Below, piece after piece: positions 1 through 64,000 of a DNA stretch of 64,000 nucleotides. Both the position numbers and the translations under genes were made by a program. Where the stretch lies: positions 1-64,000 of the forward strand of contig JAFTPT010000018.1 of the NCBI GenBank assembly GCA_017463155.1, in the 5' to 3' direction. Each line of letters opens with the position of its first letter. Positions within the stretch are counted from its first letter, which is position 1. The stretch comes from Blautia sp. (GTDB lineage Bacteria > Bacillota > Clostridia > Lachnospirales > Lachnospiraceae). The notes under the pieces are model-generated. The model saw only the letters and a program-made list of their open reading frames with translations. It was not told the origin of the DNA and ran no database searches.

Positions 1-561
1 CACGGGAACAGCAAGAATCGTACGCAGAGCCTTCAGAGCGGAACCCTTGATGATCGGGCAGTCATTGAAATCATACTCTTCAAGCTGCTCGGTGACTTCC
101 ATCTCAACCAGCTCGATCAGCTCTTCGTCGTCGACCATATCGCACTTGTTCAGGAAAACTACGATATAGGGAACGCCTACCTGACGGGACAGAAGGATGT
201 GCTCCTTGGTCTGAGCCATAACACCATCAGTAGCAGCAACAACAAGGATAGCGCCGTCCATCTGTGCAGCACCGGTGATCATGTTCTTTACATAGTCAGC
301 ATGGCCTGGGCAGTCAACGTGTGCATAGTGTCTCTTCTCGGTCTCATATTCTACATGGGCGGTAGAGATGGTGATTCCACGCTCTCTCTCTTCCGGAGCC
401 TTATCGATCTGATCGAAATCGGTAATAACGTTATTACCAATATGTCTGGTCGCAAGAACCTTGGTGATAGCTGCGGTCAGAGTGGTCTTACCATGGTCTA
501 CGTGGCCGATGGTACCGATGTTACAATGCGGTTTGGTTCTTTCGAATTTCGCTTTTCCCAT
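1..561 (-). CDS. tuf: Elongation factor Tu (partial, N-terminal 187 residues)
   Basis: GTPase that delivers aminoacyl-tRNA to the ribosome in the cytoplasm. The visible part is the GTP-binding domain: the P-loop GHVDHGKT near residue 19, the switch motif RGITI, DCPGH and NKCD are all intact. The ATG at 561-559 follows an AGGAGG ribosome binding site. The 3' half lies outside the window to the left. It is the last visible gene of the str operon, about 105 bp after fusA; that gap shows no terminator I could recognise. Identity is certain; whether the genome has a second tuf copy cannot be seen. Confidence 0.97.
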
Positions 562-666
562 TTTTGAACTTCCTCCTTAAAACTTGCTCTCCCTTAGAGC
601 ATACTTACGTTTTGAGACTTGCTAAACTTGATTATATTGCATAACCCTGATATTTGCAAGCTTTTA

Positions 667-2790
667 TTATCCTTTGTGATCCAGAACTTTTTCGGCAACA
701 GACTTGGGTACAGGCTCGTATTTTTCGAAAAACATGGAGTAATTTCCACGTCCCTGCGTTCTGGAACGAAGATCTGTCGCATAGCCGAACATCTCGGAAA
801 GCGGAACGAATCCGCGGATCATCTTGCCTCCGCCGATATCGTCCATGCCCTCGATCCGTCCGCGCCTGGAATTGATGTCGCCGATGACGTCGCCCATGTA
901 ATCCTCAGGCGTCGTGACCTCCACCTTCATGATCGGTTCAAGGAGGATCGGCTCCGCCTTCTTCATGGCATCCTTGAATGCCAGAGATCCGGCGATGTGG
1001 AAGGCCATCTCCGAAGAGTCGACCTCGTGGTACGAACCGTCGTACACATTCGCATGGACACCGACGACCGGATAGCCGCCCAGGACACCCGCCTTCATGG
1101 CGTCCTCGATACCCTCGCCGACAGCCGGGATATACTCCTTCGGGATCGCGCCGCCCACGACGGTGGATTCGAACTTGTAGAGCTCCTCGCCGTTGGCATC
1201 CATCGGCTCGAATTTGACCTTGCAGTGACCATACTGTCCGCGTCCGCCGGACTGCTTCGCATACTTGCTGTCCACGTCCACGTTCTTTGTGATGGTCTCC
1301 TTGTAGGCAACCTGCGGGGCACCTACGTTTGCCTCGACCTTGAACTCACGGAGAAGACGGTCAACGATGATCTCCAGATGAAGCTCGCCCATGCCGGCGA
1401 TGATGGTCTGGCCTGTCTCGGGATTGGTATGTGCACGGAAGGTCGGATCTTCCTCAGCAAGCTTGCTGAGTGCTTCGCCAAGCTTGCCCTGGCCGGCCTT
1501 GGTCTTGGGCTCGATCGCCAGCTCGATGACCGGCTCCGGGAATTCCATGGACTCCAGGATGACCGGATGCTGATCGTCACAGATCGTATCACCGGTGGTG
1601 GTGAACTTGAAACCGATCGCCGCCGCGATATCACCTGAGTAGACCTTTTCCAGTTCCATACGCTTGTTGGCATGCATCTGCAGGATACGGCCAACACGCT
1701 CTTTTTTGTCCTTGGTCGCGTTCAGCACGTAGGAACCGGAGTTCATCGTGCCGGAGTAAACGCGGAAATACGCAAGCTTACCGACAAACGGATCTGTCAT
1801 GATCTTGAACGCCAGTGCGGAGAACGGCTCCTCGTCGGAGGAATGTCTCACGACTTCGTTTCCGTCAAGATCCACGCCTTCGATCGGAGGAATATCCGTC
1901 GGGGCCGGCATGTAGGTGATGATCGCGTCCAGAAGCTTCTGCACGCCCTTGTTGCGGTACGCACTGCCACAGCATACCGGAACAGCCGTACATTCGCAGG
2001 TTCCCTTACGGAGGGCAGCCTTCAGCTCCTCTACGGACGGCTCCTCCCCTTCGAGATACTGCATCATCAGATCATCATCCAGCTCGCAGACCTTCTCGAT
2101 CAGTTCGGTACGATACAGCTCTGCGTCTTCTTTCATGTCGTCCGGGATATCGGTGATCGTGATGTCGTCGCCCTTCTCATCGTTGTAGATGTAAGCCTTC
2201 ATCTCAAACAGATCGATGATCCCCTTAAACTCATCTTCCTTGCCGATCGGCAGCTGCAGGCAGATGGCGTTCTTGCCGAGGCGCGTACGGATCTGGTCCA
2301 CGGCGCCGTAAAAATCCGCACCGAGGATGTCCATCTTGTTGATGAACGCCATACGCGGAACATTGTAGGTATCCGCCTGGCGCCATACATTTTCAGATTG
2401 TGGCTCAACGCCGCCCTTTGCGCAGAAAACGCCGACAGCGCCGTCCAGTACACGAAGGGAACGTTCAACCTCTACGGTGAAATCCACATGTCCCGGCGTA
2501 TCAATGATGTTGATCCTGTGCTCGAGAGCGCCCGGCTTGACCTTGCAGTCCTCCTGCTCTGTCCAATGGCAGGTCGTCGCAGCGGAAGTGATGGTGATTC
2601 CTCGCTCCTGCTCCTGCTCCATCCAGTCCATCGTGGCAGTTCCTTCATGGGTATCGCCGATCTTGTAGTTGACACCTGTATAATAAAGGATACGTTCGGT
2701 AAGAGTTGTTTTACCCGCGTCGATATGAGCCATAATACCAATGTTTCTGGTTCTCTCTAATGGATACTCTCTTCCTTCTTTTCCAGCCAA
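667..2790 (-). CDS. fusA: Elongation factor G
   Basis: Translocation GTPase, 707 residues, the normal length. The G domain shows [17 protein letters not shown] and NKMD, and the protein ends in the usual domain IV/V region. The reading frame starts at a TTG codon (2790-2788) preceded by GGGGGAGG at the right distance; no ATG lies nearby in frame before the conserved N-terminus, so TTG is the start. It lies 18 bp after rpsG and before tuf in the str operon. A long plus-strand ORF over this gene is an antisense shadow. Confidence 0.97.
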
Positions 2791-2808
2791 AAGTTATTCC
2801 TCCCCCGA

Positions 2809-3324
<516 letters not shown>

Positions 3325-3443
3325 TTAAGTTTCTATTGTGTTCGCACTGGTAAAGTCCTATATTTAACCCGCAACCGAAAGGGTATATGGAATACCGTAC
3401 TACAACTATGACTTACTGTGATGTAATTGATGATTTAAAAAAA

Positions 3444-3863
3444 TCAGGCTTTCTTCTTCGGTCTCTTGGCACCGTATTTGGAACGGGCCTGTCTTCTGTT
3501 CGCTACACCTGCGGTATCCAGCGTACCTCTGATGATGTGATATCTGGTACCGGGCAGGTCCTTAACTCTTCCTCCACGGATCAGCACGACGCTGTGCTCC
3601 TGAAGATTGTGACCTTCGCCGGGGATGTAGCTCGTAACTTCGATACCGTTGGAAAGACGTACTCTGGCGATCTTTCTGAGGGCGGAGTTCGGCTTCTTCG
3701 GTGTTGCGGTCTTCACTGCTGTACACACACCACGCTTCTGCGGTGCGGACTGCGCAACAGCTTTCTTTCTTAATGAGTTGTAGGTTCTCTGCAGAGCCGG
3801 AGCTGTGGACTTCTTGGCCGCAGTCTGTCTTCCCTGCTTAACTAACTGGTTAAATGTTGGCAT
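3444..3863 (-). CDS. rpsL: 30S ribosomal protein S12
   Basis: Decoding-centre protein of the small subunit. The start is the ATG at 3863-3861 ([10 protein letters not shown]), preceded by GGGAGG; an upstream GTG adds only three residues (MKW) and is not needed. The product is 139 residues. The loop motif [11 protein letters not shown] around the residues altered in streptomycin resistance is wild type in appearance. It is the first gene of the str operon, transcribed from a consensus promoter at 3962-3990. Confidence 0.97.
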
Positions 3864-3961
3864 CCATTTCACCTCCCGATTGGCTGTCTGTTGTTATTGT
3901 CCTTCGGCTGCTATTATTTTTTTGCGCACGAAAAGAATCGTGTGGAATCGCACGCTTGAAT

Positions 3962-3990
3962 ATTATAATATTTCGGCAGAAATCTGTCAA
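3962..3990 (-). promoter_or_regulatory. str operon promoter (TTGACA-17-TATAAT)
   Basis: On the minus strand TTGACA (3990-3985) and TATAAT (3967-3962) are separated by exactly 17 bp, a full consensus housekeeping promoter, about 100 bp before rpsL. The 336-bp gap 3864-4199 holds this promoter and the divergent one for the polyphosphate kinase gene; I see nothing else in it. Confidence 0.85.
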
Positions 3991-4103
3991 GCATTTTTCT
4001 GTGCCGCTCTCCTGCCCGGGATCCCTCTTCGCGTTTCAGTACAGGCAGGCACTCTCTTTTTGTCTCCAGTGACACATTTTTTGTGCAAAATGCATTATTA
4101 TCA

Positions 4104-4132
4104 TTCACAAACGGTGCGTGCTGTGCTACAAT
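4104..4132 (+). promoter_or_regulatory. Promoter of the polyphosphate kinase gene
   Basis: TTCACA (4104-4109) and TACAAT (4127-4132) with a 17-bp spacer, each one base off consensus, about 68 bp before the start codon. The gene has a perfect AAAGGAGG ribosome binding site. Confidence 0.75.
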
Positions 4133-4199
4133 ATAGCTACACTTTCAAGTAAAAAAGCCTGTCACTTACCGGCATGTTTTACATAAAGGAGGAATCATC

Positions 4200-5669
4200 A
4201 TGCTTCAGGAATGGATCAAAGCACAACGGCCTGACGATGAGCAGCTTGCCGAACGTCTCGAAAAAGCACGCGCAGAGCTGGCCGTACGTCAAATGCAGAT
4301 CAAAGAAAAAAAGCTGCCCGTCCTGGTCCTGATGGAAGGCTGGGGCGCCGCCGGAAAAGGCAGCGTGCTCGGCAAAGTCATCAAGAACCTGGATCCCCGG
4401 TTCTTTAAAGTATCAACCATGTCACAGCCTTCCGATGTCGAAAAACGTGAGCCTTTCCTGTACCGTCATTTCATCAAGATCCCCGAGCAGGGCAAGCTGA
4501 TGTTCTTTGACGGCGGCTGGATGGAGGAGATCACGGGCCAGTACCTGCGGGACAAGCTTACGGACAAGGAATACCGCCAGCGGATCGTCAGCATCCGCCG
4601 TTTCGAGCGGACCCTGACCGATAACGGCTACCTTGTCATGAAATTTTTCTTCCATATAGAAGAGAAGGAACAATCGAAGCGGCTCAAAAGGCTTCTGGAC
4701 GACAAAAACGCCTCCTGGCGCGTCTCGGAGGACGACCTGTGGCAGAACAAGAATTACAAAAAAGCCTTCAAGGTCTTTGACCGGTACCTGTTCGACACGA
4801 ACCAGTCCAATGCGCCCTGGTATCTGATCGACTCCGAGGACCGCAAATGGGCGGAGCTCCAGATGACGGAATTCCTGGTGAAAGCGATCGATACCGCGCT
4901 GGTCAACGAGAGTCACGCGGCTCCCATTCTCCAGAACACGTTCCAGCTGAAGACCATGCCGAAGCTCTCCGAGATCCCCTTAAAGGGCAAGGAGCTGACG
5001 CCCGAGGAGTACAAAGACCAGCTTGACAAATGCCAGAAGCGCCTGCGCGAGCTGCACAATGAGCTGTACCTCAAAAAGATCCCCGTCATCATCGCCTACG
5101 AGGGCTGGGACGCGGCCGGCAAGGGCGGCAACATCAAGCGTGTCGCCGCGGCGCTTGACCCCCGCGGGTATGAGGTCCATCCCATCGCCAGCCCGGAACC
5201 TCACGAGAAGGCCCGCCACTACCTGTGGCGTTTCTGGACCCGTCTCCCCAAGGACGGACATATTGCGATCTTCGACCGTACCTGGTACGGCCGGGTCATG
5301 GTGGAGCGTCTGGAAGGCTTCTGCAGCGAGAATGACTGGCAGAGGGCCTACAACGAGATCAACGAGTTCGAAAAAGAACTGAAGGACTGGGGCGCCGTCA
5401 TCGTGAAGTTCTGGGTGCACATCGACAAGGATACCCAGCTGGCCCGCTTTACCGACCGGCAGAACACGCCCGAAAAGCAATGGAAGATCACCGATGAAGA
5501 CTGGCGGAACCGCGAGAAATGGGACCTCTACGAGGAAGCCATCGATGAGATGATCGAGAAGACGAGCACCTCCTTCGCCCCCTGGCACGTACTGGAATCG
5601 AACGACAAGAAGTACGCACGCATCAAGGCGCTGAAGACGATCATCAAGGAAATCGAAAAAAAGCTCTGA
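4200..5669 (+). CDS. pap: Polyphosphate:AMP phosphotransferase (two-domain PPK2)
   Basis: Expected to transfer phosphate from polyphosphate to AMP, making ADP in the cytoplasm. The 489 residues contain two PPK2 domains in tandem. Each has a P-loop: GWGAAGKG near residue 48 and GWDAAGKG near residue 302. Only the C-terminal domain has the canonical FDRTWYGR Walker B/lid region; the N-terminal one reads FDGGWMEE. This matches the known two-domain class, in which the C-terminal half is catalytic. It has its own promoter and a terminator after it, so it is monocistronic. It sits next to the str operon but runs the opposite way. Confidence 0.88.
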   Translation: MLQEWIKAQRPDDEQLAERLEKARAELAVRQMQIKEKKLPVLVLMEGWGAAGKGSVLGKVIKNLDPRFFKVSTMSQPSDVEKREPFLYRHFIKIPEQGKLMFFDGGWMEEITGQYLRDKLTDKEYRQRIVSIRRFERTLTDNGYLVMKFFFHIEEKEQSKRLKRLLDDKNASWRVSEDDLWQNKNYKKAFKVFDRYLFDTNQSNAPWYLIDSEDRKWAELQMTEFLVKAIDTALVNESHAAPILQNTFQLKTMPKLSEIPLKGKELTPEEYKDQLDKCQKRLRELHNELYLKKIPVIIAYEGWDAAGKGGNIKRVAAALDPRGYEVHPIASPEPHEKARHYLWRFWTRLPKDGHIAIFDRTWYGRVMVERLEGFCSENDWQRAYNEINEFEKELKDWGAVIVKFWVHIDKDTQLARFTDRQNTPEKQWKITDEDWRNREKWDLYEEAIDEMIEKTSTSFAPWHVLESNDKKYARIKALKTIIKEIEKKL

Positions 5670-5688
5670 TAACGCATCACAAAAAACA

Positions 5689-5718
5689 GCCCCGGATATC
5701 ATCTCTGACATCCGGGGC
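5689..5718. terminator. Bidirectional terminator between convergent genes
   Basis: Nine-bp GC-rich arms at 5689-5697 and 5710-5718 with a 12-base loop. On the minus strand the stem is followed closely by a run of six T, so it best serves the sugar-binding protein gene (5776-7059). On the plus strand the T run is weak, but it lies just after the polyphosphate kinase stop. Confidence 0.75.
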
Positions 5719-5775
5719 TTCGTCATGCAGCCGGACAGGGAACTGTCCGGAGGTTATGTGCATTCTACGTCAGCT

Positions 5776-7059
5776 TTACTCCTCGGCAAGCTGTGCATTC
5801 ATGCTCTCTGCGATGGAGAGGCATACCTCTTCCATCTTGGAGGGATCCTGCCATGCAGCCACGAAAGCCTGCTTCGCATCCTCTGCCCAGATCGTGGAAC
5901 GGGAGTAGGGCATGATCACCAGTCTGGCATCTCCGTTTGCTTCGTCAAGATATGCGGAAAGGTCCACGACATCCGTGCTGTTCTTCCATGCATCGGAGGT
6001 TCCTTCGTAAGCGCTCATGGTCACACCAAGCTCTGCCTGACGGGTCTGGCCTTCCTTGGAGCCCAGGTAGGAAAGAAGGGAATAAACGGTATCCGGATCT
6101 TCCACTGCGGCAGAAGCTGCCCAGCCAAGTCCGTTGTAGATGGAGACACGCTCGTTCTCGTCGCACTGGCCGTTTCCATCGGCGTCGTGATACGGAAGCT
6201 CCGCAACGCCCCAGTTCTCGGCACCCTCGACCTCCTTGAAGGAAGCGACATACCAGGAACCGAACATACCCATGGCTGCGGTATTGGCCATGAAGAGGCC
6301 GGAGTTTCCGGTCTCCGCCATGACAGACTGCGGAGCCATGCAATCCTCGATCAGGGTCGCGTACATTTTCATAGCCTCAAGGGTCTTGGGATCATCATAG
6401 CCGGACTTGGTATGGTCATCGTTGATGACATATCCGCCGTAGCTGTAGATCGCGTTGTAGTAGCCTTCCTGGTTTGCGTCGGTGTTTCCGACCAGACCAT
6501 AGATGGAGGCATCCGGATTATTCAGCTGTGCGGCCACATCGTGCAGGGTCTCCCAGGTCCAGGTGTTGTCCGGATAGGCAACGCCCGCATCGTCAAAGAT
6601 CTTCTTGTTGTACCACAGTGCGATGGTGTCATAGTCCTTCGGGATCGCGTAGGTGTTTCCGTCCGAACGCTGGTACAGGGCTACGATATCCTGATAATAA
6701 TTGCCGAGGTCGATCGCTTCGTCGTTGGCAATGTAGTCATCAAGCTGCAGGAGAAGATCTCCTTCCATATACTTCTGCGCATAGTTGGAATGCATCCAGA
6801 ACACATCCGGCATCTCGCCTCCGAATGCACCTGCTTCGAGCAGCGTCCAGTAGTTATCCCAGTCGACAACTTCCACATTGACCTTCACGCCTGAGGTCTC
6901 GGTCCACTCATCGCAGATCGTCTGGATCCCGGCCTGCTGCTTGGAATCCCAGATCTTCACTTCGATGGTATCTGCCGCCTGAACGGTCGTGTAGCTGCCG
7001 GCAAGTCCGCAGACCATAGCTGCCGTAAGGATCGCTGCTGTCATTTTCCTTGTCTTCAT
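5776..7059 (-). CDS. Sugar ABC transporter substrate-binding protein (orphan)
   Basis: Extracellular solute-binding protein of the family 1 sugar type, 427 residues. The N-terminus is a Sec signal (KTRK, hydrophobic stretch, cleavage likely after VQA at about residue 29). The single Cys there is in MVCG, not a proper lipobox, so lipid anchoring is doubtful. It is a full-length paralogue of the protein at 13708-15012; the block WDNYWTLLEAGA is identical in both. Residues 292-303 form an EF-hand-like loop, DADGNGQCDENE. No permease is attached; it is divergent from an AraC regulator. It may feed the permeases at 11838-13586. The ligand is unknown; an alpha-galactoside is a guess from context. 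Confidence 0.85.
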   Translation of the reverse strand: MKTRKMTAAILTAAMVCGLAGSYTTVQAADTIEVKIWDSKQQAGIQTICDEWTETSGVKVNVEVVDWDNYWTLLEAGAFGGEMPDVFWMHSNYAQKYMEGDLLLQLDDYIANDEAIDLGNYYQDIVALYQRSDGNTYAIPKDYDTIALWYNKKIFDDAGVAYPDNTWTWETLHDVAAQLNNPDASIYGLVGNTDANQEGYYNAIYSYGGYVINDDHTKSGYDDPKTLEAMKMYATLIEDCMAPQSVMAETGNSGLFMANTAAMGMFGSWYVASFKEVEGAENWGVAELPYHDADGNGQCDENERVSIYNGLGWAASAAVEDPDTVYSLLSYLGSKEGQTRQAELGVTMSAYEGTSDAWKNSTDVVDLSAYLDEANGDARLVIMPYSRSTIWAEDAKQAFVAAWQDPSKMEEVCLSIAESMNAQLAEE

Positions 7060-7142
7060 GTGGTCACCCTCCTTTATATCGATTCATGTGGTTTTTCTGC
7101 GGCGGTAGTTCCCCGCGCTGAGAAAAGTGTAGCATAAAAGAT

Positions 7143-7185
7143 CATTTTTCCATACTTATTGGTGCGAAGACAATATGGAAAAATG
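7143..7185. promoter_or_regulatory. Inverted repeat, candidate AraC operator
   Basis: Perfect 12-bp arms (CATTTTTCCATA at 7143-7154 and its complement at 7174-7185) lie in the divergent gap between the binding-protein gene and the AraC gene. TTCCATAC in the left arm also appears on the minus strand near 15084-15091, upstream of the paralogous binding-protein gene. An operator role is inferred from position and this shared half-site. Confidence 0.45.
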
Positions 7186-7345
7186 TGTCCGATTGCCGAA
7201 GCTTTTCTTCCCATTCTTTTCTGAATCCTGTATGATATATGTAAAAAGTGCCGCGGTCGTGACAGCGGCATCTTCTTTACGCGCAGTGCGCAGAAGTACT
7301 GTTGTCAGGCAGACCTTACGTTCCCCCAAAAGGAGATGACACACA

Positions 7346-8275
7346 ATGAATACAAGAATCACAAAAAGATCCGCCATGACCGTCCTGGAGGTCCTGGAGA
7401 ACGAAGGAAACAAGCAGGTCGTCAATTTTCCGTACACAAACATCGCCGACCTGAGCACAGATTACCATGGTCCTTCTCCCTGTCATCTGAATTACTGCGG
7501 CGTGGAGCACTGTCCTCCCGGATTCCAGTTCGGTCCTTCCATCCGGCGCTCCTACCTTCTCCATTCGATCATGGATGGGCATGGAATTTACAAAGTCCAC
7601 AACAAAACCTATGAACTTTCCAAAGGCGATATGTTTCTTATCTATCCGGGAGACGTGACGATCTACCGGGCAGACCAGAAGGATCCCTGGAGCTACTTCT
7701 GGATCGGTTTCAACGGCTACCAGGCCGCCTACATCCTTTCGCAGATGGGCTTTTCACCGCTGCAGCACGTGATCCATCTGGACGATCTGGCTCCCATGGC
7801 GGACTGTGTCATGCAGATGCTCGGGACCCATCAGCTGACGCTTGCGAACGAGCTTCTTCGTGAGTCTCTGCTGCTCCGCTTCTTTTCGCTCGCGATCCGG
7901 CAGCTCCCCGCCCGTTCCACAAAGCCAGTCCACGCCAGCGCGGAATACGCCAAAGTCACAATGCAGTATCTCACCAACCATTACATGGACAAGATCCGCA
8001 TCTCCGATATCGCCAATTACGTCGGCGTCGACCGGAGCTACCTGACCAAAAGCTTTCACGCGGAATACCAGATCTCTCCCCAGGAATACCTGATCAATCT
8101 CCGGATGTGCAAAGCGGCGGAGCTTCTGCGGCACAGTGACCAGTCCGTCTCGATGATCGCTCAGCAGTGCGGGTATCCGGATGCGCTGGCGTTCACAAAA
8201 ATGTTCCGGCAGCATTACCGGAAGAGTCCCACCGAATACCGGCAGGAGGCGGAAAAACAGCACGAAAACGACTGA
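7346..8275 (+). CDS. AraC family transcriptional regulator (MsmR-like)
   Basis: 309 residues. The N-terminal half is an AraC-type cupin sugar-sensing domain, including CPPGFQFGP and DPWSYFWIGF; the C-terminal ~100 residues are the double helix-turn-helix (PQEYLINLRMCKAAELL, then GYPDALAFTKMFRQHY). The start has an AAAGGAGAT ribosome binding site. It is divergent from the orphan binding-protein gene and is probably its regulator. It shares its architecture with the two AraC proteins at 15243-16178 and 18533-19414, suggesting duplication within this sugar region. Confidence 0.9.
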   Translation: MNTRITKRSAMTVLEVLENEGNKQVVNFPYTNIADLSTDYHGPSPCHLNYCGVEHCPPGFQFGPSIRRSYLLHSIMDGHGIYKVHNKTYELSKGDMFLIYPGDVTIYRADQKDPWSYFWIGFNGYQAAYILSQMGFSPLQHVIHLDDLAPMADCVMQMLGTHQLTLANELLRESLLLRFFSLAIRQLPARSTKPVHASAEYAKVTMQYLTNHYMDKIRISDIANYVGVDRSYLTKSFHAEYQISPQEYLINLRMCKAAELLRHSDQSVSMIAQQCGYPDALAFTKMFRQHYRKSPTEYRQEAEKQHEND

Positions 8276-8278
8276 ATA

Positions 8279-8307
8279 TTGCTTTTTGCGTACTTTCTTC
8301 TTATAAT
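8279..8307 (+). promoter_or_regulatory. Possible promoter of the beta-lactamase-like gene
   Basis: TATAAT at 8302-8307 with TTGCTT 17 bp upstream (8279-8284). The -10 is perfect, the -35 only fair. It lies in the 101-bp gap after the AraC gene, so the next gene can be expressed alone. Confidence 0.5.
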
Positions 8308-8376
8308 AAAAATATCTCGTCTGTTCCGCAGGAGCGGACACATCATTCCATATCATATGTTGAAAGAGGTATTGTC

Positions 8377-9921
8377 ATGAAGAAAAATCATTCCGCCGCG
8401 GCGCGCCTGGCCGCATTCATCAGTGCAGCCCTGCTCATCCCCGCCGCGTGTATCTGTACGGTTCCGGCCGAGGAGGAAGGCATGCTCTCCCATTCCGGAG
8501 ACAGCGGCTCTATCTTTTCCTCGAGTGCGGTGGCCGCCCCTGAGGAGGAAGCCGGCGACGCGCTTCTGACCTCAGCGACCAGTCTGGAATCCATGCTGAA
8601 CGGCCATATCGTCTGTCTGGATCCCATTGCGCAGGGGGAATCCCTCGGGCTCGCCATCGACGTCGCGTCCGCCACACGGGATCTGCTCGAAAAGCGTGGA
8701 TATCAGGTCGTCCTGACCCAGGATGATCCCTCCGTCGCCATCAGCGACGAGGAACGTGCCGGGCTTGCCGACGCCGGTGAGTCGGAGATCTTCGTAAAGA
8801 TCGACGCCGGGCAGAATGAAGATCCTTCTGTCTCCGGTGCCGGCGCTGTCTGCCCGTCCAAGGACAACGCCGATGTCCCTCAGCTTTCCGAGGATTCGAA
8901 CAGGCTCGCCGAGTCGCTGCTCGAGGCTTACTGTGCGGACACCGGTCTTACGGATCTTGGCGTCCGTACAGATGACACGATCGCCGGCATCAACCTGAGT
9001 GTCATGCCGGTCACGATTCTGGAGATTGGGACCATGACAAATGAAAACGACAGGAATCAGATGGAAAATGTAGAATTTCGCGATATGATGACGATGGGGA
9101 TCGTCGAAGGCGTTGACGCTTATTTCGGGATCGATACAAGCGGAACGGACATCACCGCTTCCTTGTCCGGATCCGGAAGCAACGAGAGGCTTGATGCCCT
9201 GATGGCAGAGCTGGCCGGCAGGCTTCCGCAGAATAATGGCCAGTGGTCTGTATTCGTCGGCGACCTGTCCTCCGGCGCTTCTTCCTCCATCGGCAGTCAG
9301 CCGATGCTGGCGGCCAGCCTGATCAAGCTGTATATCATGGGTGCCGTCTATGAGAATTACGATGTGCTTTCCCAGACCTACGGGGCGGGCACGCTGGACA
9401 GTCTTCTGTCCCCGATGATCACGGTCAGTGACAACGACGCGGCCAACACCCTGACCTCCTACCTCGGCGGCGGGGATTCTTCCGCCGGTATGGCAGCCGT
9501 CACCGGCTACGCCCAGGCGCATGGCTTCTTTGATTCATCTATGGGGCGTCTTCTGCTCCACAGCAATGAATTCGGCGACAATTACACGTCCGTCAATGAC
9601 TGCGGACAGCTGCTGATGCAGATCTACAACAACAGTACGGGTAAGGACACCAGCGTACCGCTTGCCGGTGCCGACGCCATGTTCCAGCTTCTGAAGGGTC
9701 AGACCCGCAGGCACAAGATCCCTTCGCAGATGCCCTCCGATGTGGGCGTCGCCAACAAGACCGGCGAGCTCGACAACGTGGAAAACGACGCCGCGATCAT
9801 CTACAATGTACCGACCGGCAACGACCTGGTGATCGTCTTTATGTCACAGAATGTAGCGCCCGGAAACGCACAGGCCACGATTGCAGAACTCAGCCGCTTC
9901 ATCTACGACTATCTAATTTAA
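8377..9921 (+). CDS. Secreted fusion: degenerate amidase_3 domain + serine beta-lactamase-like domain
   Basis: 514 residues from the ATG at 8377 (upstream in-frame codons lack a ribosome binding site; GAAAGAGG precedes this ATG). An N-terminal signal/anchor covers about residues 9-29. Residues ~75-253 resemble N-acetylmuramoyl-L-alanine amidase type 3, but the zinc motif DPGHGG reads DPIAQGE and the second His position reads VKIDAGQ, while LEIGTMTN is kept; catalysis by this domain is unlikely. Residues ~265-514 carry the penicillin-interacting motifs: S314LIK, S351DN and K461TG. The C-terminal domain is of the class A beta-lactamase-like type and could be a beta-lactamase, a carboxypeptidase or an inactive cell-wall binder. 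A strong hairpin follows the stop codon. Confidence 0.72.
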   Translation: MKKNHSAAARLAAFISAALLIPAACICTVPAEEEGMLSHSGDSGSIFSSSAVAAPEEEAGDALLTSATSLESMLNGHIVCLDPIAQGESLGLAIDVASATRDLLEKRGYQVVLTQDDPSVAISDEERAGLADAGESEIFVKIDAGQNEDPSVSGAGAVCPSKDNADVPQLSEDSNRLAESLLEAYCADTGLTDLGVRTDDTIAGINLSVMPVTILEIGTMTNENDRNQMENVEFRDMMTMGIVEGVDAYFGIDTSGTDITASLSGSGSNERLDALMAELAGRLPQNNGQWSVFVGDLSSGASSSIGSQPMLAASLIKLYIMGAVYENYDVLSQTYGAGTLDSLLSPMITVSDNDAANTLTSYLGGGDSSAGMAAVTGYAQAHGFFDSSMGRLLLHSNEFGDNYTSVNDCGQLLMQIYNNSTGKDTSVPLAGADAMFQLLKGQTRRHKIPSQMPSDVGVANKTGELDNVENDAAIIYNVPTGNDLVIVFMSQNVAPGNAQATIAELSRFIYDYLI

Positions 9922-9980
9922 CGTATTAAATGGGGGCTCGCTTGCATACCGCTTGGAGGGGTATGCAAGCGAGCCCCTTA
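9922..9980. repeat. Post-stop repeat copy 1 / bidirectional terminator hairpin
   Basis: A perfect 18-bp inverted repeat (9933-9950 with 9960-9977, 9-base loop) lies between two convergent genes. Its left part, including GGGGGCTCGCTTGCAT, recurs right after the LysR stop codon (35226-35266, minus strand) and in diverged form after asrC (about 45829-45857). The T run is short on both sides, so termination is likely but not certain. Confidence 0.7.
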
Positions 9981-9982
9981 TA

Positions 9983-10759
9983 TCACATCCCGAGCTTCTT
10001 CATGTCATCCAGTGCTTTCTTTGCTTCTTTTTCTTCGTTCTGTTCCGGGTCCGGGATCGTTTCCCCCGGTAGTTCACCGGCGTTCTCCTCCCCTTCCTCG
10101 ATGAAGTTCCCGTAGGCGTCCACCTTCGGCAGGTATTTGGCAAAATCTTTGATGAGAAGCGACGCTTCCAGCATCACGATGGCCCCAAAGCCGCACATAG
10201 CCCAGATGAACACATAGAGCGGGCGCATCTTCTCGTCAATGTAGGTCACCGCGACGGGAATCACATTCAGTGCCACGATCAGGATCATCTTGAAGGGATT
10301 CTTCGCGGCAAAAAAGATGCCGTTCCGCATGAGGTTCGGCAGCGTATCGGCAAAAGCCGCGATCACCGGGATCGTATAGGACGCAAGGATAACGAGGACG
10401 AACGCCACCGCATACACGGCATACTTAAAGATCGTCAGTCCGCCCCCCTGGGTGTTCAGAAAACGGATGTCCACGATGCAGAAGAACGCCCCGGCCATCA
10501 TAAGGAGCCCGAAAACAAGGCCCTGCTTCCAGTTATTGCGGAATCCGGTCCAGAACTCCTTGAACGGATTCAGAACGCCGTCCCCCCGCAGCACCTTGAA
10601 CATGACATGGAAAAGCGCCACCAGCGCTGGTCCCAGCGTGACGACCGGCAATGAAAACAGGATGAACATGAGGTTCGCCCCCATGATGATCCCGCAGCGG
10701 GTCATCAGCTGTCCGAAGGTGCTGTCATTGTCAAGGATTCCTCTGATGAATCTGCCCAT
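9983..10759 (-). CDS. YesL-like (DUF624) membrane protein
   Basis: 258 residues with about five hydrophobic segments (for example around residues 23-46, 80-95 and 115-135) and an acidic C-terminal tail rich in Glu and Lys. The pattern and the start MGRFIRGILDNDSTFGQL are those of the YesL/DUF624 family, often found in Firmicute carbohydrate ABC transporter operons; the molecular role is unknown. It is the last gene of the minus-strand group running from the binding protein at 15012. The ribosome binding site is AGAGGGG. Confidence 0.8.
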   Translation of the reverse strand: MGRFIRGILDNDSTFGQLMTRCGIIMGANLMFILFSLPVVTLGPALVALFHVMFKVLRGDGVLNPFKEFWTGFRNNWKQGLVFGLLMMAGAFFCIVDIRFLNTQGGGLTIFKYAVYAVAFVLVILASYTIPVIAAFADTLPNLMRNGIFFAAKNPFKMILIVALNVIPVAVTYIDEKMRPLYVFIWAMCGFGAIVMLEASLLIKDFAKYLPKVDAYGNFIEEGEENAGELPGETIPDPEQNEEKEAKKALDDMKKLGM

Positions 10760-10831
10760 TCTTTCTACCCCTCTGATAACGCATATTATTATCTGATCAA
10801 GTCTGTCGGAGGCCAGTGCTGTCGCGGAGGC

Positions 10832-11695
10832 CTACGTTTCCCGGGAAAGCACAAATTCCAGAAATTCTTCCACCGCGCCGATCCTTTCGGAATAGGCGGA
10901 GATTCCCAGATAGCAGCCTTCCTCGTACACGTGGTATTTACTCACCAGAAGGCTGTCGGAAATATCGATCCCGACAGGTACAGGAGAATCACTGTACTCC
11001 TCGTCGTACGGGTCGCAGTAGACCAGCCGGTCCGCGTATTTTTCACGGATCGCGTCACATTTCTCATCGTTCAGATCCAACAGCCGTCCGCTGCTTCCGA
11101 TTCCCTTAAATCCTTCCGGCTCCTCCATTGTCAGGATGTCCAGGTCACCGGATTCCACCAGCGCTACAAAAGCCTGGTAATAGCTGTTGGTCGTCCCGCC
11201 GCTCTTGGACGGATCAAAGAAAGAAGCGGCATTGAATTCAACCTTTTTCTCACGGGTGTTAAACCCTGCATAGTCCACAAAATCCCACCAAAGGTCCGAA
11301 CGGTTGCCGGCGTCCGCGGTCGTGTTCGCGTAGACGGCATAGAACCAGTAATCCTTTGTGGTAAAAAAGGCACGGTAGATCATGTAGCAGGGAATGATCA
11401 CCGCGGCAAGGATACCAATGATCCAGAGCCAGTAGTAGTCCCGGATGTAGGCGGCTTTCTCAAGTACCGGAAGGTCCCTGATCTTCTCCCTCTCACTGCC
11501 GAGATGTCTTTTCAGCCTGGCAAAAAGACTATCCTTTGCAGCATCCGGTCTCTTATCAGGAAGACGTCCGTTCTTCTTTCGGCCTTTTGGATCCGGACCG
11601 GAAGGTTCCGATGGTCGGCCTTCGGACGGTTTTTTCGTACCGGAAGACTTTCCCGTATTCTTATTCTGCCTCTGGTAATAGTGCTTTCCTGCCAT
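10832..11695 (-). CDS. Unknown single-pass membrane protein in sugar transporter operon
   Basis: 287 residues, family not recognised. About 70 N-terminal residues are hydrophilic and rich in Lys, Arg, Pro and Ser. One transmembrane segment follows (about residues 90-112, WLWIIGILAAVIIPCYMIYR). The remaining ~170 residues would be extracellular and are acidic and Tyr-rich, with no cysteines paired in an obvious way. It lies between the permease gene and the YesL-like gene, with a clean AGGAGAA ribosome binding site. A role as a transporter accessory is an inference from context only. Confidence 0.7.
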   Translation of the reverse strand: MAGKHYYQRQNKNTGKSSGTKKPSEGRPSEPSGPDPKGRKKNGRLPDKRPDAAKDSLFARLKRHLGSEREKIRDLPVLEKAAYIRDYYWLWIIGILAAVIIPCYMIYRAFFTTKDYWFYAVYANTTADAGNRSDLWWDFVDYAGFNTREKKVEFNAASFFDPSKSGGTTNSYYQAFVALVESGDLDILTMEEPEGFKGIGSSGRLLDLNDEKCDAIREKYADRLVYCDPYDEEYSDSPVPVGIDISDSLLVSKYHVYEEGCYLGISAYSERIGAVEEFLEFVLSRET

Positions 11696-11733
11696 CTGGT
11701 GCTTCTCCTGTGATGTATATTCCTGCGAACAAT

Positions 11734-11771
11734 GAGCCGGGAAGCATACTGCCTCCCGGCTCTTTTATTTT
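11734..11771 (+). terminator. Intercistronic hairpin with T-rich tail on the plus strand
   Basis: Nine-bp arms at 11734-11742 and 11754-11762 followed on the plus strand by TTTTATTTT. No plus-strand gene precedes it. Read on the minus strand it separates the permease gene from the unknown membrane protein gene without a T run, so it may act as an RNA-stability hairpin or a block to antisense transcription. Confidence 0.5.
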
Positions 11772-11837
11772 ACCTACATATAACGATATCGTCAACATCA
11801 GGTTCGTCCTGATCCTGACCCCACCGTACGCAGCTTC

Positions 11838-12680
11838 TTACAGCTTACCGCCGGAAGTTGCGATACCTTCCACGAACTGCTTCTGGAAGATGATGTAGAT
11901 GATGACCATCGGCAGGACAGCCAGCGTAGCCGCCGCCATCATGGTCGGATATTCACTGCTGTACTGGCCCTGCATCTTGGCAAGACCGGCCGACAGCGTC
12001 GTCGTGTTTGCATTGGTACAAACGATCATCGGCCACATCAGATCCTTGAATGCGAATACCGCGGTAAAGATGCCCAGAGAAACCATCGAGCTTCTGGTAA
12101 GCGGCATCATGATCCGCAGGAACCGCTGGCCTACATTTGCACCGTCAATACTGGCCGCTTCCTCCAGATCCTTGGGAAGTCCCTGGTAGCCCGTCTTCAG
12201 CAGGTAGGTACCGAAAGCCGTGACGAGACCCGGGAACACCAGGCCGAAGGTCGTATTCAGCATCCCCATCTTGGAAACCATCAGATACTGCGGGATGATG
12301 AAGATCTGCGCCGGAACCATCATCTGGATCAGAACCAGGGAGAACAGAATATTCTTGCCCGGGAATTTCAGACGTCCGAATGCATAGCCGGCCATGGTAG
12401 CGGTCAGACACGCGCATACCACACGGAAGAAGATCATCAGCAGTGTATTCTTGTACAGAACCAGGAAGTTATAGCTCTTCCAGACCGTCCCGAAGTTCTC
12501 CCAGTGCCAGCCATGGGCCGGTAAGATGTAGAACGGATTCACGGAGATGGATTCCTGGTTGGTCTTGACGGCCGTCAGGATCATCCATGCGAAGGGAACC
12601 AGCATGATGATCGCCATGATGATCAGAACCACATGGGTAAGGATCTTGTTGCGCCTTGATCTTTTTTCAGCACTGTCCAC
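11838..12680 (-). CDS. Sugar ABC transporter permease (MsmG/MalG type)
   Basis: 280 residues, six predicted membrane segments. The EAA loop that contacts the ATPase reads EAASIDGANVGQRFLRIMMP, a textbook carbohydrate permease motif. The start is GTG (12680-12678) with GAAAGGGGG upstream; the ATG just before it is in another frame. It forms a pair with the permease 18 bp upstream. No ATPase gene is present in the locus, which is usual where a shared MsmK/MsmX serves several sugar systems. Confidence 0.9.
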   Translation of the reverse strand: MDSAEKRSRRNKILTHVVLIIMAIIMLVPFAWMILTAVKTNQESISVNPFYILPAHGWHWENFGTVWKSYNFLVLYKNTLLMIFFRVVCACLTATMAGYAFGRLKFPGKNILFSLVLIQMMVPAQIFIIPQYLMVSKMGMLNTTFGLVFPGLVTAFGTYLLKTGYQGLPKDLEEAASIDGANVGQRFLRIMMPLTRSSMVSLGIFTAVFAFKDLMWPMIVCTNANTTTLSAGLAKMQGQYSSEYPTMMAAATLAVLPMVIIYIIFQKQFVEGIATSGGKL

Positions 12681-12698
12681 TGATCATTTCCCCCTTTC

Positions 12699-13586
12699 CT
12701 AGTTCTGATAGACCATCTTCTTTTCTACGCGCTGCAGGATGAAGGTGATGATCATAATGAATATCAGAAGCACTATGACCAGCGTTGCACCATATCCTTT
12801 GTTACCGTTGGTAAACGCATACTGGTAGAAAAGATAGACGACCGACTGTACCTTTTTGAGCGCCACATTCGTCTTGTCCATGACCATGAACATCAGATCG
12901 AATACCGTAAGGGCACCGATGATACGGGTCTGGACAATGAAGAAGGTGGTGGGGCTCAGCAGCGGGACCGTGATGGAGAAGAACTGGCGGAGTCCGCTGG
13001 CACCGTCAATGTCAGCTGCCTCGTAGTAATCCCCGGGGATCTCCTGCAGACCTGAAAGGAACAGGACCATATTGTAACCGATGATGGACCACACGCCGAT
13101 CACGCCGATGGATATCCAGGCGATCTTCGGATCGGAGATCCAGGCAACATTGGAATGGAATACATGGTTCAAAAGGCCGAACTGCTGGTTGTACAGCCAC
13201 TTCCATACCATGGCCACGGCGGCAGGCGCACAGACCATCGGCAGGAAGAAGATCGTACGATAAACCGATCTGGCGGCAATCTTCTTGTTAAGGAGAACAG
13301 CCAGGATGAGCGCGATCACGACGCCGAAGGGCACTTCGATCAACGCATATTTGATCGTATTCCAAAGGGACTGCCATGTCTCAGAAGACTGAAGCACGGC
13401 GGCATAGTTGGCCAGACCTACGAACTTGTTTCCCTTTCCGAAGTCACCCGTCTTGCAGAAGGACTGATAGATGGTGTTAAAGATCGGGTAGAAGTTCAGA
13501 ACGATCAGACCGATCATCGTAGGAGCCACGAAGAGAAGACCCCACTTTGCCTCGCTTTTTTCGGCCGGTGTCATTTTTTTCTTCAA
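12699..13586 (-). CDS. Sugar ABC transporter permease (MsmF/MalF type)
   Basis: 295 residues, six membrane segments, EAA motif EAADIDGASGLRQFFSITVP. The likely start is TTG at 13586-13584, well placed after GGGGGAG; the next in-frame ATG, four codons later, is too far from that site. It is the second gene after the binding protein, separated by a hairpin-containing gap. Partner of the permease at 11838-12680. Confidence 0.9.
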   Translation of the reverse strand: MKKKMTPAEKSEAKWGLLFVAPTMIGLIVLNFYPIFNTIYQSFCKTGDFGKGNKFVGLANYAAVLQSSETWQSLWNTIKYALIEVPFGVVIALILAVLLNKKIAARSVYRTIFFLPMVCAPAAVAMVWKWLYNQQFGLLNHVFHSNVAWISDPKIAWISIGVIGVWSIIGYNMVLFLSGLQEIPGDYYEAADIDGASGLRQFFSITVPLLSPTTFFIVQTRIIGALTVFDLMFMVMDKTNVALKKVQSVVYLFYQYAFTNGNKGYGATLVIVLLIFIMIITFILQRVEKKMVYQN

Positions 13587-13636
13587 GCAGTCTCCCCCTT
13601 TCCATAAAATATGAAGGTCATTTACGACTTAATGCG

Positions 13637-13663
13637 GATGGGGCAACCTCCGGCTGCCCCATC
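13637..13663 (-). promoter_or_regulatory. Hairpin between binding-protein and permease genes
   Basis: Nine-bp perfect arms (13637-13645 and 13655-13663) without a T run, in the 121-bp gap. Such hairpins commonly protect the binding-protein mRNA so that more binding protein than permease is made; that role is inferred here. Confidence 0.5.
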
Positions 13664-13707
13664 ATACATAAGCAGGTTACTCTGCCTGTGTACTTATGCG
13701 GGAACGA

Positions 13708-15012
13708 TCACTCCTGAGCGATTGCGTTCTCAATGATTGCCTGTGCGTTGTCGCAGGCGGCTGCCATGGTATCCGGGTTGGTCGGATCAAGCCATGCATC
13801 CAGGAATGCACCGGACTGCTGGATCGCATCTTCCCAAACCGTGGTGTTACGGGTATACGGGCGGAAGTACAGGGTACCTTCTTCTTCAACGCGGGTGAAA
13901 GCGGAAACATCCATGCCCTCGAACGCGCCTGCGAAAGCTTCGGAAACGCCCGGCATACCAGCCATGGTCACGCCCAGCTCGGCCTGCTTGATCTGGTTCT
14001 CTTCGTTGCAGAACCAGGAGATCAGGCTGTAAGCAGCATCGGGATCAGCGGTGTTGGCGGCAGCTGCCCATCCAAGACCGTTGTAGCAGGACTGACGCTC
14101 GCCTTCGTCGCACGCACCGTTGCCGTTGGCATCTGCGTAGGGGATCATCGCCCATGCATAGTCAGCGGAATTCTCGGCGGTGTAGAAGTTGTTGATCATC
14201 CAGGAACCCTGTGTGATCATAGCAGCCAGACCGGAGTTGAACATGGAATCGGTACCTGTCTCGGCGAGGACGGTCTGCGGAACAGCAACCTCGAGGAGCT
14301 TACGAACCATTTCCATAGCGGCTTTGCCTTCTTCGGAACCGATCGTGGTGCCCTTGTGATCATCGGTGACCACCTGTGCGCCGTAATCATATACGAAGTT
14401 GTACCAGCCATCCTGGTTGTTGGAGGTGTTCAGCGCATATCCGTAAACACCGTCGTCCTTGCCGGCTTCGGTGATGGCGGTGGCTGCTGCCAGGACATCT
14501 TCCCAGGTCCACTCGTCGGTCGGATACTCTACGCCGTACTTGTCAAAGATGGCCTTGTTGTACAGAAGAGCGATGGTGTCATGATCCTTCGGAACCGCAT
14601 ACTGTACGCCGTCGCTGTTGTACAGATTCACGATACCTTCATAGTAGTTGGCCATGTCGATGGCGTCATCGTTTGCAATGTAGTCATCCAGGTTCAGAAG
14701 AAGGTCGTTCTCCATGTACATCTGTGCTACGTTGGAATGCATCCAGAACACATCAGGCATCTGGCCGCCGGAAGCGCCTGCCTCAAGCAGTGTCCAGTAG
14801 TTGTCCCAGTCGACAACGTTGATGGTGACTTTGACGCCGGTCTCCTCGGACCATGCATCTGCGATCTCCTGAAGGCCTGCCAGCTGGTTGTTATCCCAGA
14901 TGTTGACCTGCAGTTCACTGGTGGAGAATTCAGCATGTGCCGTAGCCGGAGCCGCGATGGTCAGGCCGGCAAGCATGCAGGCAGATAATGCGATTGACAG
15001 AGCTTTTTTCAT
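13708..15012 (-). CDS. Sugar ABC transporter substrate-binding protein (MsmE/RafE-like)
   Basis: 434 residues, first gene of the transporter operon. The N-terminus has a signal peptide; LSAC at residues 9-12 could be a lipobox with a very short hydrophobic stretch, or cleavage may be after AHA at about residue 27. Residues 294-305 form an EF-hand-like loop, DANGNGACDEGE, also present in the paralogue at 5776-7059. GH36 alpha-galactosidase next door suggests raffinose, melibiose or related sugars, but the ligand cannot be read from sequence. An AGGAGG ribosome binding site precedes the ATG. A minus-strand TATAAT near 15059-15064 has no good -35 box, fitting an activator-dependent promoter. Confidence 0.88.
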   Translation of the reverse strand: MKKALSIALSACMLAGLTIAAPATAHAEFSTSELQVNIWDNNQLAGLQEIADAWSEETGVKVTINVVDWDNYWTLLEAGASGGQMPDVFWMHSNVAQMYMENDLLLNLDDYIANDDAIDMANYYEGIVNLYNSDGVQYAVPKDHDTIALLYNKAIFDKYGVEYPTDEWTWEDVLAAATAITEAGKDDGVYGYALNTSNNQDGWYNFVYDYGAQVVTDDHKGTTIGSEEGKAAMEMVRKLLEVAVPQTVLAETGTDSMFNSGLAAMITQGSWMINNFYTAENSADYAWAMIPYADANGNGACDEGERQSCYNGLGWAAAANTADPDAAYSLISWFCNEENQIKQAELGVTMAGMPGVSEAFAGAFEGMDVSAFTRVEEEGTLYFRPYTRNTTVWEDAIQQSGAFLDAWLDPTNPDTMAAACDNAQAIIENAIAQE

Positions 15013-15191
15013 GTTTTTTCCTCCTGTGTTTGATGTGATTGGTCACATTGCTGTAAATATTATAGCGTTTTAAGGGGGTTGCTTGTATGGAATTTTGTAA
15101 TATCTACATGGTTAAATGTTTGTTTTTTGTGCAACTTGCAATATTAACCAATTTTTTGATTTGATTTTTGTGAAAAAATACCAATTAAAGC

Positions 15192-15214
15192 GAGGCGGCC
15201 TCCACGGCCGCCTC
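15192..15214 (-). terminator. Probable terminator after AraC gene
   Basis: Perfect 9-bp arms of G/C-rich sequence (15192-15200, 15206-15214, loop TCCAC), 29 bp after the AraC stop codon on the minus strand, followed by CGCTTTAATT. The T run is modest. It separates the agaA-AraC unit from the binding-protein operon. Confidence 0.6.
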
Positions 15215-15242
15215 TTGCGCATTTTTCCCATATTCCGCCTGG

Positions 15243-16178
15243 TTACAGGGGGTATTCACTGGTATACTCGCCCTTTTCCTTCAGAATGACAATCTCCGGC
15301 TTCTGACTCCTGAACTCGGTCGGACTCACGCCATAGCGTGCACGGAAAGCCTTGGAAAAAGCCAGCGGGTCCGAATAACCCACCTCCGCCGCCACCACGC
15401 TGATGGGATCGGTGGTGACTGTCAGAAGGCTGGCCGCCTTTTCCATCCGGTAGTTCATAAGGAATTCCTGCGGAGAAACTCCCATCTCCCGCTTAAAGAC
15501 CATGGTCAGATGGTTCCGGCTGATCCCGATCTGCCTGGCAATGTCCGCGATCTTCCGCTGGGTCCGCACCGAATTCATAAGAAGGTCCACCGCCATGGCA
15601 GCATAGACAGAGTCTCCGGTCTTCTCCGGTACCTGCACCTCCGGGGCGGATGAATTCTCCGTGAGAAGTGCCATCAGCCGGTACAGGGCGCTCATCCGGA
15701 TAAGTCCGTTGATATAGGTGAGGTCTTTCGCCTTCAGCAGCGTCTCCATCGTCTCCCGGATCTTCGGCATGTTCCGGCAGTGAAGCACCGGTTCCCCGGC
15801 CGTAAATCCGATATGGTCAAGCATTTCCGATACCCGGTATCCGTGAAAGCCGATCCACATGTAATGCCAGGGATCCTCCCGGTCAGCCGTATAGATGGTC
15901 TCCTCCTTCGGCCGGATCAGAAAAGCGTCGCCCGCGCCGATTTCGTACTCCCGGCCGTCCTTCACGAGCTTTCCACGTCCGGACTGCACCATGTGCAGCA
16001 CGTAGCTGGCCCGCACATGCGGTCCGAAAGAATGCCCCGGGGCGCATTGTTCACTGCCGTAATAATCCAGATTGACCGGATTCATTTCGGAATAGGTGGA
16101 GACATTCTGCAGGTCCTCCAGGCTTATATACTGTTCCGATTCTGTAAATCCGATCCTCTTTCCGTTCTTTTTATCCAT
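15243..16178 (-). CDS. AraC family transcriptional regulator (second)
   Basis: 311 residues from the ATG at 16178-16176. A longer in-frame reading would run into the alpha-galactosidase gene. The cupin-type domain has CAPGHSFGP and DPWHYMWIGF; the C-terminal helix-turn-helix pair is present (PQEFLMNYRMEKAASLL, then GYSDPLAFSKAFRARYG). It starts 10 bases after the alpha-galactosidase stop; the GGAGG that would serve it lies inside the end of that gene, so the two are probably translationally coupled. Likely an activator of the alpha-galactoside genes, with sugar as effector; inferred. Confidence 0.88.
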   Translation of the reverse strand: MDKKNGKRIGFTESEQYISLEDLQNVSTYSEMNPVNLDYYGSEQCAPGHSFGPHVRASYVLHMVQSGRGKLVKDGREYEIGAGDAFLIRPKEETIYTADREDPWHYMWIGFHGYRVSEMLDHIGFTAGEPVLHCRNMPKIRETMETLLKAKDLTYINGLIRMSALYRLMALLTENSSAPEVQVPEKTGDSVYAAMAVDLLMNSVRTQRKIADIARQIGISRNHLTMVFKREMGVSPQEFLMNYRMEKAASLLTVTTDPISVVAAEVGYSDPLAFSKAFRARYGVSPTEFRSQKPEIVILKEKGEYTSEYPL

Positions 16179-16188
16179 TTCTGTGCCG

Positions 16189-18414
16189 TCAGTCCTCCAC
16201 AGCCCTGAGCCTGTAGACCGTTGAGTCAAAGTCACGGGCAGCCGTCACATCATCACCGGGTTTTCCGGTGGAACCGTTGCTGGTCACAAGGCCGAGGTTC
16301 ATCATCTCATCGCCGTAGAAGCGGCCGAGACCCTCCACCTCATAGCAGGTGTCCTTATCAAGCCCCTGCAGCCGGATCCTTGTAAAGCCGGCATTGACCT
16401 CCGACAGGATGCGGTAGTCTCCGACGATCGCTTCTTTTTTATCCTCGCTCACGACCATCCAGCTCATCTCATTGTGTGTAAAGGGTGACTGCAGGCGGTA
16501 GAAGGTACCGAACTGCAGAAGCTCTCTGTTCTGCTTCATGTACTCCGAGTACTGTTTGACCTCTTCCTGCTCCTCTTCGGTCAGTCTGTTGAGATCAAGC
16601 TCATATCCGTAGGTTCCGAAGTAAGCCACCTCCGCCCTGGTCTTGAGAGGCGTGATCCGGTTCATCTGATGGTTGGGTACCGCCGATACATGGCTGCCCA
16701 TGCTGCTGACCGGATAGACATAGGAGGTTCCGTACTGGATCTTCATCCGTTCCACGGCATCCGTGTTGTCACTGGTCCAGGTCTGCGGCGCGTAGTACAG
16801 AAGGCCCGGATCGAACCGGCCGCCGCCTCCGGCGCAGGACTCAAAGAGGATCTCCGGGAACTCGCACGTCAGACGGTCGTAGAGGCTGTATACACCCAGG
16901 ATATACCTGTGGAAGACTTCACCCTGCCGGTCTGCCGGAAGCGCGTGGGACCAGCACTCCGTGATGCTCCGGTTCATATCCCACTTGATGTAGGAGATCT
17001 TCGACTCGCGCAGGATCTTCGCGATCATGCCGTGAATGTGGTCGACCACCTCCGGCCGGGAATAATCCAGCACGCACTGATGCCTTGAAAGGCTGCGGTA
17101 TCTGTCCGGGATGGAAAGGACCCAGTCCGGATGAGCCCGGTACAGGTCCGAATCCGGATTGACCATCTCCGGCTCGATCCAGAGGCCGAATTTCAGTCCA
17201 AGCGCCTCCACCTTGCGGGAAAGCCCTGCGATCCCCTCCGGAAGCAGTTCCGTAGCCGGGTACCAGTCGCCCAGTCCCGCATAATCGTTCCGCCGCTTTC
17301 CGAACCAGCCGTCGTCCAGGACGAACAGTTCCACGCCGCACTCCTTGGCCTTCGCGGCGATGTTCAAAAGCTTCTCCTCGTCAAAATCAAAGTAGGTAGC
17401 TTCCCAGTTGTTCAGAAGGATGGGACGCGGCCTGTTCCTCCATACGCCGCGGCAGAGCCGGTTCTGATAGAGCTTATGATAGGTCTGGCTCACGCCGTTC
17501 AGGCCCTTGTCCGAAAAGACCATCACGGTTTCCGGTGCCTGGAAGGCTTCGCCCTCCTCCAGCTTCCAGCAGAACCAGTTGGGATGGATCCCCATCATGA
17601 CGCGGGTCATATTATAGGTGTCCACCTGGACCTGCGCCAGGAAGTTTCCGCTGTAGACGAAGGAAAAGCCCATGGCTTCTCCCGCGAATTCGTCGGTCAA
17701 CGGCCGCTTGAGAAGCAGGAAAGGATTGTTCTGGTGCGAGGAATGTCCGCGAAGGCTCTCAACCGCATGGATCCCCTGTACCAGGTGGTGGCTGACCGGG
17801 GTACGCTCTCTTGCCCAGGAGCCGGACAGCTGGACCAGATCATAGTCTGCGTCCGGAAGATCAAGGCAGAAGCTCATGACCCGCTCCAGAAATACAGGGC
17901 TGCTGCCGTTGTTGATGACCCTGACGGACCTGGCCAGGATGCCTGCACCGGCAAAGAGCGTATACATGAGCTGCAGCTCCATGTCTGCCGTCTCATCCGC
18001 GAGATGAAGGACCAGCGTCTCCGCCTCGTCCCCGGATTCCACATAGGTGGCCGGAAGACCCGGAAGAGCCGGTTTTCCCGGAAGGATCTCATAGCTCTTA
18101 TAGACAAAATCAGAAAGGCGGCTTCCGTTCTCCTGCCGCACCTCGATGGCCGGCTCCCTGAAATCGGAGCTTCCATAGACCGCGTACTCCTGTTTGGTAT
18201 GCTCCAGGGAGATCGAATCTCCGCCGTTCTCCACATACGCGCTGTGAGAACGGAGAGAGCCCTCCAGAAGATAACTGAAGTCCTCTTTATCGTGGATCGG
18301 CTTTCCGCAATACAGCTGCGCCATCTGGCCGTTCGGATAAACCGTCATGATATAGCTGATATGATCATTCTGAAGATGAAATGTGTTGTTTTTCGGGTTG
18401 ACAAGAATGCTCAT
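16189..18414 (-). CDS. Alpha-galactosidase, GH36
   Basis: Hydrolyses terminal alpha-1,6-galactose from melibiose, raffinose or stachyose, probably in the cytoplasm after uptake (no signal peptide). 741 residues, normal for the bacterial AgaA/RafA type. The nucleophile motif is YIKWDMNRS (Asp) and the acid/base motif is SDNTDAVERM (second Asp of SDNTD). WIEPEMVNPDSDLY, typical of GH36, is also present. The ATG follows CAGGAGGTG. It is first in a two-gene unit with the AraC gene at 15243, and an AraC-type direct repeat lies just upstream. Confidence 0.95.
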   Translation of the reverse strand: MSILVNPKNNTFHLQNDHISYIMTVYPNGQMAQLYCGKPIHDKEDFSYLLEGSLRSHSAYVENGGDSISLEHTKQEYAVYGSSDFREPAIEVRQENGSRLSDFVYKSYEILPGKPALPGLPATYVESGDEAETLVLHLADETADMELQLMYTLFAGAGILARSVRVINNGSSPVFLERVMSFCLDLPDADYDLVQLSGSWARERTPVSHHLVQGIHAVESLRGHSSHQNNPFLLLKRPLTDEFAGEAMGFSFVYSGNFLAQVQVDTYNMTRVMMGIHPNWFCWKLEEGEAFQAPETVMVFSDKGLNGVSQTYHKLYQNRLCRGVWRNRPRPILLNNWEATYFDFDEEKLLNIAAKAKECGVELFVLDDGWFGKRRNDYAGLGDWYPATELLPEGIAGLSRKVEALGLKFGLWIEPEMVNPDSDLYRAHPDWVLSIPDRYRSLSRHQCVLDYSRPEVVDHIHGMIAKILRESKISYIKWDMNRSITECWSHALPADRQGEVFHRYILGVYSLYDRLTCEFPEILFESCAGGGGRFDPGLLYYAPQTWTSDNTDAVERMKIQYGTSYVYPVSSMGSHVSAVPNHQMNRITPLKTRAEVAYFGTYGYELDLNRLTEEEQEEVKQYSEYMKQNRELLQFGTFYRLQSPFTHNEMSWMVVSEDKKEAIVGDYRILSEVNAGFTRIRLQGLDKDTCYEVEGLGRFYGDEMMNLGLVTSNGSTGKPGDDVTAARDFDSTVYRLRAVED

Positions 18415-18483
18415 GATGCACCTCCTGCGTTTACTATTCTGAAATTCATTCTACCTGACATGGCGCCTCCGCAAGAGCCTTTG

Positions 18484-18513
18484 ATGTTATATGAAACAGT
18501 CAAAATGTTATAT
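18484..18513 (-). promoter_or_regulatory. Direct repeat ATGTTATAT, candidate AraC operator
   Basis: Two copies of ATGTTATAT (18484-18492 and 18505-18513, plus-strand reading) are 21 bp apart, two helical turns, about 70-100 bp before the alpha-galactosidase start. Same-face direct repeats are the usual AraC-type binding arrangement. Which of the three regulators binds is unknown. Confidence 0.5.
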
Positions 18514-18532
18514 TCGAAGAGGCTGCCGAAAA

Positions 18533-19414
18533 TCATTCCAGCAGCCTCTTCAGTCTGTCCTTATTCTGTTTGAGCTGTTCGGAGAATCCCTGCTGGTTTC
18601 TGGCCCGGTACTTAAGAGGCGGGACCCCGTAGGCCTGCTTGAATGCCTTCGAAAAGACCAGCGGGTCCGAATAGCCGCAGGAAATGGCGATGGTCTCGAC
18701 AGAGTAATCCTTGATCGTCAAAAGCTCTGCGGCCCGGCTCAGCCGGTAATTGGCCAGGTACTTCTGCGGAGAGATCCCCAGTTCTTTCCGGAACAGGGTG
18801 TACAGGTAGCTCCTGTTGATCCCCGTGTAGGCCGCGATGTCCGTGACATGGATGCTGCGGGAATAATTGGCCTGGATATAATCCCTGGCCGCCCTCACAT
18901 AGAGATTCTCGCCGCCTCCTGCCATCTCATAGTGCACATCCAGATCCCGCAAAAGGATCGCAAAGAACAGGTACAGCTGGCTCTGAAGCAGGAAATCATT
19001 TTCAAGAGAAAGCGTGTTATGACGCAGCATGGTCAGCACGGTCTGCTTCAGTTCGCTCCCGGAGCCCGACTGAAAGATCAGTCTCTCCTCGCCGAGACCG
19101 AGAAGGTGTACCAACGCGGGCGCCAGTTTTCCCTCAAATCCGACCCACAGATATGTCCATGGATCCTCCGGGTCGGCCCGATAATAAGTCACCATCTCCG
19201 GCTCGATCAGGAAGCCCTCCCCCGCCGACAGTTTCCAGCGATGTCCCCGGGCCTGGAAAACACCCTTCCCGCTCAGCACAAAGTGGAGCAGATAATTGGG
19301 CCGGACGGCAGGTCCCCAGCCATGCAGGGGATCACAGGCCTCATAGCCGCAGAAGCACAGCCTGAGATCCTGAAACCGGTGCTCCGAAGGCCGGAACAGC
19401 ACATAGTCTTCCAT
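18533..19414 (-). CDS. AraC family transcriptional regulator (third)
   Basis: 293 residues with cupin-type N-terminus (GWGPAVRPNYLLHF, DPWTYLWVGFEG) and C-terminal double helix-turn-helix (PQKYLANYRLSRAAELL, GYSDPLVFSKAFKQAYG). No clear ribosome binding site precedes its ATG; it starts 6 bp after the stop of the SH3-repeat gene, so coupled translation is likely. It lies 118 bp upstream of the alpha-galactosidase gene in the same direction and is a good candidate for its local regulator. Confidence 0.88.
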   Translation of the reverse strand: MEDYVLFRPSEHRFQDLRLCFCGYEACDPLHGWGPAVRPNYLLHFVLSGKGVFQARGHRWKLSAGEGFLIEPEMVTYYRADPEDPWTYLWVGFEGKLAPALVHLLGLGEERLIFQSGSGSELKQTVLTMLRHNTLSLENDFLLQSQLYLFFAILLRDLDVHYEMAGGGENLYVRAARDYIQANYSRSIHVTDIAAYTGINRSYLYTLFRKELGISPQKYLANYRLSRAAELLTIKDYSVETIAISCGYSDPLVFSKAFKQAYGVPPLKYRARNQQGFSEQLKQNKDRLKRLLE

Positions 19415-19420
19415 AAGCGG

Positions 19421-20383
19421 TCAATAGAGATAGTTTCTGTTGACGTAGCCGGATTTGCCGAGCTTCGGCGCATAGCCGTACCAGTAGGTGGAATCACTCT
19501 TGTCTGTCACCTGGAAGGTATCCCCGCTGTACAGCTTGCCGATCTCATTGGCGGACTCATAGGCCTTGGCCGTCCGGAGCGCAAGGTAACCGGTCTTGAC
19601 GGATACGGTGTAGGACTGTCCCTGACTGCCCGAGCCGGCACCGATCAGATAATTACGGTTCACGTAGCCGGATTTGCCGAGCTTCGGTGCATAGCCGTAC
19701 CAGTAGGTGGAATCGCTGGTGTCCGTCACCTGGAACGTATCCCCGCTGTAAAGCTCGCCGATCTCGTTGGCGGAATCGTAGGCTTTGGCCGTGCGGAGCG
19801 CAAGGTAACCGGTCTTAACCGATACCGTGTAGGACGTCCCGTTCGAGCCGCTTCCGGCGCCGATCAGATAGTTGCGGTTCACATAGCCGTACTTGTTATG
19901 CTTCGGGGAATAGCCGTACCAGTAGGTGGAATCACTGGTATCCGTCACCTGGAAGGTATCCCCGCTGTACAGTTCGCCGATCTCGTTGGACTCGTAATAA
20001 CCCTTGGCATTCCGGAGCGCCAGATAGCCGGTCTTCACCGATACCGTGTAGGACGTTCCGACAGAACCGCCGCCGACCAGGTAATTGTGGTTTACATAGC
20101 CGTATTTTTTGTATTTTGGCGCATAGCCGTACCAGTAGGTGGAATCGCTCTTGTCCGTGACGTCGAACTCATCACCGGTATACAGCTCGCCGATCTCGTT
20201 GGCAGAATCGAAGGCCTTCGCCGTGCGGAGTGCCAGGTAACCGGTCTGAACCGATACCGTATAGCGCTGCGCCTGGGCCGCCTCGACCCGGGCTTCCAGA
20301 GCAGGCAGAACTGCCGGCAAGGCAAGTGCAAGGGTAAATACCGTCAGCAGGGCAGCTGCCAGAACTGATACTCTTTTCTTCAT
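19421..20383 (-). CDS. Secreted protein with four SH3-like repeats
   Basis: 320 residues from the ATG at 20383 after AAGGAGGG. A signal peptide (MKKRVSVLAAALL...) covers about the first 33 residues. The rest is four nearly identical repeats of about 72 residues, each with YTVSV-TGYLALR, SNEIG or ANEIG, TYWYGY-PK and GYVN-NYL, the pattern of bacterial SH3 domains. Such domains usually bind cell-wall peptide stems. There is no catalytic domain. Repeats 3 and 4 are the most alike, so the DNA is prone to unequal recombination. It shares a unit with the AraC gene downstream. Confidence 0.82.
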   Translation of the reverse strand: MKKRVSVLAAALLTVFTLALALPAVLPALEARVEAAQAQRYTVSVQTGYLALRTAKAFDSANEIGELYTGDEFDVTDKSDSTYWYGYAPKYKKYGYVNHNYLVGGGSVGTSYTVSVKTGYLALRNAKGYYESNEIGELYSGDTFQVTDTSDSTYWYGYSPKHNKYGYVNRNYLIGAGSGSNGTSYTVSVKTGYLALRTAKAYDSANEIGELYSGDTFQVTDTSDSTYWYGYAPKLGKSGYVNRNYLIGAGSGSQGQSYTVSVKTGYLALRTAKAYESANEIGKLYSGDTFQVTDKSDSTYWYGYAPKLGKSGYVNRNYLY

Positions 20384-20460
20384 GATCTTTCCCTCCTTGT
20401 GTGGCTCAGAAACTGCTGATGTCATCCGGCAGGCATTTCTGTCCGGCCGGTCCTGCTTTT

Positions 20461-20489
20461 ATTATCCCAATTCCCGTGGGATTTGTAAA
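20461..20489 (-). promoter_or_regulatory. Promoter of SH3-repeat gene
   Basis: Minus-strand TTTACA (20489-20484), 17-bp spacer, GATAAT (20466-20461), one mismatch in each box, about 78 bp before the ATG. Confidence 0.65.
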
Positions 20490-20500
20490 GAGAAAAGTCC

Positions 20501-21718
20501 TCACTCCTCCTGCTCCTCATAGGATTTCTCCCAGATCTCCGAAAAGACCGCCAGCGGGCAGTCCGTCAGAAGGCACATCAGGATAAAGCATTCATACGGG
20601 TTGACGATGTAGATCTCGCCCATGCCGCAGTTCTTCAGGATCTCCTGGATCCGCACCAGGAACTCATGATACCTTGTGAACGGATCCTCCTCATCCATCT
20701 CCTGGGAGATGATAAAGAATTCCAGCGTGATCAGGTCGAACCTCTCCACCGGGAATTTGTGGTTGAGGATGTTGGTGATCCGCTGCCGGCTGAAGCGTTT
20801 CTGGCTGAAATGCCTGGAGAGGATCGAGGCGGACATTTTTTTGAGATTGCCCATGCTGTTGATGGGGATCCCGCTGCAGATCACCTTCTCCACATCGGAG
20901 GGGGTGATATCCTCCGATGTCCAGATCCGCGGCTTCTCTTTTTCCTCCTCGTCGGTCTGGTACATGGCCGCGATGATCTCCCTGGCCTTCTCGTACAGGG
21001 TCATGAATTCCTGGAACGCCTGGCTCTGCTCGGAAAGAGGATCCTCGTAGCCGCTTTTCAGCCACCCCAGGTATTCCTTAAGCTCCTCCTCCGTCTCAAG
21101 CTCGGGGGAGCTTCCGTATACGACGCCCTGCTTTTTCTCGCGGGGGGCCATGTTTTTGTATTCCTCCTTCAGCACCTCCGCCTCATGGTAAGGCTGATGG
21201 TTCCGCAGGGTGTACCAGTAGATGACCTCGTCGGGATTGTGAAAATCGAAATCCTGCTCCCGGAGCACCCTTGTCAGGAAATCCGACACGTCCTCCACCT
21301 CCATGCGGAGTCCGTACCCGAGCAGAAAGACCGTCTCCCTCTTGACGGAGGCCTGGTTCAGCCAGTTGTTCACAAGCGAGCTCAGCTTGGTCGTGGTGGG
21401 CGTCATCGACCGGGGCGTGTAGGTCTCCTTGAAGGAATCCATCACGATGTCCCGGTAGATCTCGGTCGTCACCTCGCCGAAGGGCTCCTCAAGCCCGGCC
21501 CGCTCATAGATATACCGCTTCAGATGATCCCCAAAGGAAACCAGTTCCATCTCCTTGTAGAGATAATGGAAGATAACATCCGCGTCCTCCTCCTCAAAGC
21601 TGTCCAGGCTCACGACCTCGCGGAACCGCTGCGCAGCCTTGCGGGTAAATTCGTAATCCTTTACCGAATCAAAGGCTACCGCCTGTTCGAAGTCCAGATC
21701 CTGCATCCGGTTTTTCAA
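20501..21718 (-). CDS. Unknown protein of kinase-phosphatase cassette
   Basis: 405 residues, no family I can name with confidence. It is soluble, acidic and predicted largely helical, with no signal or membrane segment. A notable stretch is RETVFLLGYGLRMEVEDVSD around residues 125-145, followed by NPDEVIYWYTLRNHQPYHEA; similar sequences occur, as I recall, in Lachnospiraceae hypothetical proteins. It starts 6 bp after the PP2C gene stop, so it is the third gene of an STK-PP2C-unknown operon. It may be a substrate or scaffold for the kinase; that is inference from position only. Confidence 0.7.
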   Translation of the reverse strand: MKNRMQDLDFEQAVAFDSVKDYEFTRKAAQRFREVVSLDSFEEEDADVIFHYLYKEMELVSFGDHLKRYIYERAGLEEPFGEVTTEIYRDIVMDSFKETYTPRSMTPTTTKLSSLVNNWLNQASVKRETVFLLGYGLRMEVEDVSDFLTRVLREQDFDFHNPDEVIYWYTLRNHQPYHEAEVLKEEYKNMAPREKKQGVVYGSSPELETEEELKEYLGWLKSGYEDPLSEQSQAFQEFMTLYEKAREIIAAMYQTDEEEKEKPRIWTSEDITPSDVEKVICSGIPINSMGNLKKMSASILSRHFSQKRFSRQRITNILNHKFPVERFDLITLEFFIISQEMDEEDPFTRYHEFLVRIQEILKNCGMGEIYIVNPYECFILMCLLTDCPLAVFSEIWEKSYEEQEE

Positions 21719-21724
21719 TGGAAA

Positions 21725-22543
21725 TCACCTCGCTTTTCTCCATCGTGCAAATAAAGGTCTTTTGCGGGAAGGGATCGCCAGCAGCAGGACCGTCACATTG
21801 TCCCGCCCGCCGCGCTCCAGGGCTTTCTCCTGCAGGAGCAGGGCCGTCTCCGGAAGATTTCCCTCGTCCGCCAGCGAGATCCCGCCCAGGATCCCGGCGA
21901 TCTCCTCATCCCGCACAAGGTCGGTCAGTCCGTCGGTGCACATCAGGAGGATATCTCCGGGCGCCGCCTTGATCACGACAGAAGCCGGATCCAGCGCCGT
22001 TTCGGGCTCGTCGATCCCCAGATACTGGGTGAGCGGTGCTTTTGAAAAGGCGCCTCTGCCTGCCACGTGATCCGTCGACAGCTGCTGAAGGCCGTTCTCC
22101 GACAGCTGGTAGAGACGGCTGTCTCCCAGGTTCGCTCCGAGGATACCGTCGTGATGAAAGAAGGTCATCACCGCCGTCGTCCCCATCGTGTCGATCCGGT
22201 GCTCCAGCGCGTAATCCGTCACCGCCCGGTTCATGCTCCCGCAGACCTCCTCGATATAGACGCCGGGATGCTTCCGGAAGTCCTCAAGGTGGGCCGTCCT
22301 GTATTCGCCGAACGCACGGGCGCTGAGGAAGGCCGCCATGTCTCCGCGGCTCTCCCCGCCCATCCCGTCAAAGACGGCAAAGGCCGGGCAGGAATCCCAC
22401 GACACCGATCCGGAGATGGCTTTCCCCGTTCCGGAATTCTCCGGCGGAAGAAAGTCGCCGCCGCACCAGAAATTGTCCTCATGCCTGGATCTGCGCTTCC
22501 CCACGTGGGAGGTATATGCATATCTGATCTCATTCTCGATCAT
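21725..22543 (-). CDS. PP2C-type serine/threonine phosphatase
   Basis: 272 residues from the ATG at 22543, which sits 8 bases after GGAGGG; an in-frame GTG at 22552 abuts that site and is less likely. Metal-binding and catalytic motifs are all visible: RSRHEDNF, FDGMGGES, GTTAV, NLGDSRLY, CTDGLTD and RDNVTV. No membrane segment. It would dephosphorylate targets of the kinase encoded immediately upstream, whose stop codon lies 5 bp before this start. The pair is a classical antagonistic signalling couple. Confidence 0.9.
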   Translation of the reverse strand: MIENEIRYAYTSHVGKRRSRHEDNFWCGGDFLPPENSGTGKAISGSVSWDSCPAFAVFDGMGGESRGDMAAFLSARAFGEYRTAHLEDFRKHPGVYIEEVCGSMNRAVTDYALEHRIDTMGTTAVMTFFHHDGILGANLGDSRLYQLSENGLQQLSTDHVAGRGAFSKAPLTQYLGIDEPETALDPASVVIKAAPGDILLMCTDGLTDLVRDEEIAGILGGISLADEGNLPETALLLQEKALERGGRDNVTVLLLAIPSRKRPLFARWRKAR

Positions 22544-22548
22544 AGAAA

Positions 22549-24285
22549 TCACCCTCCCATTTCCAGGAGGGAATTCAGCCAGTATCTGTCTCCCCGTTCC
22601 ATATATTCGGGGTTGTCCTCCTCATTCTCATGCGTGATGCCGTCCTCGTCGATCCAGCGGATCAGCATCCCGTCCTGATAGTAGTACATATTGTTGGCAT
22701 CATCGTTCCAGATATAGGCAAAGAACATGATATCGTTCCAGTAATAGTACTCCTCGTAACAGTTCTCCGACGAATACTCGGGGTAGACCACCACCTTGCG
22801 GAGGTTTCCGTCATCGTCATAATACCAGCACCGGGCTCCCTCCTCGCCTTCCACGACATAGGAATCCTGGCTGCTGACGATGGTCTTGGTCCTGTCCCGG
22901 ATGAGCTGCAGGGCGTCCGCGTACTCGCCGCCATCGTCCATGGAAGCGATCCTGGTCTGATCCTCCTCCATCGTCGTGACCATCTGCTGGGACTGTTCCC
23001 GTACCGTATTCTCCACCATCTGCTTGAGAAAATGTCCGGCGATGGGGACCGCGGCCGCGACCAGTGCAAGGATCAGGAACGCCGTGATGGCCAGCCTTTT
23101 CCAGTGCCGGCTCTCCTCCCGCCTTCTCTCCCTGCGGCGGCTCTCGGCGCTGCTGCGGATCTCCATGCTCCGCCGCTCGGCTTCCGCCTTTTCCCTGGCG
23201 CGCTGCTCCGCTCTTCTCGCTTCTTTTTCCTGGCGGTTCTGTTCCTGTTCCTCGTGCGCCTGCTGACGCACCTTCTCATAGGCAAGCTCCGGGTCTCCCT
23301 CCGCGGCCTTGCGGGCTTCCACGGCTTCCCTGGCGGCCACGCTGACCGCCTTCGGGAAAGGCTGCACATTCTGTCCGCGGCGCAGGCGGTTGATGTCCTG
23401 CTGGAATTCGGCAACGTTGGCGTACCGGTCCTCCGGCGCGAAGGCGCAGGCCTTCCTGACGACCGCCGCAAAGCCCTCGCCGGCCTCCGCGGGCGGCGGG
23501 AATTCCTCCCCGGCCATCCGGTGGGAAAGAGCTTTTTCCTTATCGCGGTACGTGATCAGCTGTTTGTCAAGGTCCAGGAAGGGAAGACGGTTGCGGTTCA
23601 TCAGCCGGTACATGACAAGCCCCAGCGAATAGATGTCCGCCCGTTCGTCGTAGGATTCACCCCGGTATACCTCGGGCGCCATGTAGGAGTAGGTGCCCTT
23701 CTTGGAAAAGCTGGAGGCGGACCGTTCAAGCTCCTTGGCGATCCCGAAATCACCCAGCTTGAAATCACCGAACCGGGAGACAAAGATGTTCTCGGGCTTG
23801 ATGTCCCTGTGGACGATGTTCAGCCTCCGGCAGTAATCGAGGGCCTTGCACAGGTCTGCGCCAAGCTTCAGCACATTCCGCTCCGTCAGCGTCCTCTCGG
23901 CACAGTAATCCAGAAAGCTGGTCAGGTATTCCATACGGATGAATACATCCCAGCCGATCTCGTCGAGATACTCCGTCACCTTGAAGTCCTCCACGGATAC
24001 CACGTGGGAATTGCCGCGGAAGTTCTCCATGGTGCTGACCTCTTTGATGCATTCCTCCATCACGTTTTCAAAGTATTTACGGGTGGTATTCTCATCGCCC
24101 GTCTCCTGGCGGACGCTGTTCAGTTCCTCCCTGGAGGAGGGGATCGTTATGATCTTGATGGCCGAATAGAAGGAATGCCCCCGCTCCGTCCTTTCCGCCT
24201 TGTAGACGGTCCCGAAGGAACCTTCTCCGACCTTTTCGATGATCTGCCATTCCGGCCATGGGGAAACAGGGAGTTCCCGATCCAT
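22549..24285 (-). CDS. Membrane serine/threonine protein kinase without PASTA domains
   Basis: 578 residues. The kinase domain (about 10-290) has GEGSFGTVYKA, catalytic HRDIKPEN and KLGDFGIAKE, so it should be active. A long charged, coiled-coil-like linker rich in Glu, Arg, Lys and Gln (about 335-395) leads to one membrane segment (about 398-420, LAITAFLILALVAAAVPIAG). The outer ~155 residues are acidic and Tyr/Trp-rich, not PASTA repeats, so it is not the usual PrkC/PknB muropeptide sensor. First gene of the three-gene cassette; a TG-extended -10 lies just upstream. Confidence 0.9.
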   Translation of the reverse strand: MDRELPVSPWPEWQIIEKVGEGSFGTVYKAERTERGHSFYSAIKIITIPSSREELNSVRQETGDENTTRKYFENVMEECIKEVSTMENFRGNSHVVSVEDFKVTEYLDEIGWDVFIRMEYLTSFLDYCAERTLTERNVLKLGADLCKALDYCRRLNIVHRDIKPENIFVSRFGDFKLGDFGIAKELERSASSFSKKGTYSYMAPEVYRGESYDERADIYSLGLVMYRLMNRNRLPFLDLDKQLITYRDKEKALSHRMAGEEFPPPAEAGEGFAAVVRKACAFAPEDRYANVAEFQQDINRLRRGQNVQPFPKAVSVAAREAVEARKAAEGDPELAYEKVRQQAHEEQEQNRQEKEARRAEQRAREKAEAERRSMEIRSSAESRRRERRREESRHWKRLAITAFLILALVAAAVPIAGHFLKQMVENTVREQSQQMVTTMEEDQTRIASMDDGGEYADALQLIRDRTKTIVSSQDSYVVEGEEGARCWYYDDDGNLRKVVVYPEYSSENCYEEYYYWNDIMFFAYIWNDDANNMYYYQDGMLIRWIDEDGITHENEEDNPEYMERGDRYWLNSLLEMGG

Positions 24286-24316
24286 ATGCTCACCACCCTT
24301 CCTGCTGATTTGTTTT

Positions 24317-24325
24317 ATTGTATCA
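24317..24325 (-). promoter_or_regulatory. Kinase operon promoter (extended -10)
   Basis: The minus strand reads TGATACAAT, an extended -10, about 32 bp before the kinase start. No convincing -35 is seen, which is normal for this promoter class. Confidence 0.5.
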
Positions 24326-24368
24326 TACTTGAGACATGCAGTTGTAGTTTTATAATTCCGTCTTTTTG

Positions 24369-24400
24369 TTCATAGGAAATTCGATGGAATTTCCTATGAA
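24369..24400. repeat. 14-bp perfect palindrome between rpoC and kinase genes
   Basis: Arms 24369-24382 and 24387-24400 with loop GATG. There is no T run on either strand, so it is not a standard terminator. It lies about 45 bp upstream of the kinase -10 and could be an operator or part of a compound 3' end for rpoC. Confidence 0.45.
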
Positions 24401-24406
24401 ACAAAA

Positions 24407-24446
24407 ACGGCCGCTGCGGGGCGTTCATTTACCCGGCAGCGGCCGT
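24407..24446 (-). terminator. rpoBC terminator
   Basis: Eleven-bp G/C-rich arms (24407-24417 and 24436-24446) followed on the minus strand by TTTTTGTTTC, about 30 bp after the rpoC stop codon. A clear intrinsic terminator. Confidence 0.85.
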
Positions 24447-24475
24447 TCCATGTAAGCTTTGTATGAAAGAGATCC

Positions 24476-28177
<3,702 letters not shown>

Positions 28178-28195
28178 TTAATTATTTCCCCTTTC

Positions 28196-31100
28196 TCAAT
28201 CTTCATCCATCGATTCAACGAAATCATCCACGAATTCGTAGTCCTCATCCGCTTCATCCGTCTCCTCGGACACATCCACCAGCTCGCCGTCGTTGAATTC
28301 CTGCTGCGTATAGCCGTGGCGGCCGAAATCCTCGTCTCCGCCGCGTCTGCGGGAATCGCCCTCGATCACCGCGCGCAGGTCGGTCTCGCCGTAGTCGACG
28401 CTCTCCACGATCTCCACCTCCGTCTGGTCCTCGTTGAGCACCTTGACATCCAGTCCGAGGGACTGCAGCTCTTTTAAGAGAACCTTGAAGGATTCCGGAA
28501 TACCGGACTCAGGAATGTTGTCGCCCTTGATGATGGCTTCATATGTCTTGACACGTCCGACCACATCGTCCGACTTAACCGTCAGGATCTCCTGCAGCGT
28601 GTAGGACGCGCCGTAGGCCTCCAGGGCCCAGACCTCCATCTCACCGAAACGCTGGCCGCCGAACTGGGCCTTGCCGCCGAGAGGCTGCTGGGTAACCAGG
28701 GAATATGGACCCGTGGAACGTGCATGGATCTTGTCATCTACCAGATGATGCAGCTTCAGGTAGTGCATGTGTCCGATGGTTACCGGGCTGTCAAAGTACT
28801 CGCCGGTACGTCCATCGCGAAGCCGCACCTTGCCGTCTCTGGAAATGGGCACGCCCTTCCAGACGGATCTGTGCGCTTTGTTTTCGTCCAGGAACTGCAT
28901 GACCTCGGGAGCGAGGGTGTCCTGGTATTTGGCACGGAATTCCTCAAAATCCTCCGTGTTGACGTAGTCGTTGGCAAGCTCCAGGGTATCCTGGATGTCC
29001 TGCTCGTTGGCGCCCGCGAAGACCGGCGTGGATACATTGAAGCCGAGGGCCTTGGCCGCAAGGCTCAGATGGATCTCCAGCACCTGTCCGATGTTCATAC
29101 GGGAAGGCACGCCCAGCGGATTCAGCACGATATCCAGCGGACGGCCGTTCGGCAGGAACGGCATATCCTCGACCGGAAGCACGCGGGAAACAACACCCTT
29201 GTTTCCATGACGGCCGGCCATCTTGTCACCGACCGAGATCTTACGCTTCTGGGCGATGTAGATGCGCACCGACTGGTTGACGCCTGCGGGAAGCGCATCG
29301 CCGTCATTCTCCTTGGTAAAGACCTTGGCGTCCACGACGATACCGTATTCGCCGTGCGGCACCTTGAGGGAGGTATCACGGACCTCACGCGCCTTCTCAC
29401 CGAAGATCGCGCGGAGCAGCCGCTCCTCCGCCGTCAGCTCGGTCTCACCCTTGGGCGTGACCTTACCGACCAGGATATCACCTGCGCGGACCTCGGCGCC
29501 GATGCGGATGATGCCGCGCTCGTCCAGATCCTTGAGGGCCTCGTCGCCCACGCCGGGAACATCCCTGGTGATCTCCTCCGGTCCAAGCTTGGTGTCACGG
29601 GACTCTGCCTCGTATTCCTCGATATGGACGGAGGTATATACGTCATTCATGACCAGGCGCTCGGACAGAAGGACAGCGTCCTCGTAGTTGTAGCCCTCCC
29701 ACGTCATGAATCCGATCAGGGGGTTCTTGCCCAGAGCCAGCTCACCGTTGGCCGTGGAGGGACCATCCGCGATGACCTCGCCGGCCTCCACATGCTCGCC
29801 CTGGAACACGATCGGCTTCTGATTGTAGCAGTTGCTCTGGTTGCTTCGAAGGAATTTGGTCAGATGATACTCATCTGTCGTTCCGTCATCGTTCTTGATG
29901 GTGATGTCCGTCGAGGTGGAGCGGGTCACGGTACCGGATTTACGGGCCACGACGCACACGCCGGAGTCGACGGCGGTCTTGTTTTCCATACCGGTCCCGA
30001 CGACAGGAGCCTCCGTCGTCAGAAGCGGAACAGCCTGACGCTGCATGTTGGAGCCCATCAGGGCACGGTTGGCATCGTCATTCTGCAGGAAGGGGATCAG
30101 GGCTGTCGCCACCGAGAAAACCATCTTGGGCGACACGTCCATAAAGTCAAACATGTGACGGTCATACTCCTGCGTCTCCTCGCGGAAACGGCCGGAGACC
30201 ATCTTACGGACAAAGTGGCCTTCCTCATCCAAGGCCTCGTTGGCCTGCGCCACATGGTAGTTATCCTCCTCGTCGGCGGTCATGTACACGACCTCGTCGG
30301 TGACGCGGGGGTTCTGGGGATCGGTCTTGTCGATCTTGCGGTACGGCGCCTCCACAAAACCATACTGGTTGATGCGGGCATAGGACGCCAGCGAGTTGAT
30401 CAGACCGATGTTCGGACCTTCAGGGGTCTCGATGGGGCACATTCTTCCGTAATGGGAATAGTGAACGTCTCGCACCTCGAATCCGGCTCTGTCACGGGAC
30501 AGACCGCCGGGGCCCAGGGCGGAAAGACGTCTCTTGTGGGTCAGCTCACCCAGCGGGTTGTTCTGATCCATGAACTGGGACAGCTGGGAGGAACCGAAGA
30601 ATTCCTTGACCGCAGCGGTCACCGGCTTGATATTGATGAGGGACTGCGGGGAGATGCTCTCCGTGTCCTGTGTGGTCATACGTTCCCGGACCACTCTCTC
30701 CAGTCTGGAAAGACCGATACGGTACTGGTTCTGGAGCAGCTCGCCCACCGCACGGATACGACGGTTGCCCAGATGATCGATATCGTCGTCGTTGCCGATG
30801 CCGTACTCCAGATGCATATTGTAGTTGATGGAGGCAAAGATATCCTCCCTCGTGATATGCTTGGGCAGCAGATCGTGGATATCCCTGCGGATCGCGTTGT
30901 GCAGCTCCTCCGGATCGGGATTCTCCTCCAGGAGGGTCTTCAGCACCGGATAATAGACCATGCCGGTCTCATCGATGCCGTACTCCTTGAGGTTCTCAAG
31001 GTCGGGAACAAAATGACGGATGTCCACCATCATATTGGAAATGACCTTGATCCGGCGGTCGTCCTCGCCCTGGATCCAGACATACTCGACGGCCGCATTC

Positions 31101-32068
31101 TGAAGCTCGGTCGCGAGCTCCCTGGTGATGGCCGCGCCGGCCTCCGCCAGGATCTCACCGGTCGTAACGTCGACCACGTCCTCCGCCAGCCTTCTGTTGA
31201 CGATACGCTTGTTGAAGTTCAGCTTTTTATTAAATTTGTAACGGCCCACCTTGGCCAGGTCATACCGTCTGGGATCGAAGAACATGGCCATGATCAGGCT
31301 CTCGGCGTTCTCCACCGCCAGCGGCTCGCCCGGACGGATCTTCTTGTAGAGCTCAAGAAGACCTTCCTGGTAGTTGGTCGCCGTATCCTTGGAAAGGCTC
31401 GCCAGGATCTTCGGCTCCTCGCCGAACATCTCCACGATCTCCGCGTTGGTCCCGACACCGAGGGCACGGATCAGGACCGTGATCGGTACCTTACGGGTCC
31501 GGTCGACACGTACGTAAAAGACATCGTTGGAATCCGTCTCGTATTCCAGCCATGCGCCACGGTTGGGGATGACTGTGCAGGAAAACAGCCGCTTACCCAG
31601 CTTGTCGTGGGTGATCGCATAATAGATACCAGGGGAACGTACCAGCTGGCTTACGATAACACGCTCTGCGCCGTTGATCACGAAGGTTCCGGTCTCGGTC
31701 ATGAGAGGCAGGTCGCCCATGAAGATCTCATGCTCGCTGATCTCGTCGGTCTCCTTGTTGATGAGCCTGACCTTGACCTTTAAAGGTGCGCTGTATGTTA
31801 CGTCACGTTCTTTACACTCTTCGATGGAATGCTTGGCATCCTTCGCGTCGTATGTAAAGCTGATGAATTCCAGGCTGAGCTTGCCGCCGAAATCATTGAT
31901 CGGCGAAATATCGTCGAAGACTTCCTTGAGTCCCTCTTCGAGGAACCATTTGTAGGAATCCTTCTGCACTTCGATCAGGTTCGGCATCTCCAGGACTTCC
32001 TGCTGTCTCTGGTAGCTCATGCGCGTGCTTCTTCCTGTTTTTACAGAACGAATTCTGTTTTTTTCCAT
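28196..32068 (-). CDS. rpoB: RNA polymerase beta subunit
   Basis: 1290 residues from the ATG at 32068 ([12 protein letters not shown]) after AGGGGTG; an upstream in-frame start adds 12 residues without a ribosome binding site. The rifampicin-binding cluster reads [20 protein letters not shown], the sensitive-type sequence. The C-terminus has an acidic extension rich in Glu and Asp. A separate promoter lies about 95 bp upstream. Confidence 0.98.
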
Positions 32069-32162
32069 TGACGTTTCACCCCTGTTTTTCTTTAAAATAA
32101 ACACAGTTTACATAATACAAATTGGGCTCGTAGGCATACCTAGCCACAATAAAGCATCTTCC

Positions 32163-32191
32163 AATATAGCACAAACAAATATCTGAGTCAA
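32163..32191 (-). promoter_or_regulatory. rpoB promoter
   Basis: Minus-strand TTGACT (32191-32186), 17-bp spacer, TATATT (32168-32163), one mismatch per box. It lies downstream of the rplL terminator, so rpoBC can be transcribed independently of rplJL. Confidence 0.75.
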
Positions 32192-32230
32192 CAATTATTT
32201 CAAAAAAATCCGGGGCGATCGGACACAACA

Positions 32231-32265
32231 AAAAACGGAGGATACTGCCCGATGCAGTACCCTCC
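32231..32265 (-). terminator. Terminator after rplL
   Basis: Twelve-bp stem (arms 32237-32248 and 32254-32265, one G-T pair) followed on the minus strand by a run of six T. It follows rplL by 21 bp. It either ends the rplJL transcript or passes a fraction of it into rpoBC. Confidence 0.85.
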
Positions 32266-32286
32266 GCCATTGCTGTCAAAGATTCA

Positions 32287-32658
32287 TTATTTAAGAGTGA
32301 TCTTCGCGCCTTCAGCCTCGATCTTGGCCTTGATGTCCTCAGCCTCAGCCTTGGAAGCACCTTCCTTGACCATCTTCGGAGCCTCGTCGACCAGAGCCTT
32401 GGCTTCCTTCAGGCCAAGACCGGTGATCTCACGGACAACCTTGATAACCTTAACCTTGTTCGGGCCAACCTCGGTCAGCTCAACATCGAACTCGTCCTTC
32501 TCTTCAGCTGCCTCAGCCGGGCCGGCTGCTGCAACAACAACACCTGCTGCTGCAGAAACACCGAACTCTTCCTCACAAGCCTTTACCAGTTCGTTCAACT
32601 CTAATACGGATAACTCTTTGATCGCCGCAATAAATTCTTCAGTCGTAAGCTTTGCCAT
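32287..32658 (-). CDS. rplL: 50S ribosomal protein L7/L12
   Basis: 123 residues, normal length. It has the N-terminal dimerisation segment ([20 protein letters not shown]), an Ala/Gly-rich hinge and the conserved C-terminal domain ([20 protein letters not shown]). It forms the ribosomal stalk with L10. The ribosome binding site is GGAGGG. Follows rplJ in a unit controlled by the L10 leader. Confidence 0.98.
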
Positions 32659-32723
32659 TATAATTTCCCTCCATTTTCTTTATTTTTTATTCGTTTACGA
32701 TTCGTAAAACCATGGGTGCTGCA

Positions 32724-33296
32724 TTATTCAGCCGGAGCTGCTTCCTCTGCCGGTGCAGCTTCCTCTGCGGGAGCCGCTTCCTCTGCCGGTGCTGCAGCTG
32801 CCGCTGCTGCTCCGCCGCCTGCCTCGGCGATCTGGTTAAGAACGCGGGCCAGGTTGGTGATCGGAGACTGGATGCTGCCAAGCAGCTTGCCCAGAAGCTC
32901 TTCTCTGGACGGAATGCTGGCCAGAGCCTGCAGTCCATTCTCGTCATTGTAATTGCCTTCTACGATACCAGCCACCAGCTGAAGTGCCGGATACTGTTTT
33001 GCAAACTTGGCAAGTACTCTTGCCGGTGCGGTTGCGTCCGTAGTGGAAACAGCCAGTGCGTTGGTTCCATGCAGATGCTCGGAAAGCTTCTCGAAATCAG
33101 TACCTTCAAAAGCACGATGCATCATCGTGTTCTTGTAGACCTTGTACTGAATCCCGGACTCTCTGAGCTCTTTACGCATGATCGTATCCTGCTCAACGGT
33201 CAGGCCGCTGTAATTAACAAGCACGACAGCTTCTGCGTCCTTCACAACACCAGCGATCTCATCTACGATCGGTTGTTTCAGTTCAACTTTTGCCAT
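32724..33296 (-). CDS. rplJ: 50S ribosomal protein L10 with Ala/Glu/Pro repeat tail
   Basis: 190 residues from the ATG at 33296 (MAKVELKQP) after AAGGAGG. Residues 1-165 are a normal L10. The last ~25 residues are an unusual extension: a poly-Ala run then tandem AAPAEE units. L10 anchors L12 dimers, and its complex represses its own operon by binding the leader. The tail is encoded by near-perfect DNA repeats at about 32724-32795 and may vary in length between strains. Confidence 0.96.
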   Translation of the reverse strand: MAKVELKQPIVDEIAGVVKDAEAVVLVNYSGLTVEQDTIMRKELRESGIQYKVYKNTMMHRAFEGTDFEKLSEHLHGTNALAVSTTDATAPARVLAKFAKQYPALQLVAGIVEGNYNDENGLQALASIPSREELLGKLLGSIQSPITNLARVLNQIAEAGGGAAAAAAAPAEEAAPAEEAAPAEEAAPAE

Positions 33297-33358
33297 GAAA
33301 TGGTACACCTCCTTATAGATTTTGATATACCGCTGCAGTTGATAACGTGAGAAAAGAA

Positions 33359-33386
33359 AAAGCCCTACTGCGCACAGTAAGGCTTT
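33359..33386 (-). terminator. Attenuator in the rplJ leader
   Basis: Twelve-bp stem (33359-33370 with 33375-33386) followed on the minus strand by TTCTTTTC, upstream of the rplJ start. Placed after the L10-binding leader, it is the expected attenuator that stops transcription when L10-L12 is in excess. Confidence 0.75.
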
Positions 33387-33475
33387 GTAATCCTGAAAGA
33401 ATACATCTCCTCGGCAGGCGTTCCGTCGGAACTTATGCCTTGCGGCACCTGCTGTCTTCGGCAGCGTTCTTTAAG
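33387..33475 (-). ncRNA. L10 ribosomal protein leader
   Basis: The minus-strand RNA contains AGCAGGTGCCGCAAGGCAT and CGCCTGCCGAGGAGAT flanking a small stem, the arrangement of the known L10 leader of Firmicutes. It lies between the promoter and the attenuator. L10(L12)4 binding here regulates rplJL. Confidence 0.8.
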
Positions 33476-33504
33476 AAAATAGCATATCCACTGACAGATG
33501 TCAA
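33476..33504 (-). promoter_or_regulatory. rplJL promoter
   Basis: Minus-strand TTGACA (33504-33499), 17-bp spacer, TATTTT (33481-33476). It lies just after the upp stop codon and starts the L10 leader transcript. rplK and rplA, which usually precede rplJ, are not here. Confidence 0.8.
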
Positions 33505-33533
33505 GGATTTTTTCCTTTCCTTCGGCCCGCAGA

Positions 33534-34163
33534 TTATTTGGTTCCGAAGATACGGTCGCCGGCGTCGCCGAGACCCGGGCAGATGTAGGCGTTTTCATTC
33601 AGCTCACGGTCCAGGGACCCGACATAGATCTGTACGTCCGGATGCTCCCTGTGCAGCCTCTCCAGGCCTTCCGGCGCTGCGATCAGGCACATGAACTTGA
33701 TGTTTTTTCCGCCCTTCTTCTTGACGAAATCGACGGCCGCGCAGGCGGAACCGCCGGTCGCCAGCATCGGATCGACGATGATCGAGATACGCTCATCGAT
33801 GGATTCCGGCAGCTTGCAGTAGTACTCGTGGGGCTCGTGGGTCTCCGGGTCACGGTAAAGACCTACATGGCCTACCTTGGCGGAGGGTACCAGCGTCAGA
33901 ATGCTGTTGACAAGTCCGAGGCCGGCGCGAAGCACGGGGATGACCGCCAGCTTTTTGCCGGAGATCATGGGCGTCATGCAGGTCTCGATCGGGGTGGTCA
34001 CCTGAACCTCCTTGGTCGGAAGATCCCGGAGCGCCTCATAGCCCATGAGGATGCCGATCTCCTCAACCAGTTTCCGGAATTCATTGGTACCGGTATTTAC
34101 ATCACGAAGCATTGAGATCTTGTGTTCGATCAACGGATGATCCATTATAAATACGTTTTCCAT
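33534..34163 (-). CDS. upp: Uracil phosphoribosyltransferase
   Basis: Salvages uracil plus PRPP to UMP in the cytoplasm. 209 residues from the ATG at 34163 ([10 protein letters not shown]), exactly the family length; AGGAGAGG precedes it. The PRPP-binding motif [18 protein letters not shown] and the C-terminal uracil-binding PGLGDAGDR are present. A TATAAT lies at 34235-34230 on the minus strand, overlapping the divergent plus-strand promoter. Confidence 0.97.
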
Positions 34164-34247
34164 AGGGTATTCCTCTCCTGTTCTAAAGATTCCCTGCCAC
34201 CCGAAAGCAGCCGGTCCGTTTCCAGAAACATTATAGTACAGAATCGT

Positions 34248-34277
34248 TTGAAACAAAAGACCAAATTCTAATATAAT
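34248..34277 (+). promoter_or_regulatory. Strong plus-strand promoter facing a gene-free region
   Basis: TTGAAA (34248-34253), 18-bp spacer, perfect TATAAT (34272-34277). Transcription would start near 34284 and run into sequence without an ORF but with extensive complementarity, so its product is probably a noncoding RNA. Confidence 0.7.
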
Positions 34278-34284
34278 AGAATTC

Positions 34285-34560
34285 GCTCACGGATTAAAGT
34301 GACAGAGAGACGAACGGACGCGGCCGGAATGCGAAGATCTCTCTGCCCGCAAGGCCCCGGGCAACGGCTCGGTAAGCTAAGCACCAACTCCAACTATAAA
34401 AACGCTCAGCAGAGGCTTCGCGTTTTAGTTTCCGTAGGTGCTGGATCTTACCTCCCCTAAATGCGCCCTCAAAAGCCCTGCATGGCAGAGAGAATCTTCG
34501 CTCTCCCGGCCGCTGTCTCGTCCTGACTCCACGAAAGCTTAATCGGTTCGCTCATGAGGT
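34285..34560 (+). ncRNA. Candidate structured noncoding RNA, class not identified
   Basis: The sequence folds on itself in nested blocks. The outer pairs are GATTAAAG with CTTAATC, GACGA with TCGTC, GCGGCCGG with CCGGCCGC, and GCGAAGAT-CTCTGCC (34337-34353) with its near-complement (34484-34501). Inside are GCCCG/CGGGC, GGTAAG/CTTACC, AGCACC/GGTGCT and a CTATAAAAACGC/GCGTTTTAG stem. A strong promoter precedes it. I see no tmRNA tag, SRP domain IV, RNase P core or T-box motif. The raiA class of Clostridia is one possibility; I cannot confirm it. Confidence 0.55.
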
Positions 34561-34808
34561 GTCGCAGCTCGAGACCAAGGCTATCTGGCAAGTGGAACGC
34601 TGCGCGTTCCAGGACGCGCACGGCAGGATGGGACAGAACGGGGGGACGGTTCTTCGTTCCGCTCTTCGCATAAGGAGCGGGAGTGGAGTCAAGGGACAGC
34701 ACGCTGGACGCGACAGCGTCCGGGCAGCCCTTGACGGAACGACACGGATGACCCTGTTTGCTGAAAGCAGCCAGATGCTGCTTTCCTGCCTCCCCGACGA
34801 GGGGCGGG

Positions 34809-34836
34809 TCTGGGCAGCGCCCAGATATTTTCTTTT
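34809..34836 (+). terminator. Plus-strand terminator of candidate ncRNA transcript
   Basis: TCTGGGC (34809-34815), loop AGC, GCCCAGA (34819-34825), then TATTTTCTTTT. It is the first plus-strand terminator after the 34248 promoter, so the full transcript would be about 550 nt. Confidence 0.6.
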
Positions 34837-34853
34837 AAATAGCCGCATAGAGC

Positions 34854-34906
34854 CACGGGGACAGGTTCCTCGACTCACTGTGTGAGTCGAGGAACCTGTC
34901 CCCGTG
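34854..34906. repeat. Perfect 25-bp-arm hairpin with GGGGACAGGTTCC core
   Basis: Arms 34854-34878 and 34882-34906 with a 3-base loop. The core GGGGACAGGTTCC resembles GGGGACGGTTCC in the hairpin after asrC (45862-45938) and a single copy at 34642-34652. Such cores are typical of REP-type repeats mobilised by Y1/RAYT transposases in Firmicutes; no such transposase is in this window. Confidence 0.7.
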
Positions 34907-35012
34907 ACTCTTCTATCGTTTGCATTTTGGAACGCGCAGCGTTCCACTTGCCAGATAGCCCTGGCCGACAGCTGAGATTCTCAGGCGAGCGCCGCCTCCC
35001 GCGTTGGGGGGC

Positions 35013-35266
35013 GGATGCAGAGATTTGCTGGCTGTGTAGGGCCACTTCGCAGTCGACGCCCGGGATCGCGAGCATAATTTCATACGCGCAGGCCGCCTTG
35101 GATCTCATAATGCTGCACGATCCACAATACCGGCGTTTGATCCAAGGCTTGGTCGGAGCGTATGATAATTGATGGCGCAGCGATCCCAAGGAGACAAGCG
35201 TGGCCCGGCAGCCACATATCTCGCATCCCTTCCAAGCGGCATGCAAGCGAGCCCCCATTTAATACC
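35013..35266 (-). repeat. Long nested hairpin ending in post-stop repeat copy 2
   Basis: Six complementary blocks nest in order: GGATGC-GAGAT (35013-35024/35216-35228), TGGCTG (35029-35034/35209-35214), GGGCCAC (35039-35045/35200-35206), GGGATCGC (35062-35069/35180-35187), CATACGC (35081-35087/35158-35164) and GCCTTGGATC (35095-35104/35139-35148). The segment 35226-35266, directly after the LysR stop on the minus strand, matches the repeat at 9922-9961 almost base for base. It could be a 3' UTR structure or a MITE. Confidence 0.65.
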
Positions 35267-36178
35267 TTAAATTTGGATGAAGGATGTAACTCTTTCGAGG
35301 AATGCTTCTGCTTCGGGCCGGAGCTGTTGGTTGTCGGGCCGTAGGCAGCCGAACGAGATCTGTTTTTCGAAGCCTTCGATCTTTGTCATAGAGAAGCGGT
35401 ATTTGCCGTAGGCGCTTTTGTGCCAGTAGCTTCCGATGTTGCAGAGTGCTGTCGTCTGCAGCATCCGGATCATCATGTGGTCGCTGTTGGTCCGGATCAC
35501 CTTGTGCAGTGAGCATTTTCCCTTCCGGAAGGCCGGTGCCTCGACGAGCAGGTCCTCCACCGAAAAGAAGTCGTCCTCCAGCTGGATGCATTCGCATTGG
35601 TCCAGCTCCTCCGGCGTCACCGTCTCCCGCCCGTAAAAGCGGCTGTTCTCCGAGCAGTGCAGGACCAGATCCGTTTCAAGAAGCGGCTGGTACACCAGAT
35701 GTCTTTTTTCGGCCAGGCGGGTAAATGCGCCCAGCTTGTATAGCGGTACGAACAGAAGTCCCAGATCGTACCTCTCTTCGGCCAGAAGCCGCATCATCTC
35801 CTCGCCGTTGCACTCCGTGTAGCGGAGTGACATCCCCGCTTCTTCCCGTTCATGAAAAAAATCCCCTGCCAGAAATGCCAGGCTGCTGCTCGGATGCGAG
35901 GCGATCCGCAGGCAGCTTTCGCCTGCTTCGTGGCAGGTCTCCAGGATCATGTCGGCGTTCCTCAGGACATTCTCGGCATAAAACCGGATATGCTCCCCGG
36001 CCTCCGTGAGGCGTATGCCCGTGGAGAGCCGCTCGACCAGCGCGGTCCCCACCTCCTGCTCAAGCTGTTTGATCACCAGGCTCACGTGGGGCTGTGTTGT
36101 ATAGAGCTCCTCGGCGGCCTTCGAAAAAGAACCAAGCCTTGCGCTTGTCAGAAAATACTGCAGCTGTTTCAGATCCAT
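35267..36178 (-). CDS. LysR family transcriptional regulator
   Basis: 303 residues from the ATG at 36178 (MDLKQLQYFL), 7 bases after GGAGGG; the ATG three bases upstream is too close to that site. The N-terminal winged helix-turn-helix (GSFSKAAEELYTTQPHVSLV) is typical, followed by an effector-binding domain of normal size. It is divergent from the EamA transporter gene, the usual LysR-target layout. A T-N11-A palindrome lies between them. The ligand is unknown. Confidence 0.92.
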   Translation of the reverse strand: MDLKQLQYFLTSARLGSFSKAAEELYTTQPHVSLVIKQLEQEVGTALVERLSTGIRLTEAGEHIRFYAENVLRNADMILETCHEAGESCLRIASHPSSSLAFLAGDFFHEREEAGMSLRYTECNGEEMMRLLAEERYDLGLLFVPLYKLGAFTRLAEKRHLVYQPLLETDLVLHCSENSRFYGRETVTPEELDQCECIQLEDDFFSVEDLLVEAPAFRKGKCSLHKVIRTNSDHMMIRMLQTTALCNIGSYWHKSAYGKYRFSMTKIEGFEKQISFGCLRPDNQQLRPEAEAFLERVTSFIQI

Positions 36179-36237
36179 CATTTTTCCCTCCGTTGCTCCT
36201 GTCATAACACAGAGGCGGATATCTGTCAAGTGGTCCC

Positions 36238-36252
36238 ATAACGTTTCGTTAT
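36238..36252. promoter_or_regulatory. LysR operator candidate (palindrome)
   Basis: ATAACGTTTCGTTAT is a perfect interrupted palindrome with the T-N11-A LysR-box spacing, in the 157-bp divergent gap. The EamA-side -10 (TATAAT, 36300-36305) lacks a clear -35, fitting activator dependence. Confidence 0.55.
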
Positions 36253-36335
36253 ATCGCTGTCATTCAAAAGGCGTCATATCGGCCAAAAATCATTCCTGCT
36301 ATAATGAGTTCAGTATAAAAACAGGAGGAAGAACC

Positions 36336-37208
36336 ATGCTCTGGATCACCGCCGCGTGGCTGTCCGCGATCAGCGCAGCCGCCGCCACGCTTTTTATCAA
36401 ATGCTATGTCAAAAGGACGGACTCCTCCGTCGTCACGCTCATTCAGACGCTTGTCATGCTTGCCGGTTCTTTTTTGATCACCTTGTCGACGGGCGGCTTC
36501 GGAGGCAGCAGCCTTCCCGGGCCTCTGTCCCTTTTTTACATGATCCTTTCCGGCATCAGCACGGGCCTTACCTGGCTCTGCTATTACAAAGCCCTGCAGG
36601 ACGGCAGCGCCAGCCGGGTCATGCCGATCGAGAAGGCCAACATCGTCCTGACCATCCTGATCGCCATCTTCCTGTTCCATGAACGCAGCAACCTGACCAT
36701 CAAGCTGGTCGGCGTCGTCGTGATCCTCGCGGGGATCATGGTCCTGCTCTGGTACTCGACCAAGAGTACGGACAGCCTGGACAAAAGCAGCTGGCTCACG
36801 TACGCGCTGCTCTCTTCGCTGTTCGCGGCACTGAACACGATCTTCTCCAAGCTCAGCCTGAGCGGCATGGGCTCCAACCTCGGAACGACCATCAACACCG
36901 CGGTCGCACTCCCGGTCATCCTTCTGTTTGCCGGCTTCACCCACAAGCTCCCGATGGTAAAAAAGGTGCCCGCATCGGAATGCGTCTGGATCATCCTGTC
37001 GGGTCTTTCGACCTGCAGCTGCTGGCTTTGCTATTACTACGCGGTCAAGTACGGTCCCATGACGGTCGTCGCCCCGGTCAACAAGATGAGCGTACCCATC
37101 GTGATCCTCTTCTCCACGTTTTTCCTGAAAGAAAAGACCCGCCCCGCAGAAGGGGCAGGCCTCTTTGCCATCGTCATCGGCATGCTTGGGATCGCCGCAG
37201 CCGCCTGA
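36336..37208 (+). CDS. EamA/DMT family transporter
   Basis: 290 residues, about ten membrane segments in two homologous EamA halves (each ending in a GxxxILAGI/IGMLGIAAA-like segment). Known members export amino acids, purines or other metabolites; the substrate cannot be told from sequence. The start follows an AGGAGGAAG ribosome binding site. Probably regulated by the divergent LysR protein. Its stop codon abuts that of the convergent SGNH gene with no spacer. Confidence 0.88.
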   Translation: MLWITAAWLSAISAAAATLFIKCYVKRTDSSVVTLIQTLVMLAGSFLITLSTGGFGGSSLPGPLSLFYMILSGISTGLTWLCYYKALQDGSASRVMPIEKANIVLTILIAIFLFHERSNLTIKLVGVVVILAGIMVLLWYSTKSTDSLDKSSWLTYALLSSLFAALNTIFSKLSLSGMGSNLGTTINTAVALPVILLFAGFTHKLPMVKKVPASECVWIILSGLSTCSCWLCYYYAVKYGPMTVVAPVNKMSVPIVILFSTFFLKEKTRPAEGAGLFAIVIGMLGIAAAA

Positions 37209-37928
37209 TTATCCCCAGATCCCGCTGGTCTGTTCCTCCAGGTGATCCAGAATGTAATTGTAGATCTCGATGGAGACGTCATCCGGGTAATGTGTGCCGT
37301 CCGTCGTGGTGTAGCCGTTTTCGACCAGGTGATGGTAGATGTCGATAAAGATCACGCCCACCAGGCTCGCCTCCATGGAGTCGTTGAAGACCTCGATCTG
37401 GCTGTTGGTCACGTAGGGGTCATTGGTCACGGGACCCACCGACACAAAATAGGTCTGGGCGCCCAGCTTCTGCCATTCGTTCGCCTTCGCGTTGATGTAA
37501 TTGATGTAGTGGACAAGATTTCCGGGATCATTTACGCCCATCAGGAAGATCACGGCCGTATTGTCCTCGATCTCATCCTCGATGTCCGGGACCCCGGTCG
37601 AGCTCATCCAGTTGTAGCCCTTTCCCACCTTGCAGGACCAGATGCTGTCGTCATTGACAGCATTTTTTATATCCACGGTCCGGGAATCCCCGATAAAGAT
37701 CAGCTTGTCATTGGTGAAGGATTCCGGATGGTCCGGCTTCGAGAGCATGCCCTCCTCGTAGTGATCCGGCTCTTTCTCCGGCTCCTCCAGCTCGCAGGCG
37801 GGCGGGGAAAGGGTGCCCTCCTCTGCCAGGCAGAGCCTGCTGCCGGGCATGATCATCGAAAGAAGGATCGAAAAAGCCAGCACGATCGCGGTTTTCCCTT
37901 TTCTTCTGTTCCTTCTGTTCATACGCAT
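37209..37928 (-). CDS. Secreted SGNH/GDSL-type hydrolase
   Basis: 239 residues from the ATG at 37928, 8 bases after GGGAGG. A basic N-terminus and one hydrophobic segment form a signal or anchor. The catalytic blocks are FIGDSRTVD (Ser), GVNDPG (Asn) and DGTHYPDD (Asp/His), the order of SGNH hydrolases. Relatives include esterases and O-acetyl-sugar esterases acting on cell wall or polysaccharide; the exact substrate is unknown. Confidence 0.75.
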   Translation of the reverse strand: MRMNRRNRRKGKTAIVLAFSILLSMIMPGSRLCLAEEGTLSPPACELEEPEKEPDHYEEGMLSKPDHPESFTNDKLIFIGDSRTVDIKNAVNDDSIWSCKVGKGYNWMSSTGVPDIEDEIEDNTAVIFLMGVNDPGNLVHYINYINAKANEWQKLGAQTYFVSVGPVTNDPYVTNSQIEVFNDSMEASLVGVIFIDIYHHLVENGYTTTDGTHYPDDVSIEIYNYILDHLEEQTSGIWG

Positions 37929-37968
37929 GTATCCCGCCTCCCACAATGCATTGGTAAAAGAGAAATAG

Positions 37969-38003
37969 CAGAAGCAGCCTGATATTCCTCATGGCTGCTT
38001 CTG
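37969..38003 (-). terminator. Terminator after TPR gene
   Basis: Eleven-bp arms (37969-37979 and 37993-38003) followed on the minus strand by a T-rich tail (CTATTTCTCTTTT), about 43 bp after the TPR gene stop codon. Confidence 0.75.
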
Positions 38004-38045
38004 TGTTCTGCTATCCTTTTATAAAACAGGGATCCGCTCTTCCGA

Positions 38046-39587
38046 TCAGTTCGCGTACTTCAGGGAAGCCTCAAGATCTGCTGTCTGGCTTTCGGCATCG
38101 CCCAGGGCCGCGTAGATCTCGGCTCTCTGGTAATAGCTCTGGGACAGGTCATAGCCGTGATCGATGCAGGTGGTATAATCGGCAAGCGCCGCTTCCAGTT
38201 CCCCGATCGCACCGTAGCACATCGCCCTGTAGTAGTATGCACCGTCATTCACGACGGCCGGCTCGGTCTCGGCAGCCTCTTCGGTCTCGGCAGCTTCCTC
38301 GGTCTCTGCAGCCTCTTCGGTCTCGGCAGCCTCAGCGGCTTCCTCGGTCTCCTCAGTCTCAGCAGCTTCCTCAGTCTCGGCAGCTTCCTCAGTCTCGGCA
38401 GCTTCCTCGGTCTCAGCAGCCTCTTCGGTCTCAGCAGCTTCTTCGGTCTCGGCAGCCTCCGCAGCTTCCTCGGTCTCAGCGGCCTCCGCAGCAGCACCGC
38501 CGTCGCCAATCAGTGTCGTGAACTCATCGATGGCGCCTTCGTAGTCGCCCTGCTGCATCAGGCAGATACCGTTGTTGTAACGTGCATCGTCCACATAGGG
38601 CTCTTTCTCGATGGAAGTCTGGAAATCTTCGGCAGCTCCGGCCCAGTCTTCAGCCATCAGACGGCTCACACCGCGGTTGTAATAGACACCGGTGAACTCT
38701 CCGCCGTTGTCGATGCTGGCGGTAAAGCTGTCGACGGCAGATGCATAATCGCCCGAATTCATCTGGCAGATACCGATGTTGTAGCTGGCGCCTGCACCGT
38801 AGGTCTCGTCATCCTTATATGCCTCGAAGGCAGCGATCGCTTCCTCGTAGTTTCCGCTCTCCATGCTGTACAGCGCAGACTGGAATCCGGCCTCGGGAAT
38901 ATCGTTCTCGCTTGCTTCCACAAACTTGTCATAGGCTTCCTGTGCCTTGTCCAGGTCACCGTTCGCCTCATGAAGCTGTGCAACCGTCTCGTAAAGCGTC
39001 GTATCCTCGGTCAGGTCAATGTAGGTCTCGAGGTTCTCGACAGCATCGTTGAATTCGCCAAGAGCCGTTAAGACCTGGGTCTTTACAAGATACGCGTCCG
39101 CAAGATCCGGCTGTACATGGATCGCCGCATCCAGTTCGGTCAGTGCCATGTCCGTATCTTCCTGGATCACGTCGATGCAGGCTCTCTTTAAGAGCAGGTC
39201 GGCATAAAGGGTCGGATCGGTACTTGCGTCACAGTATGCGAAGCAGATGTCCAGATACTTGTCCGCCTTCTCATAGTCTTCACTGTTGATCGCGTTCAGG
39301 GCCAGCGTATAAGCCGTATTCAGCTTCTGCTGTTCGGTCGTTGCAGCCGCAACGGCAGCATCTTCCTCCGTCGTCTCCCCGGTCTTCTCGGCAGCCTCGG
39401 CCTCCTCGGCGGGAGCTTCTTCTGCTTCCTCTGCGGTCTCCTCTGTCTCTTCGGCAGCCTCGGCACTTCCGGCTTCCAGGCTGATGCCCTCCGCTGCGCT
39501 GCCTTCCTCGGCCAGCACGGGCTGCGCTGCCAGTACGGCTCCGGCCATCAGGATCGCAAGCATTCTGCTTCTGTTCTTCATAGTCAT
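38046..39587 (-). CDS. Secreted TPR protein with internal Ala/Glu/Thr repeat
   Basis: 513 residues. A signal peptide (about 1-27, ending VLAEE), an acidic Ala/Glu-rich stretch (28-75), then a run of about eight tetratricopeptide repeats. The array is interrupted at about residues 361-447 by a low-complexity block of EEAAET units, after which one or two more repeats close the protein (ALADYTTCIDHGYDLSQSYY). TPR arrays bind proteins; the partner is unknown. The low-complexity block is encoded by DNA tandem repeats (38262-38500) and may differ in length between isolates. Confidence 0.82.
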   Translation of the reverse strand: MTMKNRSRMLAILMAGAVLAAQPVLAEEGSAAEGISLEAGSAEAAEETEETAEEAEEAPAEEAEAAEKTGETTEEDAAVAAATTEQQKLNTAYTLALNAINSEDYEKADKYLDICFAYCDASTDPTLYADLLLKRACIDVIQEDTDMALTELDAAIHVQPDLADAYLVKTQVLTALGEFNDAVENLETYIDLTEDTTLYETVAQLHEANGDLDKAQEAYDKFVEASENDIPEAGFQSALYSMESGNYEEAIAAFEAYKDDETYGAGASYNIGICQMNSGDYASAVDSFTASIDNGGEFTGVYYNRGVSRLMAEDWAGAAEDFQTSIEKEPYVDDARYNNGICLMQQGDYEGAIDEFTTLIGDGGAAAEAAETEEAAEAAETEEAAETEEAAETEEAAETEEAAETEEAAETEETEEAAEAAETEEAAETEEAAETEEAAETEPAVVNDGAYYYRAMCYGAIGELEAALADYTTCIDHGYDLSQSYYQRAEIYAALGDAESQTADLEASLKYAN

Positions 39588-39760
39588 TCTTGTCTCCTTT
39601 TGTTACATTTCTTTACTGATTGATATGACCTTTGGAATATAGTATCGCACTTCTTTTCAGATCTGTCCAGTGAAAAAAGCATGAACAGACACGAAGCTGT
39701 TTGAAAATGCGGCCTGCGGGACGCATTTTTTTAAAAGCTATCGATGAACCGCCCTCTTCA

Positions 39761-39769
39761 TGTTATAAT
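39761..39769 (+). promoter_or_regulatory. Extended -10 promoter of DUF6273 gene
   Basis: TGTTATAAT is a TG-N-TATAAT extended -10, 37 bp before the ATG at 39806. No strong -35 is visible. Confidence 0.5.
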
Positions 39770-39805
39770 TATACATATCTATACAAGTACAAGGAGGCAA
39801 AACGC

Positions 39806-41926
39806 ATGACAAAACGAACAGCAGGTATCATCCTTGCCCTCACAGCCTGCCTGACCCTGTCGCCGCTTTCCTACGCACAGGAGCAGACCGCTGCGTACCA
39901 CGATCCGGCGACCGAGGAAGATGAATCCCTTTCAAGCAAAATGAAAACCACCTGGGACTGTGTCTATTTCGGATCCTACCCGACCTCCGAGGTAACGGAC
40001 AAGGAATTCTCCGCCGTCGCGGATTACGCCGTCCGGGATGACAATGTCGTGGTCGACCCGGCGCTCTATGAAGCGCTCGAGGCCGCCGAATGGACAGGCA
40101 ACGAAACCGAGCTGGACGGCGTCCGGTACCGTCGTCTGAAGGGAGAAGACGCCGAGGGCGGCGGAGAGGTCCGCGAGCAGCACTATGTGTGGGAGGATAC
40201 CGATACCTGGCATTATTTCCGCTATGAACCCATCAAATGGCGTGTCCTCGAGATGAACGGGGACGAAGCCATGCTGCTCTGCGACCGTGAGATGGACTGC
40301 GCCCCGTTCCATGTGCAGGCCGAGGATGTCTGCTGGGAGGACTGTACACTCCGCAGCTTCCTGAACGGCTACGATGAGAGCCAGAACAGCGCCGGCATCA
40401 GCTATGCCGGAAATCCCGAAGACAGCTTTCTGAACACGGCCTTTTCCGAGGAGGAGCAGGCGGGCATCCTGACCTCCGAGGTAGACGCCCCTGCCAACAG
40501 CTATTACGGGACTCCCTGCGGGGATCCCTCCCGGGACAAGGTGTTTCTCCTGAGCGTGGATGACGTCTTTTCCGGCGAATCGGCCGGAAGGCACGGCTTC
40601 TATGTGGGACACGGGGTCGACGACCCGGCGCGACGTTTTCATCCCACCATGTACGCCATGGCCAGAGGGACCTGGTACAGCCCCGTCGAGGCCTACAAGG
40701 GAAATGGGTTCTGGTTCATGCGCACGAACGGCTACACCCAGTCGAATGTGACCTACATCTGTGATTTCGGCTATATCTACAACCGCGGCACCTTCGTGAC
40801 CTGCAATGACGCGGGGATTCTGCCCGCCATCCGGGTCGATCTTGCCAAGGCAGCGCTGGTGGATGCCGGCACCGTCTCTTCCGACGGAACCCAGACGGCC
40901 CCCGAGGGCCCTGGGACCGGCCTTTCGGATCCGCGCTATGTGCCGGATGAAAACATGCCCGGCGGAAATGAGGTCATCTGGGATACCGTTCATTTTGGCT
41001 CCTACCCCATGACCGAGGTCACGGACGGAAGCTTTACGGGCGTCGACGAATATGCCCTTCTTGACGGCGATGTGATCATCGATGAAGAGCTCTACGCCGC
41101 ACTGGCACAGGCAGAATGGGAAAACAACGAGGCAGAGATCGACGGCGTCATGTACCGCCGCATGAAAGCCTCCGACGCGGTCAGCTGGTCTTCGTCCAGG
41201 GCCCAGCACTATGCCTGGGACAGCGAAGACGCCTACCACTATTTCAGATATGAGCCGATCACCTGGCGTGTGATCGAGAGTAATGGAAATGCGGTCACCT
41301 TGATGGCAGACCGGCTTCTGGACTGCGCTCCGTTCAATACCGAAGCGGAGGAGGTCTACTGGGAATCCTGTACCCTCCGCAGCTTCCTGAACGGATATGA
41401 CGAAACGGCCAACCGGGAAGGGATCAACTACGGGCAGAAGCCCCAGGACAGCTTTTTCAATTCGGCCTTCTCCGAAGAGGAAAAGGCCTGCGTCCTTACG
41501 GATACCGTTGAAAATCCGGCAAACTACTACTTCGGGACCTCCTGCGGACAGGACACCGTGGACCAGGTCTACATTCCCGACGAGGAGGAGGTCTTCTCGA
41601 CGCCGGACGCCGCAAGGCACGGTTTTTACGAGAGCGACGGCCTCAACGACCCGGCCCGGCGCTTCAGGCCCACCCTCTACGCCATGGCCAGGGGAGCCTG
41701 GTACAGCCCGCTCGACGAAAACAAGGGCAACGGCTTCTGGTTCCTCAGAACCAGCGGCTACACGCCGTCCAACGTAAATTATATCTGCGATTTCGGATAC
41801 GTGTTCAACCGGGGCACCTATGTGACCTGCAATGATTCCGGCGTCCTGCCCCTCATCCGGGTCGACGCCGTGAAGGCCGGACTCGAAAAGGCCGGCACCG
41901 TTTCCTCCAAAGATATCATGAAATAA
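39806..41926 (+). CDS. Secreted protein with duplicated DUF6273-like domain
   Basis: 706 residues from the ATG at 39806 after AAGGAGG; upstream in-frame codons lack a ribosome binding site. Signal peptide of about 24 residues. Two copies of a ~340-residue unit follow (starting near residues 47 and 390), each with VYFGSYP or VHFGSYP, HYFRYEPI-WRV, CTLRSFLNGYDE and DFGY-(Y/F)NRGT(F/Y)VTCND. The WRV/LRSFLN pattern is that of DUF6273. Function unknown. A tandem duplication inside one gene is evident. Confidence 0.78.
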   Translation: MTKRTAGIILALTACLTLSPLSYAQEQTAAYHDPATEEDESLSSKMKTTWDCVYFGSYPTSEVTDKEFSAVADYAVRDDNVVVDPALYEALEAAEWTGNETELDGVRYRRLKGEDAEGGGEVREQHYVWEDTDTWHYFRYEPIKWRVLEMNGDEAMLLCDREMDCAPFHVQAEDVCWEDCTLRSFLNGYDESQNSAGISYAGNPEDSFLNTAFSEEEQAGILTSEVDAPANSYYGTPCGDPSRDKVFLLSVDDVFSGESAGRHGFYVGHGVDDPARRFHPTMYAMARGTWYSPVEAYKGNGFWFMRTNGYTQSNVTYICDFGYIYNRGTFVTCNDAGILPAIRVDLAKAALVDAGTVSSDGTQTAPEGPGTGLSDPRYVPDENMPGGNEVIWDTVHFGSYPMTEVTDGSFTGVDEYALLDGDVIIDEELYAALAQAEWENNEAEIDGVMYRRMKASDAVSWSSSRAQHYAWDSEDAYHYFRYEPITWRVIESNGNAVTLMADRLLDCAPFNTEAEEVYWESCTLRSFLNGYDETANREGINYGQKPQDSFFNSAFSEEEKACVLTDTVENPANYYFGTSCGQDTVDQVYIPDEEEVFSTPDAARHGFYESDGLNDPARRFRPTLYAMARGAWYSPLDENKGNGFWFLRTSGYTPSNVNYICDFGYVFNRGTYVTCNDSGVLPLIRVDAVKAGLEKAGTVSSKDIMK

Positions 41927-41983
41927 GGCGTCTCCAAATGATCTGCCAAGGGATTTACTCTTTGGCACGAGCTTTCAACTGAA

Positions 41984-42024
41984 AATGACCGTGTACAGGG
42001 GTCTCCCGTGCACGGTCATTCTTG
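41984..42024 (+). terminator. Terminator after DUF6273 gene
   Basis: A 12-13 bp stem (41984-41995 with 42009-42020, one G-T pair) followed by CTTGTT, about 60 bp after the stop codon. Confidence 0.7.
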
Positions 42025-42072
42025 TTCGGTTATTTACGCTGTAAGAAATCCGGGTGTTTTGCCGCCGTTCCT

Positions 42073-42321
42073 TCACATGATCATATCAGGCCAGGTGAGG
42101 ATCTCGTCCGCGATGATCATCTCGTAATCACCCTCGATGTCGCGGCTTCTGCCCGTGTCAAACACGTTGGTTTCCGCACCCCAGACACCGTCGTGATACT
42201 CCCAGACATGGTATCGGAGGCCTCTGAATTCAAAATCCAGGCTTCCGCAGCCATCCTCCTCCGTGTAGGAAAACCGAATGTTTTTCCGGCTCAACGCATC
42301 CTGCACCTGCAATAATCTCAT
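42073..42321 (-). CDS. Small hypothetical protein (82 residues)
   Basis: Starts at the ATG at 42321 (MRLLQVQDALSRKNI); a GTG three codons upstream is the alternative. A soluble, acidic alpha/beta-looking protein with FRGLRYHVWEY and GVWGAETNVFDTGRSRDIEG. I do not know the family, but the composition and codon use match neighbouring genes. It runs against the DUF6273 gene, with the terminator between them. Confidence 0.6.
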   Translation of the reverse strand: MRLLQVQDALSRKNIRFSYTEEDGCGSLDFEFRGLRYHVWEYHDGVWGAETNVFDTGRSRDIEGDYEMIIADEILTWPDMIM

Positions 42322-42379
42322 CGTGCTCACCTGCTCTTTCCATAGGATAACACCATCTTATCCCGTGGAGAAAGCACTG

Positions 42380-42829
42380 TCAAGCCAGCTCTTCCTCGGT
42401 ACCTGTCTGTGCAGTCGTACCCTGTTCAGCCGTCATCGCGTCATATTCGCTCTGTGTGATGATCCCGTCGTTCAGCAGATCGGTAAGAAGTCCTCCGTTC
42501 ATTCCCGGCATTCCCTCCGGTCTCTCGCCATTCATCGCGGGAGCCTCGCCCTCCGGCAGCTCCGGCGCGTCCTCGGGCTTCTCGCCGTTCATCTCCGGAG
42601 CCTCCCCGTTCATCCCGGGAGCCTCGCCGTCCGGCCTGTGCTCCTCCATGTATGACTGGATCTTCTCCCTGGTCTCCTCGGAAATGATCCCTTCCTCCAC
42701 CATCGCGTCAAAATCGATCATGCCGGAAGCTTCCTGCGTCGTCTGTTCCGCAAAAACCGACGCGGCCGGAGCCACTGCCATGCACATCACTGCGATACCC
42801 GCCATCACTGCAAAATTCTTACGTTTCAT
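42380..42829 (-). CDS. Small secreted protein with Asn-Gly-Glu-Pro repeats
   Basis: 149 residues. Signal peptide (1-27, ending VFAEQ). Two similar helical segments, EEGIISEETREKIQSYMEE and NDGIITQSEYDAMTAEQ, flank a central Pro/Gly/Met-rich stretch of repeated GEAPxMNGE units. The I-I-S/T-x-x-E/Y pattern resembles short SHOCT-like or EF-hand-like helices. Function unknown. Confidence 0.7.
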   Translation of the reverse strand: MKRKNFAVMAGIAVMCMAVAPAASVFAEQTTQEASGMIDFDAMVEEGIISEETREKIQSYMEEHRPDGEAPGMNGEAPEMNGEKPEDAPELPEGEAPAMNGERPEGMPGMNGGLLTDLLNDGIITQSEYDAMTAEQGTTAQTGTEEELA

Positions 42830-42967
42830 CTACGTATCCTCCTCTTCTCTCTGCAGGCCTCTCCTGCTGTTCTGTATGGACTGTCTTCCCTTCCTTGTTA
42901 TCAGTATTCGGACAAGCCCTGCAGAAAAATGGGGTCGGATGAAAATTTATTAAAAATCATCTCAGAA

Positions 42968-42997
42968 TTGACTAACCATTATAGCCCATGCTATGCT
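42968..42997 (+). promoter_or_regulatory. asrABC promoter
   Basis: TTGACT (42968-42973), 18-bp spacer, TATGCT (42992-42997), about 27 bp before the asrA start. The palindromic AGCCCATGCT within the spacer could be a regulator site. Confidence 0.6.
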
Positions 42998-43023
42998 TTT
43001 TCTATCAGAAAGGAGGAGTACTC

Positions 43024-44049
43024 ATGGGCTATTCTTTTAGCCGGGAGGGCTTTGATGCTGTGCTCAAAGCGCTTGCCCGAACATACCGTATCTATGCACC
43101 TGTCACTTTTGCAGGGCAGGGACGGTTCACCGATGTGGATGTGGTGCGTTATGATTTTGTTACAGATGCGTCACAGATCGAATTCGGTAAAAAATCGGAG
43201 TATGCTTTCAAGGAACTGCTGACACCTCTCTCCGAGACACTTTTTTATTTCACGGAAGATGAAGTGAAGGAAGCGGACGCCCAGCCGGGCGAGGTGCTGG
43301 TCTTTCTGCGCAGCTGCGATCTGCATGCGCTGAAACGCCTGGACCAGATGTATCTGGGCAACGGATTCGCGGAGGATCCTTTTTACAAAAGGATCCGTGA
43401 AAAGCTCCAATTTGTCCTGATCGGATGTCCGGCCTCGTTTGAGAACTGCTTCTGTACGTCCATGGGGACGAACCGGACGGAGGATGGATATCTGTTCTCG
43501 GTGGAGGAGCAGGATGGAAAGATCCTGTGCGAGGTGCCGTCGAATCTGAAGCTCAAGCAGCTTTTCATGGAGAACGGTGCATGGATCGAGAAAGCGCTTC
43601 CCTCTTTCGTAGAGGAAAATGACGTCCGCGTGACGATTCCGGCGACGGTTCCGAACTCGATCTACAAAGCCCCTTTGTGGGATGAGTATACGGCCCGTTG
43701 TATCGGCTGCGGACGCTGCAATTTTGTCTGTCCCACCTGCACCTGCTATACCATGCAGGATATCTATTACACGGACAACGGCCGGGTCGGTGAGCGTCGC
43801 CGGGTGGCTGCTTCCTGTATGGTGGATGGCTATACCAACGTTGCCGGCGGGGGTGAATACCGCCGGACCAAGGGTGAAAGAATGCGCTTCAAGGTGCTGC
43901 ACAAGATCTATGATTTCCGCCGCCGCTTCGCCTATGACATGTGCGTCGGCTGCGGAAGGTGCGATGATGCCTGTCCGGAGTATATTTCTTTTTCCAATAT
44001 CATCAACAAGGTCGATCAGTTTGTAAAGGAGGAGAAGGCAGATGAATAA
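43024..44049 (+). CDS. asrA: Anaerobic sulfite reductase subunit A (ferredoxin-like)
   Basis: 341 residues from the ATG at 43024 after AAGGAGGAG. Electron-carrier subunit of dissimilatory-type sulfite reductase. Two [4Fe-4S] sites are clear: CIGCGRCNFVCPTC and CVGCGRCDDACPEY. It overlaps asrB by 8 bases. With AsrB and AsrC it reduces sulfite to sulfide in the cytoplasm of anaerobes. Confidence 0.93.
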   Translation: MGYSFSREGFDAVLKALARTYRIYAPVTFAGQGRFTDVDVVRYDFVTDASQIEFGKKSEYAFKELLTPLSETLFYFTEDEVKEADAQPGEVLVFLRSCDLHALKRLDQMYLGNGFAEDPFYKRIREKLQFVLIGCPASFENCFCTSMGTNRTEDGYLFSVEEQDGKILCEVPSNLKLKQLFMENGAWIEKALPSFVEENDVRVTIPATVPNSIYKAPLWDEYTARCIGCGRCNFVCPTCTCYTMQDIYYTDNGRVGERRRVAASCMVDGYTNVAGGGEYRRTKGERMRFKVLHKIYDFRRRFAYDMCVGCGRCDDACPEYISFSNIINKVDQFVKEEKADE

Positions 44050-44833
44050 GAATCCATATGTTCCGTTTTCCTCTGAGATTCTGGACGTCATCAAACATAC
44101 GGAAAAGGAATACACCTTCCGCATGAAGTTTGCGGGCGAGGTGAAGCCGGGGCAGTTCTTTGAAGTGTCGATTCCCAAATACGGCGAAGCCCCGATCTCT
44201 GTCAGCGGCATCGGCAAGGACTATGTAGACCTGACCATCCGCCGCGTCGGACGTGTGACAAACGAGGTTTTCGAGCATTACAAGGGGCAGTCGCTGCTGC
44301 TCCGCGGTCCCTACGGCAATGGCTTCGATCTGTCCCTCTACCAGGAGGGAGAAGTGGTGGTGATCGCGGGCGGGACGGGTGTTTCGCCTGTACGTGGTGT
44401 GATCCACGGGCTCTGCGAGACAAAGGACCCGCAGGATAAGTATGTGATCGTCGGTTTCCGCAGCCCGGACGACATGCTGTTCCGGGACGACCTGAAGGTG
44501 TGGGATGAGAAGCTCCGCCTGACACTTACGGTGGACGGTGCGCCGGAAGGCTACGAAGGCAACATCGGCCTCGTGACCAAATATATCCCGGATCTTCCCC
44601 TGAAGGATCCGTCAACGGCCAAAGCGGTCGTGGTCGGTCCGCCGCCGATGATGCGTTTTTCGGTGCAGGGACTTCTCGCCAAAGGCTTCCGCGAGGAGAA
44701 TATCTGGATCTCCCAGGAGAGAAAAATGTGCTGCGGCCTAGGTAAATGCGGCCACTGCCGGATCGGCATGCGCTATGTCTGTCTCGACGGGCCGGTCTTT
44801 ACCTATGTGGACAGCAAGGATATGATCGATTAA
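44042..44833 (+). CDS. asrB: Anaerobic sulfite reductase subunit B (flavin/NAD-binding)
   Basis: 263 residues. A ferredoxin-NADP reductase-like fold with the flavin motif RRVGRVTN, nucleotide-binding GGTGVSPVRG and a C-terminal iron-sulfur site CCGLGKCGHCRIG of the DHOD-B type. It passes electrons from NAD(P)H to AsrA/AsrC. The ribosome binding site AAAGGAGG lies within the end of asrA. Confidence 0.93.
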   Translation: MNKNPYVPFSSEILDVIKHTEKEYTFRMKFAGEVKPGQFFEVSIPKYGEAPISVSGIGKDYVDLTIRRVGRVTNEVFEHYKGQSLLLRGPYGNGFDLSLYQEGEVVVIAGGTGVSPVRGVIHGLCETKDPQDKYVIVGFRSPDDMLFRDDLKVWDEKLRLTLTVDGAPEGYEGNIGLVTKYIPDLPLKDPSTAKAVVVGPPPMMRFSVQGLLAKGFREENIWISQERKMCCGLGKCGHCRIGMRYVCLDGPVFTYVDSKDMID

Positions 44834-44848
44834 GGAGGTGCGGAAAAC

Positions 44849-45823
44849 ATGTCTGATGTGAATATCAAAAAACTGAAAAAGAATGCGTTCCGTTACTCCA
44901 AGGTCCGCGGAGAAACGGCCAGCCGTATCCGTATTCCGGGCGGCCTGGTGAGTGCGAAGAGCATGGCCAGAATCGCCGAAGTAGCCGAGACCTACGGAAA
45001 CGGGACCATTTTTGTAACGAACCGCCAGGGTGTGGAGATTCCCGGCATCGCCATGGAGGATATGGACAATGTCAACCGGATGATCCAGTCCATCATCGAC
45101 GATTCCGGCGTCAATCAGGAAGAGCGGGACAAAGGATACCCGGCTTCCGGAACCCGGAACGTGGTGGCCTGTCCGGGCTCCCGCCTGTGTCCGTTTGCCT
45201 GCTATGACACCACGGAGTTCGCCCGGAAAATGGACAAGGCCATCTTCCCGAACAACCTGCATGTCAAGGTGGCCTTTACCGGCTGCTCCAACGACTGCGC
45301 CAAGGTCCGGATGAACGATTTCGGCATTATCGGCATGACCGAGCCGCAGTATGATCCGTCACGCTGTGTATCCTGCGAGCAGTGCGTCAAATATTGCGGA
45401 CTCCGCTCCGTGGGCGCCCTGTCCATGGTAAACGGCAAGGTGGTCCGCGATACGGACAAGTGCATCGGCTGCGGCGTGTGTGCCTACTATTGTCCGACCA
45501 GAGCCTGGACGCGGAGCCGCGAGCATTATTTCCGTCTCGTGCTGCTAGGCCGTACCGGCAAAAAGAATCCGCGGATGGCGGAGGATTTCATCAAATGGTC
45601 GGATGAGGAAAGCATCATGAAGATCGTCAAGAACGCCTACGCGTACGTGGAGGAATACATCGACAGGAACGCCGTGGAAGGCAAGGAGCATATCGGCTAC
45701 ATCGTGGACCGCACCGGGTTCGACGAATTCCTGAAATGGATCATGGAAGGCGTGGAACTGCCGGAGATCGCCCAGATAAACCCACGGCCATACTGGGGCG
45801 GGAAACACTATGACAAATACTAA
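44849..45823 (+). CDS. asrC: Anaerobic sulfite reductase subunit C (siroheme)
   Basis: 324 residues, catalytic subunit. The siroheme-[4Fe-4S] ligands are in CPGSRLC (C-x5-C) and TGCSNDC (C-x3-C). Two more ferredoxin clusters follow: CVSCEQCVKYC and CIGCGVCAYYC. It has AAGGAGGTG upstream and ends the asrABC operon. A repeat hairpin follows its stop. Confidence 0.94.
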   Translation: MSDVNIKKLKKNAFRYSKVRGETASRIRIPGGLVSAKSMARIAEVAETYGNGTIFVTNRQGVEIPGIAMEDMDNVNRMIQSIIDDSGVNQEERDKGYPASGTRNVVACPGSRLCPFACYDTTEFARKMDKAIFPNNLHVKVAFTGCSNDCAKVRMNDFGIIGMTEPQYDPSRCVSCEQCVKYCGLRSVGALSMVNGKVVRDTDKCIGCGVCAYYCPTRAWTRSREHYFRLVLLGRTGKKNPRMAEDFIKWSDEESIMKIVKNAYAYVEEYIDRNAVEGKEHIGYIVDRTGFDEFLKWIMEGVELPEIAQINPRPYWGGKHYDKY

Positions 45824-45828
45824 TGTAA

Positions 45829-45938
45829 GGTAGTAAGGGGGGCTCGCCTGCATGCCGTCCGGGGGGCGGGTGGAACACGGGGACGGTTCCTGGTTCCAAT
45901 TCTGGAACGAGGAACCGTCCCCTATTCCACCCGCCCCC
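45829..45938. repeat. Post-stop repeat copy 3 plus 77-nt REP-like hairpin
   Basis: Six bases after the asrC stop a diverged copy of the repeat seen at 9922 and 35266 begins (GGGGGGCTCGCCTGCATGCC). It is followed by a long hairpin: 14-bp arms 45862-45875/45925-45938, then 12-bp arms 45879-45890/45911-45922 (GGGGACGGTTCC), then GTTCCA/TGGAAC. No T run follows, so it is not a classical terminator. Confidence 0.65.
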
Positions 45939-45984
45939 GTCCTCCCTGCTCTACCACTTTCATCCGTGAGCGATAATCCTTTTT

Positions 45985-47856
45985 TTAAATGATGGTGTGG
46001 TGATTGCGTTTGACCTCGTACATCCGGTTGTCTGCTTCGCGGATGTAATCATCCATCCTGGATACGTCAAAGTCAAAGGTCTCATAGCTGCCGAGGCTGA
46101 AGCCGATGGGCATCGGGAATTCCGCCTTTTCCAGGCTGTCCAGGATTCTTTCCTCGAGTTTTTCGGCGGTCATGGTTCCGATCATGACGAATTCATCCCC
46201 GCCATACCGCATGATAAAGCAGTCCCTGCCTTCGCCCGCTTTTTCGATCGCTTCGGCCATGACCCGGATGGCACGGTCGCCCTCCTCATGTCCCAGGGTA
46301 TCGTTGATGGCCTTCATCCCGTCCATATCCAGGAAGAAAAAGCGCAGCACACCTTTCTTCTCAAACAGGGCCTGGCAGAGAGCCGCCCCGTCCTTCGATA
46401 AGCCGAACCGGTTGTACAGACCCGTCAGCGCATCATGGCGCGACATATCCGACACCTGCCGGTACAGCCTGTTCATGAGCCGCTTCCTCTGGATGTTCTC
46501 GATGCAGTTGCCGACAAGCTGGACCACCAGCTGCAGAACGTTGAATTCAGCCAGCGGGGAAGTCCCGTCCACGGCCACGTATCCGATGCTGATCTCCTCA
46601 GAGCTGAGCGGATACAGCACCAGCAGCTGGTTCTCCCGCTTCAGCGATCCCGGGATCAGGGACTCCCTGTCAAAAAACTCATAAATGTGGTTGGCTCTGT
46701 CACACTGTACCTTCGGCCGGTCCTGCCCCCAGGCCGCCATGAGCGCCATGGTATCGCTGTAGGGCTTATCCAGCATCTTTTTGCCGTAGCTCCACAGATA
46801 ATCCGTATTGATCACAACATAGAGGTCACGGCAGGACAGGATCTCCGCCGCATTTTCGATCAGGTCCATGACATAGCTGATGGATTCGGCACTGTACATG
46901 GCACTGCCGAACTCTGTCTCGATCTGGTACAGATTCCGCAGATGCCGGCTCATCCTGAGATACCGTCCCGAGATTTCCTTGGCACTGGTCGTCTCTTCAC
47001 AGCAGCCGCAGGAACTCCGGAGAAGAAGCCGGTGCGGGGAATACACTTCCTCCGTGAAGCTCTTCCCCTGCAGGCAGTCGTAGAGCACCTGCATTCCCGT
47101 ATAGGCCGTCTGCGGGTAGTTCCGTTCCACCGTAGAGATGGTGGGCTCAAAGAACTCCGAAATATCCAGGTTGTCAAAGCCTGTCACGACCACGTCCTCC
47201 GGGATCCTTACGCCGGCTTCCTTCAGGACGGTCGCGACACCGACGGCCAGATCATCATTGCAGCAGATCACCGCATCGGGAAGAGTCTCCCCCTTCTGCA
47301 GCATTTCGCGTGCTGCCCGTGTGGCCATCTCCATGTACCAGTCACCATCGTAACACCGGCGGCAATCTTCGGGGATCCCGCAGGCAATGCAGGCATCCAC
47401 AAAGCCCCGCTCCCTGTCCCGGGCTTCCTTGCTTCGCGCCCGGCCACGCACCAGGGCGATCCGCTTCGCGTGATGTTTCCGGATCACATGCTCCGTCATA
47501 TCATAGAGCGCCCGGTAGTTGTCGGTACCGACATAGATGCACCCCTTCATCGGATAGTTCAAAGAAGCGATGGGAATGCCGAGGCGGCGGGCCGTCCCCA
47601 GCACCATCTCCTCCCGTTCCTCCGGCCAGGACCTGTCCGATTCCACCATTATGGCATCCAGCCTGCTGATCTCGGGAAGAGAAAAGATGTTCATCTCCCC
47701 CCGTCCGCTTCCATGACGTCCGGTCATACCAAAATCATTGAAGATCGTCACACTGACGTCCTCGTGTTCCCCCAGGAACCGGCGGATCCCTTCCGTAAAT
47801 GATTCGATGACTTCAAAATTCCAGTCCGAGACAAAAAAACCGATCTGATAGCTCAT
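45985..47856 (-). CDS. LacI-type sugar-binding domain fused to GGDEF domain
   Basis: 623 residues from the ATG at 47856, 7 bases after GGAG; an ATG two codons upstream abuts that site. Residues ~4-275 resemble the periplasmic-binding-like sensor of LacI regulators (ASLNYPMKGCIYVGTDNYRA, DAVICCNDDLAVG, VVVTGFDN) but with no DNA-binding helix-turn-helix. A middle region (SCGCCEETT, then GAF-like) leads to a GGDEF domain with intact RYGGDEF. No RxxD inhibitory site lies at the usual spacing. No signal or membrane segment, so it would be a cytoplasmic, ligand-responsive diguanylate cyclase. Confidence 0.85.
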   Translation of the reverse strand: MSYQIGFFVSDWNFEVIESFTEGIRRFLGEHEDVSVTIFNDFGMTGRHGSGRGEMNIFSLPEISRLDAIMVESDRSWPEEREEMVLGTARRLGIPIASLNYPMKGCIYVGTDNYRALYDMTEHVIRKHHAKRIALVRGRARSKEARDRERGFVDACIACGIPEDCRRCYDGDWYMEMATRAAREMLQKGETLPDAVICCNDDLAVGVATVLKEAGVRIPEDVVVTGFDNLDISEFFEPTISTVERNYPQTAYTGMQVLYDCLQGKSFTEEVYSPHRLLLRSSCGCCEETTSAKEISGRYLRMSRHLRNLYQIETEFGSAMYSAESISYVMDLIENAAEILSCRDLYVVINTDYLWSYGKKMLDKPYSDTMALMAAWGQDRPKVQCDRANHIYEFFDRESLIPGSLKRENQLLVLYPLSSEEISIGYVAVDGTSPLAEFNVLQLVVQLVGNCIENIQRKRLMNRLYRQVSDMSRHDALTGLYNRFGLSKDGAALCQALFEKKGVLRFFFLDMDGMKAINDTLGHEEGDRAIRVMAEAIEKAGEGRDCFIMRYGGDEFVMIGTMTAEKLEERILDSLEKAEFPMPIGFSLGSYETFDFDVSRMDDYIREADNRMYEVKRNHHTII

Positions 47857-47872
47857 ATCCATACTCCTGAAA

Positions 47873-47905
47873 ACAGGGGAGGATACTTTCCGTATCCTCC
47901 CCTGT
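47873..47905 (-). terminator. Terminator after Big_2/C39-like gene
   Basis: Perfect 14-bp arms (47873-47886 and 47892-47905, loop of 5), followed on the minus strand by TTTTCAGG, 17 bp after the stop codon. It also overlaps the 5' leader of the GGDEF gene. Confidence 0.75.
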
Positions 47906-47922
47906 CGATGTCATTTAAAGTC

Positions 47923-49182
47923 TTATCCTACCAGGATATAACCGCCTGTGTTTTTATTGGAGGTCACGTAGGCCTTCATGTAGACCGACGAATCCGTAGC
48001 CGGATCCATATGCTTGTTGACAAAATCATCAACCGTCATGCGGAACGTCTTGTTGTTCCCCTTGGCAAGATTGATCTTGCCGGAGGTGGGGCAGATAAAG
48101 ATGCCGAAGCCCTTGTTGTCGATGCCCACGAGAACCATCGCATGGTGGCCGCCGGCGACCTGGATCCCGTCGACCAGACGGTTGTGCGCCTTTACGATCA
48201 CGGGTTTGCCGCTGAGCAGATGATTCTTGATCTGCCTGATCGCCGTACTCTTGTTGAAGTCATAGACGACCTGGTTCTTGATCTTCATATCTGTCAGGAT
48301 CTGGCTGGCCGTCCGGAGCGTGATGGAGCAATTGTCAAACAGCTTCTTGTTCGCTGCCGTGTAAAGGCCCATCTTCTTGATCGCGTAGCGCTCGCTGTAG
48401 GCCTTGTCCTCCGCTCCCTTGTGGATCGCGCTCGGAGACTTGTCATTACCCAGCGCCGAAGCGGCGATGGAGATCGCGCCCGTCACACAGCCGTGCTTCA
48501 GGTAATAATTACCGAAGGTCTTTCCCTCATAGATATGATAGGTGAGTGTTCCCTTCGGGCCCGAAACGGTCAGATAATCGCCATTCTGCTTGTAGGTGAT
48601 CCATTCTTTCTTTTCGGTGACAGTGACATTGATGGTCTTAGTCTTCCCGTAATATACATCCGTGGATTTTGCCTTGATCGTCAGCTCGCCGGTACCGGCC
48701 GCCACGCCCGTGATCTTGCCGTTCTCATCGACCGTGAAGAGCTCCGGTGCCCCGGAAGTGTAGGTAAGGGGCGTCTTTCCCTTGGCCTGCGCGCTCACCG
48801 TGGTGCCGACCTTCACCTTGAGGTCCAGGGCTGTTACGGTGTTGACCGTCTTCTTGACCGTCACCGTGATGGTTTTTGTGTTTGCCTGGTAGCTCCCCTT
48901 CTTGGCGGCCTTGATGGTGATCTTGGCCGTCCCGGCCTTCTTGCCGGTCAGGAGTCCCTTACTGTTTACGGTCACGACAGACTTGTCGCTGCTGGTATAC
49001 GTGAGCTTGGCCTTGGCCGGCGTCGTCGTCACCTTGAGCTGTTTCGTCTGTGTAGAAGTCATGCTCACGTTGGACGCCTTGATCGTCACCTTTTTGGCGG
49101 CGGCCTGTGCCGTCGTTCCGATCATCAGAAGCATTGTCAGCATGGCTGCCAGAAAGATCACACGTTTTGTCAACCGCTTCAT
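47923..49182 (-). CDS. Secreted Big_2-domain protein with C39-like peptidase domain
   Basis: 419 residues. Signal peptide ending near residue 28 (TAQAAAKK). Two bacterial Ig-like (Big_2) domains follow (about 30-190; LTYTSSDKSVVTVNSKGLLT is the classic pattern). The C-terminal ~210 residues look like a C39-family papain-like domain: the candidate nucleophile Cys is in KHGCVTGAIS (near residue 230) and the His in GGHHAMVLVG (near 344). It may be a wall-bound peptidase; activity is not proven. The ribosome binding site is AAGGAGGAG. Confidence 0.78.
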   Translation of the reverse strand: MKRLTKRVIFLAAMLTMLLMIGTTAQAAAKKVTIKASNVSMTSTQTKQLKVTTTPAKAKLTYTSSDKSVVTVNSKGLLTGKKAGTAKITIKAAKKGSYQANTKTITVTVKKTVNTVTALDLKVKVGTTVSAQAKGKTPLTYTSGAPELFTVDENGKITGVAAGTGELTIKAKSTDVYYGKTKTINVTVTEKKEWITYKQNGDYLTVSGPKGTLTYHIYEGKTFGNYYLKHGCVTGAISIAASALGNDKSPSAIHKGAEDKAYSERYAIKKMGLYTAANKKLFDNCSITLRTASQILTDMKIKNQVVYDFNKSTAIRQIKNHLLSGKPVIVKAHNRLVDGIQVAGGHHAMVLVGIDNKGFGIFICPTSGKINLAKGNNKTFRMTVDDFVNKHMDPATDSSVYMKAYVTSNKNTGGYILVG

Positions 49183-49229
49183 ACTCTCCTCCTTGGTGTG
49201 AAAGCCAGTTTACTATTCTTACTTCCAGT

Positions 49230-51704
49230 TTATTTCTTTTTGACCTTTTTGTCTACTACAACCTTGTCAAGATGCCAGATATCCTGCACATATTCCTCGA
49301 TCGTACGGTCGGACGTGAACTTTCCGCTGCAGGCGGTGTTGAGCAGGGCTTTCTTTGCCCAGCCCTTCTCGTCACGGTACGCGGCTTCCACGCGCTTCTG
49401 GGCTTCCGCGTAGGAACGGAAATCGGCCAGGATAAAGTAGCGGTCCGGACGATCCGTATTCTTGGTATTCAGAAGAGAATCATACAGATCCCTGAACAGC
49501 TCCGTGTCGGAACTGAAGGTTCCGTTGATCAGCTCCATCAGGACCTGGCGGATCTCCCAGTCGGTGTTGAAGATCACGTTGGGATCATAGCCGCCGTTCC
49601 GCTCGTAATTGATGACCTCATCGGAGGAAAGGCCGAAGATGAAGGCGTTCTCCTCGCCCACTTCTTCCACGATCTCCACATTGGCACCGTCCATGGTGCC
49701 GATCGTGGGCGCGCCGTTCAGCATGAACTTCATGTTGCCCGTACCGGAGGCTTCCTTGCTGGCGGTGGAGATCTGCTCGGACACGTCCGCAGCCGCAAAG
49801 ATCATCTCCGCGTTGGAGACACGGTAGTTCTCGATAAAGACGACCTTCAGCTTGCCGCCGATGGAAGCGTCGTTGTTGACCACGTCCGCCACGGAGTTGA
49901 TCAGCTTGATGATCTTCTTGGCGGTATGATAGCCGGCGGATGCCTTGGCACCGAAGATGAACGTCCTGGGATAGAAATCGATCTCCGGATGGGCCTTGAT
50001 CTGGTCATACAGGTAGATCACGTGCAGGATGTTCAGCAGCTGACGCTTGTACTCATGCAGACGCTTGACCTGTACGTCGAAGATGGAGTGCGGATCCACC
50101 TCCACACCATTGTGCTCCAGAATGTATTTGGCCAGGCGTTCCTTATTCTTGTACTTGATGTTCATGAACTCCTGCAGGGCCTTGTCGTCATCGGCATACA
50201 GGGCCAGCTTCCTGAGCTGCGAAAGATCCGTGATCCAGTCCGGCCCGATGTGATCGGTGATCCAGCCGGCCAGCAGCTGGTTGCCGTGCAGAAGGAACCG
50301 GCGCTGGGTGATGCCGTTGGTCTTGTTGTTGAATTTCTCCGGCATCATCTCGTAGAAATCCTTCAGCTCCTGGTTCTTAAGGATCTCGGTATGAAGACGC
50401 GCCACGCCGTTCACGGAATAGCCCGCAACGATGGCCAGATGCGCCATCTTGACCTGTCCGTCGTAGATGATGGCCATCTTGCGGATCTTGTCATAGTTGC
50501 CCGGGTACTCTGCCTGGATCTGCAGGATGAACCGGCGGTTGATCTCCTCGATGATCTGGTATACACGCGGAAGCAGGCGGGAGAACAGGTCGATCGGCCA
50601 TTTTTCCAGCGCTTCGGACATGATGGTATGGTTGGTGTAGGCCACACATCTGGTCGTGACCTCCCAGGCCTTGTCCCAGCCCAGGCCTTCCTCGTCCATG
50701 AGGATACGCATCAGCTCGGCGACAGCGACGGTCGGATGCGTATCGTTCATCTGGAAGACGACCTTTTCATACAGCTTTGTGATATCGTCGTGGTTCTTCT
50801 TGTATTTGTCCACGGCAGCCTGCAGGGACGCAGATACAAAGAAATACTGCTGCTTCAGGCGAAGCTCCTTGCCGGCATAGTGGTTGTCGTTGGGGTACAG
50901 GACCTCGACGAGGTTCCTGGCCAGGTTTTCCTGCTCGACGGCCTTCTTGTAGTCGCCCTTGTCAAAGGAGTCCAGTCCAAAGTCCACGATCGGCTCCGCG
51001 TCCCAGATCCTGAGGGTGTTGACCACCTTGTTGTTGTAGCCCACGATCGGCATGTCATAGGGGACCGCACGCACGGACTGATAGCCTTCGTGGAAGAACA
51101 GGTTCTCACCTTTGGCCGGATCATAATCCACACGGACATAGCCGCCGAAATGGACCTCTTTGGCGTATTCCGGGCGCTTCAGTTCAAACGGATAGCCGTT
51201 CTTCAGCCAGTTGTCCGGCACCTCCAGCTGGTAGCCCTTCTCGATCTTCTGCTTGAACATGCCGTAGTGGTAGCGGATGCCGCAGCCGTAGGCACTGTAG
51301 TTCAGCGTCGCGAGGGAATCCAGGAAACAGGCCGCCAGTCTTCCGAGACCGCCGTTTCCGAGAGCCGGATCCGGCTCCTGGTCCTCGATCGTGTTGATGT
51401 CGATGCCGAGCTCCTCGAGAGCCGCCTTCACCTCACCGTAGGCGCCCAGGTTGATCAGGTTGTTGCCCAGGGCACGGCCCATCAGGAACTCCATGGACAT
51501 GTAGTACACGATCTTGGGATCCTGCTCGGTCCAGGCGTTCTGAGTCTCGAGCCAGTTGTCCATGATGACGTCCTTGACCGTCGCGCTGACCGCCTGGAAG
51601 ATCTGCTCCTGCGAAGCCTCCTCCAGTGTTTTCCGGTACAAAAACTTCAGATTATCCTTAACGCTTTTCTTAAATGCTTCTTTTTTGAACTGTTTATCGA
51701 TCAT
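49230..51704 (-). CDS. glgP: Glycogen/alpha-glucan phosphorylase (GT35)
   Basis: 824 residues, normal length. Cleaves alpha-1,4-glucan with phosphate to glucose 1-phosphate. The pyridoxal phosphate Lys is in EASGTGNMKFMLNGAPTIGT (about K659), fully conserved. The start overlaps the ileS stop as ATGA, with AGGAGGAAG upstream inside the ileS end, so it is translated from the ileS message; linking a glucan phosphorylase to a T-box-controlled synthetase gene is unusual. Whether it degrades glycogen or maltodextrin is not decided by sequence. Confidence 0.94.
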   Translation of the reverse strand: MIDKQFKKEAFKKSVKDNLKFLYRKTLEEASQEQIFQAVSATVKDVIMDNWLETQNAWTEQDPKIVYYMSMEFLMGRALGNNLINLGAYGEVKAALEELGIDINTIEDQEPDPALGNGGLGRLAACFLDSLATLNYSAYGCGIRYHYGMFKQKIEKGYQLEVPDNWLKNGYPFELKRPEYAKEVHFGGYVRVDYDPAKGENLFFHEGYQSVRAVPYDMPIVGYNNKVVNTLRIWDAEPIVDFGLDSFDKGDYKKAVEQENLARNLVEVLYPNDNHYAGKELRLKQQYFFVSASLQAAVDKYKKNHDDITKLYEKVVFQMNDTHPTVAVAELMRILMDEEGLGWDKAWEVTTRCVAYTNHTIMSEALEKWPIDLFSRLLPRVYQIIEEINRRFILQIQAEYPGNYDKIRKMAIIYDGQVKMAHLAIVAGYSVNGVARLHTEILKNQELKDFYEMMPEKFNNKTNGITQRRFLLHGNQLLAGWITDHIGPDWITDLSQLRKLALYADDDKALQEFMNIKYKNKERLAKYILEHNGVEVDPHSIFDVQVKRLHEYKRQLLNILHVIYLYDQIKAHPEIDFYPRTFIFGAKASAGYHTAKKIIKLINSVADVVNNDASIGGKLKVVFIENYRVSNAEMIFAAADVSEQISTASKEASGTGNMKFMLNGAPTIGTMDGANVEIVEEVGEENAFIFGLSSDEVINYERNGGYDPNVIFNTDWEIRQVLMELINGTFSSDTELFRDLYDSLLNTKNTDRPDRYFILADFRSYAEAQKRVEAAYRDEKGWAKKALLNTACSGKFTSDRTIEEYVQDIWHLDKVVVDKKVKKK

Positions 51705-54700
51705 TCTGCTTCCTCCTGTACTTTCTCGACGCCCATGGTTACCTGCTCCTTGTTGATGCTCCAGTCCTTCACATAGCCTTTGGCATCTTCCAGTACGATC
51801 TCATCGGCCAGAACGTCCTTTCTGATCTGGTCACCGTACTTGTTCATGATCTCCGCGATCCGGTCATTTCCTTTGGCGTAAACGATGATCCGGTCCATAA
51901 CCTCAAAGCCGGCTTCCTTACGCATGGTCTGCACCTTGCTGATGATCTCTCTGACAAAGCCTTCCTCCAGGAGCTCCGGCGTCAGGTTGGTATCCAGAAC
52001 CACCGTGGTCTCCCCGTACTGCTCCGTCACGAAGCCTTCCGTCTGCGCGGTCTCGATCAGAAGATCCTCCTCGGACAGCTCCGCTTTGTTTCCATTGATA
52101 TCCAGGGTCAGAAGGCCCTTCTCTTTCAGTTCCTTCATGGCTTTAACGCCATCCAGGGAAGAAAGTGCCGCACGGATCCCGTTCAGCAGCTTTCCGAACT
52201 TCGGCCCGACGGTCCGCAGCTGCGGCTTGAAGCTGTAGGAAACGAAGGAGGCCGCGTTATCCGTAAAGCGGACTTCCTTCACATTCAGCTCGTCCGCGAT
52301 GATATCGGTAAAGAAGCTGTTCATCTCCTTCGCCGCCTTCACAAACATGGTGCCGATCGGCTGGCGGTTCTTGATATTGGCCGTATTTCTGGCCGCACGT
52401 CCCAGCACGACGATATCCAGAAGCTCCTTCATGTCCGCCTCGAGCTCCTTGTCGATCCACTCCTCATGGACCTCGGGGAAATCACACAGGTGAACGCTTT
52501 CCGGCGCAGACGCGTCGATACTGCAGACCAGGTTCCGGTAGATCTCCTCCGTCATGAAGGGGATCATGGGCGCCGCCGCCTTGGAGATGGTCACCAGGGC
52601 TGTGTACAGCGTCATGTAGGCGTTGATCTTGTCCTGTTCCATCCCTTTGGCCCAGAAGCGCTCACGGCTCCTGCGCACGTACCAGTTGCTCATGTCGTCC
52701 ACGAAATCCTGCAGGGCTCTTCCGCTCTCCGGGATCTTGTAGGTCTCCAGGCACTCGTCCACGGTCTTTACGGTGGAGTTCAGCCTGCTGAGCAGCCATT
52801 TGTCCATGACAGACAGCTTGTCATAATCAAGCGTATACTTTGTCGCGTCGAATTCATCGATATTCGCGTAGAGCACGAAGAACGCGTAGGTGTTCCACAG
52901 GGTGCTCATGAACTTCCGCTGGCCCTCCACCACGGCCTTGCCATGGAAACGGTTGGGCAGCCAGGGAGCGCTGTTCACATAGAAATACCAGCGGATCGCG
53001 TCCGCGCCGTAGGTCTCCAGCGCCTCAAAGGGATCCACCGCGTTGCCCTTGGACTTGCTCATCTTCTGGCCGTTCTCGTCCTGCACATGGCCGAGGACGA
53101 TGACGTTCTCGTACGGGGCCTTGTTGAACAGGAGCGTGGACTCCGCCAGCAGTGAATAGAACCATCCTCTGGTCTGGTCCACGGCCTCGGAGATGAACTG
53201 GGCCGGGAACTGGGCCTCAAAAAGGTCCTTGTTCTCAAAGGGATAATGATGCTGCGCAAAAGGCATGGCGCCGGAATCAAACCAGCAGTCGATGACCTCC
53301 GGCACACGGTGCATGTCCTTGCCGCAGGCCGGGCACTTGATGGTGATCTCGTCGATGTACGGCCGGTGCAGCTCCACGGTCTTTGCCTCTTCATTCCCGC
53401 TCATCTCATAGAGCTCCTGACGGCTGCCGACCGAGTGCATGTGCCCGCACTCGCATTCCCAGATGTTGAGCGGCGTGCCCCAGTACCGGTTCCGGGAGAT
53501 GCCCCAGTCCTGTACGTTCTCCAGCCAGTCGCCGAAACGGCCCTTGCCGATGCTCTCCGGGATCCAGTTGATGGTATTGTTGTTGCGGATCAGGTCCTCC
53601 TTCACCGCGGTCATCTTGATAAACCACGATTCTCTCGCGTAGTAGAGAAGCGGGGTATCACATCTCCAGCAGTAGGGATAGTCATGCTCGAACTTCGGTG
53701 CTTCAAAGAGAAGTCCTCTCGCGTCCAGCTCCTTCAGGATCTCCGGGTCCGCGGAGACCGCGCCCTTTTTCAGCTCCTCCTCGGAGGGCTTGGCGCGCAT
53801 GCCGGCGAACGGGGTCTCCTCCGTCATGACGCCCTTGCTGTCCACGAACCGTACGAACGGCATGTCATATTTACGGCAGACACGGTTGTCGTCCTCACCG
53901 AAGGCCGGTGCGATATGGACGATACCGGTACCATCCGACATGGTGACATAGTCGTCGCAGACCACAAAGAAGGCCTTGGCGTTCTGCTTCGCGACTTCAT
54001 CCGCGGCGCAGGTGTACAGCGCCTCATATTCCTTGAATTCCAGATCCTTGCCGGTAAAGGTCTCCAGGATCTCGTAGGCGGGCTGATCCTCGGTCTTCAG
54101 TTTTCCGAGCACCTGATCCAGCAGAGCCTCGGCCATGTAATAGGTATAGCCGTCGGCCGCCTTTACCTTGCAGTAGGTATCCTGCGGGTTCACGCAGAGG
54201 GCCAGGTTGGAAGCCAGCGTCCAGGGCGTGGTGGTCCAGGCCAGAAAATAAGCGTCCTCGTTCTTCACCTTGAAGCGGACGATGGCCGAACGTTCTTTGA
54301 CGGTATGATAGCCCTGCGCGACCTCCTGCGCGGACAGAGGCGTCCCGCAGCGCGGGCAGTAGGGAACGATCTTGAAGCCCTTGTACAGGAGCTTTTTGTT
54401 CCAGATCTCTTTAAGTGCCCACCATTCGGACTCGATGTAGTCGTCCTCGTAGGTCACATAGGGGTGCTCCATGTCCGCCCAGAAACCGACGGTGCCGGAG
54501 AAATCCTCCCACATGCCCTTGTATTTCCAGACGCTTTCCTTACACTGCCTGATGAACGGCTCCATGCCGTAGGCCTCGATCTGGTCCTTGCCGTCAAGGC
54601 CGAGCTTTTTCTCCACCTCCAGCTCCACGGGCAGGCCATGGGTGTCCCAGCCGGCCTTCCGGGGGACCATGTAGCCCTTCATGGTGCGGTACCTGGGGAT

Positions 54701-54901
54701 CATATCCTTGATAACGCGGGTCAGCACATGGCCGATATGGGGCTTTCCGTTCGCAGTGGGCGGCCCGTCGTAGAATGTATAGGTCGGTCCGTCTTTACGG
54801 TTTTCCATGCTTTTTTCAAAGATGTGGTTTTCCTTCCAGAACTGCTCAACCTGTTTTTCTCTCTGCACAAAATTGAGATCTGTGTCAACTTTCCGGTACA
54901 A
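51701..54901 (-). CDS. ileS: Isoleucyl-tRNA synthetase, type 2
   Basis: 1066 residues, longer than the ~920-residue type 1 of Bacillus. Class I signatures are intact: HIGH at residues 55-58 (NGKPHIGH) and KMSKSKGN near 613. GWDTHGLPVELEVEKKLG and the C-terminal layout are those of the eukaryote-like type 2 enzymes, which are often less sensitive to mupirocin. Its message has an isoleucine T-box leader and a consensus promoter. The last four bases overlap glgP. Confidence 0.94.
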   Translation of the reverse strand: MYRKVDTDLNFVQREKQVEQFWKENHIFEKSMENRKDGPTYTFYDGPPTANGKPHIGHVLTRVIKDMIPRYRTMKGYMVPRKAGWDTHGLPVELEVEKKLGLDGKDQIEAYGMEPFIRQCKESVWKYKGMWEDFSGTVGFWADMEHPYVTYEDDYIESEWWALKEIWNKKLLYKGFKIVPYCPRCGTPLSAQEVAQGYHTVKERSAIVRFKVKNEDAYFLAWTTTPWTLASNLALCVNPQDTYCKVKAADGYTYYMAEALLDQVLGKLKTEDQPAYEILETFTGKDLEFKEYEALYTCAADEVAKQNAKAFFVVCDDYVTMSDGTGIVHIAPAFGEDDNRVCRKYDMPFVRFVDSKGVMTEETPFAGMRAKPSEEELKKGAVSADPEILKELDARGLLFEAPKFEHDYPYCWRCDTPLLYYARESWFIKMTAVKEDLIRNNNTINWIPESIGKGRFGDWLENVQDWGISRNRYWGTPLNIWECECGHMHSVGSRQELYEMSGNEEAKTVELHRPYIDEITIKCPACGKDMHRVPEVIDCWFDSGAMPFAQHHYPFENKDLFEAQFPAQFISEAVDQTRGWFYSLLAESTLLFNKAPYENVIVLGHVQDENGQKMSKSKGNAVDPFEALETYGADAIRWYFYVNSAPWLPNRFHGKAVVEGQRKFMSTLWNTYAFFVLYANIDEFDATKYTLDYDKLSVMDKWLLSRLNSTVKTVDECLETYKIPESGRALQDFVDDMSNWYVRRSRERFWAKGMEQDKINAYMTLYTALVTISKAAAPMIPFMTEEIYRNLVCSIDASAPESVHLCDFPEVHEEWIDKELEADMKELLDIVVLGRAARNTANIKNRQPIGTMFVKAAKEMNSFFTDIIADELNVKEVRFTDNAASFVSYSFKPQLRTVGPKFGKLLNGIRAALSSLDGVKAMKELKEKGLLTLDINGNKAELSEEDLLIETAQTEGFVTEQYGETTVVLDTNLTPELLEEGFVREIISKVQTMRKEAGFEVMDRIIVYAKGNDRIAEIMNKYGDQIRKDVLADEIVLEDAKGYVKDWSINKEQVTMGVEKVQEEAE

Positions 54902-54931
54902 CGCTTTCTCCTCCTTTTCCTACATGAAAAA

Positions 54932-54960
54932 ACTCTTCATCCTGTAAAAGGACGAAGAGT
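54932..54960 (-). terminator. T-box-controlled terminator before ileS
   Basis: Twelve-bp stem (54932-54943 with 54949-54960, one G-T pair) followed on the minus strand by TTTTTTC. It is the terminator that competes with the T-box antiterminator. Confidence 0.85.
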
Positions 54961-55195
54961 CATACTATTCGCTATACCACCTGTTACAATGTACGGGCCT
55001 TTCTGCCGATACATGTTCCTTTTAACGCGGGAAAAGCGCCTTTTCCTACTGGCCGTGCCCTGTTCGGAAAAGGGACTCAGGAGGGATGTTCGGACTGGAT
55101 TACTCGCACCGGGCTCACACCGTCCCCGGTTCGCTTGGGCTTTCAGGCCAGCTTACTGTCTCCATCATTGTCTTTTTCTTATGCCGCCGGGCCTT
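54932..55195 (-). promoter_or_regulatory. T-box riboswitch (isoleucine)
   Basis: The minus strand carries the T-box element AACAGGTGGTATAGCG (54985-54970), a variant of AGGGTGGNACCGCG, after a long stem I (AGTAAGCTGGCC ... CCAGTCC). The candidate specifier codon is ATC (55100-55098) in GAGTAATCCAG, which reads isoleucine and agrees with ileS downstream. Uncharged tRNA-Ile would open the terminator. Confidence 0.85.
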
Positions 55196-55216
55196 TTACT
55201 CCCGGCACATTGATTT

Positions 55217-55246
55217 ATTATAAGGGTTTTCCGCCGCGGATGTCAA
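55217..55246 (-). promoter_or_regulatory. ileS promoter (TTGACA-18-TATAAT)
   Basis: Minus-strand TTGACA (55246-55241) and TATAAT (55222-55217), both perfect, with an 18-bp spacer, upstream of the T-box leader. The rest of 54902-55374 is the leader, this promoter and the 5' region of the plus-strand exonuclease gene. Confidence 0.85.
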
Positions 55247-55374
55247 CCCTTTTTCTGCCGCAGGGCCGCCCACGCAGTGTGCGAAGAGCGAAAAACACCC
55301 ACGGTTACGATTGAAACTCTTCCCCTTGTCTGCTATACTTGGAGAAGCATACCCGCAGAAAGGGACGTTTTTTT

Positions 55375-56397
55375 ATGAATTATATCGTATTTGACCTGGA
55401 ATGGAACCAGAGCCCCCACGGCAAGCGTTATTCCGTCCCGGAAATACCCTTCGAGATCATCGAGATCGGCGCGATCAAACTGAATGAACGCATGGAGCCG
55501 CTGGACACCTTCCAGACACTGATCCGTCCCAAAGTCTACAAATGGATCCACAACAGCATCCACGACGTGATCCACGTGAATTACCAGGACCTGATCGAGG
55601 GAACCCCGTTCCCGCAGGCCATCGGGGAATTCATCGAATGGTGCCGTCTGGGCCAGAAGCTGGACCCCGAAGGCTACGTGGTCACCGACGAGGAAGCACC
55701 GGAGCAGGACTTCTTTTTCTGCACCTGGGGCAACCAGGACGTGATGGAGCTGCAGCGCAACATGAAATACTACGATCTTCTCACCCTGCTGCCCGGTCCC
55801 GTCACCTATTACGACGTGCAGAAGCTGTTCGCCCTGGCCTTCGAGACTTCCGAGGTCTGCCGGTCCCTTGAATACGCGGTGGACTACCTCGATATCGACA
55901 AAGCCCACGGCTTTCACAGGGCCCTGGAGGACGCGCACTTTACCGCGATGACCATGCTCCGGCTGGACCCCGAGCTGATCCGGGAGAACCCCGCGCTCGA
56001 CACCTACCAGAATCCGCAGAGCAAAAAAGAAGAGCTCCTGCTGCACCGGCCGCGCTTTACGGAGTACGTTTCCCGCGAATTCGTCTCCCGGGAAAAAGCC
56101 GTCAAGGACCGTGAGGTCATGAGCACCCGCTGCCCCATGTGCGGCAGCAACGCAAAGCGGCAGGTCCGGTGGTTCTCCGGCAATTCCAAGACCTACTACA
56201 GCATCTCTCAGTGCCAGGAGCACGGTGCGGTCACCGGCATCCTCCGTTTCCGGAAGACCGAGAACGGCGGCTTCTTTGCCGACAAGATCCTTAAAAATGC
56301 CACGGAGGAGGAGGCCAATGAGATCCGCGACCGGCGGGAGAGCCTCCGTGAGAAGAAAAAAGCCCCCCGTCACAAAAAGCCGAAAACGGCCGACTGA
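55375..56397 (+). CDS. DEDDh-family 3'-5' exonuclease
   Basis: 340 residues from the ATG at 55375 (MNYIVFDLEWNQ); an upstream TTG adds 12 residues and lacks support. The DEDD motifs are visible: FDLEWNQ (Asp, Glu), WGNQDVMELQ (Asp) and HRALEDAHFTA (His, Asp), matching the RNase T/KapD type. The C-terminal part has a Cys-rich CPMCG motif and ends in a basic tail (KKKAPRHKKPK) that may bind nucleic acid. Substrate not known. Confidence 0.85.
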   Translation: MNYIVFDLEWNQSPHGKRYSVPEIPFEIIEIGAIKLNERMEPLDTFQTLIRPKVYKWIHNSIHDVIHVNYQDLIEGTPFPQAIGEFIEWCRLGQKLDPEGYVVTDEEAPEQDFFFCTWGNQDVMELQRNMKYYDLLTLLPGPVTYYDVQKLFALAFETSEVCRSLEYAVDYLDIDKAHGFHRALEDAHFTAMTMLRLDPELIRENPALDTYQNPQSKKEELLLHRPRFTEYVSREFVSREKAVKDREVMSTRCPMCGSNAKRQVRWFSGNSKTYYSISQCQEHGAVTGILRFRKTENGGFFADKILKNATEEEANEIRDRRESLREKKKAPRHKKPKTAD

Positions 56398-56427
56398 AAA
56401 GCATTCTGCCTCAGCCGGCCGTTTTCG
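56381..56427. terminator. Convergent terminator between exonuclease and carboxypeptidase genes
   Basis: Perfect 12-bp arms (56381-56392 and 56416-56427), A-rich on one side and T-rich on the other, so it can act in both directions. The left arm overlaps the end of the exonuclease coding region. Confidence 0.7.
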
Positions 56428-56440
56428 TATTCACGTCTGT

Positions 56441-57685
56441 TTACTTCCAGAGATCCGACAGGACCTCCTGCTCATACTGCAGCGTTTTTCCCACCAGCTG
56501 CCCCCGGTAATAGAACTCGTTCAGCACATAGGGCAGCCCCAGGACACTGGGCATGGTGATCTGGACACGCTTGACCTTCTTTTTCTTGACGCCGTTCGGC
56601 AGCGTCACCACCGCCTTGGTCCTGTAGTAGAACGGGACCACATCCCCCGAATTCTTCTGAAGCAGCGCCATGTGCGGATAGCGGAAGGCGCCTGTCGCCT
56701 TCTTTCCGACCGGATAACCCATGTTGCTCTGGGTGAAATAGTCGAACACATAATCCAGGATCTTTGCGGTATCTCCGTAGCAGCCGTCGATGGAATGCAT
56801 GACCACGACCAGGACGGGCATGTTGCCCCTTCTCGCGTAGGTCACCAGCGTGCACCAGGCCGCGTTCGTGTAGCCCGTCTTGCCGCCGAGAACACCGTCG
56901 TAGGCCCGCTCGTTCTCCTTCATCATCTTGTGATGATTCCGGAAATACCGCGTCTCCGGCTGCTTGTTCGTGGGCGGAATATCATAGAAATTCGTGGTCA
57001 TGAACCTGCGTGCCAGCGGGTTCCGCCAGGCCGCCGCGGCGATCTTAGCCATATCGCTGACCGTCGTATAGTGGTATTTGTCCGGAAGACCGTTCGGATT
57101 GTTGAAATGGGTCCCCGTGCAGCCCAGCTGCCGGGCTCTCTTGTTCATCAGCTCCGTGAACTTTTTTTCACTCCCGGAGACCATCTCCGCGATCCGCAGG
57201 GCGATCTCGTTGGCCGATTCAAGCATCAGGGCCATCATGGCCTGCTCCATGGTGAACACCTCGTCCGTGTCCGCATAGATGCTGGAGCTGCCGGCTTCGA
57301 TCCCGAAGGCCGCCGACTGCGACATGACCATCTGCCCGTTCATATCCAGGTTCTCGCACGCCAGAAGGCAGGTCATCACCTTGGTGATGCTCGCCGGATA
57401 CAGCCTTTTGTTGTCATTTTTGGCGTACAGGATCGCACCGGTACGCAGATCCATGGCGATCGCGGCGGTTCCCTCGATCATCGGGCCCTCCGGCCAGTCC
57501 TTCCAGCTGTTGGTCCTCGGTTCTATGTAGTAGTCCTCGACGTGCGGATCCTCGGTCGGCGTCGGATTCGACGTCAGCTCCTCCGTCTGTCCCTCCTCGG
57601 CAAGCGCAGGCGTCACGCAGGTGCCGAGCATGGCCGCGGCCAGCAGAATACAGGCCGCTTTCTTTACGAATCCCTTCAAGATCAT
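56441..57685 (-). CDS. D-alanyl-D-alanine carboxypeptidase (peptidase S11)
   Basis: 414 residues from the ATG at 57685 (MILKGFVKKAAC) after GGGG; an upstream reading has no ribosome binding site. Signal peptide of about 28 residues. The active-site triads of the S11 family are present: YPASITKVMT (Ser99, Lys102), ESANE and GKTGYTNAA. DacA/DacF-like: trims the terminal D-Ala from peptidoglycan stems. A 17-bp palindrome lies just upstream. Confidence 0.92.
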   Translation of the reverse strand: MILKGFVKKAACILLAAAMLGTCVTPALAEEGQTEELTSNPTPTEDPHVEDYYIEPRTNSWKDWPEGPMIEGTAAIAMDLRTGAILYAKNDNKRLYPASITKVMTCLLACENLDMNGQMVMSQSAAFGIEAGSSSIYADTDEVFTMEQAMMALMLESANEIALRIAEMVSGSEKKFTELMNKRARQLGCTGTHFNNPNGLPDKYHYTTVSDMAKIAAAAWRNPLARRFMTTNFYDIPPTNKQPETRYFRNHHKMMKENERAYDGVLGGKTGYTNAAWCTLVTYARRGNMPVLVVVMHSIDGCYGDTAKILDYVFDYFTQSNMGYPVGKKATGAFRYPHMALLQKNSGDVVPFYYRTKAVVTLPNGVKKKKVKRVQITMPSVLGLPYVLNEFYYRGQLVGKTLQYEQEVLSDLWK

Positions 57686-57751
57686 ATAACCCCATTTCTT
57701 TGTTTTTCGGGACCGCTCCACGCACTTTTGCTTCCGCGATCCTGCGCTTAT

Positions 57752-57768
57752 CATAACATAATGTTATG
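57752..57768. promoter_or_regulatory. 17-bp palindrome upstream of carboxypeptidase gene
   Basis: CATAACAT-A-ATGTTATG is a perfect palindrome, about 67 bp before the start, in the region where the promoter should be. It probably binds a dimeric regulator; identity unknown. Confidence 0.5.
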
Positions 57769-57795
57769 TAAATGAAAAGAAAAAACTCCCGGCAC

Positions 57796-58980
57796 TCAGC
57801 TTTTCTTCATGACAAAGCGGCGCGCGACATCCGTCCCGATCCGGTAGGGAAGGGGGCGCAGGGCCTTGTCCGCGTTCTTCAGCTCCTTGATGATGGAGAT
57901 GTGCTGCGGACAATGCCGTTCACATCTTCCGCAGGCGATGCACTGGGACGGGAATGCGGGTTCCTTTCGAAGTCCCACCACCTGGGCGTACTCCCTGCGT
58001 CCGACGCCTTTGCTCTCCATGAACATCTCGTTATAGCAGCGGAAGGCTCCGGGAATATCGACGCCCTGCGGACATGGCATGCAGTAGCCGCAGCCCGTGC
58101 AGCCCACCTTGATCCTCGCATTGATCAGCTTTTTGATCTTCGCGATCAGGGCATGGTCTTCCTCCGTGAACGAACCTGCCTCCGCCGACGATGCCACGCG
58201 GCAGTTCTCCTTCACCATCGCCAGTGAATTCATGCCGGAAAGGACACACGTGACCTCCGGCTGGTCATACAGCCACCGGAACGCGAGCTCCGCCGCCGTC
58301 CGCTGCTTCGGATCCGCCTTGATCAGGGCTTTTGCCTTTTCCGGGAGCAGCGTCACAAGCTTGCCGCCGCGGAGCGGCTCCATGATGATCACCGGGATCC
58401 CCTTCGCGGCCGCGGCATGCAGGCCTCTCCGGCCCGCCTGGCTCACTTCATCCATATAATTGTACTGGATCTGGCAGAAGTCCCAGTCATAGGCGTCCAG
58501 GATCTTCAGGAACATCTCGGTATTTCCGTGGAAGGAAAAGCCGATGTTCCGGATCTGGCCGCTTTTTTTCTTCTCACGGATCCACTCTTCGATGCCGAGC
58601 TTCCGAAGCTTGTTCCAGGCCTCCACGTCCGTCAGCATGTGCATCAGATAATAATCCACGTAGGTCGTGCGCAGGCGCTTCAGCTCCTCCTGGAAATACT
58701 TCTCGATCCCGGCCTCGCTGCGGATGAGATACTGGGGAAGCTTGGTCGCTATATTCACCTTTTCCCGGATCCCGTTCTTCTCAAGGATCCGGCCTAGACA
58801 TGCCTCGCTCCCCGGATAGATATAGGCGGTATCATAGTAGTTGACCCCTCTCTTGTAGGCTGCCAGGATCTCTTTTTCCGCCTTGGGGATGTCGATGCCG
58901 TTTCCCTTGCGCGTAAAGCGCATGCATCCGAATCCCAGGATCGAGACCGGTTCACCTGTGCGATTGCTGCGGTATTTCAT
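57796..58980 (-). CDS. Aldo/keto reductase with [4Fe-4S] ferredoxin domain
   Basis: 394 residues from the ATG at 58980 after GAGGAGG. The TIM-barrel catalytic residues are in NYYDTAYIYPGSE (Asp, Tyr), ATKLP (Lys) and LMHMLTD (His). The C-terminus has two cluster motifs, CTGCGYCMPCPQG and CIACGRCERHCPQ. This fusion is common in anaerobes; the substrate is unknown. It is divergent from a ROK-family regulator, which may control it. Confidence 0.9.
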   Translation of the reverse strand: MKYRSNRTGEPVSILGFGCMRFTRKGNGIDIPKAEKEILAAYKRGVNYYDTAYIYPGSEACLGRILEKNGIREKVNIATKLPQYLIRSEAGIEKYFQEELKRLRTTYVDYYLMHMLTDVEAWNKLRKLGIEEWIREKKKSGQIRNIGFSFHGNTEMFLKILDAYDWDFCQIQYNYMDEVSQAGRRGLHAAAAKGIPVIIMEPLRGGKLVTLLPEKAKALIKADPKQRTAAELAFRWLYDQPEVTCVLSGMNSLAMVKENCRVASSAEAGSFTEEDHALIAKIKKLINARIKVGCTGCGYCMPCPQGVDIPGAFRCYNEMFMESKGVGRREYAQVVGLRKEPAFPSQCIACGRCERHCPQHISIIKELKNADKALRPLPYRIGTDVARRFVMKKS

Positions 58981-59022
58981 GTTCTGCCTCCTCACTGTCC
59001 GCCTGCTTCTGCGGATTATTCA

Positions 59023-59051
59023 TTGACGTTTACGAAGGAATTTTGTAAAAT
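59023..59051 (+). promoter_or_regulatory. ROK gene promoter with internal operator-like repeat
   Basis: TTGACG (59023-59028), 17-bp spacer, TAAAAT (59046-59051). TTTAC (59029-59033) and GTAAA (59045-59049) form an inverted repeat with 11 bp between, spanning the spacer and -10, where a repressor would block it. Autoregulation by the ROK protein is inferred. Confidence 0.6.
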
Positions 59052-59080
59052 GGGTTTACATTAAGAAAGGAATGTATGTC

Positions 59081-60214
59081 ATGGCTTCTTCGATCACTCC
59101 GGGACAGATCCGCCGGAACAACCGCCTGCAGGTCTATCACTATATCTACAACCAGCGTCGTGTCTCCCAGCAGGACATCTGCTACGGGCTGGGCCTCAGC
59201 CGTCCCACCGTCACGCGTATCCTGCCCGAGCTTGAAAAAAAAGGACTCATACGGCAAAGCGGGCCGATCACCTCGGACCAGGTCGGGCGAAAGGCAGGGG
59301 CATGGTCCATCTGCACCGATCACCAGGTCGCCCTGGGCGTTTCCCTCACGGCAGAGGAGGTCCGGATCATGGCCGTGGACCTGTACGGACAGGCATCCAC
59401 GCCATTCTCGATCAACCTCGCCTACCACAACGCGGACTTTTATTATAAGGAAGTCTGCCGCCACATCAACGAATACGTCAGCCGGTCGGGATTTGTCTCC
59501 TCCCAGGTCATGGGGATCGGGATCACGCTGCCCGGGCTCATCGCGCCGGACGGTCAGTATGTGATCTACGGAAAACTTCTCAAAAACACCGGCATGCCGG
59601 TCAGCGTGTTTTCGGATCACCTTTCCCGGCCCTGCACGCTGATCCGCGACATGAACAGCGCCGCGGTCATCGAGCTCTGGCATTCACCGGAGCTTGACAG
59701 CGCTTTTTATCTGTCCCTCTCCGAACACCTGGGCGCCGCCCTCATCAGCGGCCGGGCGATGCTGACCGGAAAGCACGGGCACTCGGCGGTCATCGAGCAT
59801 CTCCCCATGGTTCCGGACGGAGAACTCTGCTACTGCGGCAAACACGGCTGTGCCGAGACGGTCTGCTCGGCGCGTGCCCTCCTCCGGGAAGGAGAAGACC
59901 CGGCCGTCTTCTTTGAAAAGGCCAGGCAGAACGGTTCCCGTGAAGAACAGCGTCTCCGGAAATACCTGCAGGATCTCTCGACCCTGATCTGCCGTCTGCA
60001 CCTTGTCTATGACACGGATTTTATCCTGGGCGGCACGCTCTCCCGGCATCTGACAAACGCGGACGTCGCCTTCCTTCACGAGCAGGTGCGCAGCATGACG
60101 CCGATCAGTGAAGATCCGGATTTCATCTCCGTCAGCAAAGCGCCGGATACGCCGCTTGCCGTGGGCGCCGCGCTCCCCTATATCTGGAGTTTTCTGGGAA
60201 GGGACGATATCTAA
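59081..60214 (+). CDS. ROK family transcriptional regulator
   Basis: 377 residues from the ATG at 59081 (MASSITPGQ), 9 bases after AAAGGA; an in-frame ATG at 59072 directly abuts that site. N-terminal winged helix (QQDICYGLGLSRPTVTRILPELEKKGLI) then a ROK domain with the zinc motif CYCGKHGCAE and sugar-binding GKHGHSAVIEH. Likely a repressor responding to a sugar. Its stop overlaps the stop of the convergent XRE gene by 4 bases. Confidence 0.9.
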   Translation: MASSITPGQIRRNNRLQVYHYIYNQRRVSQQDICYGLGLSRPTVTRILPELEKKGLIRQSGPITSDQVGRKAGAWSICTDHQVALGVSLTAEEVRIMAVDLYGQASTPFSINLAYHNADFYYKEVCRHINEYVSRSGFVSSQVMGIGITLPGLIAPDGQYVIYGKLLKNTGMPVSVFSDHLSRPCTLIRDMNSAAVIELWHSPELDSAFYLSLSEHLGAALISGRAMLTGKHGHSAVIEHLPMVPDGELCYCGKHGCAETVCSARALLREGEDPAVFFEKARQNGSREEQRLRKYLQDLSTLICRLHLVYDTDFILGGTLSRHLTNADVAFLHEQVRSMTPISEDPDFISVSKAPDTPLAVGAALPYIWSFLGRDDI

Positions 60215-61689
60215 AGCGGCTTTTTCGCTTTCAAAAGCCCGTCCGTCCGGACGCGGTATTCCTGTGCCAGTTCCCGGAGCCACAGAAGCGTCTCCTCCTT
60301 GTCCAGCACATATTCGCTTCGGGGCAGATACTCCGCAAAATCCAGGAAGGTCTTTGCGAGATTCAGGCTCGGAACGCTCATATTGTAGACTCTGTCGCTC
60401 TCGTCGCTCCGCCCCAGATAAATATCGAACCGGGTCGCGCTGAAACCGAAGCGAAGACCTTTCGGCATATCCAGCAGCAGCTCGTTGATCAGCCGCCCGT
60501 CCATGATGTCCTCCTCGATCACCCGGATCAGGCGTTCCAGAAGAAGAATACGTTCATGCTCCGAGAATGGCGAAGACACGTCGCGTATGGTCTCGGGGAT
60601 GATTCCTTCCTCCATGAAGCTGCGTATTCCCTCTTTTGTGAAGGCCAGGAAATGGTATCCGACATTTTTCAGCTTCCAGATAAAATCCGGATACTCCAAA
60701 GCCTTTCTCCAGACCGAATCCTCTCCCAGGCATTCCGGGCGGATCCGGCGCCGGATCTCACTCCGGGACGCAAATCCCACCAGAAACGGCTGCCAGGCCA
60801 GACGGAAAAAACGACCTCCGGCTTCCGGTTCCATCAGCATTTTAAGGACAGCATCCTCCCCCGTCTCCATCTGGATCAGGGGATGCGTGTACAGAAACGT
60901 CTGCTGAAAGGTCCTCGATACATACTGCCGTATGTTCAGATTCGTGACAGACATGATATTCTCAAAGGATCCATCCATAAAAAGAACCTGCGAGGATGTC
61001 AGCACATAGTACGGGAAGGGCATGGCCGAATGATCCCCGTGATCATAGAAGAAAGCCGCCTTGTATTTCTCCTCCGCGATCAGGCTCAGAGCCGCCGAGT
61101 ATTTGAGGATCCGGATCCTTGCCACGCTGTCATCCTGATCCGCGTCCTCGATCGGCACAATGTGGGTGATCCTGAGATTGGTGTCATACTGTCTGTACAG
61201 CGTACAAAGAAAATGAAAGAAATACCCATGCATCATCGGGATCATCAGCGTGATCTGCGGATGAGGCTCCATCAGTTCCTTGCGGATCGCCGTCCGAAGG
61301 ACTGTCCTTGTCACATGTTCTCCCGCCCAGAAACCCTCTGGCGCATCGATCTTTTCCTTTCCCTCCATCCGGAAGGTATCATCCTGCTGCAGGATCGCCT
61401 CGTCGAGCGAGGCAAAGGAGACCATGAACTGCACGATCTCGTTCCGCGTCTCAAAAGCGGCCTCTCCCTGCAGGAGCATGGCGTGGTATTCCAGGAAGGT
61501 TTGCATTTCCTTCGGCGAAAGCTGCAGATAATCCGCCAGCTGCCGCGTATTCTTGTAGGACAGGATCCGCTCTCCCGTCATGGCTTTGTGGATCGATGTC
61601 CGTTCCACACCGGCATTTCTCGATACCGCAGAGATCGATTCTCCTCTCCGCTTGATCAGAAACTGAAGATAATCTGAAAATTTTGACAT
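60211..61689 (-). CDS. XRE-type helix-turn-helix protein with unknown C-terminal domain
   Basis: 492 residues from the ATG at 61689 after CAGGAG. The N-terminal ~60 residues form a helix-turn-helix (GESISAVSRNAGVERTSIHK). The remaining ~430 residues have no domain I recognise; they contain no membrane segment and are mixed alpha/beta in appearance. Possibly a transcription factor with a novel sensor. Confidence 0.75.
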   Translation of the reverse strand: MSKFSDYLQFLIKRRGESISAVSRNAGVERTSIHKAMTGERILSYKNTRQLADYLQLSPKEMQTFLEYHAMLLQGEAAFETRNEIVQFMVSFASLDEAILQQDDTFRMEGKEKIDAPEGFWAGEHVTRTVLRTAIRKELMEPHPQITLMIPMMHGYFFHFLCTLYRQYDTNLRITHIVPIEDADQDDSVARIRILKYSAALSLIAEEKYKAAFFYDHGDHSAMPFPYYVLTSSQVLFMDGSFENIMSVTNLNIRQYVSRTFQQTFLYTHPLIQMETGEDAVLKMLMEPEAGGRFFRLAWQPFLVGFASRSEIRRRIRPECLGEDSVWRKALEYPDFIWKLKNVGYHFLAFTKEGIRSFMEEGIIPETIRDVSSPFSEHERILLLERLIRVIEEDIMDGRLINELLLDMPKGLRFGFSATRFDIYLGRSDESDRVYNMSVPSLNLAKTFLDFAEYLPRSEYVLDKEETLLWLRELAQEYRVRTDGLLKAKKPL

Positions 61690-61862
61690 GGCATTCTCCT
61701 GCTTTTGCAGATCTGTGACAAATTCTCCCAAAAATGACAGCACATTTTTTGGCACATCTTTATTTTCAGGCAAGGATTTGATACTTTTATTACATATGTA
61801 TTATATACTAGAAAACATCTCGAATCAATGCCTTCAGATCCTACAGAAAGAGAAGCTTTGTC

Positions 61863-62573
61863 ATGATAAAAACGGTTGTCTGCATGAAAGACTCTGAACA
61901 GAGATGTGTTCTCGCCGACCTGTGGTACTACTCACTGGCGGAGCTGGAAGACGTCCGTTTTTTGTATGCCTCGGATCTTGAAGAGCTGGCCGCTCTTTTC
62001 CGCAGGACGACCCAGACGCCGGAGCTGGTGATCCTGGACCGTACACTGCTTGCAGATCCGGATATGGACCTGTTTTCCCATCTTCGGGAGATCTCTGTCT
62101 TTACGGAGGTCATTCTGTACGATCACGATGAGACAGGCTCCCTTTCCGAAAAAGTCACAAGTTCCGGCACATTTTTCGCCACGCTCCATGAGCCGCTCTC
62201 CGCACGTGAGGTAGTCTCTGTGGCAACAGAGTTTCTGCAGACCCGGAACATGGACCTGATCAATTCCATCACGGTCAGGACAGGGGGGCGGACCCGCACC
62301 CTTCCCTGCCGGAAGATCCGCTACTTCGAGAGCAACGCCCGCAAGATCACCGCTTTCTTTGACAAAGAGGAGGTCGTCTTCTATATGAAAATGTCCGAGC
62401 TGGAAGAGCTTCTTCCAAACCCGGACTTTTTACGCTGCCATCAGCGCTATCTGCTGAACAAAAAGAACATCCTCTCCTTCGGGAACCAGGAGATCCTTCT
62501 GGACAACGGCCTTCACATTCCTGTCAGCAAGCGCTATCACCAGGAAGTCAAAAGGCTTCTTCGTTCTCTATGA
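61863..62573 (+). CDS. LytTR-family response regulator
   Basis: 236 residues. The N-terminal ~120 residues look like a divergent receiver domain (the candidate phosphorylation Asp is in LVILDRTLL), and the C-terminal part is a LytTR DNA-binding domain (RKIRYFESNARKITAFF, FLRCHQRYLLNKKNI). The ribosome binding site is weak (AGAGAAG). No partner kinase is visible. The coding end overlaps the convergent ABC gene by 26 bases. Confidence 0.82.
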   Translation: MIKTVVCMKDSEQRCVLADLWYYSLAELEDVRFLYASDLEELAALFRRTTQTPELVILDRTLLADPDMDLFSHLREISVFTEVILYDHDETGSLSEKVTSSGTFFATLHEPLSAREVVSVATEFLQTRNMDLINSITVRTGGRTRTLPCRKIRYFESNARKITAFFDKEEVVFYMKMSELEELLPNPDFLRCHQRYLLNKKNILSFGNQEILLDNGLHIPVSKRYHQEVKRLLRSL

Positions 62574-64000
62574 TCAGCTGCTGCTCATACAATTGTCTGT
62601 AATAGCCCTTCTGCCGCATCAGTTCTGCATGCTTTCCCCGTTCTATGATCTTTCCGTCCCTCACCACAAGGATCAGGTCCGCGTTCACGATCGTTGACAG
62701 TCTGTGGGCGATGATGAACGACGTCCTTCCTTCGATGACCGTCGAGATGGCGTTCTGGATCGCCTTTTCCGTCACGGTATCGATCGAGGAGGTCGCCTCG
62801 TCGAGCACCAGGATCCGCGGATCCGCCAGGATCGCCCGCGCAAAGGAAAGCAGCTGTTTTTCCCCTGTCGAAAGAAGCTCTCCGCCTTCTCCCACCTCGC
62901 TGTCAAGTCCATCCTCCATCCGGTTCAGTACCTGTTCTGCCGAAACCAGCCGCAGGGCCTGCAGGATCTCCTCATCCGTGGCGTCCGGCTTTCCGTAGCG
63001 CAGGTTGTCCCGGACGGTCCCCGAAAAAAGGTGCGGTGTCTGCAGGACATAGCCGATATGGCTGTGCAGCCACAGCTGGGAGCGTTCCCGGGCGTCCCGC
63101 CCGTCGATCAGAAGCTTCCCCTCCGTCGGCTCGTAAAAGCGGCACAGCAGGTTGACCAGCGTGGATTTCCCTGCGCCGGTCTCCCCCACGATCGCCACAT
63201 TCCGCCCCTTCGGGACAGTCAGATCAAAATGCCGGAGAACAAATTCATCTCCGTCCGGATACCGGAACGAGACGTCCCTGAATTCGATATCTCCGTAAAG
63301 TTCTTCCCAGTTCTCCTTCCGGGGATGAAAGCTGTCCCCGTATCTTTCGATCACCTCCGGCGTATCCGCCACATCCGATTCCACGGCCAGCAGCTTTGTA
63401 AACCGCTCGATATTGACCTGGATGGCAAAGACCGCCGACAGGGTCTCGATGATGTTCTGCACCGGCTCCAGCATCTCCAGGGCATAGGACATGAACACGG
63501 ACAGCGTTCCGATCCGCATCAGCCCCTCCCGGGTCAGAAGCCCGCCCCGCCACAGGACGAGGGACAGCACCAGGGACGACATCATCGTCACCAGCGAGAT
63601 AAAAAGAGCCGAAAAATGCGCCTCCCGGATGGACGTATGGTACATCTCTCCGGTATCGTCTTTGAAATCGCGGATCATCTTCTTTTCGACCCCGAGGACC
63701 TTGATGGTCCGGGAACCGGTGATCCCTTCGTTGTAATCCCCGGTGATGCGGGAATTGATCTCCCGGATCCTGCGGTTAAAGCCCAGCAGCTTTTTCTGGA
63801 ACCAGGTCATCAGAACGGCCGCGACCGGTACCAGCAGAAGGATCCGCATCGCAAGGCCGGCGTCGATCAGCAGCATCACCACCAGGATCCCCAGAAGGTA
63901 CGAACCGTTCCAGATGAAGTTCATCATCCGCCAGGACACCAGATCGCCGATCAGGCCGGTGTCCGACATGACGCGTGCATGGATATAGCCGACCGAATTC
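62548..64000 (-). CDS. ABC exporter half-transporter (partial, N-terminus off the window)
   Basis: Frame stays open to the right edge, so the start is outside. The visible 484 residues hold most of the membrane domain and a complete nucleotide-binding domain: Walker A GETGAGKST, signature LSTGEKQLLSFARA, Walker B ILVLDEATSS and the switch His in IIAHRLSTI. The signature is LSTGE rather than LSGGQ, as in some heterodimeric exporters; the partner may lie to the right. Substrate unknown (multidrug or lipid type). Confidence 0.9.
   Translation of the reverse strand, partial: NSVGYIHARVMSDTGLIGDLVSWRMMNFIWNGSYLLGILVVMLLIDAGLAMRILLLVPVAAVLMTWFQKKLLGFNRRIREINSRITGDYNEGITGSRTIKVLGVEKKMIRDFKDDTGEMYHTSIREAHFSALFISLVTMMSSLVLSLVLWRGGLLTREGLMRIGTLSVFMSYALEMLEPVQNIIETLSAVFAIQVNIERFTKLLAVESDVADTPEVIERYGDSFHPRKENWEELYGDIEFRDVSFRYPDGDEFVLRHFDLTVPKGRNVAIVGETGAGKSTLVNLLCRFYEPTEGKLLIDGRDARERSQLWLHSHIGYVLQTPHLFSGTVRDNLRYGKPDATDEEILQALRLVSAEQVLNRMEDGLDSEVGEGGELLSTGEKQLLSFARAILADPRILVLDEATSSIDTVTEKAIQNAISTVIEGRTSFIIAHRLSTIVNADLILVVRDGKIIERGKHAELMRQKGYYRQLYEQQLIIENEEAF

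Follow-up and report, generated by a model that had tools for sequence, protein, structure and literature searches.

We propose that positions 34316-34517 of the window (the whole 64,000-nt stretch of DNA analysed here) belong, as one copy, to a family of palindromes that are mobile but non-autonomous and are probably recognised as folded single-stranded DNA; the probability of this reading is estimated at about 0.65. The mobile unit is a large imperfect palindrome of approximately 200 bp; at the only insertion site with clean edges it measures 219 bp, short flanks included. This part rests on the lack of a coding match, on the patchy, dispersed copies outside long ORFs, and on presence or absence in related species. 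The family is apparently uncatalogued: it is absent from Rfam 15, and no description was found in literature titles and the starts of abstracts, although it may stand unnamed in supplementary motif lists.

The element lies in a gene-free stretch (34164-35266) between upp, encoding uracil phosphoribosyltransferase, and a lysR-type gene (Pfam), both on the minus strand. The stretch is downstream of lysR and directly upstream of the upp start. As the initial annotation had stated, it contains no credible ORF: the five largest (77-131 aa) matched no Pfam family at E<=0.1, and a coding stretch was therefore ruled out. Elsewhere in the 64-kb window, the minus strand at 33347-33479 matches RF00557 with 76.4 bits; this is the leader of ribosomal protein L10, a regulator that is well known and ordinary.

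Layered long-range stems without a known-RNA match had been reported here, and each of the named stems is indeed present. These are the outermost stem GATTAAAG/CTTAATC (34292-34299/34538-34544), the outer stems GCGGCCGG/CCGGCCGC (34320-34327/34506-34513) and GCGAAGAT/ATCTTCGC (34331-34338/34494-34501), the inner stems GGTAAG/CTTACC (34371-34376/34447-34452) and AGCACC/GGTGCT (34380-34385/34437-34442), and the hairpin stem AAAACGC/GCGTTTT (34399-34405/34420-34426). All six nest in one long hairpin. The predicted fold of 34284-34560 has an energy of -112.9 kcal/mol (z -4.9), and none of 200 shuffled sequences is as stable. From tag to tag (34316-34517, given on the plus strand) the element consists of GGAC at 34316-34319, a long outer stem, the core, the other arm of the outer stem, and TGTC at 34514-34517. 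These limits are based on a survey of terminal tags and on single-strand DNA folds of both strands, the minus strand being the one that folds better. The conserved core (34356-34476, plus strand) is defined by a covariance model match of 119 bits and by covariation.

No Rfam family matched 34164-35266 at the gathering score (both strands, gathering and permissive searches); the six sub-threshold matches all overlap a separate hairpin at 34849-34911. When 12 of 29 related loci were searched against Rfam 15 at E<=0.1, just two unrelated weak matches were obtained, both below gathering. A known Rfam 15 family, including the previously suggested raiA, is thus ruled out at Rfam thresholds for the window and the 12 loci, and it is the other suggestion, a new structured fold, that holds: the fold is large, evolved and absent from Rfam. 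The strong promoter reported at 34248-34277 does exist as a pattern (11/12), but only its -10 half, TATAAT, is inside the repeated element, at its edge, whereas the -35 box TTGAAA is outside. Among ten other copies from the same genome, nine reach 7 to 9 of 12, their -35 boxes having 2 to 4 of 6, and only L027 has a comparable promoter (10/12, 19-base spacer). The terminator claimed at 34809-34836 is at chance level, with 2 such structures found versus 1.7 expected; the terminator-like hairpin concerned occupies 34808-34826 on the plus strand.

The gene-free kilobase is a mosaic of palindromic repeats, not one RNA. The whole compound region, delimited on the plus strand by blastn against own-genome copies, is 34261-35266: similarity starts at 34261-34266 and stops at 35264-35270 in several copies, and the middle (34560-34930) is variable among them. 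In its own species the giant hairpin has an extra 5' arm (34261-34315, plus strand), recognised from the own-genome alignment and the promoter comparison, and an extra 3' arm (CTTAATC...TTCGCTCA, 34518-34556, plus strand) partly complementary to it. The 5' arm holds the AT-rich inverted repeat ATTCTA...TAGAAT (34265-34282), and the TATAAT that had been taken for a -10 box is part of this repeat. Further downstream on the plus strand is an outer inverted repeat, whose 61-nt left arm (34562-34622) is 82% complementary to its right arm (34917-34977). Inside it are a small REP/TIR-type motif GGGACGGTTCT (34643-34653, plus strand) and a near-perfect, REP/TIR-like 30-bp hairpin of the GGGGACAGGTTCC type (34849-34911, plus strand), reading GGGGACAG. 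Of the repeat's 15 loci in its own genome, 11 contain the GGGACGGTTCT motif, and a single occurrence was seen in the 3.3-kb Y1 (IS200-like) transposase locus of the same genome. In five own-genome copies (L023, L025, L026, L027, L029) an extra hairpin interrupts the core at one and the same internal loop, carrying a GGGACGGTTCT-type motif in all of these except L023.

A second large palindrome, the 3' domain, occupies 35006-35229 on the plus strand (seven copies, including that of the window, were aligned and given a consensus fold) and is common to at least six other own-genome copies. Among the seven copies double changes were observed at 19 of 77 predicted pairs, with 25 G-U and 11 A-C oppositions; the signal that distinguishes DNA from RNA is less clear here than for the giant hairpin. 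The right end of the mosaic (35220-35270) is matched by a hairpin on the minus strand at 9918-9985, GGCTCGCTTGCATACC...GGTATGCAAGCGAGCC followed by CCCATTTAATAC, which stands alone right behind a gene.

The element is a multicopy repeat. In its own genome, the first 320 nt gave 23 blastn matches, a number of which are fragments of a single copy, and the covariance model of the core gave 13 copies. Eight other carrier genomes contain 39, 49, 29, 21, 15, 14, 10 and 8 copies, with 150 candidates scored per genome. The distribution is patchy and almost confined to Lachnospiraceae. In that family the covariance model detected the element in 34 of 397 genomes, the own genome included, with at most 9 candidates scored per genome and stricter filters. 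The order-level scan found it in 8 of 392 genomes, seven from Lachnospiraceae and one weak match elsewhere (E 8.6e-5), and the phylum-level scan in 2 of 398, both Lachnospiraceae. By blastn, 5 of 145 relatives, own genome included, had a match. A pattern scan of 84,980 species genomes yielded at least 113 stretches with the element, whose record titles name Lachnospiraceae, Blautia, Roseburia, Oliverpabstia, Hominisplanchenecus, or MAGs called Eubacterium, Clostridia, Clostridiales or Eubacteriales; these loci were collected by an exact pattern, which imposes their apical loops. At the sensitivities applied, no copies were found in viral contigs by the pattern scan, and blastn found no match in phages or plasmids, so that a phage or plasmid origin was set aside. 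A variant subfamily (L191, L196, L203, L218, L223; genus of Oliverpabstia), found by the covariance model, has a different, fully palindromic apex of the GGGTCAGC.GACCC type, with flanking motifs otherwise similar to the main class.

Covariation, which the initial annotation had named as a check, is very strong among 106 distinct copies (100 loci, 110 matches). In this set 94.3% of cells are paired, and 30 of 33 pairs have double changes. The double-change cells number 505, compared to 118.7 (sd 11.8) in shuffled alignments and 23-64 with the partners slid; these figures are biased upward by the relatedness of the copies and by the fitting of the alignment to the model. The fold is real, large and evolved.

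None of 115 copies with adequate flanks lies inside an ORF longer than 200 aa. Around the 110 copies with genes on both sides the four gene orientations split 38, 30, 22 and 20, and thus divergent gene pairs are not avoided. Inverted and tandem clusters and head-to-head pairs occur among the copies of the carrier genomes; in one contig (G511:C45, 10335-11321) four copies, three tandem and one inverted, are found within 1 kb. For eight sites that carry the element in one genome, the counterparts were looked for in five relatives. At the site of L069, the loci L227 and L232 of two close relatives lack the 219-bp unit and have closely similar flanks (564 versus 345 nt), and no target duplication was seen at this sole clean insertion site. 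In two further relatives the same site measures 356 and 407 nt versus 564, with no element core in the alignment. At the other sites the element is missing in some relatives, and the sequences are too diverged to place its edges.

The ends were surveyed in 113 flanked copies, with GAC imposed at the paired base and at most two stem mismatches. This yielded 55 distinct tagged stems, the other 58 copies having no such stem or being duplicates. GAC is preceded by G in 42 of the 55, giving a GGAC tag in which only the first base is free of the search, and the 3' arm is followed by T (45) and G (42). On the minus strand the terminal tag is GTCC, often after a paired C, which is close to CGTC. The 481 ORFs within 2.5 kb of the copies at 113 loci were clustered. 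Since the largest cluster spans 9 of the 113 loci, a partner gene beside the copies was rejected, and no transposase or recombinase linked to the copies was found among these clustered neighbours. A tyrosine recombinase-like ORF noticed by eye near L045 was not observed again. Of the 39 copies in G220, a near-complete genome, 24 point in the direction of replication, with the terminus taken at the halfway point, which is no clear bias; in its contig C1 the 39 copies split 28 versus 11 between the strands without a clear relation to replication direction.

Functional RNA helices tolerate G-U pairs. Conversely, A-C mismatches have been used as a sign of the wrong strand, as described in the excerpted part of PMC6429828. 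For the alignment of the main class, 160 core matches had been collected by a motif with two substitutions allowed per half, so that conservation inside the motif is partly imposed. Filtering left 133 distinct copies with enough flank, 86 with the main-class pattern and 53 non-redundant ones, of which 48 were aligned; L054, one L062 copy, L074, L086 and L140 were dropped because they had insertions or were truncated or divergent. In the 43 pairs that both strands predict, 54 G-U and 55 A-C were counted among 2,054 cells. For helices predicted on one strand the first count was 45 G-U and 64 A-C of 3,402; the helices predicted on plus alone have 102 and 58 of 2,230, those predicted on minus alone 129 and 54 of 2,150, and the union of these two sets 102 and 132 of 2,326. 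In the control, the acceptor, anticodon and T stems of 77 distinct tRNAs (ARAGORN, 30 loci, six carriers) contain 88 G-U and only 5 A-C of 1,309. The prevalence of G-U far above A-C expected of functional RNA is thus missing from the shared helices, and even the best case is 129 versus 54. The one-strand G-U excess is mild and far below the tRNA ratio, yet not nil.

The two strands are not equivalent. The minus strand is predicted to be more stable in 87 of 98 copies with RNA parameters and in 89 of 98 with DNA parameters; the window's copy folded as DNA has -60.8 kcal/mol on minus versus -52.7 on plus. Near-invariant wobble-type positions occur on each strand; in plus-strand letters they are A-C at columns 32/138 (48 of 48) and T-G at columns 48/116 (46 of 48). 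On the minus strand, inspection of the main class by eye shows internal loops GA/GA and GNA/GNA, partly imposed by the motif. Such loops are stable sheared-pair motifs, in DNA and RNA alike. These observations are read as strand-specific recognition of folded DNA, although a minus-strand RNA would be just as compatible with the better minus fold. The relevant fold is probably not that of the plus strand, and a plus-strand RNA gene appears unlikely from the sequences compared. The initial picture of a plus-strand RNA at a single locus, driven by a strong promoter, is not supported: the element is dispersed and multicopy, its minus strand folds better, and its shared helices have no G-U excess. 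If the present reading is correct, common gut bacteria harbour a giant, intricate kind of palindromic repeat whose matching enzyme is to be found. The count of G-U versus A-C in covarying helices with a tRNA control would be a simple aid for telling folded DNA from RNA; covariation alone would file such folded DNA as an RNA family.

The proposed mechanism is as follows. When a replication fork or repair exposes single-stranded DNA, the minus strand may fold into the hairpin. A candidate enzyme acting in trans would then recognise the loops and tags and move the element without target duplication, by analogy with TnpA-REP enzymes and integron integrases acting on folded single strands. Small REP/TIR-type hairpins and the second large palindrome may have accumulated around the element in the same intergenic space, which would account for the 1.1 kb without genes that separates lysR from upp.

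Other explanations have to be weighed against this one. A standalone, dispersed family of structured non-coding RNAs, with a transcript that could come from the minus strand, would account for the complex fold, the conserved unpaired bases and the very strong covariation. The preference for the minus strand (compare the tRNAs, where the sense strand folds better in 61 of 77), the G-U excess of the minus-predicted helices and the near-invariant wobble-type positions on each strand also agree with it. Against it stand shared helices that lack the G-U excess of tRNAs, a comparable promoter in just one of ten other own copies, inconsistent neighbours and orientation, and presence or absence at orthologous sites; we regard this explanation as unlikely. 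A role in cis for upp or lysR, as regulatory element or terminator, would fit the position adjoining the upp start and the lysR end, but is highly improbable, as other copies border unrelated genes in every orientation. One more possibility is that the arms are complementary by mutation, template switching copying arm to arm and correcting G-U and A-C alike. Indeed, in the outer stems of the 97 of 133 copies left after removal of similar arms, 3,589 Watson-Crick positions were counted along with few G-U (124) or A-C (113), besides 291 other mismatches and 245 gap positions (the count includes alignment ends beyond the true stem). Orthologous copies also differ in part by completed double changes, of which L049/L134 has three, L095/L118 one and L101/L135 none. 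On the other hand, the same pairs have 3, 3 and 2 one-sided changes, a total of 8 versus 4 doubles, and the mismatched internal loops CTAA/GGAT and AACTNC, which are outside the search pattern, persist across genera where they should have been corrected away. This explanation, too, is rather improbable.

A mobile palindrome folded as single-stranded DNA admits, as a special case, a CGTC-type REP of giant size that a TnpA-REP/RAYT (Y1) enzyme mobilises in trans. The minus-strand tag GTCC resembles the CGTC tag described in the excerpt of PMC3733652, the copies form head-to-head pairs, and a Y1 gene whose locus includes a REP-type motif is present in the own genome. However, the Y1 family (PF01797) was found in 6 of 9 carrier genomes and not in the other three, whose assemblies are 92-99% complete and have gaps that could hide a gene; RAYT as the mover was set aside on this ground. 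Nor did any of ten Y1 loci match the large hairpin, the only match being 16 nt at 34825-34840 (E 0.006). The element is also about ten times the length of described REPs and does not avoid divergent gene pairs, and the special case is doubtful. It is possible, if tentative, that the folded single strand represents a new class of mobile elements: ornate structures of approximately 200 nt whose conserved loops would be recognised by an undiscovered Lachnospiraceae recombinase, with arms free in sequence and kept complementary.

Several known systems resemble the preferred reading in part. Like the CGTC REPs of PMC3733652 (as excerpted), the element is multicopy, intergenic, palindromic and non-coding, with head-to-head pairs; its tag, in which GAC was imposed by the search, may resemble theirs. 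According to the same excerpt, this superfamily has no known dedicated transposase and is listed in Proteobacteria, Chlorobi, Bacteroidetes, Spirochaetes and Thermotogae. However, its members are 20-40 bp, compared to 202 nt, tags included, for the copy in the window, and, unlike them so far as the excerpt describes them, our element has ornate internal loops, occurs in Lachnospiraceae and does not avoid divergent gene pairs. Because of its size and of the carriers in which no Y1 gene was found, it is not filed as a REP. The TIRYT genes, a Y1 subclass, are associated with inverted repeats of consensus GGGG[AT][CG]A[CG] (part of PMC6006769); by eye it is the small hairpin at 34849-34911 that fits this consensus, not the giant one. 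MITEs such as ERIC, RUP and NEMIS are likewise 70-300 bp, non-coding, intergenic, palindromic and, as proposed for the element, moved in trans (excerpt of PMC3733652), and the precise insertion polymorphism of 219 bp at L069 and the lack of coding capacity agree with them. In contrast to MITEs, the element has no target duplication at its single clean site, is palindromic over its whole length with internal loops, and no parent insertion sequence was found for it. With attC sites, compared by hairpin style alone and as partly described in the source, it shares a variable complementary stem, conserved unpaired bases and one favoured strand; it is much longer, and no gene cassettes or linked integrase were seen. 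TnpA-REP enzymes bind folded single strands in a strand-specific manner via the tag, loops and bulges (excerpt of PMC8266576). By analogy, the element may be called REP-like or attC-like in its working only in the sense of a folded single strand presumably recognised by an enzyme. Finally, MRSC-65-2, as described in part of PMC11109978, also combines a long stem with strong covariation; its copies number dozens per genome and have no consistent orientation. It is set apart by its description, as it occurs in diverse phyla and has a UYCCGG repeat, whereas our element was detected almost wholly in a single family. For candidates of the MRSC type, the authors remark in the same text that it may be the DNA form that counts.
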